61,041 nt of DNA, from assembly GCA_017402445.1 (NCBI GenBank), contig JAFPME010000001.1, positions 1 to 61,041 of the forward strand, written 5' to 3'. The translations under genes were made by a program, and so were the position numbers. The stretch comes from Prevotella sp. Its GTDB lineage: Bacteria; Bacteroidota; Bacteroidia; Bacteroidales; Bacteroidaceae. Shown here in pieces: positions 1 to 61,041 of the stretch. Every line of letters begins with the position of its first letter. The stretch's first letter is position 1. Below the pieces are notes generated by a model. The model had not been told where the DNA came from, ran no database searches, and saw nothing but the letters and a program-made list of their open reading frames with translations.

Positions 1-678
1 CTCCAAGCTCACAAAGCTCCTAAAAGCGGCTGGCGTATTTCTACTCAGGCTTTGGCCGATTTAGGACTAATTCAACAAGAAGCAGGCCTCGTAATTGAGA
101 AGCCTTTAATTGAGGATGGTGTTTCTTATGTTGCTGATGAAGAGCATTACACACAGGTCTTCAAAAGAATGACAGAGGTAAAGCACAGCTTGAAAATAGC
201 AACAGCAAATCTCAAGAACTTTAGCGTGACCGTTGAGAATGATGGCACAAATGAAACACTTCGTTTATGTGATTTCTTTCTGTCGCTTGTAGAGCGTGGA
301 GTTCACGTTCAGGTGATTTGCATGAAACCGTTTGGTTTTTACCTCTACACCAAGGAAAATTGTCCTCAACTTCTAGACAATTCTCTTTTCGAATTACGGT
401 ACAATGAGCACAACCATATGAAGATATTCATATTTGATGATGAGCGTGCGTACATCGGCTCAGCTAACATAACCAGTGCTGCCATTGGCAAACGTGCAAG
501 CGGGAACAGGAACCACGAAGCAGGAATGCTTGTGAGTGGGGCGAATATGATGAAGTCTCCACTACAACACTTTGAAAAGGTTTGGAATAGTCCTGACATT
601 CTCAAATCATCCTGGAAACGATTCGCCACAAAAGCAAAAGATTTAGATAAAGAACTCAAAGAGAAATTTGGCAGATGA
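1..678 (+). CDS. PLD-like (HKD) nuclease family protein, 5'-truncated
   Basis: The frame is open from the first base of the window, so the true start lies upstream and only the last 225 residues are seen. One phospholipase D signature is visible (HMKIFIFDDERAYIGSAN, i.e. HxK-x4-D followed by GSxN), in the second half of the visible part. Single-HKD proteins of this superfamily are usually phosphodiesterases or nucleases acting as dimers, and the domain also occurs at the end of restriction or helicase proteins; the missing N-terminus decides which. The visible N-terminal stretch resembles a small helical DNA-binding segment, but I cannot name it. The stop overlaps the start of the next gene (ATGA), so the two are translationally coupled. 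The segment is AT-richer than the ribF region beyond the tRNA, which suggests accessory DNA. Confidence 0.7.
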   Translation, partial: LQAHKAPKSGWRISTQALADLGLIQQEAGLVIEKPLIEDGVSYVADEEHYTQVFKRMTEVKHSLKIATANLKNFSVTVENDGTNETLRLCDFFLSLVERGVHVQVICMKPFGFYLYTKENCPQLLDNSLFELRYNEHNHMKIFIFDDERAYIGSANITSAAIGKRASGNRNHEAGMLVSGANMMKSPLQHFEKVWNSPDILKSSWKRFATKAKDLDKELKEKFGR

Positions 679-947
679 CAGATGTCGGAGATAATGTCGG
701 AGGTAATGTCGGAGGTCGAAATGCAACCAAGTTCACTGAAAGGCAGAAGAATATATTCAATCGGCTGATAGAGACTGGACAAATGAATGTCCTAGAAAAT
801 GTCCTAGACACATCAGCTTCGCTTGCAACGCATTTCAAAGTTGATGCGAGGACTATCCGCCGCGACCTAAGCGTTCTGCAAACCGAAGGCTTTATCCGTC
901 ACGATGGACCAGACAAGGGTGGACGCAGGGTGGATATAAAAGGATAA
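675..947 (+). CDS. small winged-helix (DeoR/HTH-type) DNA-binding protein
   Basis: 90 residues. The N-terminus is a glycine/asparagine repeat (DNVGGNVGG) encoded by tandem 12-bp DNA units containing AATGTCGGAGGT. The second half is a helix-turn-helix: residues about 50-75 (LATHFKVDARTIRRDLSVL) match the recognition helix of DeoR-like and HTH_11 winged helices, and RRDLSVLQTEGFIRHDG is the wing region. The same NVGxNVG linker plus winged helix is familiar as the C-terminal tail of Bacteroidota AlbA_2/divergent-AAA ATP-binding regulators; here it stands alone. The start overlaps the stop of the PLD-like gene by 4 bases, so the pair is probably one operon, with the HTH protein as regulator or DNA-targeting partner. 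It could also be the remnant of a larger regulator. Confidence 0.7.
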   Translation: MTDVGDNVGGNVGGRNATKFTERQKNIFNRLIETGQMNVLENVLDTSASLATHFKVDARTIRRDLSVLQTEGFIRHDGPDKGGRRVDIKG

Positions 948-1011
948 TTGAAAGTTTCATCAGAAAGCTTACTGGTATTACTGATATTACTGAATAATAT
1001 GCCGAAAATGA

Positions 1012-1123
1012 TTTGCGAACAAAAATAATGGGATTTGCGAACAAAATGAGTGAATCAATTATTGCAGAAAGATTATATTGGTGTTCACGAAATGCAATTT
1101 TGTTCGCAAATTGTTCGCAAAAC
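1012..1123. repeat. inverted pair of TTTGCGAACAAAA repeats
   Basis: TTTGCGAACAAAA occurs at 1012-1024 and 1034-1046, and its reverse complement core (TTGTTCGCAAA) occurs twice at 1098-1110 and 1111-1123. The two direct copies on each side face each other across about 50 bases. No ORF explains it. It could be an operator for the upstream HTH protein or a structured 3' region. Confidence 0.7.
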
Positions 1124-1170
1124 AAAGAAAAAGGAGCTACATTTTTGATGTAACTCCTTGATTTTCAGTG

Positions 1171-1244
1171 TGGACCAGCCAGGGCTTGAACCTGGGACCT
1201 CCAGATTATGAGTCTGTTGCTCTAACCAACTGAGCTACAAGTCC
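1171..1244 (-). tRNA. tRNA with CAT anticodon (Met elongator or Ile2)
   Basis: Read on the minus strand: acceptor GGACTTG pairing with CTGGTCC (one mismatch), D-arm TAGCTCAGTTGGTTAGAGCA, anticodon loop CTCATAA, and a T-arm with GGTTCAAGCC. The discriminator is A and CCA is not encoded. CAT serves both elongator Met and lysidine-modified Ile2, and I cannot separate the two by eye. Confidence 0.9.
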
Positions 1245-1275
1245 GTTGAAATAGGTGTTTTGTCTATTTCGGCTG

Positions 1276-1307
1276 CAAAGATACGAGGTTTCGTGCAAAT
1301 ATGCAAA
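1276..1307 (-). promoter_or_regulatory. tRNA promoter, -33/-7 Bacteroidota type
   Basis: On the minus strand, TTTG (1304-1307), 20 bases, then TATCTTTG (1276-1283), about 30 bases upstream of the tRNA 5' end. This matches the primary sigma consensus of the phylum. Confidence 0.7.
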
Positions 1308-1337
1308 TAATTTGGTTAAAAAATCAAGGAAAAAGCG

Positions 1338-1345
1338 TACCTTTG
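1338..1345 (+). promoter_or_regulatory. -7 element upstream of ribF
   Basis: TACCTTTG, with a TTTG about 23 bases further upstream (a slightly long spacer). Transcription would begin near 1351, leaving a leader of about 70 bases before ribF. Confidence 0.55.
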
Positions 1346-1350
1346 CAGGC

Positions 1351-1407
1351 ATGAAAGAAAACATGAAGTCATTAGGAACGCAGTTTTCGAAAAAAGACCG
1401 TTGTTGA
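1351..1407 (+). CDS. possible 18-residue leader ORF ahead of ribF
   Basis: An ATG lies 5 bases after the -7 element and opens an 18-codon frame ending in TGA, 15 bases before the ribF start. It encodes a basic, serine/lysine-rich peptide ending in two cysteines. It would be nearly leaderless. There is no homology evidence; it may be a chance ORF in the ribF leader or an upstream ORF that tunes ribF translation. Confidence 0.25.
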   Translation: MKENMKSLGTQFSKKDRC

Positions 1408-1422
1408 TTCTTTAGAACCGTT

Positions 1423-2430
1423 ATGGAAATTATCTACCTGAATAAGTCTCTGGAGAATGTGGAGCTCCCGCCCTGCGCGGCTACTATCGGATTCTTCGAC
1501 GGAGTCCATCGCGGTCACCAGTATCTGCTGAACCGTGTTGCCGCCGATGCACACAGTCACGGCCTCGCCTCGATGGTCATTACCTTCGGCGAGCATCCCC
1601 GTCAGGTGCTACAGTCCGATTACCGTCCGCATCTGCTCACTACACCTGAAGAGCGTCTCTCCCTGTTGTCCACGACAGGAGTTGACTGTTGCGTGGTGCT
1701 GCCCTTTGATCTTGAAATGGCATCTCTCTCAGCCCGTTCGTTCATGGACACGGTGTTGAAGCAGACGTTGCATGTGGAACGCCTTCACATTGGTTACGAT
1801 CACCACTTCGGCCACGATCGTAGTGAAGGTTTCGAGCAATATGTAGGCTACGGTCGTGACCTTGGCATCACCGTTGTACATGAGGAAGGGCTGCGCCTGT
1901 CAGCTTTCATGAACCAGATACCAGCTAATCTCAGCGGGGAGACGGCCGTCAGTTCTTCGTTGGTGCGCCGTCTGTTGAGTGAAGGACTCGTCGACGAAGC
2001 CGCTGTTTTGCTTGGCCGCTTCTACGACATCACGGGACGTGTGGTGGGAGGAGCGCATGAAGGACGTCAGCTTGGTTACCCCACAGCCAATCTGGATTTG
2101 TGCTGCAGTTCCAAACTGGTGCCTTCGGCAGGTGTCTACGCTGTTCTCGTACAGAACGGCCAGCCTGCCATGATGAATATCGGCACGCGCCCCACTTACG
2201 GCGAAGGCCATCCGCAGACGCTCGAAGTGCATATCCTGAATTTTTCAGCCGATCTCTATGGCCAGCAGCTCACCGTGCACTTCGTGAGTCGGCTGCGCGG
2301 CGAACGCCGTTTCGACAGTCCGTCTGCACTGGCCGAGCAGCTCTGCGCCGATGCCCACGAGACCTCCCGAAGGTTGCGGGTGGCTTCCCCACTATTTCCC
2401 AGAACATCAATACCAATAAACAATGATTAA
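1423..2430 (+). CDS. ribF: bifunctional riboflavin kinase / FAD synthetase
   Basis: 335 residues, the usual RibF length. It phosphorylates riboflavin to FMN and adenylylates FMN to FAD in the cytoplasm. The N-terminal FMN adenylyltransferase half shows the nucleotidyltransferase HxGH-type motif GFFDGVHRGH (residues about 23-32). The C-terminal riboflavin kinase half starts near residue 195 and shows LGYPTANLDL (PTAN motif) and NIGTRPTYG. The chosen ATG gives the conserved start with no upstream extension. Its stop overlaps the start of the CPBP gene by 8 bases, so the two are co-transcribed. Function is secure from the motifs. Confidence 0.96.
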   Translation: MEIIYLNKSLENVELPPCAATIGFFDGVHRGHQYLLNRVAADAHSHGLASMVITFGEHPRQVLQSDYRPHLLTTPEERLSLLSTTGVDCCVVLPFDLEMASLSARSFMDTVLKQTLHVERLHIGYDHHFGHDRSEGFEQYVGYGRDLGITVVHEEGLRLSAFMNQIPANLSGETAVSSSLVRRLLSEGLVDEAAVLLGRFYDITGRVVGGAHEGRQLGYPTANLDLCCSSKLVPSAGVYAVLVQNGQPAMMNIGTRPTYGEGHPQTLEVHILNFSADLYGQQLTVHFVSRLRGERRFDSPSALAEQLCADAHETSRRLRVASPLFPRTSIPINND

Positions 2431-3223
2431 GAAAATACTCACATACGTCATTATGTTCTTCATGCTTCAAATGGTCATCACGTCGGTCGTGGTGGTCGGA
2501 GGCATTGCGATTAACGGTGGCGAACAGAAAGAAATGACAGGAACGCAGATGGTCGTCGTCCAATGTATATTCGGATTTGCCTGTCTGCTATGGTTCCTAT
2601 GGCGCAAGTGGACACCCATATCCCCCCATTTCTTGAAAACAAAGCCGTACACCCTGCTTGCCTGGTGCGTTATCGCAGCTCTCGGAACACTTGTTCCGTC
2701 TATGTGGCTACAGGAGTGTATCGACTTCTTACCCGATATATCCAGCAGCAGTCTTCTGAAGATGATGGACAGCCATTTGGGCTACTTCACCATCGCTGTA
2801 CTCACGCCCGTGGCAGAAGAAATTGTCTTCAGAGGTGCCATTCTCAGGGTGCTGCTCGATGAACAAGAGCGGCGTAACGGCAGCCTCACCACCAAAGGCA
2901 TGTGGCTGGCTATAGCTATTTCTGCCCTTATCTTCGGCGTCGTCCACCTGAACCCTGCCCAGATACCCCATGCGTTCCTCATCGGCCTGCTCCTCGGCTG
3001 GGTTTATGCCCGCACGCGAAGCATCATTCCCGGTACAGTCATCCACATCGTGAACAACACGGCAACCTATCTGTTGGCCGTAGCCTACATCAACACGCCG
3101 GACATCACGCTGTCGCAGATTCTCGGTGGCTCACAGAAATATGTGTGGATGTCGCTGTTGTTCTCGCTATGTCTGCTCTTGCCCGCACTTTTCCAACTGA
3201 ACCTTCGCATGCGAAAACAATAA
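2423..3223 (+). CDS. CPBP family intramembrane glutamic endopeptidase
   Basis: 266 residues with an N-terminal membrane segment (residues 5-28) and several further hydrophobic helices. The CPBP (CAAX protease and bacteriocin-processing, Abi) motifs are in order: EEIVFRG (residues about 131-137, the catalytic glutamates and arginine), FGVVHL (about 171-176) and HIVNN near residue 208. Members are membrane proteases; the substrate of this one is unknown. It starts within the last codons of ribF and is followed 10 bases later by the flippase gene, so it sits mid-operon. Conservation of all three motifs argues for an active enzyme. Confidence 0.9.
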   Translation: MIKKILTYVIMFFMLQMVITSVVVVGGIAINGGEQKEMTGTQMVVVQCIFGFACLLWFLWRKWTPISPHFLKTKPYTLLAWCVIAALGTLVPSMWLQECIDFLPDISSSSLLKMMDSHLGYFTIAVLTPVAEEIVFRGAILRVLLDEQERRNGSLTTKGMWLAIAISALIFGVVHLNPAQIPHAFLIGLLLGWVYARTRSIIPGTVIHIVNNTATYLLAVAYINTPDITLSQILGGSQKYVWMSLLFSLCLLLPALFQLNLRMRKQ

Positions 3224-3233
3224 GAAACAAGTT

Positions 3234-4727
3234 ATGGCAAACCTGAAGTCACTCGTCAAAGACACAGCCATCTATGGGCTTTCGAGCATTGTTGCCCGTT
3301 TCATCAACTATTTTCTGGTGCCTATCCAGACCAAGGGCTTCAGTGCCTCGGGCGGTCAGTACGGCATCATCACCAACGTCTATGCCTATGTATCGCTGCT
3401 CATCATCCTGCTGACCTACGGCATGGAGACCACCTTCTTCCGCTTCATGAGCAAGGAGGGTGAAGATCCCGACCGCATCTACTCCACGACGTTGCGTATG
3501 GTGGGCACCACGTCGCTCATCTTCGCTGCCGTCATCAGCTGTTTCATCCACCCCATCGCGACAGCCATGGGCTATGCCGACCATCCTGAGTACATCTGGG
3601 TGATGTTTGTCACCATAGCCATCGATGCCTTCGTCGCCATCCCGATGGCTTATCTGCGCTATCTCCATAAGCCATTCAAGTTTGCAACGATTCAGATCTG
3701 CAACATCGCTCTGAACATCATCCTGAATATTCTTTATCTGATTGTGCTGCCAGCGCTGCATCTGAATCCTTTCGGCATCTACGACAGCAACTTCACGCTC
3801 GAAGTGGTGTGGGTCTTCTACATCAACATCTTCTGTTCGTTCGTGAAGATGCTCCTCCTGTCAAAGGAGCTCAAGGGCATCCGTCTCGGATTCGACCGTT
3901 CTGCCTGCAAGCGAATGTTGAGCTATGCCTGGCCGCTGCTTGTCATGGGACTGGCCGGACAGCTCAATCAGGCGGCTTCGCAGATTCTCTTCCCTTACTT
4001 CTACGATGGGACGCCCGACGAGGCGAACGCTCAGCTCGGCATCTACGGAGCCTGCATCAAGATAGCCATGATCATGGTTATGATCACGCAGGCCTTCCGC
4101 TATGCCTACGAGCCCTTCGTCTTCGGAAAGAGTAACGACAAGGACAGCAAGCAAACCTATGCGCAGTCCATGAAGTTCTTCATCATCTTCACGCTGCTGG
4201 CCTTCCTCGCCGTCATTGCATACATGAATGTGGTGCGTTATCTCATCGACGAGAGCTACTGGGAAGGTCTGCGCGTGGTGCCCATCGTCATGGCTGCGGA
4301 GATCATGTTCGGCATCTTCTTCAATCTGTCGTTCTGGTACAAGCTCACCGACCGCACCATCTGGGGAGCCTATTTCTCTGGTATCGGCGCCGTGGTGCTC
4401 ATCGTCATCGATATTCTGCTGATTCCGCGCTTCAGCTACATGGCCTGTGCCTGGGCCGGACTGGCAGCCTACGGCGTGTCGATGGTCATCAGCTACATAG
4501 CTGGGCAGAAGTACTATCCCATTGACTACCCCATCAAGGACATCTGCCTCTATTTCCTTCTGGCCGCCTTCATCTACTTCTGGATGACAGTCACCAACCG
4601 CCACTTCTCCTTCTGGCCTGCGTTGGTAATCAATACAGGCTGGCTGCTCTGCTTCCTGCTGTACATCATCAGGAAAGACATGCCCCTGAGCGGACTGCCA
4701 TTCATTGGTAAATACTTTCGGAAGTGA
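3234..4727 (+). CDS. polysaccharide flippase (Wzx/MATE-like, oligosaccharide export)
   Basis: 497 residues, almost entirely hydrophobic, with about 12-14 predicted membrane helices and the N-terminal pattern DTAIYGLSSIVARFINYFLV typical of Wzx/MurJ-type polysaccharide transporters of the MOP superfamily. Such proteins flip undecaprenyl-linked oligosaccharides across the inner membrane. There is no neighbouring glycosyltransferase cluster, so the substrate (O-antigen, capsule or a cell-wall precursor) is not indicated. It lies 10 bases downstream of the CPBP gene and 34 bases upstream of the S46 peptidase, consistent with a ribF-led operon. Confidence 0.85.
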   Translation: MANLKSLVKDTAIYGLSSIVARFINYFLVPIQTKGFSASGGQYGIITNVYAYVSLLIILLTYGMETTFFRFMSKEGEDPDRIYSTTLRMVGTTSLIFAAVISCFIHPIATAMGYADHPEYIWVMFVTIAIDAFVAIPMAYLRYLHKPFKFATIQICNIALNIILNILYLIVLPALHLNPFGIYDSNFTLEVVWVFYINIFCSFVKMLLLSKELKGIRLGFDRSACKRMLSYAWPLLVMGLAGQLNQAASQILFPYFYDGTPDEANAQLGIYGACIKIAMIMVMITQAFRYAYEPFVFGKSNDKDSKQTYAQSMKFFIIFTLLAFLAVIAYMNVVRYLIDESYWEGLRVVPIVMAAEIMFGIFFNLSFWYKLTDRTIWGAYFSGIGAVVLIVIDILLIPRFSYMACAWAGLAAYGVSMVISYIAGQKYYPIDYPIKDICLYFLLAAFIYFWMTVTNRHFSFWPALVINTGWLLCFLLYIIRKDMPLSGLPFIGKYFRK

Positions 4728-4761
4728 AACAATTTTATCAATCATAAAACAACAGCACATT

Positions 4762-6897
4762 ATGAAAAAAGTATTTTCAGCGCTACTGCCGCTTTTTCTT
4801 TTCGCGTCGATGCCGCACCAGCTGCACGCCGACGAAGGCATGTGGACGCTTTACAATCTGCCGCAGGCCGTCTACGAGCAAATGAAGGCCGAGGGCTTCG
4901 AGATGCCCTATGCCGACCTGTATGAAAGTCAGAACGCCATCAAGAACTGCGTGGTGAACTTCTCTGGCTACTGCTCGGGCGTCGTCGTCTCGCCCGACGG
5001 CCTTGTCTTCACCAACCACCACTGCGGTTTCGAGGCCATTCGCTCGCACTCCACCGTAGAGCACGACTACATGCTCAACGGCTTCTGCGCACAGAGCTAC
5101 GCCGAGGAGCTGCCCAACAAGAACATGTTCGTCAGTTTCATGCGCTCGCAGAAGGACATCACCGAGCAGCTCAAGGCCCTGGCCAAGAAACAGAGCGTGG
5201 CCGACAACGACTGGAATGAGCTCATCGACTCCCTGCAGACAGCCATGAACGACAGCGTGAAGAAAATCGACAAGACGCTCCATGTGGAGATCGACGCTTT
5301 CTACGAGGGCAATTCCTACTATGCCACCACCTATCAGCGCTTCAACGACCTGCGTCTGGTCTTTGCCATTCCCAAGTCGATGGGTAAGTTCGGAGGCGAC
5401 ACCGACAACTGGATGTGGCCGCGACAGACGTGCGACTTCTCCGTCTTCCGCATCTATGTGGACCCGAAGACCAACGGACCGGCCGACTATTCGCCCGATA
5501 ACGTGCCCTATCACCCGCAGTCGTGGGCACCTGTTTCGATGGAAGGCTACAAGGACGGCGACTTTTCGATGACCATCGGTTACCCCGGCAGCACCAACCG
5601 TTACCTCTCCAGCTATGGCATCAAGGAGATGCGCGATGCTGAAAACACCACACGTGTGCAGGTCCGTGGCATCAAGCAGGAGGTCATGAAGCGCCACATG
5701 GACGCCTCCGAGGCCGTGCGCATCAAGTACGACTCGAAGTTTGCACAGAGTGCCAACTACTGGAAGAACTCCATGGGCATGAACAAGTGCATCGACTCCA
5801 TCGGCATCATCCGCCAGAAAGAGCAGTACGAACAGCGCATCAAGGCATGGATGGACACCACAACCACGGCTTCCTACCTGAAGAAACAGCTTGACTTCGC
5901 CAAACTGAAGCAGCTCTACGCCGACCGCTTCGAAGACCTTCGCGCGTTCTATTATTACTATGAGACCTTCCGCCGCACCAACGAGCTCGTCACACGAGCC
6001 ATGCGCGCCAACAGCGGCATGGAGCTGAAAGGCCCCGAGGACAAGCCCAAGAAGCAGTATTTCGAGTTCAAGGACAACAGCGACGAGTGGGACGAAGCGC
6101 TCGACAAGGAGGTTCTGGCCGTGCTCTTGAAGAACTACCGTGAGAAGGTGGATGCGAAATACCTGCCCGACTTCTACAAGACCATCGACAAGAAGTTCAA
6201 AGGAGACTACACGAAATACGTCAACGCTCTCTACAAGAAGTCGTTCCTCATGAAGGGAAAGAAAATCTACCCCGGAAAGAAAAGCTACACGAAGGACCTC
6301 GGTGTGCAGATGGGCATCGATCTCATGGCCACAGCCGGCATCATGCAGGAAGCACTCATGAAGTCGACAGAGCTCATCAGCGAACAGGAAAAGTACCTGT
6401 GCGCCGCCAAGCTGCTCATGGACATGGACCAGCCCCACTACTCCGACGCCAACTTCACCATGCGTCTCTCCTACGGACAGGTGGGTGAGTACCTGCTCAA
6501 CGGTGCTCCCTCGGGCTATTACACCACCGCAGAAAGCATGGTGGAGAAGATGAACCGCGCGGCCGAGATTCCCGACTACTTCGCCGAGCCCATTATGCAC
6601 GAACTGCTGGGCGCACGCGACTTCGGAAAGTACACCGACCCCGTGACCAAGAAGATGCAGCTCTGCTTCCTCACCAACAACGACATCACAGGCGGAAACT
6701 CCGGTTCGCCCATGTTCGACGGCAAGGGACGCCTCATCGGACTGGCCTTCGACGGCAACTGGGACAGCCTTTCGAGCGACATCTTCTTCGACCGTCAGCT
6801 GGCACGCTGCATCGGTGTTGACATTCGCTATGTCCTCTTCATGATGGACAAGTGGGGACACGCCGACCGTCTGCTGCGCGAAATCAACGCCAGATAG
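4762..6897 (+). CDS. S46 family dipeptidyl-peptidase (DPP7-like)
   Basis: 711 residues from the ATG that opens a signal peptide (MKKVFSALLPLFLFASMPHQ); an upstream ATG in frame at 4705 would mask it. S46 enzymes are periplasmic serine exopeptidases that remove dipeptides from peptides in asaccharolytic and rumen/gut Bacteroidota. The chymotrypsin-like halves are evident: SGVVVSPDGLVFTNHHC carries the catalytic histidine and GGNSGSPMFD the nucleophile serine. Eighteen residues after that serine is glycine (AFDGNW). In the family this site is Gly in DPP7 (hydrophobic P1) and Arg in DPP11 (Asp/Glu P1), so DPP7-like specificity is inferred. A terminator follows 48 bases after the stop. Confidence 0.93.
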   Translation: MKKVFSALLPLFLFASMPHQLHADEGMWTLYNLPQAVYEQMKAEGFEMPYADLYESQNAIKNCVVNFSGYCSGVVVSPDGLVFTNHHCGFEAIRSHSTVEHDYMLNGFCAQSYAEELPNKNMFVSFMRSQKDITEQLKALAKKQSVADNDWNELIDSLQTAMNDSVKKIDKTLHVEIDAFYEGNSYYATTYQRFNDLRLVFAIPKSMGKFGGDTDNWMWPRQTCDFSVFRIYVDPKTNGPADYSPDNVPYHPQSWAPVSMEGYKDGDFSMTIGYPGSTNRYLSSYGIKEMRDAENTTRVQVRGIKQEVMKRHMDASEAVRIKYDSKFAQSANYWKNSMGMNKCIDSIGIIRQKEQYEQRIKAWMDTTTTASYLKKQLDFAKLKQLYADRFEDLRAFYYYYETFRRTNELVTRAMRANSGMELKGPEDKPKKQYFEFKDNSDEWDEALDKEVLAVLLKNYREKVDAKYLPDFYKTIDKKFKGDYTKYVNALYKKSFLMKGKKIYPGKKSYTKDLGVQMGIDLMATAGIMQEALMKSTELISEQEKYLCAAKLLMDMDQPHYSDANFTMRLSYGQVGEYLLNGAPSGYYTTAESMVEKMNRAAEIPDYFAEPIMHELLGARDFGKYTDPVTKKMQLCFLTNNDITGGNSGSPMFDGKGRLIGLAFDGNWDSLSSDIFFDRQLARCIGVDIRYVLFMMDKWGHADRLLREINAR

Positions 6898-6944
6898 GCT
6901 ATCGGGAACGCTACCTCGTTCTTTTTGGCTAAACAAGAATCCCA

Positions 6945-6989
6945 AAGGCTGGTGACGGAGCGACTCCGCTCGCCAGCCTTCGTTTTTTT
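6945..6989 (+). terminator. rho-independent terminator after the S46 gene
   Basis: AAGGCTGG (6945-6952) pairs with CCAGCCTT (6973-6980), with an inner GGAG/CTCC stem, followed by CG and seven T. It closes the ribF operon. Confidence 0.85.
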
Positions 6990-7204
6990 ACGGACGATGC
7001 AGCGAAAGCCGGTGGAAAAACTGAGCTGACGACCCATGCGCCGTAGTCGGGTTTCACATCGTCAAGCAAATGCATGTAGCGGCAGCCTGATTCCACTAAA
7101 AGCATTGCCGAACCGCCAGCGCACTCCTCCATCATAGGATGCCGTCACCGGGTGACAGGGCCTGTTGCCGCTGACGACAAGCGATGGAAACAGTTCTGAA
7201 TTCT

Positions 7205-7554
7205 TTTGACAAAAAGTCCGAAAAAGTGCTCTGAGATTCGATTATTCTGAAATAAAAATCCTGCGGCCGCAAATGCGCGAATTTTGAGAGTTTTCTAAAA
7301 CATTGGAAACAAAGCACTTGTATTTTCTTTACATTTTTGGCGCTTGCAAAATGGCCCATTTTACACTTCAAAACGGCCCATTTTACTTTCCCAAATGAAT
7401 CATTTTGCCGAGCAGAATGGCCCATTTTGCGATGTAAAATGAGCCATTTTGAAAATGAAGAAAAATTTTTCTCGATTTTTGTCCGGTTCTTTTACCAAAA
7501 CAACGGCTTTCGTCTTCCTAGAATGAAAAAATAAGTCGACAGGATTTTTTGGTA
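7205..7554 (+). repeat. interspersed 22-bp-unit element, copy A
   Basis: About 350 bp, related to 14115-14467 and 40474-40845 (inverted). Order: GACAAAAAGTCCG at 7208; an AAATAAAAATC block; a TTCTAAAAC-TTGGAAACA block; CTTTACATTTTT; then five units starting at 7347, 7369, 7391, 7413 and 7435, an exact 22-base period. The unit core is CAAAAYGGCCCATTTTG plus about five variable bases. The tail ends in AGGATTTTTTGGTAA (7541-7554). No credible protein is encoded. Confidence 0.85.
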
Positions 7555-7675
7555 AAAAATGTTTATAAAGCATGGGGTTCCGGTTGCGGTAATACCGCAA
7601 CACACTGGACTGGAGGAAGTGCTTCGTGCAGGTTGAATCAGACTCTCACCCTCGGGTGAGCAAGAAGGGGGCCGG
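7555..7675 (+). repeat. structured module joined to copy A, repeated at the window end
   Basis: Directly follows the GGTAA end of copy A. It contains TTTATAAAGCATG, a hairpin GTTGCGGTAATACCGCAAC, CTGGACTGGAGGAAGTGC, TTCGTGCAGG and a palindrome CTCACCCTCGGGTGAG (7644-7659). It is nearly the same as the reverse complement of 60908-61022. Copies B and C lack it. Confidence 0.85.
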
Positions 7676-7774
7676 TAACGTTGCCTGTCGCGCGATATGA
7701 ATCATAATGATGCCTTTCTACTAATAATCTATAAAAGGTTGAGTCTGTCTAAACCATATTCTTTCAAAAAGTTG

Positions 7775-7782
7775 TACCTTTG
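7775..7782 (+). promoter_or_regulatory. -7 element with a long leader before the LytTR gene
   Basis: TACCTTTG; no clear TTTG at the -33 position. Transcription from here would give an untranslated leader of about 250 bases (7789-8037) ahead of the regulator gene. That stretch holds no ORF I trust and one CGGGC/GCCCG hairpin near 7910-7930. Confidence 0.45.
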
Positions 7783-8037
7783 CCATACATAAACCATATT
7801 GGCAGAGAAGAAGCCGGGTTTCTGCAAAGACCGACAGACGCGGAAAGGATTGTCTCAAATGCAAGGCAGCGATTTCCAAAAAGTATTCTCCATTGATTGC
7901 TGCACGACCGGGCATCAAGGCAGAGCCCGACAGTTTCAAGCGAAGCCACGCTCTGACTGGAAAGCGTTGTCACGGTCGGCTTCTTTCACCTCCCAATTCC
8001 TGGGACATGTTTTTTTTGATACTAACAGAATAGCAAA

Positions 8038-8862
8038 ATGTCGTTTCTCACCCGAACATATCCGTTTACGCAAAGCCGCAACTGGCTGATAGACAGCCTC
8101 GTCTATGGCTTTGCCATTTGGGCGATACTCTTTTTTCTGCAGCCCTTTGGATTCAGCATGTATCAAGGAAGCAAATGTTTGGTCGCAGCATTGTTTGGAC
8201 TTGTCACATCGGGATGCTATGCTTGCTACGGCTGGGCTGTTGTCAGACCGTTGCATTCACATTTCAAGCCCTGGCGTATCTGGCATCAAGGGTGCACGGT
8301 TTTTGGCTTGATACTGTTCATCACGCTCTGCAATTTCTTCCTGTTTGCTGCTATCTTCCGTTTTCCTGTCACGCTCGCGGCCTTTAGTGCGTTCTTTTAT
8401 TGGACGGTTATCATAGGCATCATGATGACAGCACTCGGCATAGGCATCGAGTATAACCGTAGCCTGAGAGAGAGAATGGAGGCGTTGCTGAGCAACACGT
8501 CGGAAGAACAAAAGGACATCATGATTACCATTCATGATAACAACGTCAGGGGAAACGATCTCGTGATTCCCATCAACAGTCTGCTCTATGTCGAAGCGCA
8601 GAAGAACAATGTCTGTGTAGGCTATACGAAGGACGGAACCGCCACAACCGTCGAAGTGCATACAACGCTGACAGCCGTCATTGAAGAGCTGAAAGCGTAC
8701 GAAAACATTTTCCAATGTCACCGGTCGTTTGTTGTCAACGTGAACAATATCACCTCTGCCAAGGGCAACTCCAACGGATATCAGCTGACACTCGGCACAT
8801 GCACGAACAGCATCCCCGTATCGCGCTCGTATGTGCCTCGGCTAAAGTCGTTTATCGCTTAG
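8038..8862 (+). CDS. membrane-anchored LytTR-domain transcriptional regulator
   Basis: 274 residues. The N-terminal half has four hydrophobic helices (residues about 18-38, 44-66, 83-107 and 113-139), so the protein is inner-membrane bound. After a short linker (RSLRERMEALL) comes a LytTR DNA-binding domain from about residue 170 to the end: LLYVEAQKNNVCVGY, CHRSFVVNVNNI and the closing SRSYVPRLK are the family landmarks. LytTR domains bind direct repeats spaced about two helical turns. Four 20-bp direct repeats begin at its stop codon, just before the promoter of the TonB receptor, which makes that receptor the obvious target. There is no response-regulator receiver domain, so the signal probably enters through the membrane part. 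Confidence 0.9.
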   Translation: MSFLTRTYPFTQSRNWLIDSLVYGFAIWAILFFLQPFGFSMYQGSKCLVAALFGLVTSGCYACYGWAVVRPLHSHFKPWRIWHQGCTVFGLILFITLCNFFLFAAIFRFPVTLAAFSAFFYWTVIIGIMMTALGIGIEYNRSLRERMEALLSNTSEEQKDIMITIHDNNVRGNDLVIPINSLLYVEAQKNNVCVGYTKDGTATTVEVHTTLTAVIEELKAYENIFQCHRSFVVNVNNITSAKGNSNGYQLTLGTCTNSIPVSRSYVPRLKSFIA

Positions 8863-8934
8863 TCATTCGTCCGGAATCATAGTCATTCGTCATCGGCCTT
8901 AGCTTTCTGTCAGCGGTTTTAGTCGTCTGTCACG
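8860..8934 (+). promoter_or_regulatory. four 20-bp direct repeats, candidate LytTR operator
   Basis: Units begin at 8860, 8880, 8900 and 8920 with exact 20-base spacing: TAGTCATTCGTC, TAGTCATTCGTC, TAGCTTTCTGTC and TAGTCGTCTGTC, each followed within a few bases by CGG. The last unit ends about 5 bases before the -33 element at 8939. Spacing and position fit an activator array. Confidence 0.65.
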
Positions 8935-8938
8935 GTTA

Positions 8939-8970
8939 TTTGGAGGCATCGTATTCTTGCCGTATCTTTG
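8939..8970 (+). promoter_or_regulatory. promoter of the TonB-dependent receptor gene
   Basis: TTTG (8939-8942), exactly 20 bases, then TATCTTTG (8963-8970). The receptor ATG is at 8975, only four bases on, so the transcript should be leaderless or almost so. Confidence 0.75.
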
Positions 8971-8974
8971 CGGC

Positions 8975-11077
8975 ATGAAACATCGGATTGCACATATCGT
9001 TTTACTGCTGATGGCGGTCGGAAACCTGACCGCGCAGACTGTCGTTTCGGGTATCGTCAGCGACGGAAAGGAACCCCTCGTCGGTGCCAACGTATTTATA
9101 ATAGGTACGATGGATGGATGCCTGACAGACTCGCTTGGAAGGTTCTCGTTCACGACTGCCAACAAAGGCGAAGTAACCCTCAAAGCCACCTTCATCGGCT
9201 ATGAAGACTATCTGCTGACAACGGAAGTGGGACAGCTGGCCAGTCTTGCCATCCTCATGAAAGAGCGTACCACAACCATCAATGAGGTTGTGGTGACGGC
9301 CAGCACCTTTAGCTTCGGCAAGAGTGATCATTTCAAGACGATGGATGCACTCGACGTGGTGATGGCCGGCAACTCGTGTGGCGACATCGTGGCCGCACTA
9401 CAGACGTTGCCAGGCACACAGACAGTGGGCGAGAACGGCAAACTGTATGTCAGAGGTGGCGAGAGTGAAGAGTGCCAGACGTTCGTCAACGGGATGCACG
9501 TACTTGTACCATACAGCACGAACACCGAGAACTCTGCTGTCCGTGGTCGTTTCTCGCCGTTTCTCTTCAAAGGTATCAACTTCTCGCTGGGAGGCTACGG
9601 CGGTGAATACGGTCAGGCTCTTTCATCTGTGCTTCCGATGGAAACCACCGATGCTGCCAGCAGCGACAAATTCGGAGTGAGTGCTTCGCTGGTCGACTGG
9701 AACATCGGAGGCACTAAGGCTTTCCAAAACAGCAGCCTGTCGTTCAACGCTGCTCTGACCAGCATGGCACTTTACGATCGTCTGTTTGCAGAACGGTTCG
9801 ATTTCAGCCGTCCTTATCGCAAGCTGTCTGGCGAGTCACAATTCAAAAAGGAATTCAATACGAAAAGCGTGCTGAAGTCGTACGTGGGCTATGACCTGAC
9901 ATCGGTAGGGCTGCGCATCGGCGATTCCGATGCCGACTCACCCGTTCGTAGCCTTTCGCTAAAAGAGCACAATATCTATGCAAACATCACTCATAGGGCC
10001 ATCATAGGCAGCGGTTACACGCTCTTCACTGGCATTGCCAACTCTTCCGTCTTCTGTGATATTGATCATGCACAGAAGGAAGGCGATCATTATCACAACT
10101 TCCGAAACGAAGTCCATTTGAAAGCAGAGGTCCGCAAAGTCTGCTCCGACGTATTGAAAGTCTCAGCAGGGGTCGAGGACTATATCCGCAACAGTACGAT
10201 GAGGTACGAATCCCACGGTTATCAGCTCGGCTACAACCTTCTTGCTGCCCACGTCGATGCCCAGTGGCGCGTCGTTCCGCGTCTGTTCTTCAATCTGTCA
10301 GCAAGGACTGAAAGGCTACATGAAAGCGCTTCGGCGGAGAAGTCGACCCGTTCCCATTGGCTGCTGATGCCCAGGGCCACTCTCAGCTATATCCCCAACA
10401 ATCATCTGCAACTGTCTTTCGTCGCCGGACGATACAGTCAGACGCCCGAGGATGACTATCTGGCCATGAGCCAAACGACACTGAACCAAAGTCTTGCCGA
10501 CCATGCCATTCTCTCTGTTCAGTACAAGTCGGGAAGCACGCTGCTCCGCATTGAGCCGTACTGGAAGAAATATTGTCGGCTTCCGTTGTTGGAGAATGGC
10601 TTCTATCAGCCTCATGGCTACGGCATGAGCAGGGGAATAGACGTCTTTGTGGAAAATCGTTCGCTCATACGGAATCTTACGACGACACTATCCTATTCGT
10701 TCAACGACTCCAGACGGCGTTATCTCGACTTCACCGAAGAGCGGACTCCAGACTTCGCCTCGCGCCATAGCCTGCGACTGACGGCAAAATATCCTCTCGG
10801 CAGAACCATTATCGGCCTGTCGGAATCCTATACCAGCGGACGGCATTTCCCTTCTGGCACCACGCCACATTACAACAGCGTGGACATGAACCTCACTTAT
10901 CTGTTGAGTCCAAAGGTAATCATCTATACTTCGGTCAATAACATTTTCGGTCGCACGAACATCTTCCGCTACAACGCCGACGGTACGCCTGTCGTTCCTA
11001 CGCGCGACCGCTTCTTCTATATCGTAATTTGTGTTTCACTTAAAAATAACAAAGCGTATGACATTTCCAATTTCTAA
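8975..11077 (+). CDS. TonB-dependent outer-membrane receptor with carboxypeptidase-regulatory N-domain
   Basis: 700 residues. Starting at ATG 8975 gives a signal peptide (MKHRIAHIVLLLMAVGNLTA). Residues about 22-110 form a carboxypeptidase D regulatory-like domain (VVSGIVSDGKEPLVGANVFI), then a plug (DVVMAGNSCGDIVAALQTLP, VRGGESEECQTFVNG), then an outer-membrane barrel. It is shorter than SusC proteins (about 1000 residues), has no SusD neighbour, and so is more likely an importer of a small ligand or metal complex; the ligand cannot be read from sequence. Control by the upstream LytTR protein is inferred from the repeat array. Its last bases overlap the next gene. Confidence 0.88.
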   Translation: MKHRIAHIVLLLMAVGNLTAQTVVSGIVSDGKEPLVGANVFIIGTMDGCLTDSLGRFSFTTANKGEVTLKATFIGYEDYLLTTEVGQLASLAILMKERTTTINEVVVTASTFSFGKSDHFKTMDALDVVMAGNSCGDIVAALQTLPGTQTVGENGKLYVRGGESEECQTFVNGMHVLVPYSTNTENSAVRGRFSPFLFKGINFSLGGYGGEYGQALSSVLPMETTDAASSDKFGVSASLVDWNIGGTKAFQNSSLSFNAALTSMALYDRLFAERFDFSRPYRKLSGESQFKKEFNTKSVLKSYVGYDLTSVGLRIGDSDADSPVRSLSLKEHNIYANITHRAIIGSGYTLFTGIANSSVFCDIDHAQKEGDHYHNFRNEVHLKAEVRKVCSDVLKVSAGVEDYIRNSTMRYESHGYQLGYNLLAAHVDAQWRVVPRLFFNLSARTERLHESASAEKSTRSHWLLMPRATLSYIPNNHLQLSFVAGRYSQTPEDDYLAMSQTTLNQSLADHAILSVQYKSGSTLLRIEPYWKKYCRLPLLENGFYQPHGYGMSRGIDVFVENRSLIRNLTTTLSYSFNDSRRRYLDFTEERTPDFASRHSLRLTAKYPLGRTIIGLSESYTSGRHFPSGTTPHYNSVDMNLTYLLSPKVIIYTSVNNIFGRTNIFRYNADGTPVVPTRDRFFYIVICVSLKNNKAYDISNF

Positions 11078-11597
11078 ACTCCGAGTGTTTGTAATCGCCT
11101 TCTTCATGATGGCAAGTGTGAGCGTCAAAGCCCAGCAGTCCGGCATGCAGGCGCTGATCGGCCAGTCGTTGTCAAAGCTTCAGCAACCCACGCCCGAGGC
11201 TTTTCTCAACAGCATCGCAGAGATGAAGCGTATCGATTCGATGTTTCCCGACAGTATCCAGCCCAAGTATCAGATGGCTTTGCAAAGTCTTAATTTCTCA
11301 GTGATGAATCCCCATGCCGCACAAACAGATCCTCTGCTGGCAGAAACGGAACAGACCATTGCAAAAATGGAACAGATGAAGAACTCAGACCCATCGGACA
11401 TCTGCACACTTCGCGGTTTCCTCTTCATGGTGCGCATCGTACAGAATCCTGTACAAAACGGACCGCGGTACTACCTCAATGTGATGCAGGACTTCGAGAA
11501 AGCCCTGAAACTCAACCCCGACAATCAGCTTGCCAGGCAGCTGCAACAGAAGTTCCTCGAAGGAATGAGACAACAAACAGGCAACCAAGGGGAATGA
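11058..11597 (+). CDS. exported alpha-helical protein of unknown function
   Basis: 179 residues from ATG 11058, inside the last seven codons of the receptor gene, so the two are coupled. The N-terminus is a signal peptide (residues 1-24, ending VSVKA). The rest is helical with a TPR-like ending (YLNVMQDFEKALKLNPDNQL) and many Met/Gln residues. I do not recognise the family. The position suggests a periplasmic accessory factor for the receptor. An in-frame GTG at 11031 exists but would spoil the signal peptide. Confidence 0.75.
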   Translation: MTFPISKLRVFVIAFFMMASVSVKAQQSGMQALIGQSLSKLQQPTPEAFLNSIAEMKRIDSMFPDSIQPKYQMALQSLNFSVMNPHAAQTDPLLAETEQTIAKMEQMKNSDPSDICTLRGFLFMVRIVQNPVQNGPRYYLNVMQDFEKALKLNPDNQLARQLQQKFLEGMRQQTGNQGE

Positions 11598-11613
11598 CTG
11601 TTTTCTTTCGCGC

Positions 11614-12507
11614 TCATGCTGCCTTGGCATGCGGACGCTTCTGCCGCGCTGCATTCAGTGTCTGCAACAGCACGCTCAGCAGTATCAGGCCGATGCCGAT
11701 GTAGAAAGAAAAATTGATTTCGCGGCTTTCACCGAACACGATGAATGCCAAGATGATGGTGTAGCAGGGCTCCAGGTTGTAGGTCAGGTTGACGGTGAAG
11801 GCCGACAGCCGCTTCAGGGCCTGGATTTGCAGCAGGTACATGCCCACCGTGCAGAACAAAGCATGGCAGAGCATCAGCCAGAGATTGGTGCCTTCGGGCA
11901 CTACTACCACCGCCTGTTGGGCGGGAAAGCAGGCCAGATAGGCCGGAATGATGGCCGAGACAACCACCAAGCCTCCTGCCATCTGGTAGAGCAGCACAGT
12001 TCGGCTGCGCACTCCCACGCTGGCCTTCTTGTTGCAGATGGCGTAGAGCGCACAGACAGCCGACGACACCACGCCGATGCTGATGCCGAGACGGTAGCGG
12101 GCATCGAGCGAAAAGATGCACATCACGCCAGCCACGGTAATCAGCGAGAGGAAGAGTTCCAGCCACGAGAAGCGCTTCCGGAACAACAGCGGTTCCAGCA
12201 GGGCCGTGAAGAAGCCGATGAGCGAGAAGCAGACCACACCGATGGACACGTTCGACGCCTTGATGCTGCCGTAGAACAAGATCCAGTGGAACCCTAACAG
12301 CGCACCGCAGCCGCTCAGTTGCAGCAGCTTGCGCCAGCCCACGCGCGGCAGTCCGGTGAAGACGAGCAGAATGCACGTCGTGAAGAGCATGCGATACCAC
12401 ACGATGTCCACTTCGTTCAGCGTGATGAGCCGACCGAACAGACCCGTGAAGCCTGCCAGCAGCACGCTCAGGTGCAGTTGTATGAATCCTTTCTTCGTTT
12501 CGTCCAT
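11614..12507 (-). CDS. EamA/DMT-family transporter
   Basis: 297 residues with ten hydrophobic segments arranged as two five-helix EamA repeats; the end of the second repeat reads NLEPCYTIILAFIVFGE, typical of the drug/metabolite transporter superfamily. Members export amino acids, nucleosides or related metabolites through the inner membrane; the substrate is not predictable. It converges on the TPR-like gene, with only 16 bases between the stops and no obvious terminator. Confidence 0.9.
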   Translation of the reverse strand: MDETKKGFIQLHLSVLLAGFTGLFGRLITLNEVDIVWYRMLFTTCILLVFTGLPRVGWRKLLQLSGCGALLGFHWILFYGSIKASNVSIGVVCFSLIGFFTALLEPLLFRKRFSWLELFLSLITVAGVMCIFSLDARYRLGISIGVVSSAVCALYAICNKKASVGVRSRTVLLYQMAGGLVVVSAIIPAYLACFPAQQAVVVVPEGTNLWLMLCHALFCTVGMYLLQIQALKRLSAFTVNLTYNLEPCYTIILAFIVFGESREINFSFYIGIGLILLSVLLQTLNAARQKRPHAKAA

Positions 12508-12589
12508 TCCTTCCAGAGAGGCTTTACCTTACTTCTGTGGCGGGCCGTTCCCGTTGCCGCCAGGCGTGGAAAGCGTCTGAACGGTGCGC

Positions 12590-13111
12590 CTATTCCACCT
12601 TCCACACGTTCAGCACGATGGTGCCGGGCGCACTCCACGGGGCCGGCGCGCAGACGAAGAGCGCGTCGTTGAGCCACGCATAGCGGCTGTCGGCGGGTGC
12701 CTCGAACCGTGGAGCCGCCTTGAAGTAGACCGACGGCTGACCTTCCCGGCCTGCATCGAAGGCGATGAGCCCCCGGTTGCGCACATGAATGTAGACGCCG
12801 TCGTCGGTCCGTATGCTGTAGATGGCCTCCAGTTCGGTGCGTCGGCCGTCGGCACTGGCCAGCTGGTAGTCGGCACCGCCGTTGACGATGGTTCCCTTGA
12901 GGGCCGGTCCTTCAAACGTGCCGCCCGTGATGGGGATGACGATTCGCTTGCCGTGTGCGGTCTGGCCCACGCTGTAAGTCTCGCCGAGCGTCACGTTCAG
13001 CTGCATGGCGAAGGTCAGACGGGGTGTTTCTTCGTCTTTCGGCGGATAGCTTTGCGCACTGGCAGCAGCTACGGTCAGGACCAGTGCGATGATGAATAGC
13101 AGTTTCTTCAT
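12590..13111 (-). CDS. exported DUF3237-like protein
   Basis: 173 residues from the ATG opening a signal peptide (MKKLLFIIALVLTVAAASAQ); an in-frame ATG 33 bases upstream adds a polar stub that would hide it. The mature part is mostly beta: LNVTLGETYSVGQTAHGKRI, ITGGTFEGPALKGTIVNGG and IRTDDGVYIHVRNRGLI match the DUF3237 pattern, a small barrel of unknown role. The final segment names a missing ligand or substrate no better. It ends 82 bases upstream of the EamA gene and may be co-transcribed with it. Confidence 0.8.
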   Translation of the reverse strand: MKKLLFIIALVLTVAAASAQSYPPKDEETPRLTFAMQLNVTLGETYSVGQTAHGKRIVIPITGGTFEGPALKGTIVNGGADYQLASADGRRTELEAIYSIRTDDGVYIHVRNRGLIAFDAGREGQPSVYFKAAPRFEAPADSRYAWLNDALFVCAPAPWSAPGTIVLNVWKVE

Positions 13112-13315
13112 GTCTGTTGTTACGTTGATGCAATCTGTCTGCAAAGGTATTGATTTTTTCCCGTTTCGCCTTCGTCATTTGGAACAATCTTTTTGCTTCC
13201 CGAGTCATTCGCACTCGGCAGCTCCTTTTTTTCGTGCACGAAACCTGCTTGCACTCTTGCTGTCAATGTGAAAGTGGTCTCCTTCGCCCTGAGACGGGCC
13301 GTGAGCGACAAGACA

Positions 13316-13358
13316 GCAGAAAAGAGGCACCGCGGAACATCCGTGGTGCCTCTTCTGC
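13316..13358 (-). terminator. hairpin terminator after the lipoprotein gene
   Basis: GCAGAAGAGGCACC and GGTGCCTCTTTTCTGC (minus strand) form a stem of about 18 bp with a short loop. It lies 50 bases beyond the lipoprotein stop. 13112-13408 holds nothing else. Confidence 0.8.
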
Positions 13359-13408
13359 TTGCAGGCGGACAGCGTCGGCCGACGCCTCCGTCCGGAGCGT
13401 TTCCGTAT

Positions 13409-13873
13409 TTACATATCCTCGGGGAAGCCCAGTTCCTTCATCACGGCGTTGCCCCATTCCTCGTCGTCAATCACGGCCTTGCCGTTCGCTGTGGCACTGG
13501 CTGCGGTGTTCAGCTCTTCAAACAGCTTCTCAATCCTTTCGTATTCAGCCTGATTCTTTTCCAGATCTTCAGCCACTTCCTTGATCTTGGCAAGGTCGGG
13601 ATTCTCGTCTTCCGTCTTCTCTGTCATCTTTTGGATGTTGTCCATGACAGGTTTCATGGCAATAAATGCCTGCTTCACAGCGGCTTTCCATTCGTCCACA
13701 CTCCAGTTGGCACCTTCGGCCTTGGCTCTGGCGACGAGATCCTCGAGCGACTCTGCTTTCTCTACTTTCTCTTCAGTCGCGGCCTTTTCGGGCTCGACTT
13801 CTGTTTTCTGCTTACACGATGTAAACGCAACGCCCATGATGAGGGCGAACATTGCAATCAATAATTTCTTCAT
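13409..13873 (-). CDS. acidic coiled-coil lipoprotein of unknown function
   Basis: 154 residues. The N-terminal signal ends in a lipobox (VAFTSC, cysteine about residue 20), so it is probably lipid-anchored in the outer or inner membrane. The mature protein is very rich in Glu and Lys and almost all helical (EKAATEEKVEKAESLEDL, AEDLEKNQAEYERIEKLF), compatible with a short coiled coil. I recognise no family. A terminator follows on the same strand, so it is probably a single-gene transcript. Confidence 0.75.
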   Translation of the reverse strand: MKKLLIAMFALIMGVAFTSCKQKTEVEPEKAATEEKVEKAESLEDLVARAKAEGANWSVDEWKAAVKQAFIAMKPVMDNIQKMTEKTEDENPDLAKIKEVAEDLEKNQAEYERIEKLFEELNTAASATANGKAVIDDEEWGNAVMKELGFPEDM

Positions 13874-14114
13874 AGGTTTGTCGTTTTTGAGTTTAACAAA
13901 TTAAAAATCGCTACAAATATAGTGAAAACAATTTAAATCTGCAAGTAAAAACGAGAAAATAATTCGCACAAGCATTGTTTCCTATGGTTTCCGAATGTAG
14001 AGACGACTTTCGGTTCCTTTCCTCGGCTGCCGGCGGTCAGCATTCCGGCAACGGCGGTGTGTCATGCCGGCTGCCGTGCACCGCGGCTCATGGCCGGAAA
14101 ACACTTCTGAAAAG

Positions 14115-14467
14115 AACGGACAAAAAGTTCGTTTTTGGCTTCCGTGAGTGCCATCGTTTCAAAATAAAAATCAGACGGACGCGTACGCGCGAATTATGAG
14201 AGGGTTCTAAAACGCTGGAAACAAACGACTTGTACTTTCTTTACATTTTTCGCGCTTTCAAAATGAGTCATTCTGCACATGAAAATGGCCCATTCTGTCG
14301 CGCAGAATGAGCCATTTTGACGAGCAAAACGAGCCATTTTGCGATGCAAAACGGCCCGTTTTGAAAAAACAGATGATTTTTTTTGTTGGAATGTTTGGAT
14401 TTTTTACCGTTTCAGAACCTTTCAGCCTTCTAAAACGGTCGAAAATTCTTGCAGGATTTTTTGGTAA
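14115..14467 (+). repeat. interspersed 22-bp-unit element, copy B
   Basis: Same order of blocks as copy A: GACAAAAAGTTCG, then TTTTTGGCTTCCGTGAGTGC shared with copy C, GACGGACGCGTACGCGCGAA, TTCTAAAACGCTGGAAACA and CTTTACATTTTT. Five units start at 14259, 14281, 14303, 14325 and 14347 (exact 22-base period). The end is GCAGGATTTTTTGGTAA. The rest of the 13874-14553 gap shows no gene. Confidence 0.85.
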
Positions 14468-14553
14468 TTTTTCTTGAAGAAATAGGACTGCGTGTCACGC
14501 GGAAACACAGGGGGCCGTCGGCGGAAGAAGTGTGAAGCGCGGTCGGAACGGAG

Positions 14554-15354
14554 CTATTTCCTGCACTTCGCGACAATGTCCTGCACGACCAGACCGGCCA
14601 TGGTGAAGCCGAAGATGGCCGTGATGTGGACCAGCGAGCCGTTGATTTGCGCCTTGCGGGCGTTCCAGTCGGGTGCTGTCGGTGCTGCTCCCGTGGTGTC
14701 GGCCGCTTCCGTCACGGTCTGCTGTGGTGCTTCCGTGGGATAGGGTAGTCCCTCGTTCGTGAGCAGTTCGTCGCTGAAGACGCACTGGAACTTACGCGCC
14801 GGGAACAACTTCTGGCGCTTGAAGCGCTGGCGCAGGGCGCGGGCCAGCGGGCAGCCCTTCACTTTCCAGAACTCGGCCACCTGTATGCGTGTGGGGTCGA
14901 GCTTCAGTGCAGCGCCCATCGACGAGAAGAAGACGGCCTTCGTCATCGTGGCCAGACGGATGAGCAGCGCTTTCTCGCTCAGCGAGTCGATGGCATCGAT
15001 GATGTAGTCGTAGGTTTCCAGGTGGAAGTGCTCGGCCGTCTCGGCACAGAACACCTGCTGCAGGGCGCAGATCTCGGCCTCGGGACTGATCTGCAGCAGC
15101 CGTTCCTTCAGCACGTCCACCTTCACCTGTCCCACCGTCGTCGTGGTTGCCATCAGCTGGCGGTTGATGTTCGACGCGCTGACGCGGTCGCTGTCCACGA
15201 TGGTCAGCCTGCGGATGCCGGTCCGCACCAGGCTTTCGGCGCACCACGAACCGACGCCGCCGACGCCGAAAAGAATCACGCGTGCCTGTCCGATGGCCTC
15301 CATTGCCTCGCCGCCCAGCAGCAGCTGTGTCCGGCTCTGTGTTTCGTTTATCAT
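14554..15354 (-). CDS. tcdA: tRNA threonylcarbamoyladenosine dehydratase
   Basis: 266 residues from MINETQSRTQLLLG; an in-frame ATG 36 bases upstream is less likely because the family starts just before the SRTQLLLG motif. This E1-like, ThiF-fold enzyme cyclises t6A37 to ct6A in tRNAs reading ANN codons, using ATP. The nucleotide loop is GVGGVGSWCAE and the adenylation motif is VDSDRVSASNINRQ. The later RQKLFPARKFQCVFSDE region is also typical of TcdA (CsdL). It is separated from the GH78 gene by 87 bases. Confidence 0.9.
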   Translation of the reverse strand: MINETQSRTQLLLGGEAMEAIGQARVILFGVGGVGSWCAESLVRTGIRRLTIVDSDRVSASNINRQLMATTTTVGQVKVDVLKERLLQISPEAEICALQQVFCAETAEHFHLETYDYIIDAIDSLSEKALLIRLATMTKAVFFSSMGAALKLDPTRIQVAEFWKVKGCPLARALRQRFKRQKLFPARKFQCVFSDELLTNEGLPYPTEAPQQTVTEAADTTGAAPTAPDWNARKAQINGSLVHITAIFGFTMAGLVVQDIVAKCRK

Positions 15355-15441
15355 TTGTTCTTTTCCTATTTTTGTCTGCAAAGATAGCACTTTTCCTGTG
15401 AACGAGCTTTCGCCTGGACAGAAAAAGATGTCCTCACCGGT

Positions 15442-18201
15442 TCATTCCAGCTCCCAGTGACCGCTGCCCACGTTGTGCCAGCGCCCATTGACGCGCACGT
15501 GGGCGTCGCAGCCGACGGGGATGTCGACCGTGACGGATGTCTTTGTGGCGTGGACGGCGACGCGGCCGTAGAGCGTTTCGGTGGAGGCTTTCACCCATTG
15601 CAGGTCGCCGACGAGGTGCGGGTCGATCTCCAGGTGGCGCATGCCGACGGTTCCCGCCTGCTGACCGATGCCGGCGAGTGTTCGGAAGAGCCATTCGTCA
15701 ATCTGGCCCATCATGAAGTGGTTCTGCGAAGAGCCCTGCCGGGGGTCCCACTGCTCGGTGAGCGTGGTGGCACCCTGACGGAGCTGGTAGCCGTAGCCGG
15801 GCGTCTCGTAGTGGTTGAGCATGGCGTAGAGCAGCTCGTTCTGGTCGTTGCGGGCCAGCGCTTGGAAGAGATAGCGGTTGCCGACGTCGCCCGTTGTGAG
15901 GCGTGTGCCGTGGGCGTGGATGTCGGCGATGAGGTTTTTTAAGAGAGCTGAGCGTGGGGAATTGGGCTGCGACGCTGTCGCAGCATACGGGACGATGCCG
16001 AGGAAGAGGGGCAGGGCGTTGGAAGTTTGGCTGCCCGAGCCGTAGTAACAGGAGTCAGGGTGGAAGAAATGGCGGTTGAAGGCGTCGGTGACGTTGCCGA
16101 GCAGGGCGCTGTAGCGGCGCTCGTCGGCATCGTTTCCTGTCATGCGTGCGGCGCGTGTGAGCAGCTGCAGGTCGTAGATGTAGTGCGCGGTGGCCACGAG
16201 AGGTACGGGCGTGTTGCGCGAGAAGCCCGCGCGCCAGGGCCCGTAGTCGTACCAGTCGCCGAGTCCGTGGCTGACGATACCGTCGTCGGCGCGGCTTGTC
16301 AAGTAGTCCACGTAGCGTCGCATGGCGTCGTAGTTGTTGACGATGAGCGTGGAGTCGCCGTAGTGCTCGTAGTACATGAAGGGCAGGATGACGAGCGTGG
16401 AGCCCCATTCGGGCGAGTCGTCGAACAAGTTTCCGAAGGAGACGTACTGCGGTGCGGTCGTAGGCACCATGCCGTTGGCTTTCTGTGTGTCGGTGATGTC
16501 GCGGATAACCTTCGGAATGTAGGCCCCCATCTCGTAGTTATAGAGCAGCGACGGTCCGCAGAGGTGATCCTGTTCGAGCCATCCCAGCTTTTCGCGGTGC
16601 GGACAGTCGGTGAGCACGGCCTGCATGTTGCTGCGCTCGGCGCGCTCGATGAGACGGTGCGTGCGGGTGAAGAGGTCGTTGCTGCACAGGAACGACGACA
16701 CTTCGGGTGCGCTGTTGTGGACGAAACAGCTGCGCAGACGGTTCAGGACGGGCAGTCCGTCGGGGTTCGGCTCTCCCTCGATGACGGCACCTTCCACCTG
16801 AATGTAGCGGTAACCGTAGTAGGAGAAGCTCGGGTGCCAGGTCTCGCCGAGGCGGTTGCCGCGCAGGGTGTACTCGTAGTAGTGCTGCCGTCCGGTCTGC
16901 GTCTGGTCGCAGACGCCCTGTGGCGTCAGCGATTCGGCCACGAGTAGCGTCACCTTCTGGCCCGACTGTCCGGTGACGGTAATCTCGGGGAAGCCCGCGA
17001 GGTTCTGTCCCATGTCGAAGACGCGCACCGAGGGGTGCACCGTGCGGCGTGTCTTGGCCGAAGCAGCAGCTAAAGAGTCGGGGCTGACGGTTATTTCGCG
17101 CGCGACGTCGTAGCGTTCCATGATGCGCACAGGCGGTGCCTCCTGGGCCCGCAGGGTGCCTTCGGGCGCTTCGACGACGACGGCATGGTCGCCCAAGCCC
17201 TCGATGGGCATGTTGGTTCCCCACGCCTCCGAGGGGAACGTGCGCGCGTCGTAGCTCTCGCCGCCGTAGATGCTGTTGAACGTCACGGGGCTGGGATGGA
17301 GCTCCCACGACTCGTCGGTGCAGACGGTTGTGAGCTTCTTGCGCCAGGCCAGCACGTCGATGCGCGCCAGGAGCTTCGGCGGCCCGAAGGATGTCTGCAG
17401 CTTGCTGTAGCGGTTGCCGCGCTGCACGTTGTAGAAACCGTTGCCGAGGATGACGACAATCTCGTTGGCGCCGCTGCGTATGTACTGCGTGATGTCGTGT
17501 ATATTAAAATAGGTTGTCTTTGAATATTCGCTCCACAGTGGTGCGAACTCGTCGGTGCCCACGCGTCGGCCGTTCAGGTAGACCACGTAGTGGCCCAGTC
17601 CGCAGATGGCGAGCTGAGCGTCGACACCTTTTCGGTTGCCGTTGAGCGGCACGGAACCATTGATGAAGAACACCTTCCGCAGCACGATGCTCTTCGACGA
17701 GAGCGTGTCCACGCCGTCCCACTTGGCTTTGAACGTGTCTTTCTTGAAGACGGCGTTGCTCCACCGGCCGTCGGGGATGCGCGCATCCTTCTTTGTGATG
17801 GCTCCAATCCATCGGGCTTCGTTCATGGGCGGCGCCACACGAAGAATCTGTCCGCTGCTCCAGGGCGATGCCTTGCCCTTCTGGTCCCAGACGCGCACGC
17901 GCCATACGTAGCCTTGCCGGCGGAAAGGCAGTGCCGGGAGGGCGATGTGCTGGCTCTCGCTGCTGCGCACGCGCTTCGAGTCGAAGACCTTCTTGTTGGT
18001 GATGCGTTCGGTCACCGTGATGCGGTAGGCTGTCTGGCGGTCGTTCTGCACGTCGGACGTCAGTTGCCAGCCCACACGGGCCTGCTCGTTGACCACAGCT
18101 GTGCCCGTCTGGTAGTTGCATTGCTGGCGGCTGATGGTCAGTCGGGCTCCGGCTTGCAGGCTGAGAGCGATGGAAAAGATGAGGAGGATGGCTTTTTTCA
18201 T
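15442..18201 (-). CDS. GH78 alpha-L-rhamnosidase, exported
   Basis: 919 residues with a signal peptide (MKKAILLIFSIALSLQAGA). It releases terminal alpha-L-rhamnose. Order: N-terminal beta domains of Bac_rhamnosid_N type, where residues about 200-245 (GLGHYVVYLNGRRVG) form the carbohydrate-binding jelly roll, then an (alpha/alpha)6 catalytic barrel. The signature region is LTDCPHREKLGWLEQDH (residues about 535-551), the GH78 version of DCPxRDExxxWxxD. The C-terminal beta domain ends near VRVNGRWHN. It is the last gene of the leftward operon that starts at 28169. A TCTAGA array ends 18 bases before its start codon, where the ribosome-binding site would lie. Confidence 0.92.
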   Translation of the reverse strand: MKKAILLIFSIALSLQAGARLTISRQQCNYQTGTAVVNEQARVGWQLTSDVQNDRQTAYRITVTERITNKKVFDSKRVRSSESQHIALPALPFRRQGYVWRVRVWDQKGKASPWSSGQILRVAPPMNEARWIGAITKKDARIPDGRWSNAVFKKDTFKAKWDGVDTLSSKSIVLRKVFFINGSVPLNGNRKGVDAQLAICGLGHYVVYLNGRRVGTDEFAPLWSEYSKTTYFNIHDITQYIRSGANEIVVILGNGFYNVQRGNRYSKLQTSFGPPKLLARIDVLAWRKKLTTVCTDESWELHPSPVTFNSIYGGESYDARTFPSEAWGTNMPIEGLGDHAVVVEAPEGTLRAQEAPPVRIMERYDVAREITVSPDSLAAASAKTRRTVHPSVRVFDMGQNLAGFPEITVTGQSGQKVTLLVAESLTPQGVCDQTQTGRQHYYEYTLRGNRLGETWHPSFSYYGYRYIQVEGAVIEGEPNPDGLPVLNRLRSCFVHNSAPEVSSFLCSNDLFTRTHRLIERAERSNMQAVLTDCPHREKLGWLEQDHLCGPSLLYNYEMGAYIPKVIRDITDTQKANGMVPTTAPQYVSFGNLFDDSPEWGSTLVILPFMYYEHYGDSTLIVNNYDAMRRYVDYLTSRADDGIVSHGLGDWYDYGPWRAGFSRNTPVPLVATAHYIYDLQLLTRAARMTGNDADERRYSALLGNVTDAFNRHFFHPDSCYYGSGSQTSNALPLFLGIVPYAATASQPNSPRSALLKNLIADIHAHGTRLTTGDVGNRYLFQALARNDQNELLYAMLNHYETPGYGYQLRQGATTLTEQWDPRQGSSQNHFMMGQIDEWLFRTLAGIGQQAGTVGMRHLEIDPHLVGDLQWVKASTETLYGRVAVHATKTSVTVDIPVGCDAHVRVNGRWHNVGSGHWELE

Positions 18202-18218
18202 GCTGATGGTTGTTTTTT

Positions 18219-18287
18219 TCTAGATTTTCTAGATTCTCTAGATTTTCTAGACTTTCTAGATATTCTAGATTTTCTAGATATTCTAGA
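18219..18287. repeat. 9-bp tandem array, 8 TCTAGA units
   Basis: TCTAGA starts at 18219, 18228, 18237, 18246, 18255, 18264, 18273 and 18282, an exact 9-base period, with AT-rich triplets between. It fills the space between the DUF5703 gene stop (18297) and the GH78 start (18201). Confidence 0.95.
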
Positions 18288-18296
18288 CTATCCTAA

Positions 18297-20594
18297 CTAT
18301 TCTGGAGTTTTGCAATCAGAGGTGATACGGCCGCCGTTCATCGTGGCTTCAACAACGCGGCCGCCGGTGGCACGCAGGCGGAAACTGACGTTCCACTCGC
18401 GGGGCCAGGCAGGAAAGAGGATCGGAGTGCCGTCGGGCGATTCCTGAAGGAGCATCTCCTGCAGGCCGATCATGGCTGCTCCGCCGCGGTTCAGGTCGGG
18501 TGCCCAGTCGAAACCGGGGTCCCAGAAGGCAGGGAAACGGTAAGGACCGTCGGCCAGTTTCTCCGTGATGAGGCGTCGGGCTTCGTCGGTCAGGCCTAGG
18601 CATGCCGCCCAGATGTTGTCCTGTTTCCAGCCTTTTGTGCTGCGCATCTCCACGGCATGCGGGTCTTTCAGATAGGTGTTGCGGGCGATGTCGAGGCCGG
18701 GTCGGCCCATGCCGTAGATGCGCCAGGGGAAGACGGGGTAGAGCTGCGGCGTCTCCACGTTCTGAATGCGTGCCCACACGGCTGCCGGTGCGATGCAGGT
18801 GTCGCCGTCGATGGTGCGCAGGGGGATGTCGGGGAGGCGCTGGAGAAGGCTGTCGGCGTAGAGTGAAGAATCTTTTTGAGCGGCAGGATGCTCAGCACGG
18901 TGCGACGATTGCACTAGGTAGCGGCTGAAGGCAGTGGCTACGGTGCGCAGTGCGGCGATGGTGCTGGCCGGGTTGTAGGCTTGCTTGTAGGTTTCGCAGC
19001 CTGAACCGGGGAAGATGATGAGGTGGCCGTCGCCGTCGAGGCTCTTTGCGCCGCGCCGTCGGGCGAGGTATTGGTAGTGTTCGTCGAAGAAACGGAGACA
19101 GCTCTCGATGAGCGGCTCGTATTTGCGGATGTCAAGGCCACTGTATTCGTGGGCCTGCAGGGCCATGAGGCAGAACTCCAGGGCGGTGTCCCACTCGTAT
19201 TCGAGCCATGCGTTGCGCTCCATTCCCCAGTCGTCGCCGTCCTTGTGTTTGCCGTATTCGGCCGGGTTGGGCAGTCCGAAGTTCTCTATCTGTTCGGAGA
19301 AGCAGGCACCACGGTGCCCCCAGTGGTGACGGGTCCATAGCTCTGCCGTGGGCAACAGGCGCAGGTAGGCGTCGAGCTGGGCGGTCAGCAGGTCGGTGTC
19401 GCCGCTCTTCAGCATGTGCCAGTGGACGAGACGCTGGTTTTGTGCGGTCATCGTTCCGCCGCCCCACTTGCGGTAGTCGGGCGTGAAGGGGGTGAGCGAA
19501 TCGGCGTAGACGGGGTCGAAGGTGAACAGTCCGCCGTTGAACTTGGTGGGCCATTGGCCGCGTGCGTTACAGCCGAGCATGAATCGCATGAGCTCGTAGT
19601 TGCGCAGGACAGCCTGAAGGGCGGGTTCGTGGCTGTCGGTCTGAATCCAGCTGCGCTGCCAGTAGTCGTGCCACCAACGGGCAGAGCGGCGTAACGACTC
19701 TGACGCCTTGATGTTCTGGAAGACAAACGGGCCGATGGTGCCGCAACCGTCGACGGCTGTCAGCTGGTATTCCTTGTGTCGCAGATAGCGCAGGTCGATC
19801 ATCAGGGTGCTGTTTGTGCTGTTGTCTGACGCAAAATGCCACGCGCGGTAGTCGGTTCCGGCGTAGACACCGTCCGTCGTACCCGAAAAGCGGAAGCCGG
19901 GAGCGTACATGGTGCCGCCCATGAGCCGTCGGGCCAGCGGGTTGTGAATCTCGGAGGAAACGGTCTGGAGGTTTTCGCGCTGCACGGTGAAGTCGAAAAC
20001 CGTCTCTGTGCGGTTATGATGGAAGAAGCTAAGCTCGTTTTTGTCGGCAACGATGCTGTCGGCACGCGTCACCGTGCCTTCGGGCAGCACCCATTTGTAG
20101 CTGCTCTGCTGGCATTCGGCCTTGGTCAGCGGTCGGTCGCGGTAGCGCCAACTCTCGTAGCTGAGCGTTGCCCCGTGTCGGGACTGTCGTGTAGAGAATG
20201 CGACGAACACAACGGGCTGCTCGACATCCACCCATAAGCGCACCCTGACGCCACCGCCTTCCACGTAGATGCAGCCCTCGTCGAGGGAAAGAGTCTGGCG
20301 GAAGTCGCTGGTGCCGAAAGGATTGCCGTCGAAATGGAGGCGCCACCGGCCAGCCTTCAGCAGCGTGTTGTTCTCGTCGAACCAGCCGCTCTGCGAGATG
20401 TAGAAGAGCAGGTCGCCCCCTTCTACCCACACGTTCATGCCCATGTCGCAACCTCCGCAGGGCATCGACTCGCTGCTGTTGCGGCTTTGGGTGGTCCATA
20501 CCAAGGGTTTGGGAACATAGTCGCCTGGCTTCTTTGCCCCCGCGGAAGCGACGATGCAAAGAAGCCAGGCGATGAGAAGAATGCGATGCTTCAT
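18297..20594 (-). CDS. DUF5703-domain putative glycoside hydrolase, exported
   Basis: 765 residues with a signal peptide (MKHRILLIAWLLCIVASAGA). The N-terminal region (SMPCGGCDMGMNVWVEGGDL, residues about 43-62) matches DUF5703, a beta-sandwich found ahead of an (alpha/alpha)6 barrel in proteins resembling GH95. The middle and C-terminal parts (GHRGACFSEQIENFGLPNP, WARIQNVETPQLYPVFPWRI) look like such a barrel. The reaction is not established; it sits between two rhamnosidases and an acetylesterase, so a side-chain glycosidase of rhamnose-containing pectin is likely. Its start codon is preceded by a second TCTAGA array. Confidence 0.75.
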   Translation of the reverse strand: MKHRILLIAWLLCIVASAGAKKPGDYVPKPLVWTTQSRNSSESMPCGGCDMGMNVWVEGGDLLFYISQSGWFDENNTLLKAGRWRLHFDGNPFGTSDFRQTLSLDEGCIYVEGGGVRVRLWVDVEQPVVFVAFSTRQSRHGATLSYESWRYRDRPLTKAECQQSSYKWVLPEGTVTRADSIVADKNELSFFHHNRTETVFDFTVQRENLQTVSSEIHNPLARRLMGGTMYAPGFRFSGTTDGVYAGTDYRAWHFASDNSTNSTLMIDLRYLRHKEYQLTAVDGCGTIGPFVFQNIKASESLRRSARWWHDYWQRSWIQTDSHEPALQAVLRNYELMRFMLGCNARGQWPTKFNGGLFTFDPVYADSLTPFTPDYRKWGGGTMTAQNQRLVHWHMLKSGDTDLLTAQLDAYLRLLPTAELWTRHHWGHRGACFSEQIENFGLPNPAEYGKHKDGDDWGMERNAWLEYEWDTALEFCLMALQAHEYSGLDIRKYEPLIESCLRFFDEHYQYLARRRGAKSLDGDGHLIIFPGSGCETYKQAYNPASTIAALRTVATAFSRYLVQSSHRAEHPAAQKDSSLYADSLLQRLPDIPLRTIDGDTCIAPAAVWARIQNVETPQLYPVFPWRIYGMGRPGLDIARNTYLKDPHAVEMRSTKGWKQDNIWAACLGLTDEARRLITEKLADGPYRFPAFWDPGFDWAPDLNRGGAAMIGLQEMLLQESPDGTPILFPAWPREWNVSFRLRATGGRVVEATMNGGRITSDCKTPE

Positions 20595-20617
20595 GATTGG
20601 GAGGATTGGTTTTTTTT

Positions 20618-20677
20618 TCTAGATTCTCTAGATTTTCTAGATATTCTAGACTTTCTAGATATTCTAGACTTTCTAGA
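20618..20677. repeat. 9-bp tandem array, 7 TCTAGA units
   Basis: TCTAGA starts at 20618, 20627, 20636, 20645, 20654, 20663 and 20672 (exact 9-base period). It lies between the acetylesterase stop (20702) and the DUF5703 gene start (20594), ending about 24 bases from the start codon. Confidence 0.95.
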
Positions 20678-20701
20678 TTATTTACTATTCGGATGATGGG
20701 G

Positions 20702-22105
20702 CTACCAGCTGTCGGTGCGGAACGAGCTGACGGGGAGGCCGTCGTGCATCAGGTCGCCCTCAACCCAGTCGCGGAAAGCGTAGCGCACGGCTACGGGTTT
20801 CTTCACCTGTTCGCTGCGTACGTACACCCGGTTGCGCGAAATCCAGGCCTCGGCGGGATGGAACACGCGGTCTTCTCCGGCAATTTCAAAGTTGCTGCTC
20901 TTCGGGCCGTGTTCAAAGTAGACCCACTCCTTGCTGCGGTCGAAAGCCACCACAGCCGTGTCGCCGTGGAACTCCACGCTGCTGTACGTGGCGAAATCGG
21001 GCAGTCCCTTCACGCCGTAGGTGTTGCTGAGGGCGAGGATGGCGAGCCGTTCGCCTGCTTGCCGCTTCTTTCGCGGGTGGATGCCGTACTCCAGACCGGC
21101 ATCCATGAGCACTGCCATGCGGGCATTGGGAATCGTGGCCTCGGCCTTTAGTTGCTGTTCACGCAGATATTGGCTGCCTTTCCAGTCGATGAGGGAGTAG
21201 TCGTAGGGGGCAATCTGACAATAATAGAAGGGGAACTCGCCCTGCTTCCAGTCCGCACGCCAGCCCTCAACCATCGTTTTGAGCAGCGGAGCATAGTAGT
21301 CGAAGCGCGGCACGTTGTCTTCGCCCTGGTACCAGATGGCGCCACGCATGGTGTAGCCCACCAAGGGCCGCAGCTGACCGTAGTATAAAGCCGTGGGGCA
21401 ACGTTGTTGCAGCTTCTTCATGTCGTCCTCGGTTACGTGTTGGTTCACTTTGGGAAAAGCTTTCAGCCATTCGGGTGCCATCCAGGCTTCGCAGGCAGAG
21501 CCGCCCCATGAGGTGACGATGAGGCCGACGGGTACGCCGAGCGTCTGGCGCAGCGCCCTGCCAAAGTAATAGGCGGTGGCAGAGAAATCGCGGACGCTGG
21601 CACTGTTGGCTTCGTTCCACTGTCCTGTCACATCGCGTTCGGGTGTCAGCGACGCGTGGCGCTTGACCGTAAAGAGTCGCAGACTGGCATCATGGCAGCG
21701 GAGGAGTTCCTCCGTCGTGCCCTCTACGGGCTGCTGCTTGAAGCCCTTCATCTGCATCTCCATGTTCGACTGTCCGCTGCATATCCATACTTCGCCGATA
21801 AGGATGTTGTTGAGCATCAGGAATTCCTCGCCGTCGCTGAAAGCGATGTAGTAGGGACCTCCGGCTTCGGGCGTCTTCACTTTCAGTTCAAAACGCCCGT
21901 TTTTGTCGACTTTGGCCAGATGTTCCTCGTCGTTCCACGAGGTAACGACGACGACACCGTCTTTTCCGGCATCTGTCCAGCCCCAGAGATTACACTCGGT
22001 CTGCTGTTGCAGCACCATGTTGTGGTCGAAGAACTGAGGCAGCGTGACCTTGGCATGGACCGTTATTCCGATGAGCGCCACGATGGCGCAGATTAGTTTT
22101 CTCAT
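20702..22105 (-). CDS. SGNH sialate O-acetylesterase-like carbohydrate esterase
   Basis: 467 residues, exported (residues 1-18 hydrophobic). The SASA-type SGNH hydrolase motifs are ICSGQSNMEM (nucleophile serine, residue about 115) and GAIWYQGEDNV (residues about 262-272). In pectin loci such enzymes usually remove O-acetyl groups from rhamnose, galacturonate or other side-chain sugars rather than from sialic acid; that is inferred from the neighbours. Its ATG lies one base after the stop of the GH106 gene, so translation is coupled. Confidence 0.88.
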   Translation of the reverse strand: MRKLICAIVALIGITVHAKVTLPQFFDHNMVLQQQTECNLWGWTDAGKDGVVVVTSWNDEEHLAKVDKNGRFELKVKTPEAGGPYYIAFSDGEEFLMLNNILIGEVWICSGQSNMEMQMKGFKQQPVEGTTEELLRCHDASLRLFTVKRHASLTPERDVTGQWNEANSASVRDFSATAYYFGRALRQTLGVPVGLIVTSWGGSACEAWMAPEWLKAFPKVNQHVTEDDMKKLQQRCPTALYYGQLRPLVGYTMRGAIWYQGEDNVPRFDYYAPLLKTMVEGWRADWKQGEFPFYYCQIAPYDYSLIDWKGSQYLREQQLKAEATIPNARMAVLMDAGLEYGIHPRKKRQAGERLAILALSNTYGVKGLPDFATYSSVEFHGDTAVVAFDRSKEWVYFEHGPKSSNFEIAGEDRVFHPAEAWISRNRVYVRSEQVKKPVAVRYAFRDWVEGDLMHDGLPVSSFRTDSW

Positions 22106-22106
22106 A

Positions 22107-25100
22107 TCATTGTTCTATTTTAAGCTCTGGCTGTGCGAGGAGACCTGTCGGCAAGAGGCTGTCTCCCTTCGTTCGATACTTGGCATTGGTCCAGACGCCT
22201 TCGTAGGGCGCCTTGCCTTGGTCCGTTCCGCGCAGGGCATTGTGCCAGGTATTCACAACTTCTATCTCAATCGAGTTCTTTCCTTTCTGCAGGGCGCGCG
22301 TAATCTCCACCTCGTAGGGAGCAGTCCAGGCAATGCCGCAGTCCTTGCCATTCACCCATACGTGGGCAATATCCTTCACATGGGGTAGCGACAGCCAGAT
22401 TCGGCCTGTCGGCATCTCTTTTTTCTTCAGCTTCAAGGTCGTCTGATAGCGGGCGTGGCCACTGAAGTAGCGGATGCTGTCAGCTGGATGCCGACTCCAG
22501 TCGAAGAGGGTGTCGGTCTGCAAACGCAGGCCGTTCTCTCGGAAAGTGAGCTGCCACGGAGCTTTCGGCAGGGGTTTGCTGGTGTAACGGCTGGAGGGCT
22601 GCAAACCGATGTAGCCGACAGCCGAACTCAGGAAGACGAAAACGGAACCGTGGGGCGCCAACGTCAGCGCAACATCGGTCCGCGGCTGGTTGACAGTGGC
22701 CTTAGCAGGCAAAGAAAAAGTATTGGAGAGTGGATCGTAGATGACTACATCTTTGTAAAGTCCGCTACGGAAGGAGGCTGTGAACGATTGCTCACGGTCG
22801 GTCTGATTGGAAAGAAAATAGGTTTCGCCGAACTCTCCTCTGCTGCGGTGCGCAAAGGCGACATCGGGAGGAAGGATGACGTCGGGCTCGATGCCCAGCG
22901 GTGTGAGGTCGGCTTTTGTGTAGGGTTGGTCGATGATGGCGATGCCGCGGCTGCGCAGGGTGTCGATTTGACGCTTGACTTCAGGCGAGAGGCTGACGGC
23001 AGAGGGAATGACGAGGGCGCGATAGGGGTAGTCGTCGTTCCAATGGAGCAGGGCATCGCGGTTCATCGAGTCGTAATGATAGCCATGCAGGGGATTGATC
23101 CAGTCGTTTGCGTCGGTGATGCCTGCTGAATGCCACACACCCACAGGCGATTCCTCCATGGGCTGACCGATATTGGCCAGACGTTTGTGCTCGGCAGCAA
23201 CGCGCTCGGAGCCGAAGAGACCAGGTAGCATGTTGACCAAACGGTCGGGAGTGAGGGCGCGTCGGGGCATCTCTTCGCCGGTGAACACGGCGATGTCGGC
23301 CACAGGGTCGCCTTTCTGCAACCACTGCTGACAGTGGGTGATATAGTCTACAAGGGCTTTGGCTTCGGGGAACCACGTCTGGTCGCGCTGGAAGAAGAGG
23401 CCGATGCCGTCGAGAGTCATGCCGGGACGGCGGTCCATCCACGGGTTGTGGGTGAAAACATGGAAGAACAGTCGGTTCATGCCGAGGGCAAAATGACAGT
23501 CGAGAAGCGGTTTGATCATCGCGGGCGTCTCGTTCCAGACACCACGCACTTCGGTGAATCCCTCGGCCTGCACGATATTCTTACCGTAGACGTGGGCACC
23601 GCTGATGGCATCGAGCATGTCGGTGGGCTTGTCGTGCGTGGGACTGTTGAGCCAGAACTCGCCCATCGGGACGTCCACATATTTATAATGCTCCATTCCG
23701 TCGCTGACCATCGTGGGCGCCACACTTTCTGAAGAGAGCTGCACGCCATACTGACGGGCTTTCTGCGCCACGGTGGCAAAGAAAACCTCGTTGATGAGTT
23801 CGTTGATGGTCTTTCTTACATCGCGTAGTACCTCATCACACTTGGCGGCCGACTCAATGGGGATACCAATCATGACAGGCAACCACGGAATGAGGTCGTA
23901 GCCGCGACGATGCCGAAACTCCTCGGCAAAACGGTGGCCCCAGTTCTGCGAACCACATTCCCAAGAATCTACGTGCAGATACTTCACTACATCGGCATGA
24001 GGGCGCTGCTTGAACAGTGCGAACCACGAATCGACCTGCTTGCTGACGGCCTCGCGTGAGAACTTGTCGCACTCCAAGCCCTTGGCACCGCCGGCTGTTG
24101 CATTGGTATGTCCCGTTGAAGTGTGGCCGATGCGGACGATGCGGTAGGCGTAGCTTGGAGAATCGATGAAAGAAAGCGAATGGCCTGTCACCCGGTCTCC
24201 CTCCAAAGTCAGGCGTACCACTTCACGTCGGGGCCAACAGATGCTGTCGGGCAGTTCTTCGGAAGAAGCATCAGGAGCTATGCGCCAGACGTAGCCAGCC
24301 TTGCCTTCCCAGTTGTCGACGCACGGCTGAGCATAGAGAGTGGCGTTCTTCAGACTTAAACGCGGACGCCATTTGGCAGCGTCGAGGTCCTCGCTGCCAG
24401 GTTCCGTGCCTCCCGGTGTCCATGAGAGCCGCCAAAAGCGTGCTGTAGTAGGCTTGAAGGCAAAGGTGGTGTTGAAGTCATAGTTCTGCCAACCTTGTCG
24501 TGGGGGCACTAATCGTTTCACCATACGGAAGTTGACACCGTTGTCGCTCACCTCTATGGTGATGCGCTGTCCCTGTATGTTGGTGCCGTTGGCGGCTATC
24601 TCGATGTTGGTGAACTGTCTTGGAACTCCGAAGTCGAACTGAATCCATGCCGGTTCGGAAGCTGTGAAGATGCCTTTGGCGTTGCGAGTCATGGTTGAAG
24701 ACATCGTGACAGGACACTTATCCACGTCGCGTTGCAGGTTGAAGTTATAGGGAAAAGGATGGAACGAGCGTCGTGTCAGCGGAATGGCAAAGGTGGCAAT
24801 GTCCTCGTAATAGCCTTCGTAGCCCTGCGGACGATGCAGGGTCAGGCCGTTTTTCCGGTGAATCAAATCCTCCAGTCGGCCAACCAGAATGGTATCGCTG
24901 TAGACAATCTTCTGCATCGACTCTTCGGGTGTGATCCAGGGTCCGCCGGCCAGCGCGAAGCCATCGCATACATGAATGCCCATTCCTAAGCCGAGACTGT
25001 CGGCCTGTTGCATAGATACGTCCACCATGTGCCAGAAGTTGTCGCTCAACGCGTCGGCCTGGCCCTGAAACTCCGGGCGTTCGGCGGCCCCACGAATAGG

Positions 25101-25295
25101 CATCAGGTAGCAACCGCCCAGTCCTACGTCCTTCATGGCTTGCAAGTCGGCCTTCACGCCCTCTTCCGATACGGCGCCATACATCCAGTACCAGAAGGTC
25201 CATGGTCGGCTCAGCTCGTCGGCTTGCTTCTGCTGCGGCTGAGCTGCGCAGACGAGCGAGGCAAAGAGAAGGAAAAAGACTGTCAGTTTCTTCAT
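22107..25295 (-). CDS. GH106 alpha-L-rhamnosidase, exported
   Basis: 1062 residues with a signal peptide (MKKLTVFFLLFASLVCAAQ). The GH106 family opening is clear: RPWTFWYWMYGAVSEEGVKA and LGGCYLMPIRG (residues about 30-70), followed by a (beta/alpha)8 barrel with inserted beta domains, then galactose-binding-like C-terminal parts (IWLSLPHVKDIAHVWVNGKD). GH106 enzymes remove alpha-L-rhamnose; a characterised Bacteroides member acts in rhamnogalacturonan II breakdown. It is the second gene of the operon, 18 bases after the GH2 gene. Confidence 0.93.
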   Translation of the reverse strand: MKKLTVFFLLFASLVCAAQPQQKQADELSRPWTFWYWMYGAVSEEGVKADLQAMKDVGLGGCYLMPIRGAAERPEFQGQADALSDNFWHMVDVSMQQADSLGLGMGIHVCDGFALAGGPWITPEESMQKIVYSDTILVGRLEDLIHRKNGLTLHRPQGYEGYYEDIATFAIPLTRRSFHPFPYNFNLQRDVDKCPVTMSSTMTRNAKGIFTASEPAWIQFDFGVPRQFTNIEIAANGTNIQGQRITIEVSDNGVNFRMVKRLVPPRQGWQNYDFNTTFAFKPTTARFWRLSWTPGGTEPGSEDLDAAKWRPRLSLKNATLYAQPCVDNWEGKAGYVWRIAPDASSEELPDSICWPRREVVRLTLEGDRVTGHSLSFIDSPSYAYRIVRIGHTSTGHTNATAGGAKGLECDKFSREAVSKQVDSWFALFKQRPHADVVKYLHVDSWECGSQNWGHRFAEEFRHRRGYDLIPWLPVMIGIPIESAAKCDEVLRDVRKTINELINEVFFATVAQKARQYGVQLSSESVAPTMVSDGMEHYKYVDVPMGEFWLNSPTHDKPTDMLDAISGAHVYGKNIVQAEGFTEVRGVWNETPAMIKPLLDCHFALGMNRLFFHVFTHNPWMDRRPGMTLDGIGLFFQRDQTWFPEAKALVDYITHCQQWLQKGDPVADIAVFTGEEMPRRALTPDRLVNMLPGLFGSERVAAEHKRLANIGQPMEESPVGVWHSAGITDANDWINPLHGYHYDSMNRDALLHWNDDYPYRALVIPSAVSLSPEVKRQIDTLRSRGIAIIDQPYTKADLTPLGIEPDVILPPDVAFAHRSRGEFGETYFLSNQTDREQSFTASFRSGLYKDVVIYDPLSNTFSLPAKATVNQPRTDVALTLAPHGSVFVFLSSAVGYIGLQPSSRYTSKPLPKAPWQLTFRENGLRLQTDTLFDWSRHPADSIRYFSGHARYQTTLKLKKKEMPTGRIWLSLPHVKDIAHVWVNGKDCGIAWTAPYEVEITRALQKGKNSIEIEVVNTWHNALRGTDQGKAPYEGVWTNAKYRTKGDSLLPTGLLAQPELKIEQ

Positions 25296-25313
25296 GTTCG
25301 GGGCGGAAAAGGG

Positions 25314-28169
25314 TTATTCAAACACGAACGTTGCGCCGATCATGTGATAGCCTTTCGCCCAGTGAGGCTGAGCAGAAGGGCCGTTCAGGTCGGTGGTGTT
25401 CACCTTGTTGCGCACGGCAGGTATCGCTTTCAGAATGCTGATGCCCGTCTGTGGCAGGTCGAAAAGGATGTGGTCGCGACCGTCGCGCGGTTGATAGATG
25501 CCCACATAGTCGTGCGTGTCGAGGTCGGTGATGCCGATGCGGCCCTCGGTGGTCTGCAGCTGCATCCACGAAACATCGCCGAAGTAGCCCTTGAACTCAG
25601 GATATTCCCATGACTCGGCGGGAACGGGGTCGTTGTAGTCGGTCGTCCAGTAGCCGTACTGCGGGCCTTCCTGTCGGTTCTGCCACACGCGATAAGGACC
25701 GCGGCCCACCCATCGCTTGGAGCGCACCAGTTGCTCGGGATAGTCGAAACTGATGCCTAAGAGATCGACAACGCCGTTGAACGCGTAGCCTACCGAAACG
25801 TGAACGCGGCCATCCGGCCAGAAATCCCACGCCACTTGGTCGATACTGCCGTGGCGATAGTGGGCGATGAGCTCGCCATTGTGCCATTCGAAGTGGGAGA
25901 ACTGACCTTGATCGGCATATTCAGTGTACTGTGTCTTCTTGTCGAAAGCCTGTTTGTCATCGTGGTTGTAGAAGCCGTCTTGCGATCGGTCGGCACGCTT
26001 GGCGGCCACCAGTCGCGGACCTTGCAGCGAAATCTTTCCTCGGGCAGTCTGCACATGGGTAAGACGGCCGTCCTGTTTCGAGAAAACGTAAGTTTTACCC
26101 TGCGATTCGACGGTCAGATATGCATCGTCCTCAGTGTGAATCGGCTCATCGTGTATGTAAACTGAATCGACGATGTCTATCAAAGGATTGGGGAAACTCC
26201 AGGTGAAGATGTTGCGGCCGTGTGGATCGGTGGCACTGATTTCCACCACTTCGGCAAGACTCTCAGGCAAACCGATGGTGGCGCTCTGGCCTGGCTCCAC
26301 ACTGGGAACACGCAACGTGCCCTTTCCCACGACGCTCACTTCGTTATCGTTCATAGCGGGCATGTCAAGCAGTCGGTAACTGAAGCGGCAGTCGCTGAGA
26401 TTGGTGAAATCGTAGCGATTGTGCAGCTCTATCTGTTTGTTGCGGACATTGAGCTCCACGGGGCTCCACACCTCGCGGATGGTATAGAAAGAGCCTTCTT
26501 TTTCCATGTGGGGACCCACAATGCCGTCGGCACCGAAGTTGCCCATACAGTCGACGATGTTGTTCTGGTCAGTCCGCACGACGCCCTGGTCCATCAGGTC
26601 CCACAGAAAACCGCCGGCGCAACGCGAATTCGACATCATCAGTTGCCAGTAGTCGCGCAGTCCGGCCCCGTGTCCGCCGTCGTAGAGACCGTGCAGGAAC
26701 TCGGTGGGCATGAAGATCTCCTTCTGTCGCATGTATTCTGCCGTCTCGCCCCATGAGCGGTAGTGCTTTGTTTCGAAGCCGTTGCGGTTGGCCCAGGGAT
26801 AGAGAACGACGCGCTTTTGTGGGTCGAACTTCCCGAAGAAGGGCTCCAGGTCGTAGTTGAAACCGCCTTCGTTGCCGTTACTCCAGAAAAGAATACTCGG
26901 ATGATTGACGTCACGCGTCACCATTTCCTCCACTAACTGTGCTCCGTTGATGGTTTCGTGAGCCCAATGCCAGCCGGGCAGCTCGCACTCCACGTAGAGG
27001 CCGAGCGAGTCGCAGGCGTCAAGAAACTCAGGATCGGCGGGATAGTGGCTGAGGCGAACGGCGTTCATGTTCATCGACTTGATGAGTTCCACGTCCTCAA
27101 TGTTCTTCGCCTTGGAGAGTGTGCGACCGGTCTCGGGGCGGAACGAGTGTCGGTTGACGCCCTTGACGATGACTTTCTGCCCGTTGACGAAGAGTCCGTC
27201 TTCTTCGCAGCCATAAACATGTCTGGAATTTTCGACGTTTTGCAGTCCTGTATTCTTGTAGCTGTGACGGTATTCGATGGTGCGGAAGCCAAAACGCTGG
27301 CGCTCGATGTGCAGCGTGCGGCCCTGCGCGTCTTTCAGCGTAAACACGGCGGTGTAGAGATTCGGTGTCTCAGCGTTCCACAGACGAGGGCTTTTCACAG
27401 CGAAGTCTACGCGTAGCTGGTCGCCGCCGCGATGGTCTGTGGTGGCGTTGGCTGTCTTTTTCCCGTTTGCGTCGATGATATCAACGTTGACAGAACCCTT
27501 GGGAAGGGCGCGGTTGAGGAAGACATCGGCCATGAAACGACCGTCGGCGCGCGCATCGATGGCCACACGCTGGATGTTCTGCACGGGTTTGCTGACGATG
27601 AACACTGGTCGCCAGATACCTCCGAAGTTCCAGTAGTCGGCACGACGCTCGGCCAGGTTCACTTGCGGGCTGTCACTCTCTTTCTTCACCGTCACTTCCA
27701 GCCTGTTTGTCTTCTTGCCGAAGAAGACGCGGTCGCTGACATCGAACTGGAACCGCGTAAAACCACCTTGATGGAGGCCGCGACCAGCCTTGCGGCCGTT
27801 GATAGTGACATTTGCATCGGTCATTACGGCCTCGAAGGTGAGCAGGATCTGCCGTCCGGCCCACTCTTGTGGCAGTTGGAACTCATATCGGTAAAGGCCT
27901 TGCTCGTCGGCGATGCCCTCGGGAGTGGCCTTGCCGTAGAAGCGCATGCCGTACTGGTAGGTGCCGAAGCCCTGCAGTTCCCAGCACGAGGGAACGCCGA
28001 TCTTCGTCCATTGTCCGGCATTACGTCCGTCGGTGCACTTGAAGTCCCATTCAACCATGTCGTCGCAGCCCCTGCCGCTGAGGTATTGGCGGTGGGTTTC
28101 GCAGTCATTTTGTGCTGACAGTGCCATGGCGAAGGCAGCTGCCAGCATAGAGGTGAGAATCCGTTTCAT
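25314..28169 (-). CDS. GH2 beta-galactosidase-like enzyme, exported
   Basis: 951 residues with a signal peptide (residues 1-19). Standard GH2 order: jelly-roll sugar-binding domain, immunoglobulin-like domain, (beta/alpha)8 barrel, then C-terminal beta domains (Bgal_small_N-like). The acid/base glutamate is in ILFWSNGNEGG (residue about 445) and the nucleophile is in FMPTEFLHG (residue about 503). GH2 covers beta-galactosidase, beta-mannosidase and beta-glucuronidase; the overall architecture and length favour a LacZ-type galactosidase, acting on galactan or arabinogalactan side chains. It is the first gene of the leftward operon; a -7 element lies at the end of the upstream wbqC-like gene. 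Confidence 0.9.
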   Translation of the reverse strand: MKRILTSMLAAAFAMALSAQNDCETHRQYLSGRGCDDMVEWDFKCTDGRNAGQWTKIGVPSCWELQGFGTYQYGMRFYGKATPEGIADEQGLYRYEFQLPQEWAGRQILLTFEAVMTDANVTINGRKAGRGLHQGGFTRFQFDVSDRVFFGKKTNRLEVTVKKESDSPQVNLAERRADYWNFGGIWRPVFIVSKPVQNIQRVAIDARADGRFMADVFLNRALPKGSVNVDIIDANGKKTANATTDHRGGDQLRVDFAVKSPRLWNAETPNLYTAVFTLKDAQGRTLHIERQRFGFRTIEYRHSYKNTGLQNVENSRHVYGCEEDGLFVNGQKVIVKGVNRHSFRPETGRTLSKAKNIEDVELIKSMNMNAVRLSHYPADPEFLDACDSLGLYVECELPGWHWAHETINGAQLVEEMVTRDVNHPSILFWSNGNEGGFNYDLEPFFGKFDPQKRVVLYPWANRNGFETKHYRSWGETAEYMRQKEIFMPTEFLHGLYDGGHGAGLRDYWQLMMSNSRCAGGFLWDLMDQGVVRTDQNNIVDCMGNFGADGIVGPHMEKEGSFYTIREVWSPVELNVRNKQIELHNRYDFTNLSDCRFSYRLLDMPAMNDNEVSVVGKGTLRVPSVEPGQSATIGLPESLAEVVEISATDPHGRNIFTWSFPNPLIDIVDSVYIHDEPIHTEDDAYLTVESQGKTYVFSKQDGRLTHVQTARGKISLQGPRLVAAKRADRSQDGFYNHDDKQAFDKKTQYTEYADQGQFSHFEWHNGELIAHYRHGSIDQVAWDFWPDGRVHVSVGYAFNGVVDLLGISFDYPEQLVRSKRWVGRGPYRVWQNRQEGPQYGYWTTDYNDPVPAESWEYPEFKGYFGDVSWMQLQTTEGRIGITDLDTHDYVGIYQPRDGRDHILFDLPQTGISILKAIPAVRNKVNTTDLNGPSAQPHWAKGYHMIGATFVFE

Positions 28170-28240
28170 ACGTACCTTATTTTATATATGGACTCCGAAA
28201 GAAAGGATTTGTAACTAAACAGAAAGGTAATTTGAACTCT

Positions 28241-28963
28241 TCAAAGGTAGAGGATGCTCTCGTTGCCCATGTTGAAGAGCAAATCGAGGATGCTAAGGTT
28301 GGGCAGGAAGCCGTGTTTCTGCTGGTAAACCTGATAATAGGAGCGCGGTTCAAACGTTGGATCGGGCAGTGGATGCTTGGGTCGGATGGCCTCACGGTAA
28401 TCGGCGAAACTCGTCCCTGCCACTGAATGCGCAACGGATGATGGGGAAACAAGACTGGATGAAAGTGCCTCGGCGGTGGTAGTGGTGGTGACATCGGAAG
28501 AAGATGGAGCTGCTGCGGTGGCGATAAAAGTGTCAGTGAGCTCGATGTTGGGGGTGATATCGAGCAGTTCGCACATCTTCTGGGTGATGTCAAGGTTGAA
28601 ATCAAAGAGGAAATCCCAGTGTCGCTCGAAGAAGGGATGGAGATCGTCGGCGTAGTAGTCGAAAAACGGGCTGTCTCCGTAAGCACTGCGCAGGGCGTTC
28701 CAGTGTTCCGAGCGCCATTTCCCGTGATTGCTGATGCGGATGTCCTTCATTCGCGTCGCTGAAGCCTGTATCGATCCGTTGTCGCGCTCAATGGGGATGG
28801 TGAGTGACTGCATGCCCTGCGTGGTTGCTATGACGCAGCGGTTACGATAGGTCTGCTTGATGAAGCTGTCGTACTGTTCAATCAGCACGTGGTCGTAGCG
28901 GTTCAGTTTCTGATACCACTGCACCGGTCCGAAGTATGTGGAAGAAAGCAAGGCTGTTGTCAT
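28241..28963 (-). CDS. WbqC family protein
   Basis: 240 residues from MTTALLSSTYFGPVQWYQKL, which is the family's conserved beginning; an ATG 30 bases upstream is less suitable. WbqC-like proteins occur in O-antigen and cell-surface gene sets and next to signal peptidase genes in Bacteroidota; their activity is not established. Matching landmarks: NRCVIATTQGMQSLTIPIER and WRSEHWNALRSAYGDSPFFD. The C-terminal third holds a low-complexity Ser/Thr/Ala stretch (residues about 165-195) that looks like an insertion between conserved parts. It belongs to the dapB-lepB block. Confidence 0.88.
   Translation of the reverse strand: MTTALLSSTYFGPVQWYQKLNRYDHVLIEQYDSFIKQTYRNRCVIATTQGMQSLTIPIERDNGSIQASATRMKDIRISNHGKWRSEHWNALRSAYGDSPFFDYYADDLHPFFERHWDFLFDFNLDITQKMCELLDITPNIELTDTFIATAAAPSSSDVTTTTTAEALSSSLVSPSSVAHSVAGTSFADYREAIRPKHPLPDPTFEPRSYYQVYQQKHGFLPNLSILDLLFNMGNESILYL
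28242..28249 (-). promoter_or_regulatory. -7 element for the GH2-GH78 operon
   Basis: TACCTTTG on the minus strand, overlapping the last codons of the wbqC-like gene, about 72 bases before the GH2 start. No clear -33 TTTG, so an activator may be needed. Confidence 0.45.
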
Positions 28964-29002
28964 TTGTACATGAAGAAAGGTTGACGAAACCAAGACCGAT
29001 GG

Positions 29003-29440
29003 TCATTTCCAGAATCTGAGGTTATAAGCGCGTCCGACGATGTCGGTTTTTCTGACCAGTTTGCATCGTCCTTGTCCTATGTTCAACAGGTAGTAGTTCT
29101 CATGCTGGCAGGAACACTGGCGGCACGCGCACTCCTTGGGTAGTGCAAACGCTGTGCTGTCGGTCCTGACAGTGTCGCCGGGCGCGTTTTCCACTATGGC
29201 GATGCCGGCTGTTTTCTCTTTGAAGACCACCAGTTCACCTTTGCTGAACAGCTTCCCCCACTGCAGTTTGTTGACGAAGACGCGGTCATTTTTGCGCAGC
29301 AATGGCTCCATGTACGAGTCAGTAACACGATAGATGTTGAAGGCATAGCGCTTCACGACCATAACGATGCACAGCAAAAGAAGACAATTAACCATCAACA
29401 ATGTGCATTGTCGCAGAAGATACTTTCTTTGTTTGCTCAT
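29003..29440 (-). CDS. degenerate S26 signal peptidase paralogue
   Basis: 145 residues: one membrane helix (residues about 12-30), then a compressed signal peptidase fold. Box B reads DSYMEPLL, where the residue just before Met (the nucleophile serine in LepB, SGSM) is Tyr. Box D reads AIVENAPGD where active enzymes have KRxxGxPGD, so the general-base lysine is Ala. Box E (GDNRxxSxDSR) is not recognisable. The protein probably cannot cleave by the normal Ser/Lys dyad. It is encoded 38 bases after the full-length lepB, so a role as partner or regulator is possible. A four-cysteine CACRQCSC segment may bind metal. Confidence 0.75.
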   Translation of the reverse strand: MSKQRKYLLRQCTLLMVNCLLLLCIVMVVKRYAFNIYRVTDSYMEPLLRKNDRVFVNKLQWGKLFSKGELVVFKEKTAGIAIVENAPGDTVRTDSTAFALPKECACRQCSCQHENYYLLNIGQGRCKLVRKTDIVGRAYNLRFWK

Positions 29441-29478
29441 TGTTAATGGTTAATTGCAGCTGATAGATAATGATTGGT

Positions 29479-30921
29479 TTATTTAATATTGTCGACCCAG
29501 CGGAACAGACGGTTCCAGCGGACACCCGAGATGCCCCCGCGGTCGGGGTCGGAGCTCCACCAGATGAAGATGGGCTTGCCCACGATGTGGTCTTCGGGAA
29601 CGAAGCCCCAGTAGCGTGAGTCGGCCGAGTTGTGGCGGTTGTCGCCCATCATCCAGTAGTAGTCCAGCTTGAACGTGTAGCTGTCGGTCTGTTTTCCGTT
29701 GATGAATATTTTCCCGTCCTTCACTTTCAGGTCGTTGCCTTCATACACCTTGATGGGCCGTTCGTAGATAGCGATGTTGTCCATGCTGAGCTTGAGGCTC
29801 TCACCTTTTTTGGGAATCCACACAGGTCCGTAGTTGTCGCGCGTCCATCCGGTGTGGGCATTGCGCGGATAGGTCTCACCTACGCGGGCTGTCGTCACCG
29901 GCTGAATGCTCTCCACGTAGTCCTTGTGGTTGAGCAGTCCTTCTTTGGCAGCTTTCGTCAGCGGCATGCTGCCCTCTTGCGTGAGGTCTCTGATTTGCTC
30001 AATGCTGATGCCCAGCTCCTTGAGCAGCTCGTCGGGCAGGTATTGCTTCAGCTTCACGGCGTAGGTATACTGTACGTTGTCGGGCTCTTTGTTCGGTTTG
30101 CCGTCCAGATAGACGATGTGGTCCTTGATCTGCAGCGTCTGTCCGGGCAGGCCCACGCAGCGCTTCACGTAGTTTTCGCGCCGGTCGGTGGGTCGTGAGT
30201 CCACTTTGCCCAACACTTTCTCGTTCTGTTTGACATACTCCTGCCCGAGGCGATAGATTTCCTCGTAGAGCTCGTATACCTGACGGCTCGATAGAGAGTC
30301 GAGATTGGGCATGCCGTGTTCCTGAACGTACATGGTCTCGCCTGCGTCGTACACCATGTGGTAGTATTCCGTCTGGTATGGCTGTTCGGTGCAGATGGTG
30401 TCGCCGGCAGGATAGTTGAACACTACGATGTCGTTCAGTTGCACTTTGCCCAGACCTGGCACACGGCGATAGTCCCACTGCGGCCATTCGATGTACGACT
30501 TGCAATCGAATACGGGCAGTGTGTGCTGTGTCAGCGGCATGGTGAGCGGCGTCTGCGGGATGCGCGGCCCGTAGCTCACTTTCGACACGAAGAGATAGTC
30601 GCCCGTCAGGAGCGATTTCTCAAGCGAACTTGACGGAATGACGTAGTTCTGGAAGAAGAACAGGTTGATGAAATAGACGGCCACGAGGGCGAACACCAGT
30701 GCATCGACCCATGACATGACCCATCTGACGGGTCCTTCCGACTCTTTCCACCATTGCCATTTGATTTTTTTCGTGATATAGATGTCGTAGATGAAAGGCA
30801 CAACAATCAGTCCCCACCACGATTTCACCCAAAAGAGGAACAGCAGGTAGAGCACCAGCACGCCGATGAACTTTGCCCACTGCACCTTCATATTCAGTTT
30901 TTCTTTTTTCTTGTCGATCAT
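29479..30921 (-). CDS. lepB: signal peptidase I
   Basis: 480 residues, long for LepB because of insertions between the boxes, as usual in Bacteroidota. It has two N-terminal membrane helices (about 14-32 and 70-92). Box B is VIPSSSLEKSLLTGDYLFVS with the nucleophile serine before Leu; box D is ENYVKRCVGLPGQT with the base lysine; box E is MGDNRHNSADSRYWGFVPED. It cleaves signal peptides at the outer face of the inner membrane. It is followed by the degenerate paralogue and wbqC and preceded by dapB, 88 bases away. Confidence 0.93.
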   Translation of the reverse strand: MIDKKKEKLNMKVQWAKFIGVLVLYLLFLFWVKSWWGLIVVPFIYDIYITKKIKWQWWKESEGPVRWVMSWVDALVFALVAVYFINLFFFQNYVIPSSSLEKSLLTGDYLFVSKVSYGPRIPQTPLTMPLTQHTLPVFDCKSYIEWPQWDYRRVPGLGKVQLNDIVVFNYPAGDTICTEQPYQTEYYHMVYDAGETMYVQEHGMPNLDSLSSRQVYELYEEIYRLGQEYVKQNEKVLGKVDSRPTDRRENYVKRCVGLPGQTLQIKDHIVYLDGKPNKEPDNVQYTYAVKLKQYLPDELLKELGISIEQIRDLTQEGSMPLTKAAKEGLLNHKDYVESIQPVTTARVGETYPRNAHTGWTRDNYGPVWIPKKGESLKLSMDNIAIYERPIKVYEGNDLKVKDGKIFINGKQTDSYTFKLDYYWMMGDNRHNSADSRYWGFVPEDHIVGKPIFIWWSSDPDRGGISGVRWNRLFRWVDNIK

Positions 30922-31009
30922 GATTCTTTTTTTAGTGATTCCAGCTTGGCCGGTTATCTGGCCTATATAGTCAGCATGGTCAATCTGTTTTTCAGACTAT
31001 ATAGACTAT

Positions 31010-31726
31010 CTAAAACTTAAACATATCCGAAATGGTGAGCAGACCGTCGTGCTCGGCGGTGTATTCGGCGGCCAGTACGGCTCCCAGGGCAAAGCCCTTC
31101 CGCGAATGGGCATCGTGGCTGATGGTGATCAGGTCGGCCTCCGAGTCGTAGCGCACGGTGTGGATGCCCGGAACCTCGCCGCGCCGGATGTGGTCCACGC
31201 GCAGCAACTTCGGATCAGTGGTCTCTTCGGCCCACGCCTCCTTGCGGTCGATGTTCTCCACTATCTCCTCAGCCAGCGTGATGGCCGTGCCGCTGGGATG
31301 GTCGAGCTTGTGAACGTGGTGCGTCTCCTCCATCTCAACGTCGTACTGCGGGAACTGGTTCATGATTTTCGCCAGATAGCGGTTCACGGCCGAGAAGATG
31401 GCCACGCCGATGGAGAAGTTGGAAGCCCAGAACAGCGTGCGGCCGCCCTCGCTGCACAGTCGGCGAACCTCGTCGCCGTGCTCCTTCATCCAGCCCGTGG
31501 AGCCCGAGACCACCTTCACGCCCTGTTCCCAAGCGCGCAGATAGTTGCCGTAGGCTGCCGTCGGATTGGTGAACTCAATGGCCACATCGGCCGAAGCAAA
31601 GGCGTCGGAGTCGAAGTCCTGTTGGTTGTCAATGTCGATAATGCTCACGATTTCATGGCCACGGCCGATGGCAATCTGCTCAATCATCTTGCCCATCTTC
31701 CCATAGCCTATCAATGCTATTTTCAT
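31010..31726 (-). CDS. dapB: 4-hydroxy-tetrahydrodipicolinate reductase
   Basis: 238 residues. It catalyses the NAD(P)H reduction step of lysine and diaminopimelate synthesis. The Rossmann loop is MKIALIGYGKMGKM and the substrate/catalytic segment is ETHHVHKLDHPSGTA (residues about 135-149). It is shorter than the E. coli protein, as usual for this phylum. A full promoter lies 25-55 bases upstream on the minus strand, so dapB is the first gene of the dapB-lepB-paralogue-wbqC set. Confidence 0.95.
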   Translation of the reverse strand: MKIALIGYGKMGKMIEQIAIGRGHEIVSIIDIDNQQDFDSDAFASADVAIEFTNPTAAYGNYLRAWEQGVKVVSGSTGWMKEHGDEVRRLCSEGGRTLFWASNFSIGVAIFSAVNRYLAKIMNQFPQYDVEMEETHHVHKLDHPSGTAITLAEEIVENIDRKEAWAEETTDPKLLRVDHIRRGEVPGIHTVRYDSEADLITISHDAHSRKGFALGAVLAAEYTAEHDGLLTISDMFKF

Positions 31727-31750
31727 AATTCTTTCAGTTTAAACCATTTG

Positions 31751-31781
31751 CAAAAGTACAGCAAAACGCGCACACCACAAA
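31751..31781 (-). promoter_or_regulatory. dapB promoter
   Basis: On the minus strand, TTTG (31778-31781), 19 bases, then TACTTTTG (31751-31758). The leader would be about 15-20 bases. Confidence 0.7.
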
Positions 31782-31918
31782 AAAACTATACCTTTTTTAA
31801 TATTTCTTTCCAATTAGAAAAGGCTTCTGCCCTTCAGACATCCCCATGTGAACCTCACAATCGCTGCCTTGGGTACAAATGCGCAGCCGTTGCGTCATTT
31901 TCAAAATAATGTAGAACT

Positions 31919-34900
31919 ATGAACCCAAGATACCTTTTTTTTATAGCAAGCCTGTTCATTCTGATGCTCTGCCATGCTGCTCCGAAACCGAAAAAGCAGC
32001 TGTTTGTCCCCATGGACTACAGCACCTGCGGCTACAGAGCCTCGGAACAAGCGATACCCGACGTGCCCAACGTGCTCTTCGTAGAAGCCAGTGAGGGCGA
32101 CTGCTCCGACCTGCTGCAGCGTTGCATCGACTATGTTTCGACGATGAAACCCGACCGCGAGGGTTGTCGCGGCGCCATTCTTCTGGGCGAGGGCACGTTC
32201 CGACTCAGCCAGGCGCTGCGCATCCAGACCTCGGGCATCGTCATTCGTGGCATGGGAAAGGGAAAGACCGTTCTGCGAAAGCTGGGGGCCGACCGCGGCG
32301 CTGCCATCTATCTGGAGGGTCAGCGCAGGATGACGACGGGTGATACCGTCAGCGTTGCGAGCGAAAAAGTGACCGCCGGGAGTACACGACTGACGCTGTC
32401 GGCCGACGCCGGACTGCATGTGGGTGACCGTATACAGATTGTCCGGCCATCCACCGAGGCGTGGATCACATCGCTCGCGATGGGCGATTTCGGCGGTGGG
32501 CTCGACTATACAGGCTGGAAACCGGGCGACATCGACATCACGTGGGACCGGACCGTGACCGCTGTCGAGGGAAACACGCTGACGCTCGACGCCCCGCTGA
32601 CAACAGCCATCAGTCCCGTTTACGGCGGAGCATTCGTCTGCAAAGGATTCAATCAGGGCGAGATGACAGAGTGCGGCATCGAGAACCTGAGCATCGAAGG
32701 GCTCGAGGGTACCGTACATCCGAAGTTCGAGGATCACTGCTGGGACGGCATCTTCGTGGAGAACGCCCGCGACTGCTGGGTGCGCCGCGTGGACTTCAGG
32801 CGCTTGGCGGGCTCGGCGGTGAACATTCAGAAGCATGTGAGCCGCATGACCGTGGAGGATTGCGTGGCCGATGAGCCCGTCTCCGAGGTGGGCGGCTGGC
32901 GACGCTGCGTCTTCCTAACGCGCGGACAGCAGACACTCATCCAGCGGTGCATCTCCCGACACGGCATCCACGACTTCGCCGCTGGCTATTGTGCCGCCGG
33001 ACCGAACGCGTTCGTGCAGTGCGAAGGCGAAGAGTCGCTCGGATTCAGCGGCAGCATCGGCTCGTGGGCAGCCGGACTGCTGTTCGACATCGTGAACATC
33101 GACGGCCATGACCTCTGCTTCCGCAATCTGGAACAGTTTCAGTTCGGCACCGGATGGAACACCGCCAACAGCATGATGTGGCAATGCACCGCCTCAACGC
33201 TCTGGTGCTACAGCCCCGACGACGACAATCGGTCGAGCGCGCACGGCTGTTGGGGCACGCTGACCGGCAACGGCAACTGGACCAGCAGCAACGACCACGT
33301 GCAGCCGCGCAGTCTTTTCTACTCACAACTGGAGCAGCGACTCACCGGCGATTCTGCCTCCCAGTCCCGTACGTTGCGGTATGACCGCAACCCCTCAGCA
33401 ACGACAACCCCACCGAAAGGCTGGATCCTGCCCCGACCCACCGATGCCACGAGCTCGCCTACACCCGAACAAGCCCATGAGCTGGCCCAGGCCTCGCTCA
33501 CGCAGCCCCGCCTGACGCTCGAAATGTGGCTCGACAGCATTCCCTACACAGCCAGTCTGTCTGCCCAGGGACTGAAACGCGGCTCCAACTTGACGGCCCG
33601 CGACCTCGCCAACAGCCATCGGCCAACAGCCAACAAACGTCCCGTAGGCCGCGGTATTACCGCAGCTTCCGCTCCCTTCGCCGTCACCGACGGGCACCTG
33701 ACGGTCTCCGGACGGCTCATCACGGGCAATCGCTACGACATTCCGTGGTGGAGCGGCCGCGTGAAAGACAACTTCTGCGAGCATGGAGCACGCCCGGCCA
33801 TCACCCGTTTTGTTCCGGGACGCGAGGGAACGGGCTGGACCGACCGCATCGACTCCGTGGTCTGCTTCCTCAGCAAGGGCCATTACGCCCTGCTCGACCA
33901 TAACTACGGCCTTTGGTACGACCTTCGTCGCACCGACCACGAGCGTGTGCGCCGTGCCGACGGCGACGTCTGGGCTCCCTTCTACGAGCAACCCTTCGCA
34001 CGCAGTGGCCAGGGAACGGCATGGGACGGACTGAGCCGCTACGACCTGACGCAGCCCAACGCCTGGTACTGGGGCCGTCTGCGCGCCTTTGCCGACCGTG
34101 GAGCCGACCGTGGACTGCTGCTCTTCAACAACCATTACTTCCAGCACAACATCCTCGAAGCTGGCGCTCACTGGGTGGATTGCCCGTGGCGACCCGTCAA
34201 CAACGTGAACAACACCGGCGCATCGTTCCCCGAACCGGTGCCGTTCGCAGGCGACAAGCGCATCTTCATCGCCGAACAGTTCTACAACGACGCCGACACT
34301 GCCCTTCGCAGGCAGCACCGTCAGTACATCCGCATGTGCCTCGAAGAGCTGAAAGACCAGCCCAACGCCGTCCATCTGATCAGTGCTGAGTACACCGGAC
34401 CCCTCCACTTCACGCGTTTCTGGCTGCAGACCATCGCCGAATGGGAAGCCGAGACGGGCCGCCATCCGCTCGTTGCCCTGAGCTGCACGAAGGATGCCCA
34501 GGACCAGATACTCGCCGACAAGGAGCTGAGCCGCGTGGTCGACATCATCGACATACGCTACTGGCACTATAACACCGACGGTCTGTGGGCTCCCAAAGCC
34601 GGTGGCAACCTGGCGCCGCGGCAGTGGATGCGCAAGATGAAGGTGGGCAAGACGGGACAGGACGAGGCTTACCGCGCCGTGCGCGAGTATCGTGAGCGCT
34701 ATCCGCAGAAAGCCGTCACCTTCTTCTCACAGCAGTATCCCGACTACGGCTGGGCCATCCTCATGGCAGGCGGCTCGCTGCCCAACGTGCAGATTGGCAG
34801 CGACAAGCTGCTGGCCGACGTCTCGCTGATGCGCCCGATGGATGCCGACGGCTGCTGGCTGTTGGGAAATGGCGAAGTAGGCTACTTGGTCTACGTACGC

Positions 34901-35074
34901 TCGGCCGACGCTGCTCACGTGCCGACAACCCCCGGCCGTTATGCCGTCTGGCGCATTGACCGTGCGACGGGAGCCGTCACACCGCTTTCTAAGTCGCTCC
35001 GTCTCGGTGCCTACTATCCCTTGAACGCTGTCGGCGAGGGTTCAGTGCTGTGGTTGCAACGCCTCGGACGCTGA
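31919..35074 (+). CDS. large exported beta-helix protein with DUF6298-like C-terminal region
   Basis: 1051 residues with a signal peptide (residues 1-21, ending LCHA). Residues about 50-430 read as a pectin-lyase-type right-handed beta-helix (ILLGEGTFRLSQALRIQTSG, SGIVIRGMGKGKTVLRK, VRRVDFRRLAGSAVNIQKHV). The C-terminal half (FNNHYFQHNILEAGAHWVDC, ALSCTKDAQDQILADKELS) resembles the domain I know as DUF6298, probably a TIM-barrel-like fold; that name is from memory. The combination suggests a polysaccharide lyase or hydrolase acting on pectin; the reaction is unknown. It stands alone, rightward, between dapB and an ECF sigma gene. Confidence 0.7.
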   Translation: MNPRYLFFIASLFILMLCHAAPKPKKQLFVPMDYSTCGYRASEQAIPDVPNVLFVEASEGDCSDLLQRCIDYVSTMKPDREGCRGAILLGEGTFRLSQALRIQTSGIVIRGMGKGKTVLRKLGADRGAAIYLEGQRRMTTGDTVSVASEKVTAGSTRLTLSADAGLHVGDRIQIVRPSTEAWITSLAMGDFGGGLDYTGWKPGDIDITWDRTVTAVEGNTLTLDAPLTTAISPVYGGAFVCKGFNQGEMTECGIENLSIEGLEGTVHPKFEDHCWDGIFVENARDCWVRRVDFRRLAGSAVNIQKHVSRMTVEDCVADEPVSEVGGWRRCVFLTRGQQTLIQRCISRHGIHDFAAGYCAAGPNAFVQCEGEESLGFSGSIGSWAAGLLFDIVNIDGHDLCFRNLEQFQFGTGWNTANSMMWQCTASTLWCYSPDDDNRSSAHGCWGTLTGNGNWTSSNDHVQPRSLFYSQLEQRLTGDSASQSRTLRYDRNPSATTTPPKGWILPRPTDATSSPTPEQAHELAQASLTQPRLTLEMWLDSIPYTASLSAQGLKRGSNLTARDLANSHRPTANKRPVGRGITAASAPFAVTDGHLTVSGRLITGNRYDIPWWSGRVKDNFCEHGARPAITRFVPGREGTGWTDRIDSVVCFLSKGHYALLDHNYGLWYDLRRTDHERVRRADGDVWAPFYEQPFARSGQGTAWDGLSRYDLTQPNAWYWGRLRAFADRGADRGLLLFNNHYFQHNILEAGAHWVDCPWRPVNNVNNTGASFPEPVPFAGDKRIFIAEQFYNDADTALRRQHRQYIRMCLEELKDQPNAVHLISAEYTGPLHFTRFWLQTIAEWEAETGRHPLVALSCTKDAQDQILADKELSRVVDIIDIRYWHYNTDGLWAPKAGGNLAPRQWMRKMKVGKTGQDEAYRAVREYRERYPQKAVTFFSQQYPDYGWAILMAGGSLPNVQIGSDKLLADVSLMRPMDADGCWLLGNGEVGYLVYVRSADAAHVPTTPGRYAVWRIDRATGAVTPLSKSLRLGAYYPLNAVGEGSVLWLQRLGR

Positions 35075-35123
35075 CCCTTCGTTGCATCCGAAAACCCCTT
35101 TTCGCTGCCTTGTACCCACTGAA

Positions 35124-35173
35124 TTGGTGAAAAATTGATAAAAATCAAGCGTTTTATCAAAAAATTTCACCAA
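35124..35173. repeat. long AT-rich inverted repeat
   Basis: TTGGTGAAAAATTGATAAAA pairs imperfectly (small bulge) with the segment ending TTTCACCAA. It lies between the beta-helix gene stop and the sigma gene; it may terminate the former or control the latter. Confidence 0.6.
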
Positions 35174-35240
35174 AAACGGATCTATGTTCATCATTTTTCG
35201 TAACTTTGGCCAAACAAATCTACTTAATAACTAAAACAAG

Positions 35241-35753
35241 ATGGTGGACTTTACTGTACTCTATCACGAGCATATAGATAATCTTTTTGCTTTCGGTTCA
35301 CGATTTACAACCAACCGCGAAGTGCTGAAGGACTGCATTCAGGACGTCTTTGTGAAACTGTACACCAAGCGAGACGAACTTAACAGAGTGGAAAACATCG
35401 AGAGCTATCTCTATGTCTCGCTACGTAACCGCATCAACGACGAGTACAGGCGGAACGTGCACCTCTGCGACGAGACCATCGACGACGCAAAGATGCGCAC
35501 GCTGGCCGAGACGGAAGCTTTCGACCGTGAGTGTCGGGACAGGCGGCAGGCCCTCTCGGCATGCGTGCAACGCCATTTCGACAAGCTCTCGCCCCGGCAG
35601 AAACAAATCATCAACCTCTACTACGTCAAGCAGCTCCGTTACGACGAGATATGCAGCATCATGGGCATCAACTATCAGAGTGTGCGCAATCTGATGCACC
35701 GCAGCATCACAAGGCTGCGCGAATATGCCACGCAAACGCAACTGGCTGTCTGA
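35241..35753 (+). CDS. ECF-type RNA polymerase sigma-70 factor
   Basis: 170 residues. Region 2 is at residues about 10-75 (LKDCIQDVFVKLYTKRDEL) and region 4 at about 110-160 (LSPRQKQIINLYYVKQLRYD, RNLMHRSITRLRE). Related FecI-like sigma factors in Bacteroidota control glycan-uptake genes and are followed by a FecR anti-sigma factor; here no FecR follows, only a mini-ORF and a terminator. A TAACTTTG -7 element lies at 35201-35208. Its targets cannot be read from the window, though the flanking pectin genes are candidates. Confidence 0.9.
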   Translation: MVDFTVLYHEHIDNLFAFGSRFTTNREVLKDCIQDVFVKLYTKRDELNRVENIESYLYVSLRNRINDEYRRNVHLCDETIDDAKMRTLAETEAFDRECRDRRQALSACVQRHFDKLSPRQKQIINLYYVKQLRYDEICSIMGINYQSVRNLMHRSITRLREYATQTQLAV

Positions 35754-35856
35754 CGCCCAGTCCCCTTTCGCGGGTGTCTTTACATCAGAAACACCTCAAA
35801 AAAGACGTCAATTCAACCTTTCTTCCCTATTAACTGGTTTTTCTTCTTAATTAATT

Positions 35857-35884
35857 GTTACGGCGGGTGGGTACACCTTTCGTC
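35857..35884 (+). promoter_or_regulatory. candidate ECF-type promoter downstream of the sigma gene
   Basis: GTTAC (35857-35861), 19 bases including GGGTGGGTACACC, then CGTC (35881-35884). It resembles the autoregulatory site that in other Bacteroidota lies between a FecI-like sigma gene and its FecR gene. The assignment is from memory of that arrangement. Confidence 0.35.
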
Positions 35885-35914
35885 GCTATGCGTCTTTTGG
35901 TAAAAGGAAAAACG

Positions 35915-36043
35915 ATGAAGACCGACAACCCGACGAATCCAAAACAAACCGTGCCGCGCTTTTCGTGCATGATACCTCCGCTCTCTCCGACCGAGAAAGA
36001 GGAGCTCAGGCAGCGCATTGCCGACATGATAGAAAAAGAGTAA
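35915..36043 (+). CDS. 42-residue hypothetical protein behind the sigma gene
   Basis: Starts at ATG 35915 after a purine-rich AAAAGGAAAA. It encodes a basic, proline-containing N-terminus and a charged amphipathic C-terminal helix (SPTEKEELRQRIADMIEKE). A strong terminator follows 12 bases after the stop, which supports a transcribed unit. It lacks the membrane helix and FecR domain expected at this position. I recognise no homologue; it could be a small sigma-binding peptide or a remnant. Confidence 0.45.
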   Translation: MKTDNPTNPKQTVPRFSCMIPPLSPTEKEELRQRIADMIEKE

Positions 36044-36055
36044 TCGTAGGGAACG

Positions 36056-36097
36056 GCCGATATTCAGAGCGAATATCGGCTCGTTTTGCTTTTTTTA
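36056..36097 (+). terminator. rho-independent terminator after the sigma unit
   Basis: GCCGATATTC (36056-) pairs with GAATATCGGC (36071-36080), followed by TCGTTTTGC and a run of seven T. Confidence 0.9.
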
Positions 36098-36118
36098 CGT
36101 TTTTTAGTCGTACCTTTG
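36085..36118 (+). promoter_or_regulatory. promoter of the MATE gene
   Basis: TTTG (36085-36088), 22 bases, then TACCTTTG (36111-36118). The leader is about 40 bases. Confidence 0.55.
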
Positions 36119-36161
36119 CACCCCGGTATTTGGAAAAGATTGTTTCAACGAAGGACAGACA

Positions 36162-37517
36162 ATGGGTAACGTAAACGACATGACCGTTGGGTCGCCAACG
36201 CGCGACATCGTGCGGTTCGCACTGCCGTTAGTGTGCGGATACATTCTACAGCAGATGTACATGATCATCGATGCAGCCATCGTGGGCCGCTTCATCGGCG
36301 TAGGGGCGCTCGCTGCCGTGGGTGCTTCGTCGTCCATCATGTTTCTCATCATGGGGTTTGCCAGCGGTGCCTGCTCCGGATTCGCCATTCCCGTGGCACA
36401 GTCGTTCGGGGCAAAGGACTTTTCCGACATGCGGCGCTACGTGGCCAACGCGCTACGGCTGTCCGTTGCCATCGCGGCATTGATGACTGTCACCACCTGT
36501 TTGCTCTGCACGCCCATCCTCCGCATGGTCAATACGCCCGACACTATCTTCGACGATGCCTACACGTTCCTCTTCCTGCAGTTCCTGTCCATTCCGTTCA
36601 CCATCGCCTACAACCTGCTGTCCGGATTCATACGCGCGCTGGGCAACTCGCAGACACCCTTTTACTTCCTCATCTTTTCGTCCGTTGTGAACATCCTGCT
36701 CGACCTGATTTTCATCCCAGGGCTACATCTCGGCGTGGAAGGCGTGGGCTTTGCCACCATGACGGCGCAGGCCGTCTCGGCCTGGCTATGCTTTCTGTTC
36801 ATCAGGAAGCACATGCCCCTGCTCATTCCGAAGGGCGACGAACGGCGTTACGACAGCCGCCGGGCTCTCCACCTGCTGAACAACGGCGTGCCCATGGGGC
36901 TGCAGTTCAGCATCACGGCCATCGGCAGCATCATGCTGCAGAGTGCAAACAACGCGTTGGGAACGGTCTACGTGGCAGCCTTCACTGCCTCGATGCGCGT
37001 GAAGTATCTCTTCACCTGCGTCTTCGAGAACATCGGAGTGGCCATGGCTACGTACTGCGGACAGAACATCGGGGCCGGACGGGTGGAGCGTATTGCGCTC
37101 GGCATCCGCTCTGCCATCAAGATTATGTTGGTCTATTTCCTCTTCACCATCGCCGTCATCTGGCCTTTCGCCGACGAGATGATGATGCTCTTCGTGGACA
37201 GCAGCAAGACGGACATCATCGAGAATGCCGCTCTCTTCATGCGCATTGCCAACTATTTCTACCCTGCGCTGGGCCTGCTCACCATCCTGCGATACAGCAT
37301 CCAGGGACTGGGCTACAGCAATCTGTCGATGCTCTCGGGCGTCATGGAGATGATTGCGCGATGCGGTGTCAGCCTCTGGCTGGTGCCGGCGTTCGGCTTT
37401 TTGGGCGTCACCTACGGCGATCCGGTCGCCTGGGTGTCGGCCGACGTGTTTCTCGTGCCCTGCATGGTTATGCTTTACCGCCACTTGGCGCGTAAGGTGA
37501 GACCGTGCCGAAACTGA
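36162..37517 (+). CDS. MATE family efflux transporter
   Basis: 451 residues with 12 predicted membrane helices in two halves. MATE hallmarks: MGNVNDMTVGSPTRDIVRFA at the start, GYILQQMYMIIDAAIVGRFI in helix 1 and the matching PMGLQFSITAIGSIMLQSAN in the second half. It is an inner-membrane, cation-coupled exporter of drugs or other organic compounds; the substrate is unknown. It has its own promoter and ends at a strong terminator, so it is probably monocistronic. Confidence 0.93.
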   Translation: MGNVNDMTVGSPTRDIVRFALPLVCGYILQQMYMIIDAAIVGRFIGVGALAAVGASSSIMFLIMGFASGACSGFAIPVAQSFGAKDFSDMRRYVANALRLSVAIAALMTVTTCLLCTPILRMVNTPDTIFDDAYTFLFLQFLSIPFTIAYNLLSGFIRALGNSQTPFYFLIFSSVVNILLDLIFIPGLHLGVEGVGFATMTAQAVSAWLCFLFIRKHMPLLIPKGDERRYDSRRALHLLNNGVPMGLQFSITAIGSIMLQSANNALGTVYVAAFTASMRVKYLFTCVFENIGVAMATYCGQNIGAGRVERIALGIRSAIKIMLVYFLFTIAVIWPFADEMMMLFVDSSKTDIIENAALFMRIANYFYPALGLLTILRYSIQGLGYSNLSMLSGVMEMIARCGVSLWLVPAFGFLGVTYGDPVAWVSADVFLVPCMVMLYRHLARKVRPCRN

Positions 37518-37532
37518 AATAACGACAAGAAA

Positions 37533-37566
37533 ACGACGGGCGAGACCAATGCGTCTCGCCCGTCGT
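37533..37566. terminator. bidirectional terminator between MATE and pectinesterase genes
   Basis: ACGACGGGCGAGAC and GTCTCGCCCGTCGT form a perfect 14-bp stem with a 6-base loop between convergent genes. Confidence 0.8.
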
Positions 37567-37613
37567 CGTGTGTTTGCTGACGGTTTCGTTCTGGTGTGCC
37601 GTCTTTCTGCCCG

Positions 37614-40256
37614 CTATTTCTTCAGCATCTTACGCGTCTCCACGGTGCGGTCGTCGTTCTGGGTCTTCGCAATGTAGAGACCGCGCGGCATGTCCGACAG
37701 ATCGACAGCGTTGCCGCCGGTCTGCTGTTTCATCAGGGTGCCGTTCAGGCTGTAGAGCTTCACCGACTTTGCTTCTTTCTTGTGCTGGGCTGTAACGATG
37801 CCCGTCGAAATCGGAATATTCTCTCCCATCAGACTGTTCAGGAAGATTTCCAGCGCCGTGTAGCCCTCGGCCGAGTAGACGCGCTTGCCGTCCTCGCCGT
37901 CGGTGGGGTCCAGACCGTGCTCGCGTTCCCAGGCGTCGTCCATGCCGTCGTGGTCGTTGTCCACGTAGGGCGTGGCGCTGTCGTACGTCGGCCAGCCCTC
38001 GGCGTCGGCAGGCGAATCGATGAATCCAGCCTTGTTCAGCGTGCTGCCTTTGTAGTGGGCGGTCTTCGTGGCCACCTCGTCCACGATGCGTTGCTCCACG
38101 ACGTCGCGGCGGATGGTCCCCACACGGGCCAGCACGTTGGCGTAGGCTGCGTCGGCCGACTCGGTGGGCGTCATGTAGTCGTTGTAGTCGAAGGCGTTGT
38201 TGGCCGGATAGAATGCCGAGGGGAAGAGCAGCGTGTCGCGCCGGAGCTGCTCCACGGTGTACTGTGTGTTGTTGTTCACCGCCTTCCAGTTGTCGTTGTC
38301 GGCGCCCGGGTTGCCCTCCATCTTGTTGCCATGGAAGTACCAGAGCGACGGACCGGTGGACGTCTTGCCGCTGCGGTTGTTTGAAATCTGCATGAAGTAG
38401 CTGCCCGATGGGGTGCTCGGTCCGGGCTTGTAGTAGTTGCCCACGAAGTTGCATTCGTGCGTGCTGCCCGGGCCGGCCTCGTTCTCGCCGCCGTAGCAAG
38501 AGTTCTTCTTGCCCCAGTTGTAGTTCACATTATTATAATATTCCACGAAGACGTTGCGGTCTTGGTTCGCATTGCTGGCACCGTTGATGCGCGAAGAGCG
38601 GTTGAAGTTGTGCGCCAGCAGGTTGTGATGGAACGTGGCTGGCGAGCCGCCCCACTGGTCTCCGTAGCCACGGTTGCCTTTCTGGTGGCCGGCATCGTAG
38701 AGTCCTTCGTGCACGATGGTCCACTGCACGGTGGTGAAATGGTTGTCGTAGACGGTCATGTTCTCTTCGCCGCTCCATCCGAAGCAGCAGTGGTCGATGA
38801 TGAAGCGGTTGGCGTTCTCGATGCCGATGCTGCCGCCTTTGATGAAGGTATTGTCGTCCTTCAGCCCGATGCGGCCGCGGATGTTGCGCATGATGAAGTT
38901 GTTCGAGCCGCCCAGGTTCAGCTTTCCGCCGCGGAAGACGATGCCGGTGCCGGGAGCTGTCTGCCCGGCTATGGTCACGTTGCGCAGCTTAGCGCGGATG
39001 TCGCTCTTCAATGTGATGGTGCCGCTGACGCGGAACACGATGGTGGCATCCTGCAGTCCGGCTTCCGTCAGGGCCCACCGCAGCGAGCCTTCGCCCGAAT
39101 CTTCCAGGTTGGTCACTTCGACCACCTTGCCACCACGGCCGCCCGAGGCGAACTTTCCGAAGCCGCGGGCCGTGGGGAAGGCCAGCAGGCGCTGCTCCAC
39201 CGGGGCGTAGTCGTCGATGGTGGTCTGCCGGTTCAGGGCAATGGCAGCTTCGGGACGGAAGGGAACGTCGCTGTTCGTGCGCTTCATGAAGACGCTGTCC
39301 ACCGACTCCCACGTCATCAGCGCGCGGTAGTCGGCCTCGCTCAGCTGTCGGCTCCAGTCGATGCGGTGCGACACGTCGGCCAGTGTGCCGTCGGCGTTCC
39401 GGCTCTGGTACTCGGCAAAGAACGAGCGTTCGCCCGTGTTGCCGCCCATGGTCGTCCACCCTTCGGGCCGGATGCAGTCGTCGAGCGTGCAGTTCAGGAA
39501 GATGCTGCCGCACTTCTCGCTGCCCCATGGGCGCCCGAGGTACATGCTGTTTTTGCCGATTCCATCGGCTTTTATGTGGCATTCGTTGAAGATGAAGCCC
39601 AGCCACAGCCGCTGTCCCGACGGTCCGTCGGCCCAGATGGTGATGTCTTCGGGAGCCGTGATGTAGCCGTTGCCGATGCAGTTGAGCGTGCAACGCTCGA
39701 ACCACGCTGTCCCGCCGGCGTAGATGTAGTCCGTGGCACCCTCGATGAGGCATTCCTTGAAATAGCTGCGTGTCTGTTTCTTCGTGCGGTGGGTGTCCTG
39801 GTAGCCGCGAATGTGGCAGCGGTAGTAGGTCTGGCGGTCGCCCGACACGAAGAGGGCCAGCGCTTGTCCGCCTGCCTTTCCGCTGCTGTTGCGCAGCGTG
39901 ATGCCCTCGGCGTAGAAGTCGTTGGCGTAGACTGCGAGGGCTGCCGTCTTCTCTATCGACGTGTTGTTGGGGTTCTTGCCCAGGTCGGACGTGATGATCG
40001 TCTTGTCTGCTCCGTCGCCGATGAGGCTCAGCTGCTTCGGACAGACGCGCTGTTTTGAACCGATGACCACACGCTCTGCGTAGGTTCCGGCCTTGACGTA
40101 GATGGTCGTGAAATCGCCGTCAGGCGCGGCGTCGATGGCTTCCTGTATGGTTGTGTAGTCGCCCGTGCCGTCTTTGGCCACGGTGATGGTGCCCTGTGCC
40201 TGTACTGCCGCTGCCGTCGTGACGAGCAGTAGCAGGCTGAATACTGTCTTTCTCAT
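37614..40256 (-). CDS. CE8 pectinesterase / PL1 pectate lyase fusion with T9SS sorting tail
   Basis: 880 residues from MRKTVFSLLLLVTTAAAVQA (signal peptide). The open frame continues 154 codons upstream, but that part lies in repeat copy C and is rejected. Residues about 22-340 are CE8: YTTIQEAIDAAP, GYQDTHRT, CLIEGATDYIYAGG and YLGRPWG carry the catalytic aspartates and arginine. Residues about 400-690 are PL1: GGRGGKVVEVTNLEDSGEGS, TIAGQTAPGTG and NNFIMRNIRGRIG. A calcium-type DNDHDGMDDAWE repeat and a C-terminal sorting domain (KLYSLNGTLMKQQTGG, DMPRGLYIAK) follow. It demethylates and then cleaves homogalacturonan, probably at the cell surface after T9SS export. Confidence 0.93.
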   Translation of the reverse strand: MRKTVFSLLLLVTTAAAVQAQGTITVAKDGTGDYTTIQEAIDAAPDGDFTTIYVKAGTYAERVVIGSKQRVCPKQLSLIGDGADKTIITSDLGKNPNNTSIEKTAALAVYANDFYAEGITLRNSSGKAGGQALALFVSGDRQTYYRCHIRGYQDTHRTKKQTRSYFKECLIEGATDYIYAGGTAWFERCTLNCIGNGYITAPEDITIWADGPSGQRLWLGFIFNECHIKADGIGKNSMYLGRPWGSEKCGSIFLNCTLDDCIRPEGWTTMGGNTGERSFFAEYQSRNADGTLADVSHRIDWSRQLSEADYRALMTWESVDSVFMKRTNSDVPFRPEAAIALNRQTTIDDYAPVEQRLLAFPTARGFGKFASGGRGGKVVEVTNLEDSGEGSLRWALTEAGLQDATIVFRVSGTITLKSDIRAKLRNVTIAGQTAPGTGIVFRGGKLNLGGSNNFIMRNIRGRIGLKDDNTFIKGGSIGIENANRFIIDHCCFGWSGEENMTVYDNHFTTVQWTIVHEGLYDAGHQKGNRGYGDQWGGSPATFHHNLLAHNFNRSSRINGASNANQDRNVFVEYYNNVNYNWGKKNSCYGGENEAGPGSTHECNFVGNYYKPGPSTPSGSYFMQISNNRSGKTSTGPSLWYFHGNKMEGNPGADNDNWKAVNNNTQYTVEQLRRDTLLFPSAFYPANNAFDYNDYMTPTESADAAYANVLARVGTIRRDVVEQRIVDEVATKTAHYKGSTLNKAGFIDSPADAEGWPTYDSATPYVDNDHDGMDDAWEREHGLDPTDGEDGKRVYSAEGYTALEIFLNSLMGENIPISTGIVTAQHKKEAKSVKLYSLNGTLMKQQTGGNAVDLSDMPRGLYIAKTQNDDRTVETRKMLKK

Positions 40257-40473
40257 GCTTTTCTGTTCTTTTGTCTTTCTGTTTTCTGTTAGAATGACGC
40301 ACGATGTGTTCTTCTGTAACGCGTTCGCAACAAAAGAATAGCTGCACTGGCGTTTTTTTCTTCGCTCGCCTCGGCAAAAGAAAGCCTGCCGAAGCGAACG
40401 GCTGTTTGTTTCTCTGCTTCTGCTTGTCGATGGGGTTTCAAGGTTGAAACCGCGTCGTTTCCGTAAAATAAAA

Positions 40474-40845
40474 TTACCAAAAAATCCTGCACAATTTTTT
40501 GATCGTTTTAGAAGTCCGGATGCTCTTGAAACGGTAAAAAGTTCAAACAAAATCGCACTCTCGTCTTCCCTGTTTTTCAGAATGAGCCGTTTTACTTCGC
40601 AAAATGGCTCGTTTTGCTCGTCAAAATGAATCATTCTGCCCGACAAAATGGCCCGTTTTGAAACGCAAAATGAGCCGTTTTGAAAACCTGTTTTTTGTAA
40701 AGAAATAACAACTTGCATGTTTCCAGTGTTTTAGAAAGCCCTCATATTTCGCGCGTACGCGTCCGTCTGATTTTAATTTTGAAACGATGGCACTCACGGA
40801 AGCCAAAAACGAGATTTTTGTCAGCTTTTTTCAGATTTTAGGCCG
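40474..40845 (-). repeat. interspersed 22-bp-unit element, copy C (inverted)
   Basis: Same blocks as copies A and B, read on the minus strand: GACAAAAATCTCG, TTTTTGGCTTCCGTGAGTGC, GACGGACGCGTACGCGCGAA, TTCTAAAACACTGGAAACA, five units (on the plus strand starting 40578, 40600, 40622, 40644 and 40666, exact 22-base period), a TTTTTACCGTTTCA block, and GCAGGATTTTTTGGTAA at the end. It fills most of the gap between the divergent pectin genes; 40257-40473 and 40846-41115 show no gene. Confidence 0.85.
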
Positions 40846-41115
40846 TCATGCTTCTGCCCGCAAGAATGCCTTGACTTCAGGCCGGGACGGCAAGATTACG
40901 GTGCTGCAGCCGGCGGCTTTCCTTGTTCGTTTTCGCGTGCCTGTATTGCTTTGCTGCCTTTCTTCAGGTCCCAATCGTCGAAGTTTCTTTGTTCCTTTTG
41001 TATTAAATCAGTAAAAAACGGTATGTGCTGTGGGTCGGGTTAAAAAAACTTATTGACATAGTACATTATTTATATATATGAGTCTTCATCATGAGAATCA
41101 TTAGACAAACAAAAT

Positions 41116-42864
41116 ATGAAAAAGAAAGGTTTAGCATTGCTTGTGTTGGGCATGGGCTTTTCAATGGGAGCCCAGGCGCAATACCCACAGATGACCGATG
41201 AAGCAAAGCATCTGATCGACTCACTTGAAAATTGTTGGAGAGCGCATTCTGACTCTGCTTGGGAGGCTGCGTTCCCCATCGTAGTGAAAGAAGCCAAGGA
41301 AGGAAGACCTTATGTGCCCTGGGCTGCGCGGCCTTACGACCTCCGTCAGGCCAAGATTCCTGCCTTCCCCGGTGCGGAAGGTGGTGGTATGTTCACCTTC
41401 GGCGGTCGCGGCGGCAAGGTGTTGACCGTCACAAACCTCAACGATTCGGGACCTGGTTCGTTCCGTTGGGCCTGTGAACAGGGCGGTGCCCGCATCGTGG
41501 TGTTCAATGTCAGCGGCATCATCAAACTGAAGTCGCCCATCTTCCTGCGCGCTCCGTACATCACCATTGCCGGTCAGACGGCTCCGGGCGACGGCGTGAT
41601 TATTGCTGGTGAGTCGTTCCAGGTAGATACCCACGACGTCATCGTTCGCCACATGCGCTTCCGTCGCGGTGAAACTTTGGTGTGGCACCGTGAGGATTCC
41701 TTCGGAGGTAACCCCGTGGGTAACATCATGATCGACCACTGTTCGTGCGAATGGGGACTCGACGAAAACATTTCTTTCTACCGACACATGTTCGATCTGC
41801 ACGACGGAAAGGACAAACGGAAGGAGCCGACAGTGAACGTCACGATTCAGAATACGATTTCGGCCAAGGCGCTCGACACGTGGAATCATGCCTTCGGATC
41901 GACCATCGGCGGTGAGAACACAACATTCATGCGCAACCTCTGGGCCGACAATACGGGCCGAAACCCGTCCATCGGATGGGGCGGCGTGTTCAATTTCGTG
42001 AACAACGTCATCTATAACTGGGTGCACCGCACGGCTGACGGTGGTGAATACACGACCATGTCGAACTTCATCAACAACTATTACAAACCCGGACCGCTCA
42101 CACCGAAAGACGAGCCCGTGGGCCATCGCATCGTGAAGTCGGAGAGCCGCTCGCAGGGATTGTTCAGCTTCAAGCAGTTCGGACGCGTCTATGCCACGGG
42201 CAATGTGATGGAAGGCTATCCCGAAATCACACGCGACAACTGGAACGGTGGCATTCAGACGGCCGACAAAGACGGTGAAATGGACGAAACGGAGAAGGCT
42301 CTCATGCGCTCGAACGAACCGTTTGAGATGCCGTTCATCAGCATCATGGACGCTGAGATGGCGTTCGACTGGGTGCTGCAGAACGCGGGTGCAACCATGC
42401 CTTGCCGCGACATCGTGGACCAGCGCATCTGCGAGGAAGTGCGCACAGGTCAGGCTTACTACGTTGACAAGTATGAGAAGAAAGTGAAAGACAATCCCTA
42501 CGGCAACATGTGGGGCCTGCACGATAAGTCGAAAAACGAGCAGGGCTTCTTCAAATACCGCCGTCTGCCGCTCGACAGCTATAAGCAGGGCATCATCACC
42601 GACCCGCGTCAGATGGGTGGATATCCCGTCTACAAAGAGTGGAAGCCTTGGGTGGACACCGATGGTGACGGTATGCCGGACGAATGGGAGCGTGCCAACG
42701 GTCTGAACCCGAATGATGCGAAGGATGCCAACGGCGACATCAACGGCGACGGCTACACAAATATCGAGAAATACATCAACGGTATCTCCACCAAAACGAA
42801 GGTTGACTGGCGCAATCTGAACAATAATTACGACACACTGGCTGGTAAGAAGAGCTTGATGTAA
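41116..42864 (+). CDS. PL1 pectate lyase, exported
   Basis: 582 residues with a signal peptide (residues 1-22, ending GAQAQ). PL1 beta-helix features: FPGAEGGGMFTFGGRGGKVL, VTNLNDSGPGSFRWA, TIAGQTAPGDGVIIAG, VRHMRFRRGE and IDHCSCEWGLDEN. It cleaves alpha-1,4-galacturonan by elimination and needs calcium. Near the C-terminus is a calcium-type repeat (DTDGDGMPDEWERANGLNP) but, unlike the fusion upstream, there is no T9SS tail; the protein ends soon after, so periplasmic or lipid-independent location is more likely. It is divergent from the CE8/PL1 gene, and a perfect terminator follows. Confidence 0.93.
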   Translation: MKKKGLALLVLGMGFSMGAQAQYPQMTDEAKHLIDSLENCWRAHSDSAWEAAFPIVVKEAKEGRPYVPWAARPYDLRQAKIPAFPGAEGGGMFTFGGRGGKVLTVTNLNDSGPGSFRWACEQGGARIVVFNVSGIIKLKSPIFLRAPYITIAGQTAPGDGVIIAGESFQVDTHDVIVRHMRFRRGETLVWHREDSFGGNPVGNIMIDHCSCEWGLDENISFYRHMFDLHDGKDKRKEPTVNVTIQNTISAKALDTWNHAFGSTIGGENTTFMRNLWADNTGRNPSIGWGGVFNFVNNVIYNWVHRTADGGEYTTMSNFINNYYKPGPLTPKDEPVGHRIVKSESRSQGLFSFKQFGRVYATGNVMEGYPEITRDNWNGGIQTADKDGEMDETEKALMRSNEPFEMPFISIMDAEMAFDWVLQNAGATMPCRDIVDQRICEEVRTGQAYYVDKYEKKVKDNPYGNMWGLHDKSKNEQGFFKYRRLPLDSYKQGIITDPRQMGGYPVYKEWKPWVDTDGDGMPDEWERANGLNPNDAKDANGDINGDGYTNIEKYINGISTKTKVDWRNLNNNYDTLAGKKSLM

Positions 42865-42885
42865 GCCGTTTCTTGAAGGAATAAC

Positions 42886-42930
42886 GAAAAAGCAGATCAC
42901 TGATTTCATCGAACGGTGATCTGCTTTTTC
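42886..42930 (+). terminator. perfect 15-bp stem terminator after the PL1 gene
   Basis: GAAAAAGCAGATCAC (42886-42900) and GTGATCTGCTTTTTC (42916-42930) pair completely and end in T-runs on either strand. Confidence 0.93.
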
Positions 42931-42939
42931 GTTATTTTT

Positions 42940-43053
42940 GTCTGTTTTCTGTCTGCTCTTTGTCTGTTTTCTGTCTGCTTTTTGTCTGTCTTTCGTCTGC
43001 TCTTTGTCTGTACTCAGTCTGTTTTTGTCTGTTTTCTGTCTGTTCTTTGTCAG
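42940..43053. repeat. 11-bp tandem array, about 11 GTCTG units
   Basis: GTCTG starts at 42940, 42951, 42962, 42973, 42984, 42995, 43006, 43017, 43027 and 43038, then GTCAG at 43049: an 11-base period with one 10-base step. T-rich hexamers such as TTTTCT and CTCTTT separate the units. It lies between convergent gene ends. Confidence 0.95.
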
Positions 43054-43084
43054 TAGTCAGGCTGATCATGGAAGGACGACGGCA

Positions 43085-45763
43085 TTATTGAATGCCGAAG
43101 TCCTGCTGTTGCTTCTCTACTTCCTCGAGCATGCGGCGGCGTTCTTCGTCGCTCATCAGGGCTGAGGGGCGTCGTGTGCCGCTTTCGGCGCGACGAACGG
43201 AGCCGTCGGAGGTCGTTTCCTGCGAAGTACCTAACTGCTTGTACGCCACGTATGGGACGCTCTCTATCTCTAAGGTGTCTGCCTGTGGGGCGTGGGTCCC
43301 CTCGAAGAGCGGACGGGCCACGATGCGGATCTTGCCAGGACGGTTCGTACTGCGCACGAGGATGGGCGCGCTGCCCCATTCAACCAGTCGCGGATTGGCC
43401 TGAATGGATGCGTCTCCTACGATTTCGCCTTCACCTTCGACGGTGAACAGGACGCTCTCGCGCGCCAGACGGCGAACGTTGCCGTTGTCGTCGGTCACTT
43501 CGGCCACTACAACGATGAAGTCAGAACCGTCGGCAACCAGCTTTTTGCCCATTTCATCGGCGTACAGACGAAGCTTTGTGCTCCTTCGCGAAGGCATCTT
43601 CGTCTCAGTGCAGACCACTTTCCCGTCCTTGATGCCCTCGGCAACGAGCTTTACACCCTGCCAGTTGCGCTTCGTGTAGCTCTGTTCGCGCGCTTTCCAG
43701 AAGTCCCAGAAGCCTTTGAACACGACTGGCGCATTCGGAATGCCGTCCTTGGTGTGCACGACGGGGAGCGTCGCTGACTTCCAGTCGCCGAGCGATGTTA
43801 GCCGGACGCTGTCGCAATTGGTGAAGATCGTCACGTCGTTAGGCGAGAATTGCGTCATCTCGTGAGCGATGAAGAGGAAGGGATTAGCCCCCCCTACTGC
43901 CCTCGAAGCCCCCCATACTGCCCCCGAGGGGGCCTCATTTGTCACAGTTTCCCCCTCGGGGGACGGAAGGGGGGCTGGTATCTGCGAGAAAAACATCTCT
44001 GCGGCGTATTTCTTCTGGCGGAAAGCGTCGTAGATTCCGCCCACGTAGGCATCGGGATGATATCCGCGCTGGTGGTCGAACGGGTGCCACAGGCAGCCGC
44101 CGATGAACTGTCTTTGCCCGCGGAACATCATGCCGTAGGTGTCGGCCAGCGACAAAGAGGCGGCCAGCATGGCGTGCTCGCCCCACGGACGAGCTGCGCG
44201 GTTGATGGCGTTGTGCGCATACCAGTCGTCAACATACTCACCCCACTCGCGGGTGAAGATGCACTTGTCGGTGTCGAGCGTGCCCTTGCCGATGTTGTCG
44301 GCCCAGTCGTAGAGCACGTCGTAGTTGTCTTTCACCCCGGCGGAGTTCATGTCGGCTGCAGCAACGGGCCGTCCGGGGTACGGATATTCCTCACGGGTAA
44401 TCTGTAATGCCTTCAACGCGAAGTCTTCAGGGTAGCGGGTCTCGTTCAATATGGGTTCCCACATCAGCACACAGGCGTGGTTGCGGTCGCGACGGATGAT
44501 TTGGCGCGTGTTCTGGTGCACCATCTCGGCCCACTGTGGGTCTTTGTTCCAGTACTGCCAGCCCGGTGTGGGCACGATGATGAAGAGTCCCAGCTCGTCG
44601 CAAGCGTCCATGAACGACGGATCCTGCGGGTAGTGGGCGGCGCGGATGATGTCCATGCCGGCGTCTTTCAGGCGTTTGGCATCGCGCCATTGCTGACTGT
44701 TGGGCAGCGCATTGCCCACATAGGCAAAGTCTTGATGTCGGTTTCCGCCGATTAACTGGTGGTATGGCTTGCCATTGAGCCAGAATCCGTCCTTCCCGCG
44801 GAACTCCGCTTTGCGGATTCCCGTGCGTACCATGCCGCCGTCGAGACAGCGCTTGCCGTCCATAACCTGTATCTCCACCTTATATAAATAGGGGTCCTCG
44901 GGCGACCAGAGGTGCGGCTTGGTCACTTTTGTCTGCAATCGGGCCGTCGCGAACGCATTTTTTCCTGTTGGTAAAGCAACTTTCTGGCTGACGGTCTTCA
45001 CCACTTTCCCGCCTGCATCCTTGATTTTGGCCACTACAACGGGGCTTACTTTCCGGCCGTCGGCGTTATTCAGCTCTACGTTGATGAACATCTCGGCCTT
45101 CTGTTCGGTGATGTTATCGTAGTGGATGAACACGCCGCCGCCCGCCACTTGGTTGCGTTCAAGGGCATCCGTGATGCTGACGGCCGACTTCCCGATGAGC
45201 CATACATCGCGATACATGCCACCGTGGTAGGCGAAGTCGAGCTGTGTCTGTTTCTTTCCCGGCGGATAGCTTTTGTCGTCGCTGTTGTCGGCACGCACGG
45301 CAATGATGCATTTGTCGCCTGGTTTCACGTCCTCCTGCGACAGATTGACCGTAATGGGCAGGTAACCACCGAAGTTCTGACGCACCAGACGACCGTTCAC
45401 GTAGATGAGTTGCTTGCCCATGATGGCTTCGAAGTGCACTTCTACTTGTTTTCCTGCCATTTCATCGGGCATGATAAAGGTCTTTCTGTACCATGTGACG
45501 CCCTGATAATTACGGCATCCGCTTACTTCGGCAGGCTCTAATCGCGATGTGTGAGGGGCGCTGACCACTTCCCATCGTGAGTCGTCGAATGTTGTTGCCT
45601 CGGCATCCTTCACGTCGCCGAGGTGAAAACGCCAGCCAGGGTTGAAGTTATAGACAATGCGCCCGGAACCAGGTAACGCATAGAATCCGGCAACCGATGT
45701 TTCCTGGGCTTGAAACGGCATGGCCAGAAAAGCGAAGAGAAGGGAAAGGAATAGTTTCTTCAT
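43085..45763 (-). CDS. GH2 glycosidase (beta-galactosidase-like), exported, carrying a REP-like insertion
   Basis: 892 residues with a signal peptide (MKKLFLSLLFAFLAMPFQAQ). GH2 domains in order: jelly roll (WYRKTFIMPDEMAGKQVEVH), immunoglobulin-like, TIM barrel with acid/base in MWEPILNETRYP (residue about 440) and nucleophile in IFTREWGEYVDDW (residue about 510), then beta domains. Between MFFSQ and FLFIAHEM lies a proline/glycine-rich stretch (PAPLPSPEGE, then AVWGASRAVGGANP) encoded by a GC-rich palindrome at 43886-43976, apparently tolerated as a surface loop. It is last in the operon with the GH78 fusion, 33 bases away. Confidence 0.88.
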   Translation of the reverse strand: MKKLFLSLLFAFLAMPFQAQETSVAGFYALPGSGRIVYNFNPGWRFHLGDVKDAEATTFDDSRWEVVSAPHTSRLEPAEVSGCRNYQGVTWYRKTFIMPDEMAGKQVEVHFEAIMGKQLIYVNGRLVRQNFGGYLPITVNLSQEDVKPGDKCIIAVRADNSDDKSYPPGKKQTQLDFAYHGGMYRDVWLIGKSAVSITDALERNQVAGGGVFIHYDNITEQKAEMFINVELNNADGRKVSPVVVAKIKDAGGKVVKTVSQKVALPTGKNAFATARLQTKVTKPHLWSPEDPYLYKVEIQVMDGKRCLDGGMVRTGIRKAEFRGKDGFWLNGKPYHQLIGGNRHQDFAYVGNALPNSQQWRDAKRLKDAGMDIIRAAHYPQDPSFMDACDELGLFIIVPTPGWQYWNKDPQWAEMVHQNTRQIIRRDRNHACVLMWEPILNETRYPEDFALKALQITREEYPYPGRPVAAADMNSAGVKDNYDVLYDWADNIGKGTLDTDKCIFTREWGEYVDDWYAHNAINRAARPWGEHAMLAASLSLADTYGMMFRGQRQFIGGCLWHPFDHQRGYHPDAYVGGIYDAFRQKKYAAEMFFSQIPAPLPSPEGETVTNEAPSGAVWGASRAVGGANPFLFIAHEMTQFSPNDVTIFTNCDSVRLTSLGDWKSATLPVVHTKDGIPNAPVVFKGFWDFWKAREQSYTKRNWQGVKLVAEGIKDGKVVCTETKMPSRRSTKLRLYADEMGKKLVADGSDFIVVVAEVTDDNGNVRRLARESVLFTVEGEGEIVGDASIQANPRLVEWGSAPILVRSTNRPGKIRIVARPLFEGTHAPQADTLEIESVPYVAYKQLGTSQETTSDGSVRRAESGTRRPSALMSDEERRRMLEEVEKQQQDFGIQ
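43886..43976. repeat. REP/BIME-like palindrome inside a GH2 coding sequence
   Basis: AGCCCCCC starts at 43886 and 43907; GCCCCCGAGGGGG follows the second; its inverse CCCCCTCGGGGG and GGGGGGCT (ending 43976) complete an inverted pair. Related CCCTCGGG palindromes lie at 7644-7659 and about 60925-60940. Reading frame is kept. Confidence 0.85.
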
Positions 45764-45796
45764 TGTTTTTACTATATTCTTTTATTTGATGTCATG

Positions 45797-48700
45797 TCAT
45801 GGTTTCGTCTCACCACATCGAATGAGTGGTGGCGTTTTGAACGGAGACAGCTCGACATGTTTGATGCGCTGGCGCCGCCAGGTGTAGATAGCGTGCAGAT
45901 GACCGTCGCGACTCTGTATGATCGAGGGGTAGGAATACTGCGAAATGGGACTGTCCTCAAGCGTTATGTAGTGATGCCACGACAGCCCGTCGTCGGAAAC
46001 CAAGACGGAAAGCGGTGTGCGTGCGCCCTTTTCCTTCGTGGGTTCGATGGGCCAGTCGTTGCAAATCAACGCGTATCGGCCGTCGGCAAGCGTCACGGCG
46101 TCGAGTCCGCTGTTATTATTGGGCATGTCGATGAGCTCTAATGGTGTCCATGTCTCACCGTTATCGCTGCTGAAGGTGACTCCGACATGGCGGCTGCGCG
46201 TGCGACATAGCGCCTCCAACCGACCGTCTTTCAGCAGCAGAATGGCCGGTTGTATGGCTTTCACTCCCTCTGGCGCCTTGACAAAATCGGTGCGTTTCCA
46301 CGTCTTTCCCATGTCGTCAGAGTATTCGAAATAGACTTTCCAACCGTCACGTTCGTCGCTTGTAGGAGCCAGCAGACGGCCGTTGCGGACTGCCAGCGTG
46401 CTGGCTGAACCGGCGAATCGCTCTTTCGGCAGCAAGATCGGCTTGTTCTTCACCGGACCATAGAAGCCGTCGGGCAGCGGTTCGCGCTTGCCCCAGGTTT
46501 TACCGCCGTCTTTCGACGTCACACGCCAGCCTTTCCAGCCCGCCACGTTGGGCCCGATCTTGAAGTAAAGCTGCAGCTCTCCGTCGGGTGTTTCAAAGAG
46601 AACGGGGTTCCAGCAGGCCTCGCGGTACTTGTCGCCCACGGCTGCTTCGCCGCGGTTTCCGCGCCATTCGGGCAGCGGAGCGAACGTTCCGCCGAAGAAC
46701 GGCATCGTGCTGGCCTCCACCAGACTCTGCTTGCTCTCGGGATTGGGAGCCAAAGTGCGCGGCTCAACGCCGTCGGCCACCATCTGCGGAGCCGTCCAAC
46801 GGTCGCTTCCCTTAGGCTTCCGGCTCACCCAGATGCACACATCGGGGTTGCGTTCCTTCGTTCCTCCGAAGTAAGTTGCCACCAAATCGCCCTTCCGAGT
46901 CTCCACGATACTGGCCGAATGGCACTGCGGGAAGGGTGCATCGGTGTAGAGGAACTCGTCGACAATCGTCGGGGTGTCGTACTTGATGAGCCGATGTGTC
47001 AGGTCGTGCACGCCCGATGGCAGTTCTTTGACAGTCTCTTCGTCGAGCTGCACCAGAGCCGATGTGTTCGCAGGAATTTCGATGTGCCATCGTAGCACGC
47101 CGTTTTCCTTCTTCCATCGGCTCGTGATGCGCCCATAAATACAATCGTAAGAAGCGTCAATATCGTCGATTTCATCGACCGAAAAGTCTGGTTTCATCAT
47201 AATGGTACGGTATCCCACATCGGCAGGAGCGATGCCTGCGACGCTCTCGTAGAGCCACGAGAGCAGGTCGCCGAGCAGCATGACGTGGTTACCGGAGTTC
47301 ATTTTCGGCGAAGCGGTGTCGCCGTTCCACAGCTCCCAGATGGTGGTTGCGCCGTGTTCTGCCATGTATCCCCACGAAGGATAGCTCTTGTTCGTGGCCA
47401 GTAGCCACGCGATGTCGGTGCGTCCCATCCATGTGAGCGCGTGCATGAGCCAGCTGATGCCGATGACGCCGCACGACACGTGGCCGTTGTTGTCGGTAAT
47501 GATGTTCTTGATGATGTTTTTCTCCACCTCGCCTTCCACATACATGTCATCAATCATGCCGAAGACGTAGGGCAGAATGTTTGCCGTGGCCGTATTGTTG
47601 CCGTAGAACGTGCTGTCGGGATAGAGCAGATGGTCCGGAACGACGGCGGTTCCTTCGTTGCGAACGAGGAACCGGCGGTTGAAAGCGTCCTTCGTGAGCG
47701 CTGCTTCCTGTTGGAACCACGTTGCATCTTCGGCCGTTCCCACCCACTTGGCGTAGGTTTCCATCTGCTTACATATATAATAATAGTAAGCCGTAGAAAT
47801 CAGCGAGCCGTCGGTCTGCCGCTTCGGATCCTGGCTGTGGATGAGCTTTTCATCCTCAGGCGGCACGCACCAGTCGCCATATTTGTCTGTTTCGATGATG
47901 CCGTCGTGCTGGTATTGATACTTCAGATGGTGCAGCCATCGCTTCACGTTCGGGTACCATCGGCGCAGCGGAGCATCGTCGCCGTACTGCATCAGGAGCA
48001 TGGTCAGACCGTTGGGCAGCGCGGCCGGCCACGTGACGTTGTCGCTGTAGTAGTTCCAGTAGGCCGGGGCCACGTCGGGAATGCAGCCGTCTTCACGCTG
48101 TGCCTCGCAGATGTCGCGCATCCACTTGGCGTAGAGGTTATGGTTATCGAACAGATAAGACTCGCCGAAGCAGCCTGCCGTGCGGTCGCCGAGCCACGGC
48201 TGTCGCTCGTCGCGCTGCGGACAGTCCACGGGCAGACCCTTGTAGTTGCTCAGAATGCCCCATCGCGCGTTGTTATAGACGGTGTTCAGCGTGCGGTTTG
48301 ACGAGCAGAACGAGCCTGTCTCGTCCATCTCATCGGACACTACCTCGCCGATGAAATCGTCTATTCGTGCATTCTGCATGCCGGTTATCTCCACATAGCG
48401 GAATCCGTGGTACACAAACGTGGGGTGCCACCAGCGTCCCTGCTCGCGACCGTTGGCATAGTAGCGGTCTGTGCTGTGCGCATGGCGCAGGTTTTCCACC
48501 CAGATGTTGCCGGTGGAGTCGAGCTTTTCAGCGAAACGTACGATGATTGAGTCGCCGGCCTGTGCCCGATTGATGCGCAGCTTCAGCCATCCCGCCATGT
48601 TTTGGCCAAGGTCCAGGATCAGTTTCCCGTCCTTTTTGTTCAGGCTGACGGGGCTGATGCGCTGCAACACACGCATGTTGGGAGCCATTGCTCCGCGCAG

Positions 48701-49705
48701 CGTGCCTAATGGAATGGCTGTCCGCTCGGCGTTCATCCATCCCTTGTCGTCGAAGCCCACCTTCGTCCAGCCGTCGAATTCCTTCCGTGCATCATAGATT
48801 TCTCCGTCGTATTCGTTATTGGAACGGATGGCCCCGTCGGGCGTCAGCTTCCATTTCTCGTCCGATGAAATGGTCTTTTTCGTTCCGTCAGCGTACTCCA
48901 CGATGAGGTTCAGGCGCATTGTGGGGTATCCGAAGCGCGTTATCTTATAAGGTTTCTTGTTCTGCTGCATGGTGTAATAGCGACCGTTGCCCAGCACGAC
49001 ACCGATACAGCTCTTGCCGACGGTAAGCATCGGCGTCACGTCGTAGGCATTGTAGAGCACCGTGCGGCGATAGTCGGTGGGTGCCGGGGCCAGGACGTCG
49101 TCGCCCACGCGCTGTCCGTTCAGGTAAGCCTCGTACATGCCAAGGCCGCTGATGTAGAGTGTGGCCTGCCGAATCTCCTTGTCCAGTTCGAACTCCTTTC
49201 GCAGATAGCGGGCCGACAGGCGGCTATGCTCCTCTTCAATGTCCCACGGCATGGCGCGGTCCAGTCCGATCCACCGTCCGGTCCAGTCGGCTTCGTTCAG
49301 CAGCCCGACGTTCCACATGGCCACGGGGCTCCATTCTGCCTCGCCTTGGTTCGTGGTCACCTTCACGCGCCAGTAGCAACGCGTGTTGCTGCGCAGCTCT
49401 TTTCCGGCGTAGGGGAGCCATTGCGACTGTTGCGTCTGCAGCGTCGTGTCCCACAGATCGCCCTGCAGGGCCTCCGCCTTCTCGCGGGTTGAAGCCACGA
49501 CGATGCGGACGGCGGTCTGACGTACGTCGTTCACGTCGGCCTCAATGCGCCAGCCCAGTCGCGGCTTGTCCGTATTGATGCTCATGGGGCTTGTCATGTG
49601 CTCCGTGCGCAGGTCGACAACGCGGATGGGATTCACTTTTTTCTTTGCCGCAAAGGTTCCGATGGTGAACAACAGGAGCAGCACAATAAGGCTCGTTTTT
49701 TTCAT
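45797..49705 (-). CDS. GH78 alpha-L-rhamnosidase fused to a sialidase-like BNR domain
   Basis: 1302 residues with a signal peptide (residues 1-19). Residues about 25-905 are a complete GH78 enzyme: sugar-binding region (LYISGLGMYEAYLNGQRVGD), catalytic signature GLPVDCPQRDERQPWLGD, then a C-terminal beta domain. Residues about 910-1290 are a six-bladed propeller of the predicted-neuraminidase type with Asp boxes SKDGGKTWG, SDDMGKTWK, SSDNGETWT and SDDGLSWH. Rhamnosidase activity is firm. The propeller may cleave an adjoining acidic or other sugar of a pectin side chain; sialic acid is unlikely here. It is the middle gene of the operon, 86 bases after the GH140-like gene. Confidence 0.9.
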   Translation of the reverse strand: MKKTSLIVLLLLFTIGTFAAKKKVNPIRVVDLRTEHMTSPMSINTDKPRLGWRIEADVNDVRQTAVRIVVASTREKAEALQGDLWDTTLQTQQSQWLPYAGKELRSNTRCYWRVKVTTNQGEAEWSPVAMWNVGLLNEADWTGRWIGLDRAMPWDIEEEHSRLSARYLRKEFELDKEIRQATLYISGLGMYEAYLNGQRVGDDVLAPAPTDYRRTVLYNAYDVTPMLTVGKSCIGVVLGNGRYYTMQQNKKPYKITRFGYPTMRLNLIVEYADGTKKTISSDEKWKLTPDGAIRSNNEYDGEIYDARKEFDGWTKVGFDDKGWMNAERTAIPLGTLRGAMAPNMRVLQRISPVSLNKKDGKLILDLGQNMAGWLKLRINRAQAGDSIIVRFAEKLDSTGNIWVENLRHAHSTDRYYANGREQGRWWHPTFVYHGFRYVEITGMQNARIDDFIGEVVSDEMDETGSFCSSNRTLNTVYNNARWGILSNYKGLPVDCPQRDERQPWLGDRTAGCFGESYLFDNHNLYAKWMRDICEAQREDGCIPDVAPAYWNYYSDNVTWPAALPNGLTMLLMQYGDDAPLRRWYPNVKRWLHHLKYQYQHDGIIETDKYGDWCVPPEDEKLIHSQDPKRQTDGSLISTAYYYYICKQMETYAKWVGTAEDATWFQQEAALTKDAFNRRFLVRNEGTAVVPDHLLYPDSTFYGNNTATANILPYVFGMIDDMYVEGEVEKNIIKNIITDNNGHVSCGVIGISWLMHALTWMGRTDIAWLLATNKSYPSWGYMAEHGATTIWELWNGDTASPKMNSGNHVMLLGDLLSWLYESVAGIAPADVGYRTIMMKPDFSVDEIDDIDASYDCIYGRITSRWKKENGVLRWHIEIPANTSALVQLDEETVKELPSGVHDLTHRLIKYDTPTIVDEFLYTDAPFPQCHSASIVETRKGDLVATYFGGTKERNPDVCIWVSRKPKGSDRWTAPQMVADGVEPRTLAPNPESKQSLVEASTMPFFGGTFAPLPEWRGNRGEAAVGDKYREACWNPVLFETPDGELQLYFKIGPNVAGWKGWRVTSKDGGKTWGKREPLPDGFYGPVKNKPILLPKERFAGSASTLAVRNGRLLAPTSDERDGWKVYFEYSDDMGKTWKRTDFVKAPEGVKAIQPAILLLKDGRLEALCRTRSRHVGVTFSSDNGETWTPLELIDMPNNNSGLDAVTLADGRYALICNDWPIEPTKEKGARTPLSVLVSDDGLSWHHYITLEDSPISQYSYPSIIQSRDGHLHAIYTWRRQRIKHVELSPFKTPPLIRCGETKP

Positions 49706-49791
49706 TTGTCTATTATGTGAGGTCTTAAACAGTTGCTTCTTCGGGTCTTCAGATAGTATACATTATATGTTGTAGGTCAGTGTTGCACCCT

Positions 49792-51285
49792 TCAGAACCG
49801 CTCTTCTATCTGCTGGGCGTCTTTCTTCAGGTAGTCCTTTGTGCTGTCGATGGCGATGATGACGCGGTCGGAGCCCTGCAGGTAGGCCACGTCGAAGGTG
49901 AAATCGTGCTCGGAATTATCCATTTCACCGAGGAATTGAAGGCTTCCGTCCGTCGGATTCATCACCCATACGTTCTTCCGTTCGCCCGTAATCTTGGTCA
50001 GGTCAAGGCGCATCGGCTTGCCGCTGTAGTTGTAGGCAAGCAGGTAGTCGGTTCCCCGGCAGGCGATGACACGGTCATAACGCTCGCCGTTCTGTCCGCA
50101 GACGATGGTCTGGTCGGGCTGTCGCTCGGTGAAGGGCAGGCTCAGGATGAGCCACTTCAGGTACTTCATCTGCCCGTAGCCCGGGTCGTTCATGGCCTCC
50201 CACCACGGTTTTTCGGCACCGAAGGAGCCCAGCAGTCCCGGCCGCATGAACTGCATGATGCTGTTGTGCCCGTAGGTATGGCCGAAGCATCCGGCGAAGA
50301 CGGCCCAGTAGGCATAGCGCCGCACGTCGGCCGCCTGCCAGCGTGGGGCCTTGAAATCGTGCAGCCCCTGCGGAATGTCCTCGTAGGATGGTTCGCCGTC
50401 GATGACCGGACGGAGCGGCTCCTTCTCCCAGCTCATGTCCACATAGCGCCAGTTGTCCTCCTCTGTGTTGTCCTTGATGGTGTAGTCGCCGTCGCCGTTG
50501 CGCTGTCCGTAGCGCCGGTGTCCGCTCTGGAACATGTTGAAGTCGAGCCATTCGCGGTCGTTGTACCACCATGCCGACGTGGTTCTTCCGCGCGGATGGA
50601 AGGTCATCACGTGGTTGGGGTCGGCCTTCTTGATGGCCCTTGCCAGCGCATCCCACGAAGCGGTGCCCTTGTCGCCCATGATGTCGCCGCCGATCATCCA
50701 GATGATGTTGGGCTTGTTCTTGTAGCGTTCGCCGAGGAATTTGCCGTAGGCCATGGCCTTTCCGACCGTCATCTGTTCAATCTGCGAACCCCAGATGCAG
50801 TCCATGGCGATGTAGATGCCCTGCGAAGCCGCGAAGTCAACGATGTAGTCGAGGTGCTCCCAGTAGCCATAGACGCCAGGGATGGTGAACTTGGAGAAGT
50901 TGAACGACGCGTCGTTGGCCTGATGCCCGTATATATTAAAGGTGGGGATGGCGTTGAGCACCTGTATCTGCTCCACGTTGTAGCCCGCTTCGCGCTCGCG
51001 CGTCAGGTAGTATTCCACTTCGTCGCGGTTGAGTCGCTCCGAGATGAGCCACGCCGTGTTGCCCAACCAGAAGAAGGGTGTGCCGTCCTCGTGCACCAGA
51101 TATCGCTGGTTGTCCGACACCTTCAGCCGTCCGTGGTCCCAGGGCTTGTAGATTTTCGCGCCCTGCGAGGGCATGGCTGCCATGGTCAGCAGTAGGACGA
51201 GCAGCGCTTTGAATGCTGTCCTGATTTGTATGTTCGCTACGTTGTCAGACTTTTTCGGCAGTGCTGTTCTTTGGTTTTGTTTCAT
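49792..51285 (-). CDS. GH140-like (DUF4038, apiosidase family) glycosidase, exported
   Basis: 497 residues. The N-terminus has a long charged lead and then a hydrophobic core (FKALLVLLLTMAAMPSQGA), read as a signal peptide; the ATG at 51285 is the only good start. DUF4038/apiosidase-like catalytic features: TPFFWLGNTAWLI near residue 70, IWMIGGDIMGDKG (acid/base aspartate) and VIDGEPSYEDI (glutamate), followed by a C-terminal beta domain. The characterised family member releases apiose-linked side chains of rhamnogalacturonan II; the same here is inferred. It is the first gene of the leftward operon; a weak -7 (TAACTTTG, 51329-51336, minus strand) lies upstream. Confidence 0.85.
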   Translation of the reverse strand: MKQNQRTALPKKSDNVANIQIRTAFKALLVLLLTMAAMPSQGAKIYKPWDHGRLKVSDNQRYLVHEDGTPFFWLGNTAWLISERLNRDEVEYYLTREREAGYNVEQIQVLNAIPTFNIYGHQANDASFNFSKFTIPGVYGYWEHLDYIVDFAASQGIYIAMDCIWGSQIEQMTVGKAMAYGKFLGERYKNKPNIIWMIGGDIMGDKGTASWDALARAIKKADPNHVMTFHPRGRTTSAWWYNDREWLDFNMFQSGHRRYGQRNGDGDYTIKDNTEEDNWRYVDMSWEKEPLRPVIDGEPSYEDIPQGLHDFKAPRWQAADVRRYAYWAVFAGCFGHTYGHNSIMQFMRPGLLGSFGAEKPWWEAMNDPGYGQMKYLKWLILSLPFTERQPDQTIVCGQNGERYDRVIACRGTDYLLAYNYSGKPMRLDLTKITGERKNVWVMNPTDGSLQFLGEMDNSEHDFTFDVAYLQGSDRVIIAIDSTKDYLKKDAQQIEERF

Positions 51286-51600
51286 GACTCTCTTGGTTTT
51301 GTTTGTGGTAGTAAGTAGTTGTTGTCTGCAAAGTTATCAAAAATCGATGACATAATCACCACTTTTGCCAATTTTTTTCCACATCATTCCATTTTCGGTG
51401 TGCACTCCCGCAGCCGATGCAGCGCTACAGTACGCGTTCGGCGGTTGCGAACAGTTGCCGACGGACAGTCGGCAGGCTGCTTTCCTTTGCCGTCGGCTGT
51501 GTTTTTGAATACCCTGTGTCACCTTCATGACGTGCCAGCCAGCTTCGTTTGGGTTGTCGGCAGACTCGTTCTGAAGTGCCGGAAGGATGCGTCGGTTGTG

Positions 51601-51937
51601 ACATTTCAGTGAAATTGCTGAGGAAAATCAGTGAAATTGCCGAGGAAAATCAGTGAAATTGCAGACCAATTTCACTGACTTTCCAACAGTATTTGCGTTC
51701 TATGGCATTCTTGAATGGCCCGTCAGGCATTTCCAAACGGCCCTTTTGGCATTCTCGAACGACCCCATCCGCATCCTCGAACGGCCCGTCGGGCATCAGG
51801 GAAAGAACTGTCCGACGGTCTGATAGCGCCTATCAGGCTTTTGAAAAAGGGCTGTCGGCGGTTCGTAAGAGCCGCCGGGTGGTTGGAATCAGCGTCGTCA
51901 GGAGGTCGGAATGAGGGTCGTCAGGTGTTCGTGAAGG
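51601..51937. repeat. degenerate array with 22-bp period
   Basis: CAGTGAAATTGC recurs at 51607, 51629 and 51651; GGCATT-like starts recur at 51704, 51726, 51748, 51770 and 51792; weaker units continue in the same 22-base register to about 51937 with the consensus GAAxGGCCCGTCAGGCATT. An inverted GTGAAAT/ATTTCAC pair lies at 51651-51678. 51286-51600 otherwise holds no gene I can support. Confidence 0.75.
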
Positions 51938-51985
51938 TTAAAAATACGATTGTAGACGGGCAAGATGAAAGTTCCTGATGGAATT

Positions 51986-52018
51986 TTTGCCGTGATTGAA
52001 AGAAAATGAGTACTTTTG
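51986..52018 (+). promoter_or_regulatory. promoter of the CE6-like gene
   Basis: TTTG (51986-51989), 21 bases, then TACTTTTG (52011-52018). The ATG is 20 bases after the -7 element, giving a leader of about 12-15 bases. Confidence 0.65.
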
Positions 52019-52037
52019 CGAAAAACAACGGAACGAC

Positions 52038-53144
52038 ATGAAAAAAATGCTTACCTTGTGGGTCGTATTCTGTCTGAGCACAGCCTTCAGCCGGGCTCAG
52101 GACCCGAACTTCTACATCTATCTCTGCATCGGACAGTCGAACATGGTGGGGCAGGGGCCCATTGCAGCTGAAGACTCGATTGTCAGCGACCGCTTCCTGA
52201 ACCTGACAGCCTCCGACTGCGACGTGCATCCCGTCGGGCAATGGCGCAAGGCCGTGCCTCCGCTCTGCCGTCAGTGGACGAAGCTGTGTCCTGCCGACTA
52301 CTTCGGCCGCACCATGTTGGAGCATCTTCCTGCCAACGTGCGCGTGGGAACGGTGATGGTGGCCGTCGACGGCTGCTCCATCCGGGTGTTCCATCCCGAC
52401 AGTTGCACGCAGTGGCTGGCTGGCGACCTGCCCGACTGGCAGCGCGCTGAGGTGAACTGCTACGGCGGTCTGCCGCTGGACCGGCTGTTGCAGATGGCTA
52501 AAAAGGCTCAGCAGGACGGTGTCATCAAAGGTATTCTGCTCCATCAGGGCGAGACCGACGCTTACGACGACCGCTGGCTTCGCATGGTGAAGGAACTCTA
52601 CGGCTACTTGCTGGAGGAATTGCAGCTGAAAGCGGAGGATTGCCCCCTGATAGCTGGCGAGACGGTGGGTGAGGAATACCACGGTGTGTGCGCGCATGCG
52701 CTGCCCACCATCCGTCGTCTGCCCGAATGGATACCGACGTCGCACGTTGTGTCGTCGAAAGGCTGCGCTCCGCTCGACGACAACGTCCACTTCTCGTCGG
52801 AAGGCTACCGCAAGATAGGCCGGCGCTACGCGCTCGCGGCACTGAAGGTGCTGGGTATCGACGTGGCTGACGACACATCAGCCGTTGCGGAAGTCTCGTC
52901 GTCGGCCGGCAGTTTCGATGTCGACGTGACGTTCAGGAAGCATAAGGCCGTCATCCGTTCCTCCGTTCCCATCAAGCATGTGGAGATTGTGAGCTACAGC
53001 GGACAGAAAGTGGGCTTCATCGATCGCGTGGGTGCTCCGACGCGCAAGGTGAGCATCAACCTGAAAAAGCTGGACGACCAGGTGCTCATCTTCATCGTGG
53101 AGGCCATCAACGGTCAGAAGGTGACGAAGCGCGCAGAGCGATAG
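52038..53144 (+). CDS. CE6-like SGNH acetylesterase, exported
   Basis: 368 residues from MKKMLTLWVVFCLSTAFSRA (signal peptide); an in-frame ATG 42 bases upstream is rejected because it precedes the -7 element and blurs the signal. SGNH motifs: LCIGQSNMVGQGPI (nucleophile serine), LLHQGETDAYDDRW and DNVHFSSEGYRKIG (catalytic Asp/His). The family removes acetyl groups from polysaccharides such as xylan or pectin. The last 85 residues (HVEIVSYSGQKVG, DQVLIFIVEAINGQKV) resemble a T9SS type A sorting domain, so surface export is possible. It is a single-gene unit between a promoter and a terminator. Confidence 0.85.
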   Translation: MKKMLTLWVVFCLSTAFSRAQDPNFYIYLCIGQSNMVGQGPIAAEDSIVSDRFLNLTASDCDVHPVGQWRKAVPPLCRQWTKLCPADYFGRTMLEHLPANVRVGTVMVAVDGCSIRVFHPDSCTQWLAGDLPDWQRAEVNCYGGLPLDRLLQMAKKAQQDGVIKGILLHQGETDAYDDRWLRMVKELYGYLLEELQLKAEDCPLIAGETVGEEYHGVCAHALPTIRRLPEWIPTSHVVSSKGCAPLDDNVHFSSEGYRKIGRRYALAALKVLGIDVADDTSAVAEVSSSAGSFDVDVTFRKHKAVIRSSVPIKHVEIVSYSGQKVGFIDRVGAPTRKVSINLKKLDDQVLIFIVEAINGQKVTKRAER

Positions 53145-53164
53145 CCCGTTGTCAGGGCAAAGAA

Positions 53165-53203
53165 AAACCCCACAAGCGGCGTGGCGTGCTGTTTGTGGGG
53201 TTT
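53165..53203. terminator. bidirectional terminator between CE6-like gene and nagB
   Basis: AAACCCCACAA (53165-53175) and TTGTGGGGTTT (53193-53203) form the stem, flanked by A5 on one side and TTTGTGTTTTT on the other. It lies between convergent stops. Confidence 0.85.
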
Positions 53204-53209
53204 GTGTTT

Positions 53210-53995
53210 TTATTTGCCTTCGATGTCCTTGAAGTACTTGTATGTGCTTACTTTCAGCTCGTCGGTGGCAGGTTCGTCGCAAACGATGATGCCGTGGGGG
53301 TGCATCTGCAGTGCGGAGATGGTCCATTCGTGCGAGACACATCCCTCGACGGCAGCGTGCAGTGCGCGAGCCTTGTGGTGTCCGTTGACGAGAATCATCA
53401 CCTCGCGGGCATCCATCACGGTACCGACGCCGACGGTCAGTGCCGACTTGGGCACCTTGTTGACGTCGCCCTCGAAGAAGCGCGAGTTGGCGATGATGGT
53501 GTCTGTGGTCAGCGTCTTCTGCCGTGTGCGGCTGGTGAGCGACGAGAAGGGCTCGTTGAAAGCGATGTGTCCGTCGGGTCCGATACCTCCGATGAACAGG
53601 TCGATGCCTCCTGCCTGGGCAATCATCTCCTCGTAGTGTGCGCACTCAGCGACGAGGTCGGGTGCGTTTCCGTTGAGGATATGGATGTTCTCTTTGGGAC
53701 AGTCAATGTGGTCGAAGAGGTTGCGGGCCATGAATGAGTGGTAGCTCTCGGGGTGTTCCTCGGGCAGGCCGACGTATTCGTCCATGTTGAATGTCAAGAC
53801 ATTCTTGAAACTGACGCGTCCTTCCTTGACCGCTTTGACCAGACAGGCGTACATACCCTCGGGTGATGAGCCTGTGGGCAGTCCGAGAACGAAAGGCTTT
53901 TCAGCCGTTGGCTGGAACGCATTGATGCGCTCGATGACATGTTCCGCAGCCCATTGCGACATGGCATCATAGTTCTTCTCAATAATTAATCTCAT
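53210..53995 (-). CDS. nagB: glucosamine-6-phosphate deaminase
   Basis: 261 residues, the usual NagB length. It converts glucosamine-6-phosphate to fructose-6-phosphate and ammonia in amino-sugar catabolism. Landmarks: [18 protein letters not shown] (phosphate loop), [20 protein letters not shown] (catalytic aspartate), [17 protein letters not shown] and ADLGTL-equivalent [14 protein letters not shown] -7 element (TACTTTTG, minus strand, 54032-54039) lies 37 bases upstream. Confidence 0.96.
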
Positions 53996-54147
53996 AGTTG
54001 TGTTTGTTTTAGAAAGTTTTCAAACTGGTTGCAAAAGTAATAAAAAGCTAATAAAAAGTAATCAATCGCGACGTTTTTTTTATAAAAAAAAGTAAGAGCA
54101 CCGCCGTCGGGGCCATGCGAGGCCATTTTGAGGGTGCGTATGATGGC

Positions 54148-54252
54148 AAAAAAGATGCTTCGACTCCCGTCGAAGCATCTTTTACTTTTTGAATGTCTTA
54201 GCAGTTAGTATTATGTAGCATGAAATTTGAAAATCTTTGGTCTTTCATTTCA
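54148..54252 (-). ncRNA. candidate small RNA upstream of nagB
   Basis: On the minus strand: TTGA (54287-54290), 20 bases, TACCTTTG (54259-54266), then about 100 bases without an ORF, ending in a perfect GATGCTTCGAC/GTCGAAGCATC hairpin and six T. A promoter, a short non-coding body and a terminator together suggest a free small RNA of about 105 bases. I match it to no known family. Confidence 0.4.
54150..54183. terminator. strong bidirectional terminator hairpin
   Basis: AAAAGATGCTTCGAC and GTCGAAGCATCTTTT pair over 15 bp with a 4-base loop. No protein gene ends nearby on either strand; it is best explained by the small-RNA candidate. Confidence 0.85.
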
Positions 54253-54447
54253 TCGTTGCAAAGGTAATGCTTTTTCTTGATTTAAATCAATCGGAAGCGA
54301 TGTTTTTTGTCCTTTTTTTACGTAAACGTTTACGAAAATGCTGTCCCCAACCGGTCCTGAAGGCCCGAAATGGCGCAAGGCAGATGCTTGAAGGCATGAA
54401 AATGCACAAAAAAATGCAAAAAATGCTGCAAATCAGATTTTTGATAT

Positions 54448-54455
54448 TATCTTTG
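54448..54455 (+). promoter_or_regulatory. -7 element of hflX
   Basis: TATCTTTG with no clear -33 partner. Leader about 67 bases. The rest of 53996-54528 shows no protein gene. Confidence 0.5.
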
Positions 54456-54528
54456 CAACGTAAATTTACACTGATCGCAGCCCCCGTGAGGTGTGCTCGT
54501 GAATCATGAATCACCTTAATATATATTA

Positions 54529-55785
54529 ATGAAAGAATTTGTTATCTCTGAAGTCAAGGCCGAGACCGCCATTCTGGTGGGTCTGATCACCCAGCAGCAG
54601 GACGAAGCCAAGACGAAAGAATACCTTGACGAACTGGAGTTCCTGGCCGAGACAGCCGGTGCCGTGTGCGTGAAACGGTTCACGCAGAAGGTGGGCGGGC
54701 CCAGTCAGGTGACGTATGTCGGCAAGGGAAAGCTGGAAGAAATCAAGCAATACATCAAGCAAGAGGAAGACAACGAGCGCGAAATCGGCATGGTGATCTT
54801 CGACGACGAACTGTCGGCAAAGCAGATCCGCAACATTGAGAACGAGCTGAAGGTGAAGATCCTGGACCGCACATCGCTCATCCTCGACATCTTCGCCATG
54901 CGGGCGCAGACGTCGAACGCCAAGACGCAGGTGGAACTGGCCCAGTACCGCTACATGCTTCCGCGGCTGACCCGCCTGTGGACACACTTGGAACGCCAGG
55001 GCGGCGGTTCCGGCTCGGGCGGCGGCAAAGGCTCGGTGGGCCTTCGCGGTCCGGGTGAAACGCAGTTGGAGATGGACCGCCGCATCATTCTGCAGCGCAT
55101 CACGCTGCTGAAACAGCGTCTGGTGGAGATAGACAAGCAGAAGACGACGCAGCGGAAGAACCGCGGTCGGCTCATCCGCGTGGCGCTGGTGGGCTATACG
55201 AACGTGGGAAAGTCCACGCTGATGAACCTGCTGAGCAAGAGTGACGTGTTTGCCGAGAACAAACTTTTCGCCACGCTCGACACCACGGTGCGGAAAGTGG
55301 TCGTGGAGAACCTGCCGTTCCTGCTGGCCGACACCGTCGGTTTCATCCGTAAGCTGCCCACCGACCTTGTGGATTCGTTCAAGTCGACGCTCGACGAGGT
55401 GCGCGAAGCAGACCTTCTGGTGCACGTCGTGGACATTTCGCACCCCGACTTCGAGGAGCAGATCCAGGTGGTCAACAACACGTTGAAGGACCTTGGGGCC
55501 GCCGACAAGCCCATGCTCCTGCTGTTCAACAAGATTGACGCTTACACATGGGTGGAGAAGGATGCCGACGATCTGACTCCGATGCACAAGGAAAACATCT
55601 CTCTGGCAGACCTGGAGAAGACCTGGATGGCGAAAAGCGGCGAGGACACCATCTTCATCTCAGCGCGCGAACGTCTGAACATTGAGCAGCTGCGCGACAC
55701 GCTCTACAAGAAAGTGCGCGAGCTGCACGTCCAGAAATATCCCTACAACGACTTTCTCTATACCATTGAGGACGAAGACGAATAA
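54529..55785 (+). CDS. hflX: ribosome-associated GTPase HflX
   Basis: 418 residues. HflX binds the 50S subunit and splits stalled or stressed 70S ribosomes. The N-terminal domain (GGPSQVTYVGKGKLEEIKQY) and glycine-rich linker (RGPGETQLEMDRR) are diagnostic. GTPase motifs: G1 GYTNVGKST (residues about 224-232), G3 DTVGFIRKLPTDLVDSFKST, G4 NKID, and SARERLN as G5. It is followed 21 bases later by the DUF4954 gene. Confidence 0.96.
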   Translation: MKEFVISEVKAETAILVGLITQQQDEAKTKEYLDELEFLAETAGAVCVKRFTQKVGGPSQVTYVGKGKLEEIKQYIKQEEDNEREIGMVIFDDELSAKQIRNIENELKVKILDRTSLILDIFAMRAQTSNAKTQVELAQYRYMLPRLTRLWTHLERQGGGSGSGGGKGSVGLRGPGETQLEMDRRIILQRITLLKQRLVEIDKQKTTQRKNRGRLIRVALVGYTNVGKSTLMNLLSKSDVFAENKLFATLDTTVRKVVVENLPFLLADTVGFIRKLPTDLVDSFKSTLDEVREADLLVHVVDISHPDFEEQIQVVNNTLKDLGAADKPMLLLFNKIDAYTWVEKDADDLTPMHKENISLADLEKTWMAKSGEDTIFISARERLNIEQLRDTLYKKVRELHVQKYPYNDFLYTIEDEDE

Positions 55786-55806
55786 CAACTCAAACATATT
55801 TTCATT

Positions 55807-57666
55807 ATGGAACACTACCGATTACTGACAGACGAGGAGATCATCATCCTTGAAAACAACGGGTGCACGGCTGAAGACTGGACATCCATCAATGTTGCAG
55901 AGGACTTTCTGCCGAACCATATCAAGAACACAAGCTTCTACGGAGAGGTGAATCTCGGCGTCTTCGAGAAGAACGTTGAAATCACCAAGGGCTTCATCAA
56001 GCATTCCGGCATCAACCGCGCCACCCTGCGCAACGTGACCATCGGCGACAACTGCCTCATCGAGAACGTGGGCGGATATATCAACAACTACACCATCGGC
56101 GACGACTGCTACATTTCCAACGTCTCCATCATAGAGACGACGGAAGGAGCAACCTACGGCGAAGGCAACCTCATCAGCGTGCTCAACGAGGCCGGCGACG
56201 GCAATGCCATCATCTTCGGCAACCTGAACAGCCAGTTCGCTGCCTTCATGGTGAAGCACTTCGGCGACAAGAACATCAAGGACGAGATCAGACGGCTCAT
56301 CAACGAAGACATTGAGCGCAACATGCCCGAGCGCGGTATCATCGGCAACAACGTGAAAATCATCGGTACAAAGGAAATCACCAACACGGTGATCAACGAT
56401 AACTGCGAAATCAACGGGGCCTCGCGGCTCAGCGACTGCTCCATCCTGAACGGCCCGAACGACTCGGTGTATATCGGCACGGGCGTCATCTGCGAGAACA
56501 GTATCATCTGCAACGGCTCGAGCATCATCAACAGCGTGAAGATACAGGACTGCTTCGTGGGCGAGGCTTGTCACATTTCCAACGGTTTCACCGCATCGCA
56601 GAGCGTCTTCTTCGCCAATTCGTACATGTCGAACGGCGAAGCCTGTGCTGCTTTCTGCGGCCCGTTCTCGGCCAGCCACCACAAGTCGAGCCTGCTCATC
56701 GGCGGACAGTTCTCGTTCTACAACGCCGGTTCAAACACCAACTTCTCCAACCATGCCTACAAGATGGGACCTATCCACTACGGAACACTGGAGCGCGGAA
56801 CGAAGACAGCGAGCGGAAGCTACGTGCTGATGCCTGCAAAAATCGGCGCTTTCTCCGTCTGTATGGGTAAGCTGATGCACCATCCCGACACGCGCGACGT
56901 GCCTTTCTCCTACCTCATTTCGTACAACGACGACATGTATCTCGTCCCCGGACGCAACATAACGACCGTGGGACTCTATCGAGACATCAAGAAATGGCCG
57001 AAGCGCGACAAGCGTCTGCAGGGCAGTCAGAAGAGTATCGTGAACTTCGACTGGCTCTCACCGTTCACCGTCGGCGAGATCCTGCGCGGCAAGAAGATTC
57101 TGGAGAACCTCCGCGCGGCCTCGGGCGACCTGCAGTCGCAATATAACTACCACGACTACGTCATCAACTCGTCGTCGCTCCGCAAGGGAATCAAGTACTA
57201 CGACATCGCCCTGCGTCTCTATATGGGTGCCGTGCTGAAGCGGGCAAAGAAGCACAACTACTTCGGAGTGCCCACGACGACCATCGGACGCGGCAACTGG
57301 ATCGACCTGAGCGGCCTGTTGCTGCCCGAAAGCGAAGAGGAACGCCTCATCGACGACATCAAGAACGGCACGCTGGAGACCATTCAGGCCGTCATCGACC
57401 GCTTCGAGGAAATCAACGACCACTATCGTGAGTACCAGTGGGCGTGGACTTACCAGATGATTCTCGACTACTACGGCCTGAGCGAAATCACCGAGGAAGA
57501 CGCCCTGCGCATCCGTCAGGACTACATCACGGCTCGCCGTGCCTGGATTGCCGAGATTCGTAAGGATGCCGAGAAGGAATACGCCATGGGCGACGTTGAG
57601 GATGAGGTGTTCAATGACTTTATCAACAAGCTCGACCACGAGATTGACTACGAGGACATGGCCTGA
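55807..57666 (+). CDS. DUF4954 family protein with left-handed beta-helix
   Basis: 619 residues. Residues about 60-360 show isoleucine/valine-rich hexapeptide-like repeats (TIGDNCLIENVGGYINNYTI, IIGNNVKIIGTKEITNTVI) of the LbetaH fold common in acyl- and nucleotidyltransferases; the C-terminal 250 residues are helical (EDALRIRQDYITARRAWIAE). No signal peptide, so cytoplasmic. DUF4954 is common in Bacteroidota, with no assigned reaction; a sugar-nucleotide or acyltransferase role is possible. It shares a transcript with hflX. Confidence 0.85.
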   Translation: MEHYRLLTDEEIIILENNGCTAEDWTSINVAEDFLPNHIKNTSFYGEVNLGVFEKNVEITKGFIKHSGINRATLRNVTIGDNCLIENVGGYINNYTIGDDCYISNVSIIETTEGATYGEGNLISVLNEAGDGNAIIFGNLNSQFAAFMVKHFGDKNIKDEIRRLINEDIERNMPERGIIGNNVKIIGTKEITNTVINDNCEINGASRLSDCSILNGPNDSVYIGTGVICENSIICNGSSIINSVKIQDCFVGEACHISNGFTASQSVFFANSYMSNGEACAAFCGPFSASHHKSSLLIGGQFSFYNAGSNTNFSNHAYKMGPIHYGTLERGTKTASGSYVLMPAKIGAFSVCMGKLMHHPDTRDVPFSYLISYNDDMYLVPGRNITTVGLYRDIKKWPKRDKRLQGSQKSIVNFDWLSPFTVGEILRGKKILENLRAASGDLQSQYNYHDYVINSSSLRKGIKYYDIALRLYMGAVLKRAKKHNYFGVPTTTIGRGNWIDLSGLLLPESEEERLIDDIKNGTLETIQAVIDRFEEINDHYREYQWAWTYQMILDYYGLSEITEEDALRIRQDYITARRAWIAEIRKDAEKEYAMGDVEDEVFNDFINKLDHEIDYEDMA

Positions 57667-57738
57667 CACGGCGTCCGGACAAACACGATGTGTCCGTCGT
57701 TCCGTCCCTGAAACCTATACAACTAAAATATTTCAAGC

Positions 57739-60645
57739 ATGAAACTGAGAATCTTATTATCAACGGTAGCTCTTGCGCTGGGCCTCTGTTCGGCGCAAGC
57801 CAAGGACTACAAGTACCAGACCGTGGACGGAGACCTGATGAAGACGCGTATCTACACGCTCGACAACGGGTTGAAGGTCTACCTGTCGGTGAACACGGAG
57901 AAACCACGTATTCAGACCTACATCGCCGTCCGCACCGGCTCGAAGAACGATCCTGCCGAAACCACGGGCCTGGCTCACTATCTGGAACACCTGATGTTCA
58001 AGGGAACCGACAAGTTCGGCGTCACTGATCCGGCAGCCGAAAAGCCTTATCTGGACGACATCCAGCGTCGATACGAGGAATATCGGCTCATTAGCGACCC
58101 TGAGCTTCGCCGCCAAAAATACCACGAAATCGACAGCGTCTCACAGATTGCCGCGCAGTATTTCATCCCGAACGAGTACGACAAGCTCATGTCTGCCATC
58201 GGTGCTGAGGGCACCAACGCCTACACATCGAACGACGTGACCTGCTACACCGAGGATATTCCCTCGAACGAAGTGGAGAACTGGGCAAAGATTCAGGGCG
58301 AACGGTTCCAGAACATGGTCATCCGTGGTTTCCACACCGAGCTGGAGGCCGTCTACGAAGAGTACAACATCGGCATCGCCCAGGACCAGCGCAAGCTGTG
58401 GCAGTCGATGACCAAGATGCTCTTCCCGACCCATCCCTACGGCACGCAGACCACCATCGGTACGCAGGAGCACCTGAAGAACCCGTCGATCACGAACATC
58501 AAGAACTACTTCAACAAGTGGTACCGTCCGAACAACGTGGCCATCTGCATGGCCGGCGACTTCAATCCCGACCAGGTCATCGCCATCATCGACAAGTATT
58601 TCGGCTCGTGGAAACCCGGAACCGACGTCCGTCAGCCTGAGTTCCCCGCCCTGAAGCCCATTACCGCACCACGCGACACCACCGTCTACGGCCTTGAAGC
58701 CGAGACCATCTGGCTGGGATGGCGCTTCGACCGCGGCAATTCGCTGCAGGTGGACACGCTCGAGGTCATCGAGAGCATGCTCAGCAACGGCAATGCCGGA
58801 CTCATCGACCTGAACATCAACCAGCAGATGAAGATGCTCAACGCTTGGGGCGGCGTGCAGACGATGCGCGACTATTCTGGCTTCCTGATGGCCGGTACGC
58901 CGAAGGAAGGCCAGAGTCTCGACGAAGTGAAGGCCCTGTTGCTCGAAGAAATAGAAAAACTGAAGCGCGGAGAATTCTCCGACGACCTGTTGCCTTCGGT
59001 CATCAGCAACACCAAGCTGAACTACTACGACATGCTGGAGAGCAACTATTTCCGTGCCAACAGCTTCGTAGAGACCTTCATCAACGAGATACCGTGGGAG
59101 CAGCAGGTTGGTCAGCTGGACCGAAAAGCTAAGATGACCAAGCAGCAAATCATGGATTTTGCACGGAAACACTTCCGCGATAACTACGTAGTGGTGTACA
59201 AACGGCAGGGAGAAGACAAGAATCTGAAGAAGATCGACAAGCCGCAGATTACCCCGATTCCTACCAACCGAGACCTGATGAGCCAGTTTGTCAAGGACGT
59301 TCAGAATGCGAAGGTGGAGCCCATCCAGCCGCGTTTCGTCGACTTCAAGCGCGACCTGACGTTCGACAAGACGAAGAAGAATCTGCCCATCGTCTACGTG
59401 AAGAACAACGACACGGGCACGTTCCGACTGAACTTCACGTATGACTTCGGCGACGAGGCCGACCTGAGATACGCTTATGCCGGTCAATACTTAGAATACC
59501 TCGGCACCGACAAGCTGACCAACCAGCAAATCAAGCAGCAATTCTACAAACTGGCCTGCGGATACTTCGTGAATGTCACCGGACGCAACATTCACGTGCG
59601 CCTCTACGGACTGAGCGAGAACATGGCGCAGGCTCTGGCACTGCTTGAAAACATTATGAAGAACGCCAAGGTAGACCAGCAAGCATGGCAGCAGTTCGTG
59701 CAACTGCAGGAGAAACAGCGCGCCGACAACAAGCTCGACCAGCAGACCAACTTCTCATACCTCGTGCAGTATGGCATCTACGGGCCTTACAATCCCTACC
59801 GCAACGACCTCACCTCGGAACAGCTGCGACAGCAGAATCCGCAGGAACTGCTCGACCTGCTGAAGAATCTCTCGCAGTATGAGCACATCATCACCTACTA
59901 CGGTCCCATGAGCGTGCAGGAGATGGCTGCCGTGGTGACCAAGTACCACAAGACGGGCAAGCGTCTGCTGCCTCCATTGGAGAATAAGCACTACACCATG
60001 CAGGCCACACCGCAGAACGAAGTGCTCATTGCGCCCTACGATGCGAAGAACATCTACATGCGGATGATACACAACGAGCAGCGCTCTTGGAACCCCGAGG
60101 AGGCTGCCGTGAAAGCACTCTTCAATGAATATTACGGCGGCGGCATGAACACCATCGTCTTCCAAGAGCTGCGCGAGGCTCGCGGACTGGCCTACAACGC
60201 ATATGCAGCCTACGTTGAGCCGTCGTTCAAGGAGTATCCCGAATACTTCTTCACGCACATCATCACGCAGAACGACAAGATGATGGACTGCGTGCGACAG
60301 TTCCATAACATCCTCGACACCATCCCGCAGAGCGAGACAGCCTTCCGCATCGCCAAGGATGCTCTTACCAAGCGGCTGGCCACCGAGCGCACCACCAAGC
60401 TTTCGCTCATCAACGCCTGGCTTGCTGCCAAGCAGCGTGGCATCGACTACGACCTGAATGAGCGCATCTACAACGCGCTGCCAGCCCTGACGCTGAAGGA
60501 CATTATCAGTTTCGAGCAGCGGTTCATGGCTCGCAAGCCCTATCGCTACGTCATTCTCGGCAACGAAAAGGAGCTCGACATGAAGGCATTGGAGAAAATC
60601 GGTCCCATCCGTCGGCTCTCGACGGAGGAAATCTTCGGTTATTAA
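57739..60645 (+). CDS. M16 family zinc metallopeptidase (insulinase/pitrilysin type), exported
   Basis: 968 residues with a signal peptide (MKLRILLSTVALALGLCSAQ). The inverted zinc motif HxxEH is in GLAHYLEHLMFKG (residues about 73-85), with the third ligand glutamate in ELEAVYEEYN downstream. A 60-residue insertion follows the zinc site, then a second, inactive M16 domain completes the clamshell (residues about 520-960, with REARGLAYNAYAAYVEPSF). It degrades periplasmic peptides; in this phylum it may process secreted or imported peptides. It is 72 bases after the DUF4954 gene and ends in a strong terminator. Confidence 0.94.
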   Translation: MKLRILLSTVALALGLCSAQAKDYKYQTVDGDLMKTRIYTLDNGLKVYLSVNTEKPRIQTYIAVRTGSKNDPAETTGLAHYLEHLMFKGTDKFGVTDPAAEKPYLDDIQRRYEEYRLISDPELRRQKYHEIDSVSQIAAQYFIPNEYDKLMSAIGAEGTNAYTSNDVTCYTEDIPSNEVENWAKIQGERFQNMVIRGFHTELEAVYEEYNIGIAQDQRKLWQSMTKMLFPTHPYGTQTTIGTQEHLKNPSITNIKNYFNKWYRPNNVAICMAGDFNPDQVIAIIDKYFGSWKPGTDVRQPEFPALKPITAPRDTTVYGLEAETIWLGWRFDRGNSLQVDTLEVIESMLSNGNAGLIDLNINQQMKMLNAWGGVQTMRDYSGFLMAGTPKEGQSLDEVKALLLEEIEKLKRGEFSDDLLPSVISNTKLNYYDMLESNYFRANSFVETFINEIPWEQQVGQLDRKAKMTKQQIMDFARKHFRDNYVVVYKRQGEDKNLKKIDKPQITPIPTNRDLMSQFVKDVQNAKVEPIQPRFVDFKRDLTFDKTKKNLPIVYVKNNDTGTFRLNFTYDFGDEADLRYAYAGQYLEYLGTDKLTNQQIKQQFYKLACGYFVNVTGRNIHVRLYGLSENMAQALALLENIMKNAKVDQQAWQQFVQLQEKQRADNKLDQQTNFSYLVQYGIYGPYNPYRNDLTSEQLRQQNPQELLDLLKNLSQYEHIITYYGPMSVQEMAAVVTKYHKTGKRLLPPLENKHYTMQATPQNEVLIAPYDAKNIYMRMIHNEQRSWNPEEAAVKALFNEYYGGGMNTIVFQELREARGLAYNAYAAYVEPSFKEYPEYFFTHIITQNDKMMDCVRQFHNILDTIPQSETAFRIAKDALTKRLATERTTKLSLINAWLAAKQRGIDYDLNERIYNALPALTLKDIISFEQRFMARKPYRYVILGNEKELDMKALEKIGPIRRLSTEEIFGY

Positions 60646-60690
60646 TCTGACAGGCAGGGCCGACGACGGTTCTCGGTCTTGTTTATTTGT

Positions 60691-60732
60691 ACAGTCCCGA
60701 CGCCCAGCGGAATGCGCTGACGTCGGGACTGT
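60691..60732 (+). terminator. terminator after the M16 gene
   Basis: ACAGTCCCGACG and CGTCGGGACTGT pair perfectly, with an inner CAGCG/CGCTG stem, followed by a short T-rich run (CTGATTTT). Confidence 0.9.
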
Positions 60733-60799
60733 CTGATTTTGAAAAAGCGTATGAAAACTCTGATGAGGACCTCTCAAAAGGCTATTATTTTGAAATACA

Positions 60800-60882
60800 A
60801 TGCAGATGGTCTGCATTCTTTATTCTATTTTAACGTGAGTTCGACGAATTCAAAACAAAGACGGTTGATTCTTCGAACTCAC
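60800..60882. other. two hairpins in non-coding DNA after the M16 gene
   Basis: ATGCAGA/TCTGCAT (60800-60816) followed by CTTTATTCTATTTT, then GTGAGTTCGA (60835-60844) pairing with TCGAACTCAC (60873-60882). 60733-60907 contains no gene I can support. Confidence 0.6.
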
Positions 60883-60907
60883 TTTATTTATTGTTTTTGC
60901 TTGATGT

Positions 60908-61041
60908 CACCGCCCCTTCTCCTGCCCCCGAGGGGGGGAGTGTGTTTCACCCTGCACGAAGCACTTCCTCCAGTCCAGAATGTTGCGCTGTCACCGCAAC
61001 CGGAACCGCATGCTTTATAAACATTTTTTACCGAAAAATCC
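60908..61041 (-). repeat. structured module and edge of a probable fourth 22-bp-unit element, copy D
   Basis: Read on the minus strand from the window end: GGATTTTTCGGTAA (the terminal motif of copies A-C), then TTTATAAAGCATG, a GTTGCG/CGCAAC hairpin, CTGGACTGGAGGAAGTGC, TTCGTGCAGG and a CCCCTCGGGGG palindrome, in the same order as 7541-7675. The five-unit array itself would lie beyond 61041. Confidence 0.8.

Follow-up and report, generated by a model that had tools for sequence, protein, structure and literature searches.

Interspersed arrays of 22-bp palindromic units in Prevotella genomes, a candidate chromosomal docking platform

Introduction

What is the noncoding segment with five evenly spaced palindromes that recurs three times in 61,041 nucleotides of Prevotella DNA? 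The stretch analyzed here, called the window, comprises positions 1 to 61,041 (forward strand) of contig JAFPME010000001.1, from a Prevotella sp. assembly (GCA_017402445.1) that is a 1.87-Mb draft, 50.7% complete (the source genome, G000). Dispersed extragenic repeats are common, but we would not have predicted the set of properties united in this one: a constant number of units, very few indels between copies of 71% identity, one period common to arrays of different sequence in part of the genus, and mutual avoidance. It offers a test case for separating a selfish element with immunity from a host chromosome marker.

Three copies of one element in the window

A preliminary description had grouped three noncoding segments of the window as one element, each with five units at exact 22-bp spacing. 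Our profile search recovered all three as full copies of about 370 bp: copy 1 at positions 7196 to 7564 of the forward strand (320.6 bits, also supported by alignment), copy 2 at 14107 to 14477 of the same strand (372.0 bits), and copy 3, inverted, at 40465 to 40834 of the reverse strand (343.0 bits). The same contig thus carries copies on both strands. The profile had been built from copies including these three; independently of it, the segment from 14105 to 14480, used as a query, matched positions 40470 to 40835 with an E value of 1.6e-88. Weight-matrix array calls placed the five 22-bp palindromic units at 7345 to 7454 and 14257 to 14366 (forward strand) and at 40576 to 40685 (reverse strand), and their spacing is exactly 22 bp in all three copies.

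Copy number, unit number, and length constraint

We then looked into the source genome with copy 2 as the query. Among 87 candidates, 40 places gave a score, which bears out the expectation of a genome-wide family. All 39 full-length copies found in the contigs and loci examined of this half-complete genome contain five units, and the profile match is 367 to 371 bp long in 37 of them (364 and 372 bp in the other two). The full element is also present in Prevotella sp. UBA2756 (G264), where 27 of 30 copies have five units and the remaining three have 6, 6, and 3; a genome scan gave 17 matching stretches, all from UBA2756, the source genome having possibly been excluded from that scan. The fixed number of units stood for the source genome (39/39) and loosened beyond it, to 27/30 in UBA2756; arrays of further species have 2 to 5 units, in most cases 4 or 5. 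The source genome and UBA2756 share an element family, to which simpler arrays in other Prevotella species are related.

Alignment of 31 copies from the source genome with their consensus counted 2312 substitutions and 5 indel events, at a mean pairwise identity of 71% (differences of ∼29%) and with 89% identity for the closest pair. The 29 aligned UBA2756 copies showed 1775 substitutions and 49 gap events, a count that includes ragged ends. Length rather than sequence is constrained in the element. Even the end block GCAGGATTTTTTGGTAA, described beforehand as almost invariant, proved just moderately conserved over the 31 copies. As had been noted, the element has no open reading frame: when a frame may be interrupted by stops in no more than 2 of the 69 copies, none exceeds 31 codons, and coding potential was rejected on this basis. 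Stem-like covariation was also missing from the source and UBA2756 copies: the 300 column pairs with the strongest coupling have a mean Watson-Crick excess near zero, and no more than two isolated stacked pairs turned up in either set. An Rfam search of the window matched a tRNA gene (1171 to 1244, reverse strand) as its sole hit. We read the many substitutions and few indels, together with the lack of an open reading frame and of covariation, as a constraint on DNA spacing and not on RNA or protein.

Organization of the units and of the array

The array spans 110 bp, and its five 22-bp units, as read from the weight-matrix arrays, are written TGCRAAAYGGSCCRTTTYGCAN. Each unit has a dyad at its center and a weaker second dyad 11 bp off; the conserved dyad bases include the central G and C pairs and a flanking C..G, and the whole array matches its own reverse complement in the profile search. 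A/T tracts alternate every 11 bp across the array (AAAA-7-TTTT-7), which makes the dyads of all units face the same side of the helix. Curvature prediction gives a bend for the array (z of -2.8 against Markov shuffles, below zero in 31/31 copies) and for the right flank (z of -1.9) but not for the left one. The ends of the element read either TGAAAA../..TTGACA or ACGCCAGTTCGG.

The proposal that the palindromic halves are generally kept matched did not hold. A clear excess of matched pairs was found in the source genome at the innermost pair alone (68% versus 51%, reached in 0/500 shuffles), and we attribute it to the middle unit, which is usually distinct in this genome (GAATGAWTCATTC, judged by eye from the alignment). 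Weak excesses appeared in the source genome for k=5 of the second dyad (9/500 shuffles) and for k=6 (42/500), in G058 for k=8 (14/500), and in G324 for k=5 of the second dyad (24/500), the remaining pairs showing none. Strong sites were rare outside arrays: G058 had 2 scoring above 12 in ∼196 kb, and G324 had 6 in 349 kb; G234 had 8 strong sites outside arrays and the source genome 16, at least 10 of which belong to two unmasked arrays. By eye, nothing recurred around these strong sites, and they yielded no candidate for a binding protein. The array, not the single site, is the unit.

Distribution in the genus and beyond

A 363-base consensus, for which no more than 7 candidates were scored in each genome, retrieved the full element from 0/99 relatives and short matches from 4/99, which by eye are three 22-bp arrays and one coding stretch. 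A two-unit motif matched in 41 of 299 genomes of the genus, the source genome being counted, with up to 591 matches in one of them. The backward pattern, meant as a control, showed an enrichment of its own in further genomes of the genus (up to 492 matches), because the second dyad of the arrays has this form; it is not a true negative control. The arrays examined in G010, G017, and G124 have a 22-bp period with the other form of the dyad. By hand count, at least four forward matches occur in 20 genomes, at least four backward matches in 37, and either in 53/299, a figure resting on motif matches, with arrays inspected in few of those genomes. These simpler arrays keep the 22-bp period, usually with 4 or 5 palindromes, and their sequence is specific to the lineage; G124, for instance, has seven arrays of four units each. 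Most genomes of the genus have few or no matches with either motif, so Prevotella as a whole can do without whatever function the arrays may have.

In 294 genomes from the rest of the order, neither the forward nor the control pattern matched more than once per genome. One copy used as a query found no match in 72,556 plasmid records, and a search of viral contigs found no exact three-unit array of the source type, a search that would miss mismatched arrays or other sequence types.

We also observed by eye that many arrays in G058, G234, and G124 (for example, L033, L043, and L274 to L278) are adjoined by a second dyad resembling CnnTGATnATCAnnnnGTTAC, and that some arrays of these genomes have a TGTAAA motif on the opposite flank.

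Gene context and spacing along the chromosomes

Using an ORF-based gene caller, we could place 61 of 65 arrays between called genes, and all 61 were intergenic, in tandem, convergent, and divergent gaps alike. In the tandem gaps of G324 and most of those of G058, the array lies nearer the end of the upstream gene, as judged by eye. The search for a cognate regulator among 274 flanking proteins showed that a few families recur across species (e.g., one of 4 proteins in three genomes), and the recurrent families in the top clusters looked, by eye, like common enzymes and sensor kinases, with no transposase and no candidate binding protein among them.

Evaluation of the spacing compared arrays of at least 3 units with length-weighted random intergenic placement. 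This cutoff, picked after a first spacing analysis, removes 1 of 23 arrays in the source genome, 2 of 23 in G058, 1 of 42 in G324, and 4 of 36 in G234. The smallest gap between arrays exceeded the random expectation in all four genomes: 6.9 kb in the source genome (P = 0.002), 3.1 kb in G058 (P = 0.0024), 2.7 kb in G324 (0/5000 random placements), and 7.6 kb in G234 (P = 0.0014). For G234, avoidance hinges on omitting the 2-unit calls, as the smallest gaps with them are 308 and 1315 bp and are not unusual; a separate weight-matrix call assigned three units to the array at 308 bp.

Spacing was also more even than random in the source genome (coefficient of variation [CV] 0.57, P = 0.011) and in G058 (CV 0.42, P = 0.002), as well as in G324 from 115 kb on (CV 0.38, 0/5000), a cut made after seeing the data. 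Evenness was absent from G234 (CV 0.98, P = 0.51 to 0.65) and from the whole G324 contig (CV 1.69). Among single contigs of the source genome, C27 had a CV of 0.19 when a 2-unit remnant was counted, and evenness on C29 was not significant (P = 0.11 to 0.13). The first 115 kb of the G324 contig hold one array, have a G+C content of 0.494 versus 0.606, and contain by eye an integrase-like gene as well as core-like genes. In G234, contig C2 has a skew with no clear origin or terminus, and its array-free region from 230 to 410 kb includes, by eye, some conjugation- and restriction-like genes. Mean spacing varies by species, at about 6, 9, 20, and 32 kb.

Shared sites and traces of movement

Comparison of the neighborhoods of the copies in the source genome and in UBA2756 identified one cleanly shared site, C27:93509 and L240, where both neighboring genes and the orientation are the same. 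The two copies are 77% identical with two 1-base gaps and are reciprocal best matches among 39 × 30 copies; the flanking genes are 64 to 71% identical at fourfold sites. At a second candidate site, C29:133751 and L242, one neighbor matches, at the same distance of 39 bp and in the same orientation. Between L242 and G000:C29:133712-134336, the neighboring protein is more than 99% identical (96% for the fourfold sites of its gene); the two elements start out almost identical for ∼75 bp, and identity then drops abruptly inside the element. Such a pattern resembles a junction left in the repeat by recombination after a recent transfer and leaves the status of the shared site ambiguous. Across seven candidate neighbor pairs, two ranked first among the source copies and the other five ranked 5th to 35th of 39, and two of these pairs have the element in opposite orientations with respect to the gene they share. 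Positions differ at the remaining loci compared: the right-hand neighbor of C29:110069 is present in UBA2756 with no element within 12 kb; no clean empty site was found.

Copies are more alike within a species (identity of 0.70 and 0.75) than between the two species (0.66), and one UBA2756 copy, L236, is 86 to 92% identical to six source copies. One source copy of the subfamily to which L236 belongs, at C27:66008-66572, is 565 bp long and has 12-bp inverted repeats of the ACGCCAGTTCGG type at its two ends. This end sequence occurs at 14 places in the source genome and 1 in UBA2756, 6 of the 15 lying within about 130 bp of an element copy, and a scripted search for paired ends gave four pairs, three of which enclose no element. 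The inverted ends of the main family are weak, as judged by eye. Target-site duplications gave no signal, with no excess flank match over 65 copies in windows of 3 to 10 bp, although old copies could have lost it. The recently shared subfamily with inverted ends suggests that the element has also moved. In these comparisons the family shows long residence at no fewer than one site, exchange between copies, and some recent movement.

L021, L023, L025, L029, and L236 form a subfamily marked by a different left end, which reads GCTGAATTATGCTTACAAAATAACA.. or nearly so.

Comparison with known repeats and chromosomal sites

The family had been presented as matching no described one, and our survey agrees: literature on Prevotella repeats and on nucleoid and palindromic topics in Bacteroidetes, surveyed by title and abstract and covering few subscription papers, held no description of it and gave BrickBuilt alone as a near relative in kind, Rfam adding the tRNA. 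According to excerpts of its descriptions, BrickBuilt is a miniature inverted-repeat transposable element (MITE) of Porphyromonas gingivalis with 23-nt units in 1 to 22.8 copies, 19 elements per genome, inverted ends CCGAAAGGTCTC, and a repeat number that changes between strains (PMC4596501, PMC5771137). The same excerpts show a likeness in being intergenic and multicopy, with tandem repeats between conserved left and right segments, no open reading frame, and drift between copies. They also show the differences, since the Prevotella element, in another genus, has palindromic units, five per full copy in the source genome, that step by exactly 22 bp instead of 23. Its unit number is nearly constant where that of BrickBuilt is highly variable, and by eye neither TGAAAA../..TTGACA nor ACGCCAGTTCGG resembles the BrickBuilt ends.

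Repetitive extragenic palindromes (REP/BIME) with RAYT are described in an extract as high-copy extragenic palindromes, regularly spaced in composite repeats (PMC2817692), and the arrays resemble them in these respects; they differ in having no association with Y1, a single exact 22-bp period, and a near-fixed number of units. Helically phased A/T tracts and predicted curvature are shared with phased A-tract curved DNA, as far as an extract describes it (PMC3940949), but the Prevotella element is discrete, interspersed, and endowed with sequence-specific dyads.

Sites of SlmA and Noc are dispersed along chromosomes, and matS, the site of MatP, is palindromic. According to an extract, matS is as long as the AAAYGNNNCRTTT core, 13 bp, and occurs in 23 copies in the 800-kb Ter domain (PMC3330122). 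The Prevotella sites are likewise dispersed, but they come as arrays and their binder is a putative one.

Possible roles of the element

The preliminary description had left a choice between a non-autonomous element and a chromosome-organizing site, and both remain live: the element has no open reading frame, and its palindromic sites are found chromosome-wide. Its other pair of options, a bound dimer or a structured RNA, has shifted toward the dimer, as stem covariation is lacking and unit-level pairing is mostly at the level of shuffles. Our tentative preference, with a probability of roughly 0.4, is that the element is a chromosome-resident docking platform for the cooperative binding of a candidate dimeric protein, perhaps one that sets chromosome domains. 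A dimer would bind each unit and cooperate with its neighbors over two helical turns, and the bound arrays might bridge one another or limit the diffusion of supercoils, acting as dispersed architecture sites comparable to matS or to the SlmA and Noc sites but with several sites each. Copies may first have spread like a MITE, later been kept at fixed sites, and converged within species through recombination with one another. Dyads on one helix face, the fixed number of units, the length constraint, the use of arrays instead of single sites, and mutual avoidance all fit such cooperative binding. We also count in its favor the scarcity of indels, the even spacing in three genomes, the shared site at C27:93509, the lack of covariation, the curvature, the intergenic placement of 61/61 arrays, the absence from plasmids, and the lack of an exact array in viral contigs; against it stand the uneven spacing in G234 and the whole G324 contig, the dependence of avoidance in G234 on omitting 2-unit calls, the varied mean spacing, the patchy distribution, the mobile subfamily, and the fact that one clean shared site was found.

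The strongest rival of the platform is a MITE-like non-autonomous element whose array binds a transposase acting in trans, whose spacing comes from target immunity, and whose length-fixed copies are the movable ones. We consider it possible, if doubtful. The element is multicopy without an open reading frame, as MITEs are, and a MITE with target immunity would account for the mutual avoidance, the patchy, lineage-specific distribution in the genus, and the mobile 565-bp subfamily with its inverted ends, close to elements at 6/15 places; the high identity of L236 to six source copies and the higher identity within than between species point the same way. It leaves unexplained the missing target duplications and the cleanly shared site, and it sits poorly with a closest source pair at just 89% identity, plasmid and viral searches free of matches, recurrent flanking families without a transposase, weak inverted ends in the main family, and scripted end pairs that in 3/4 cases hold no element. 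The alternating A/T tracts and the predicted bending of array and right flank would also suit a topology site acting by DNA shape, in which the DNA, through its phased A-tracts and central dyad, wraps a topoisomerase or a nucleoid protein such as HU and no sequence-specific dimer is involved. Gyrase wraps roughly the ∼100 bp of an array, and close spacing is avoided; the conserved dyad bases nonetheless go beyond what curvature needs, the dyad sequences are lineage-specific, and the left flank is uncurved, which makes this reading unlikely.

Two further readings were rejected and strike us as very improbable. Palindromes of the REP/BIME type, spread by a Y1 (RAYT) transposase, would match the many extragenic, lineage-specific, and patchily distributed palindromes per genome in some species, but the Y1 domain family PF01797 shows no association with array-rich genomes: it is found in 3/10 of these versus 3/8 array-poor ones and is absent from G264, G058, G324, G275, G124, G017, and G225, some of which are incomplete. 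Equally remote is a structured or regulatory RNA, a 3′ untranslated region or terminator element, for which the palindromic units could form hairpins and the tandem-gap arrays of G324 and most of those of G058 lie on the fitting side by eye; divergent gaps are occupied too, and the near-zero Watson-Crick excess, the unit-level pairing test, and the Rfam result speak against it.

To return to the docking platform, its boldest extension is that spaced nucleoprotein arrays of ∼100 bp, each with about 4 or 5 palindromes two helical turns apart, serve as chromosome marks in certain Prevotella lineages and partition domains, the architecture being kept while the sequence code is replaced in each lineage. 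We hold this to be rather unlikely as it stands; if true, it would imply a new, fast-evolving chromosome-architecture protein in bacteria. The 110-bp array could serve as bait for a DNA-binding protein in this important gut genus.

Other repeats in the window

The window holds other short tandem repeats; a generic palindrome scan was too noisy for use. A separate 22-bp repeat, TTTGTCTGTTTTCTGTCTGCTC, occupies positions 42937 to 43051 in 5.3 copies; a period of 11 bp describes it as well. The 9-bp unit TTTTCTAGA forms two tandem arrays, of 8.0 and 7.2 copies, which lie ∼2.4 kb apart at 18216 to 18287 and 20615 to 20679.
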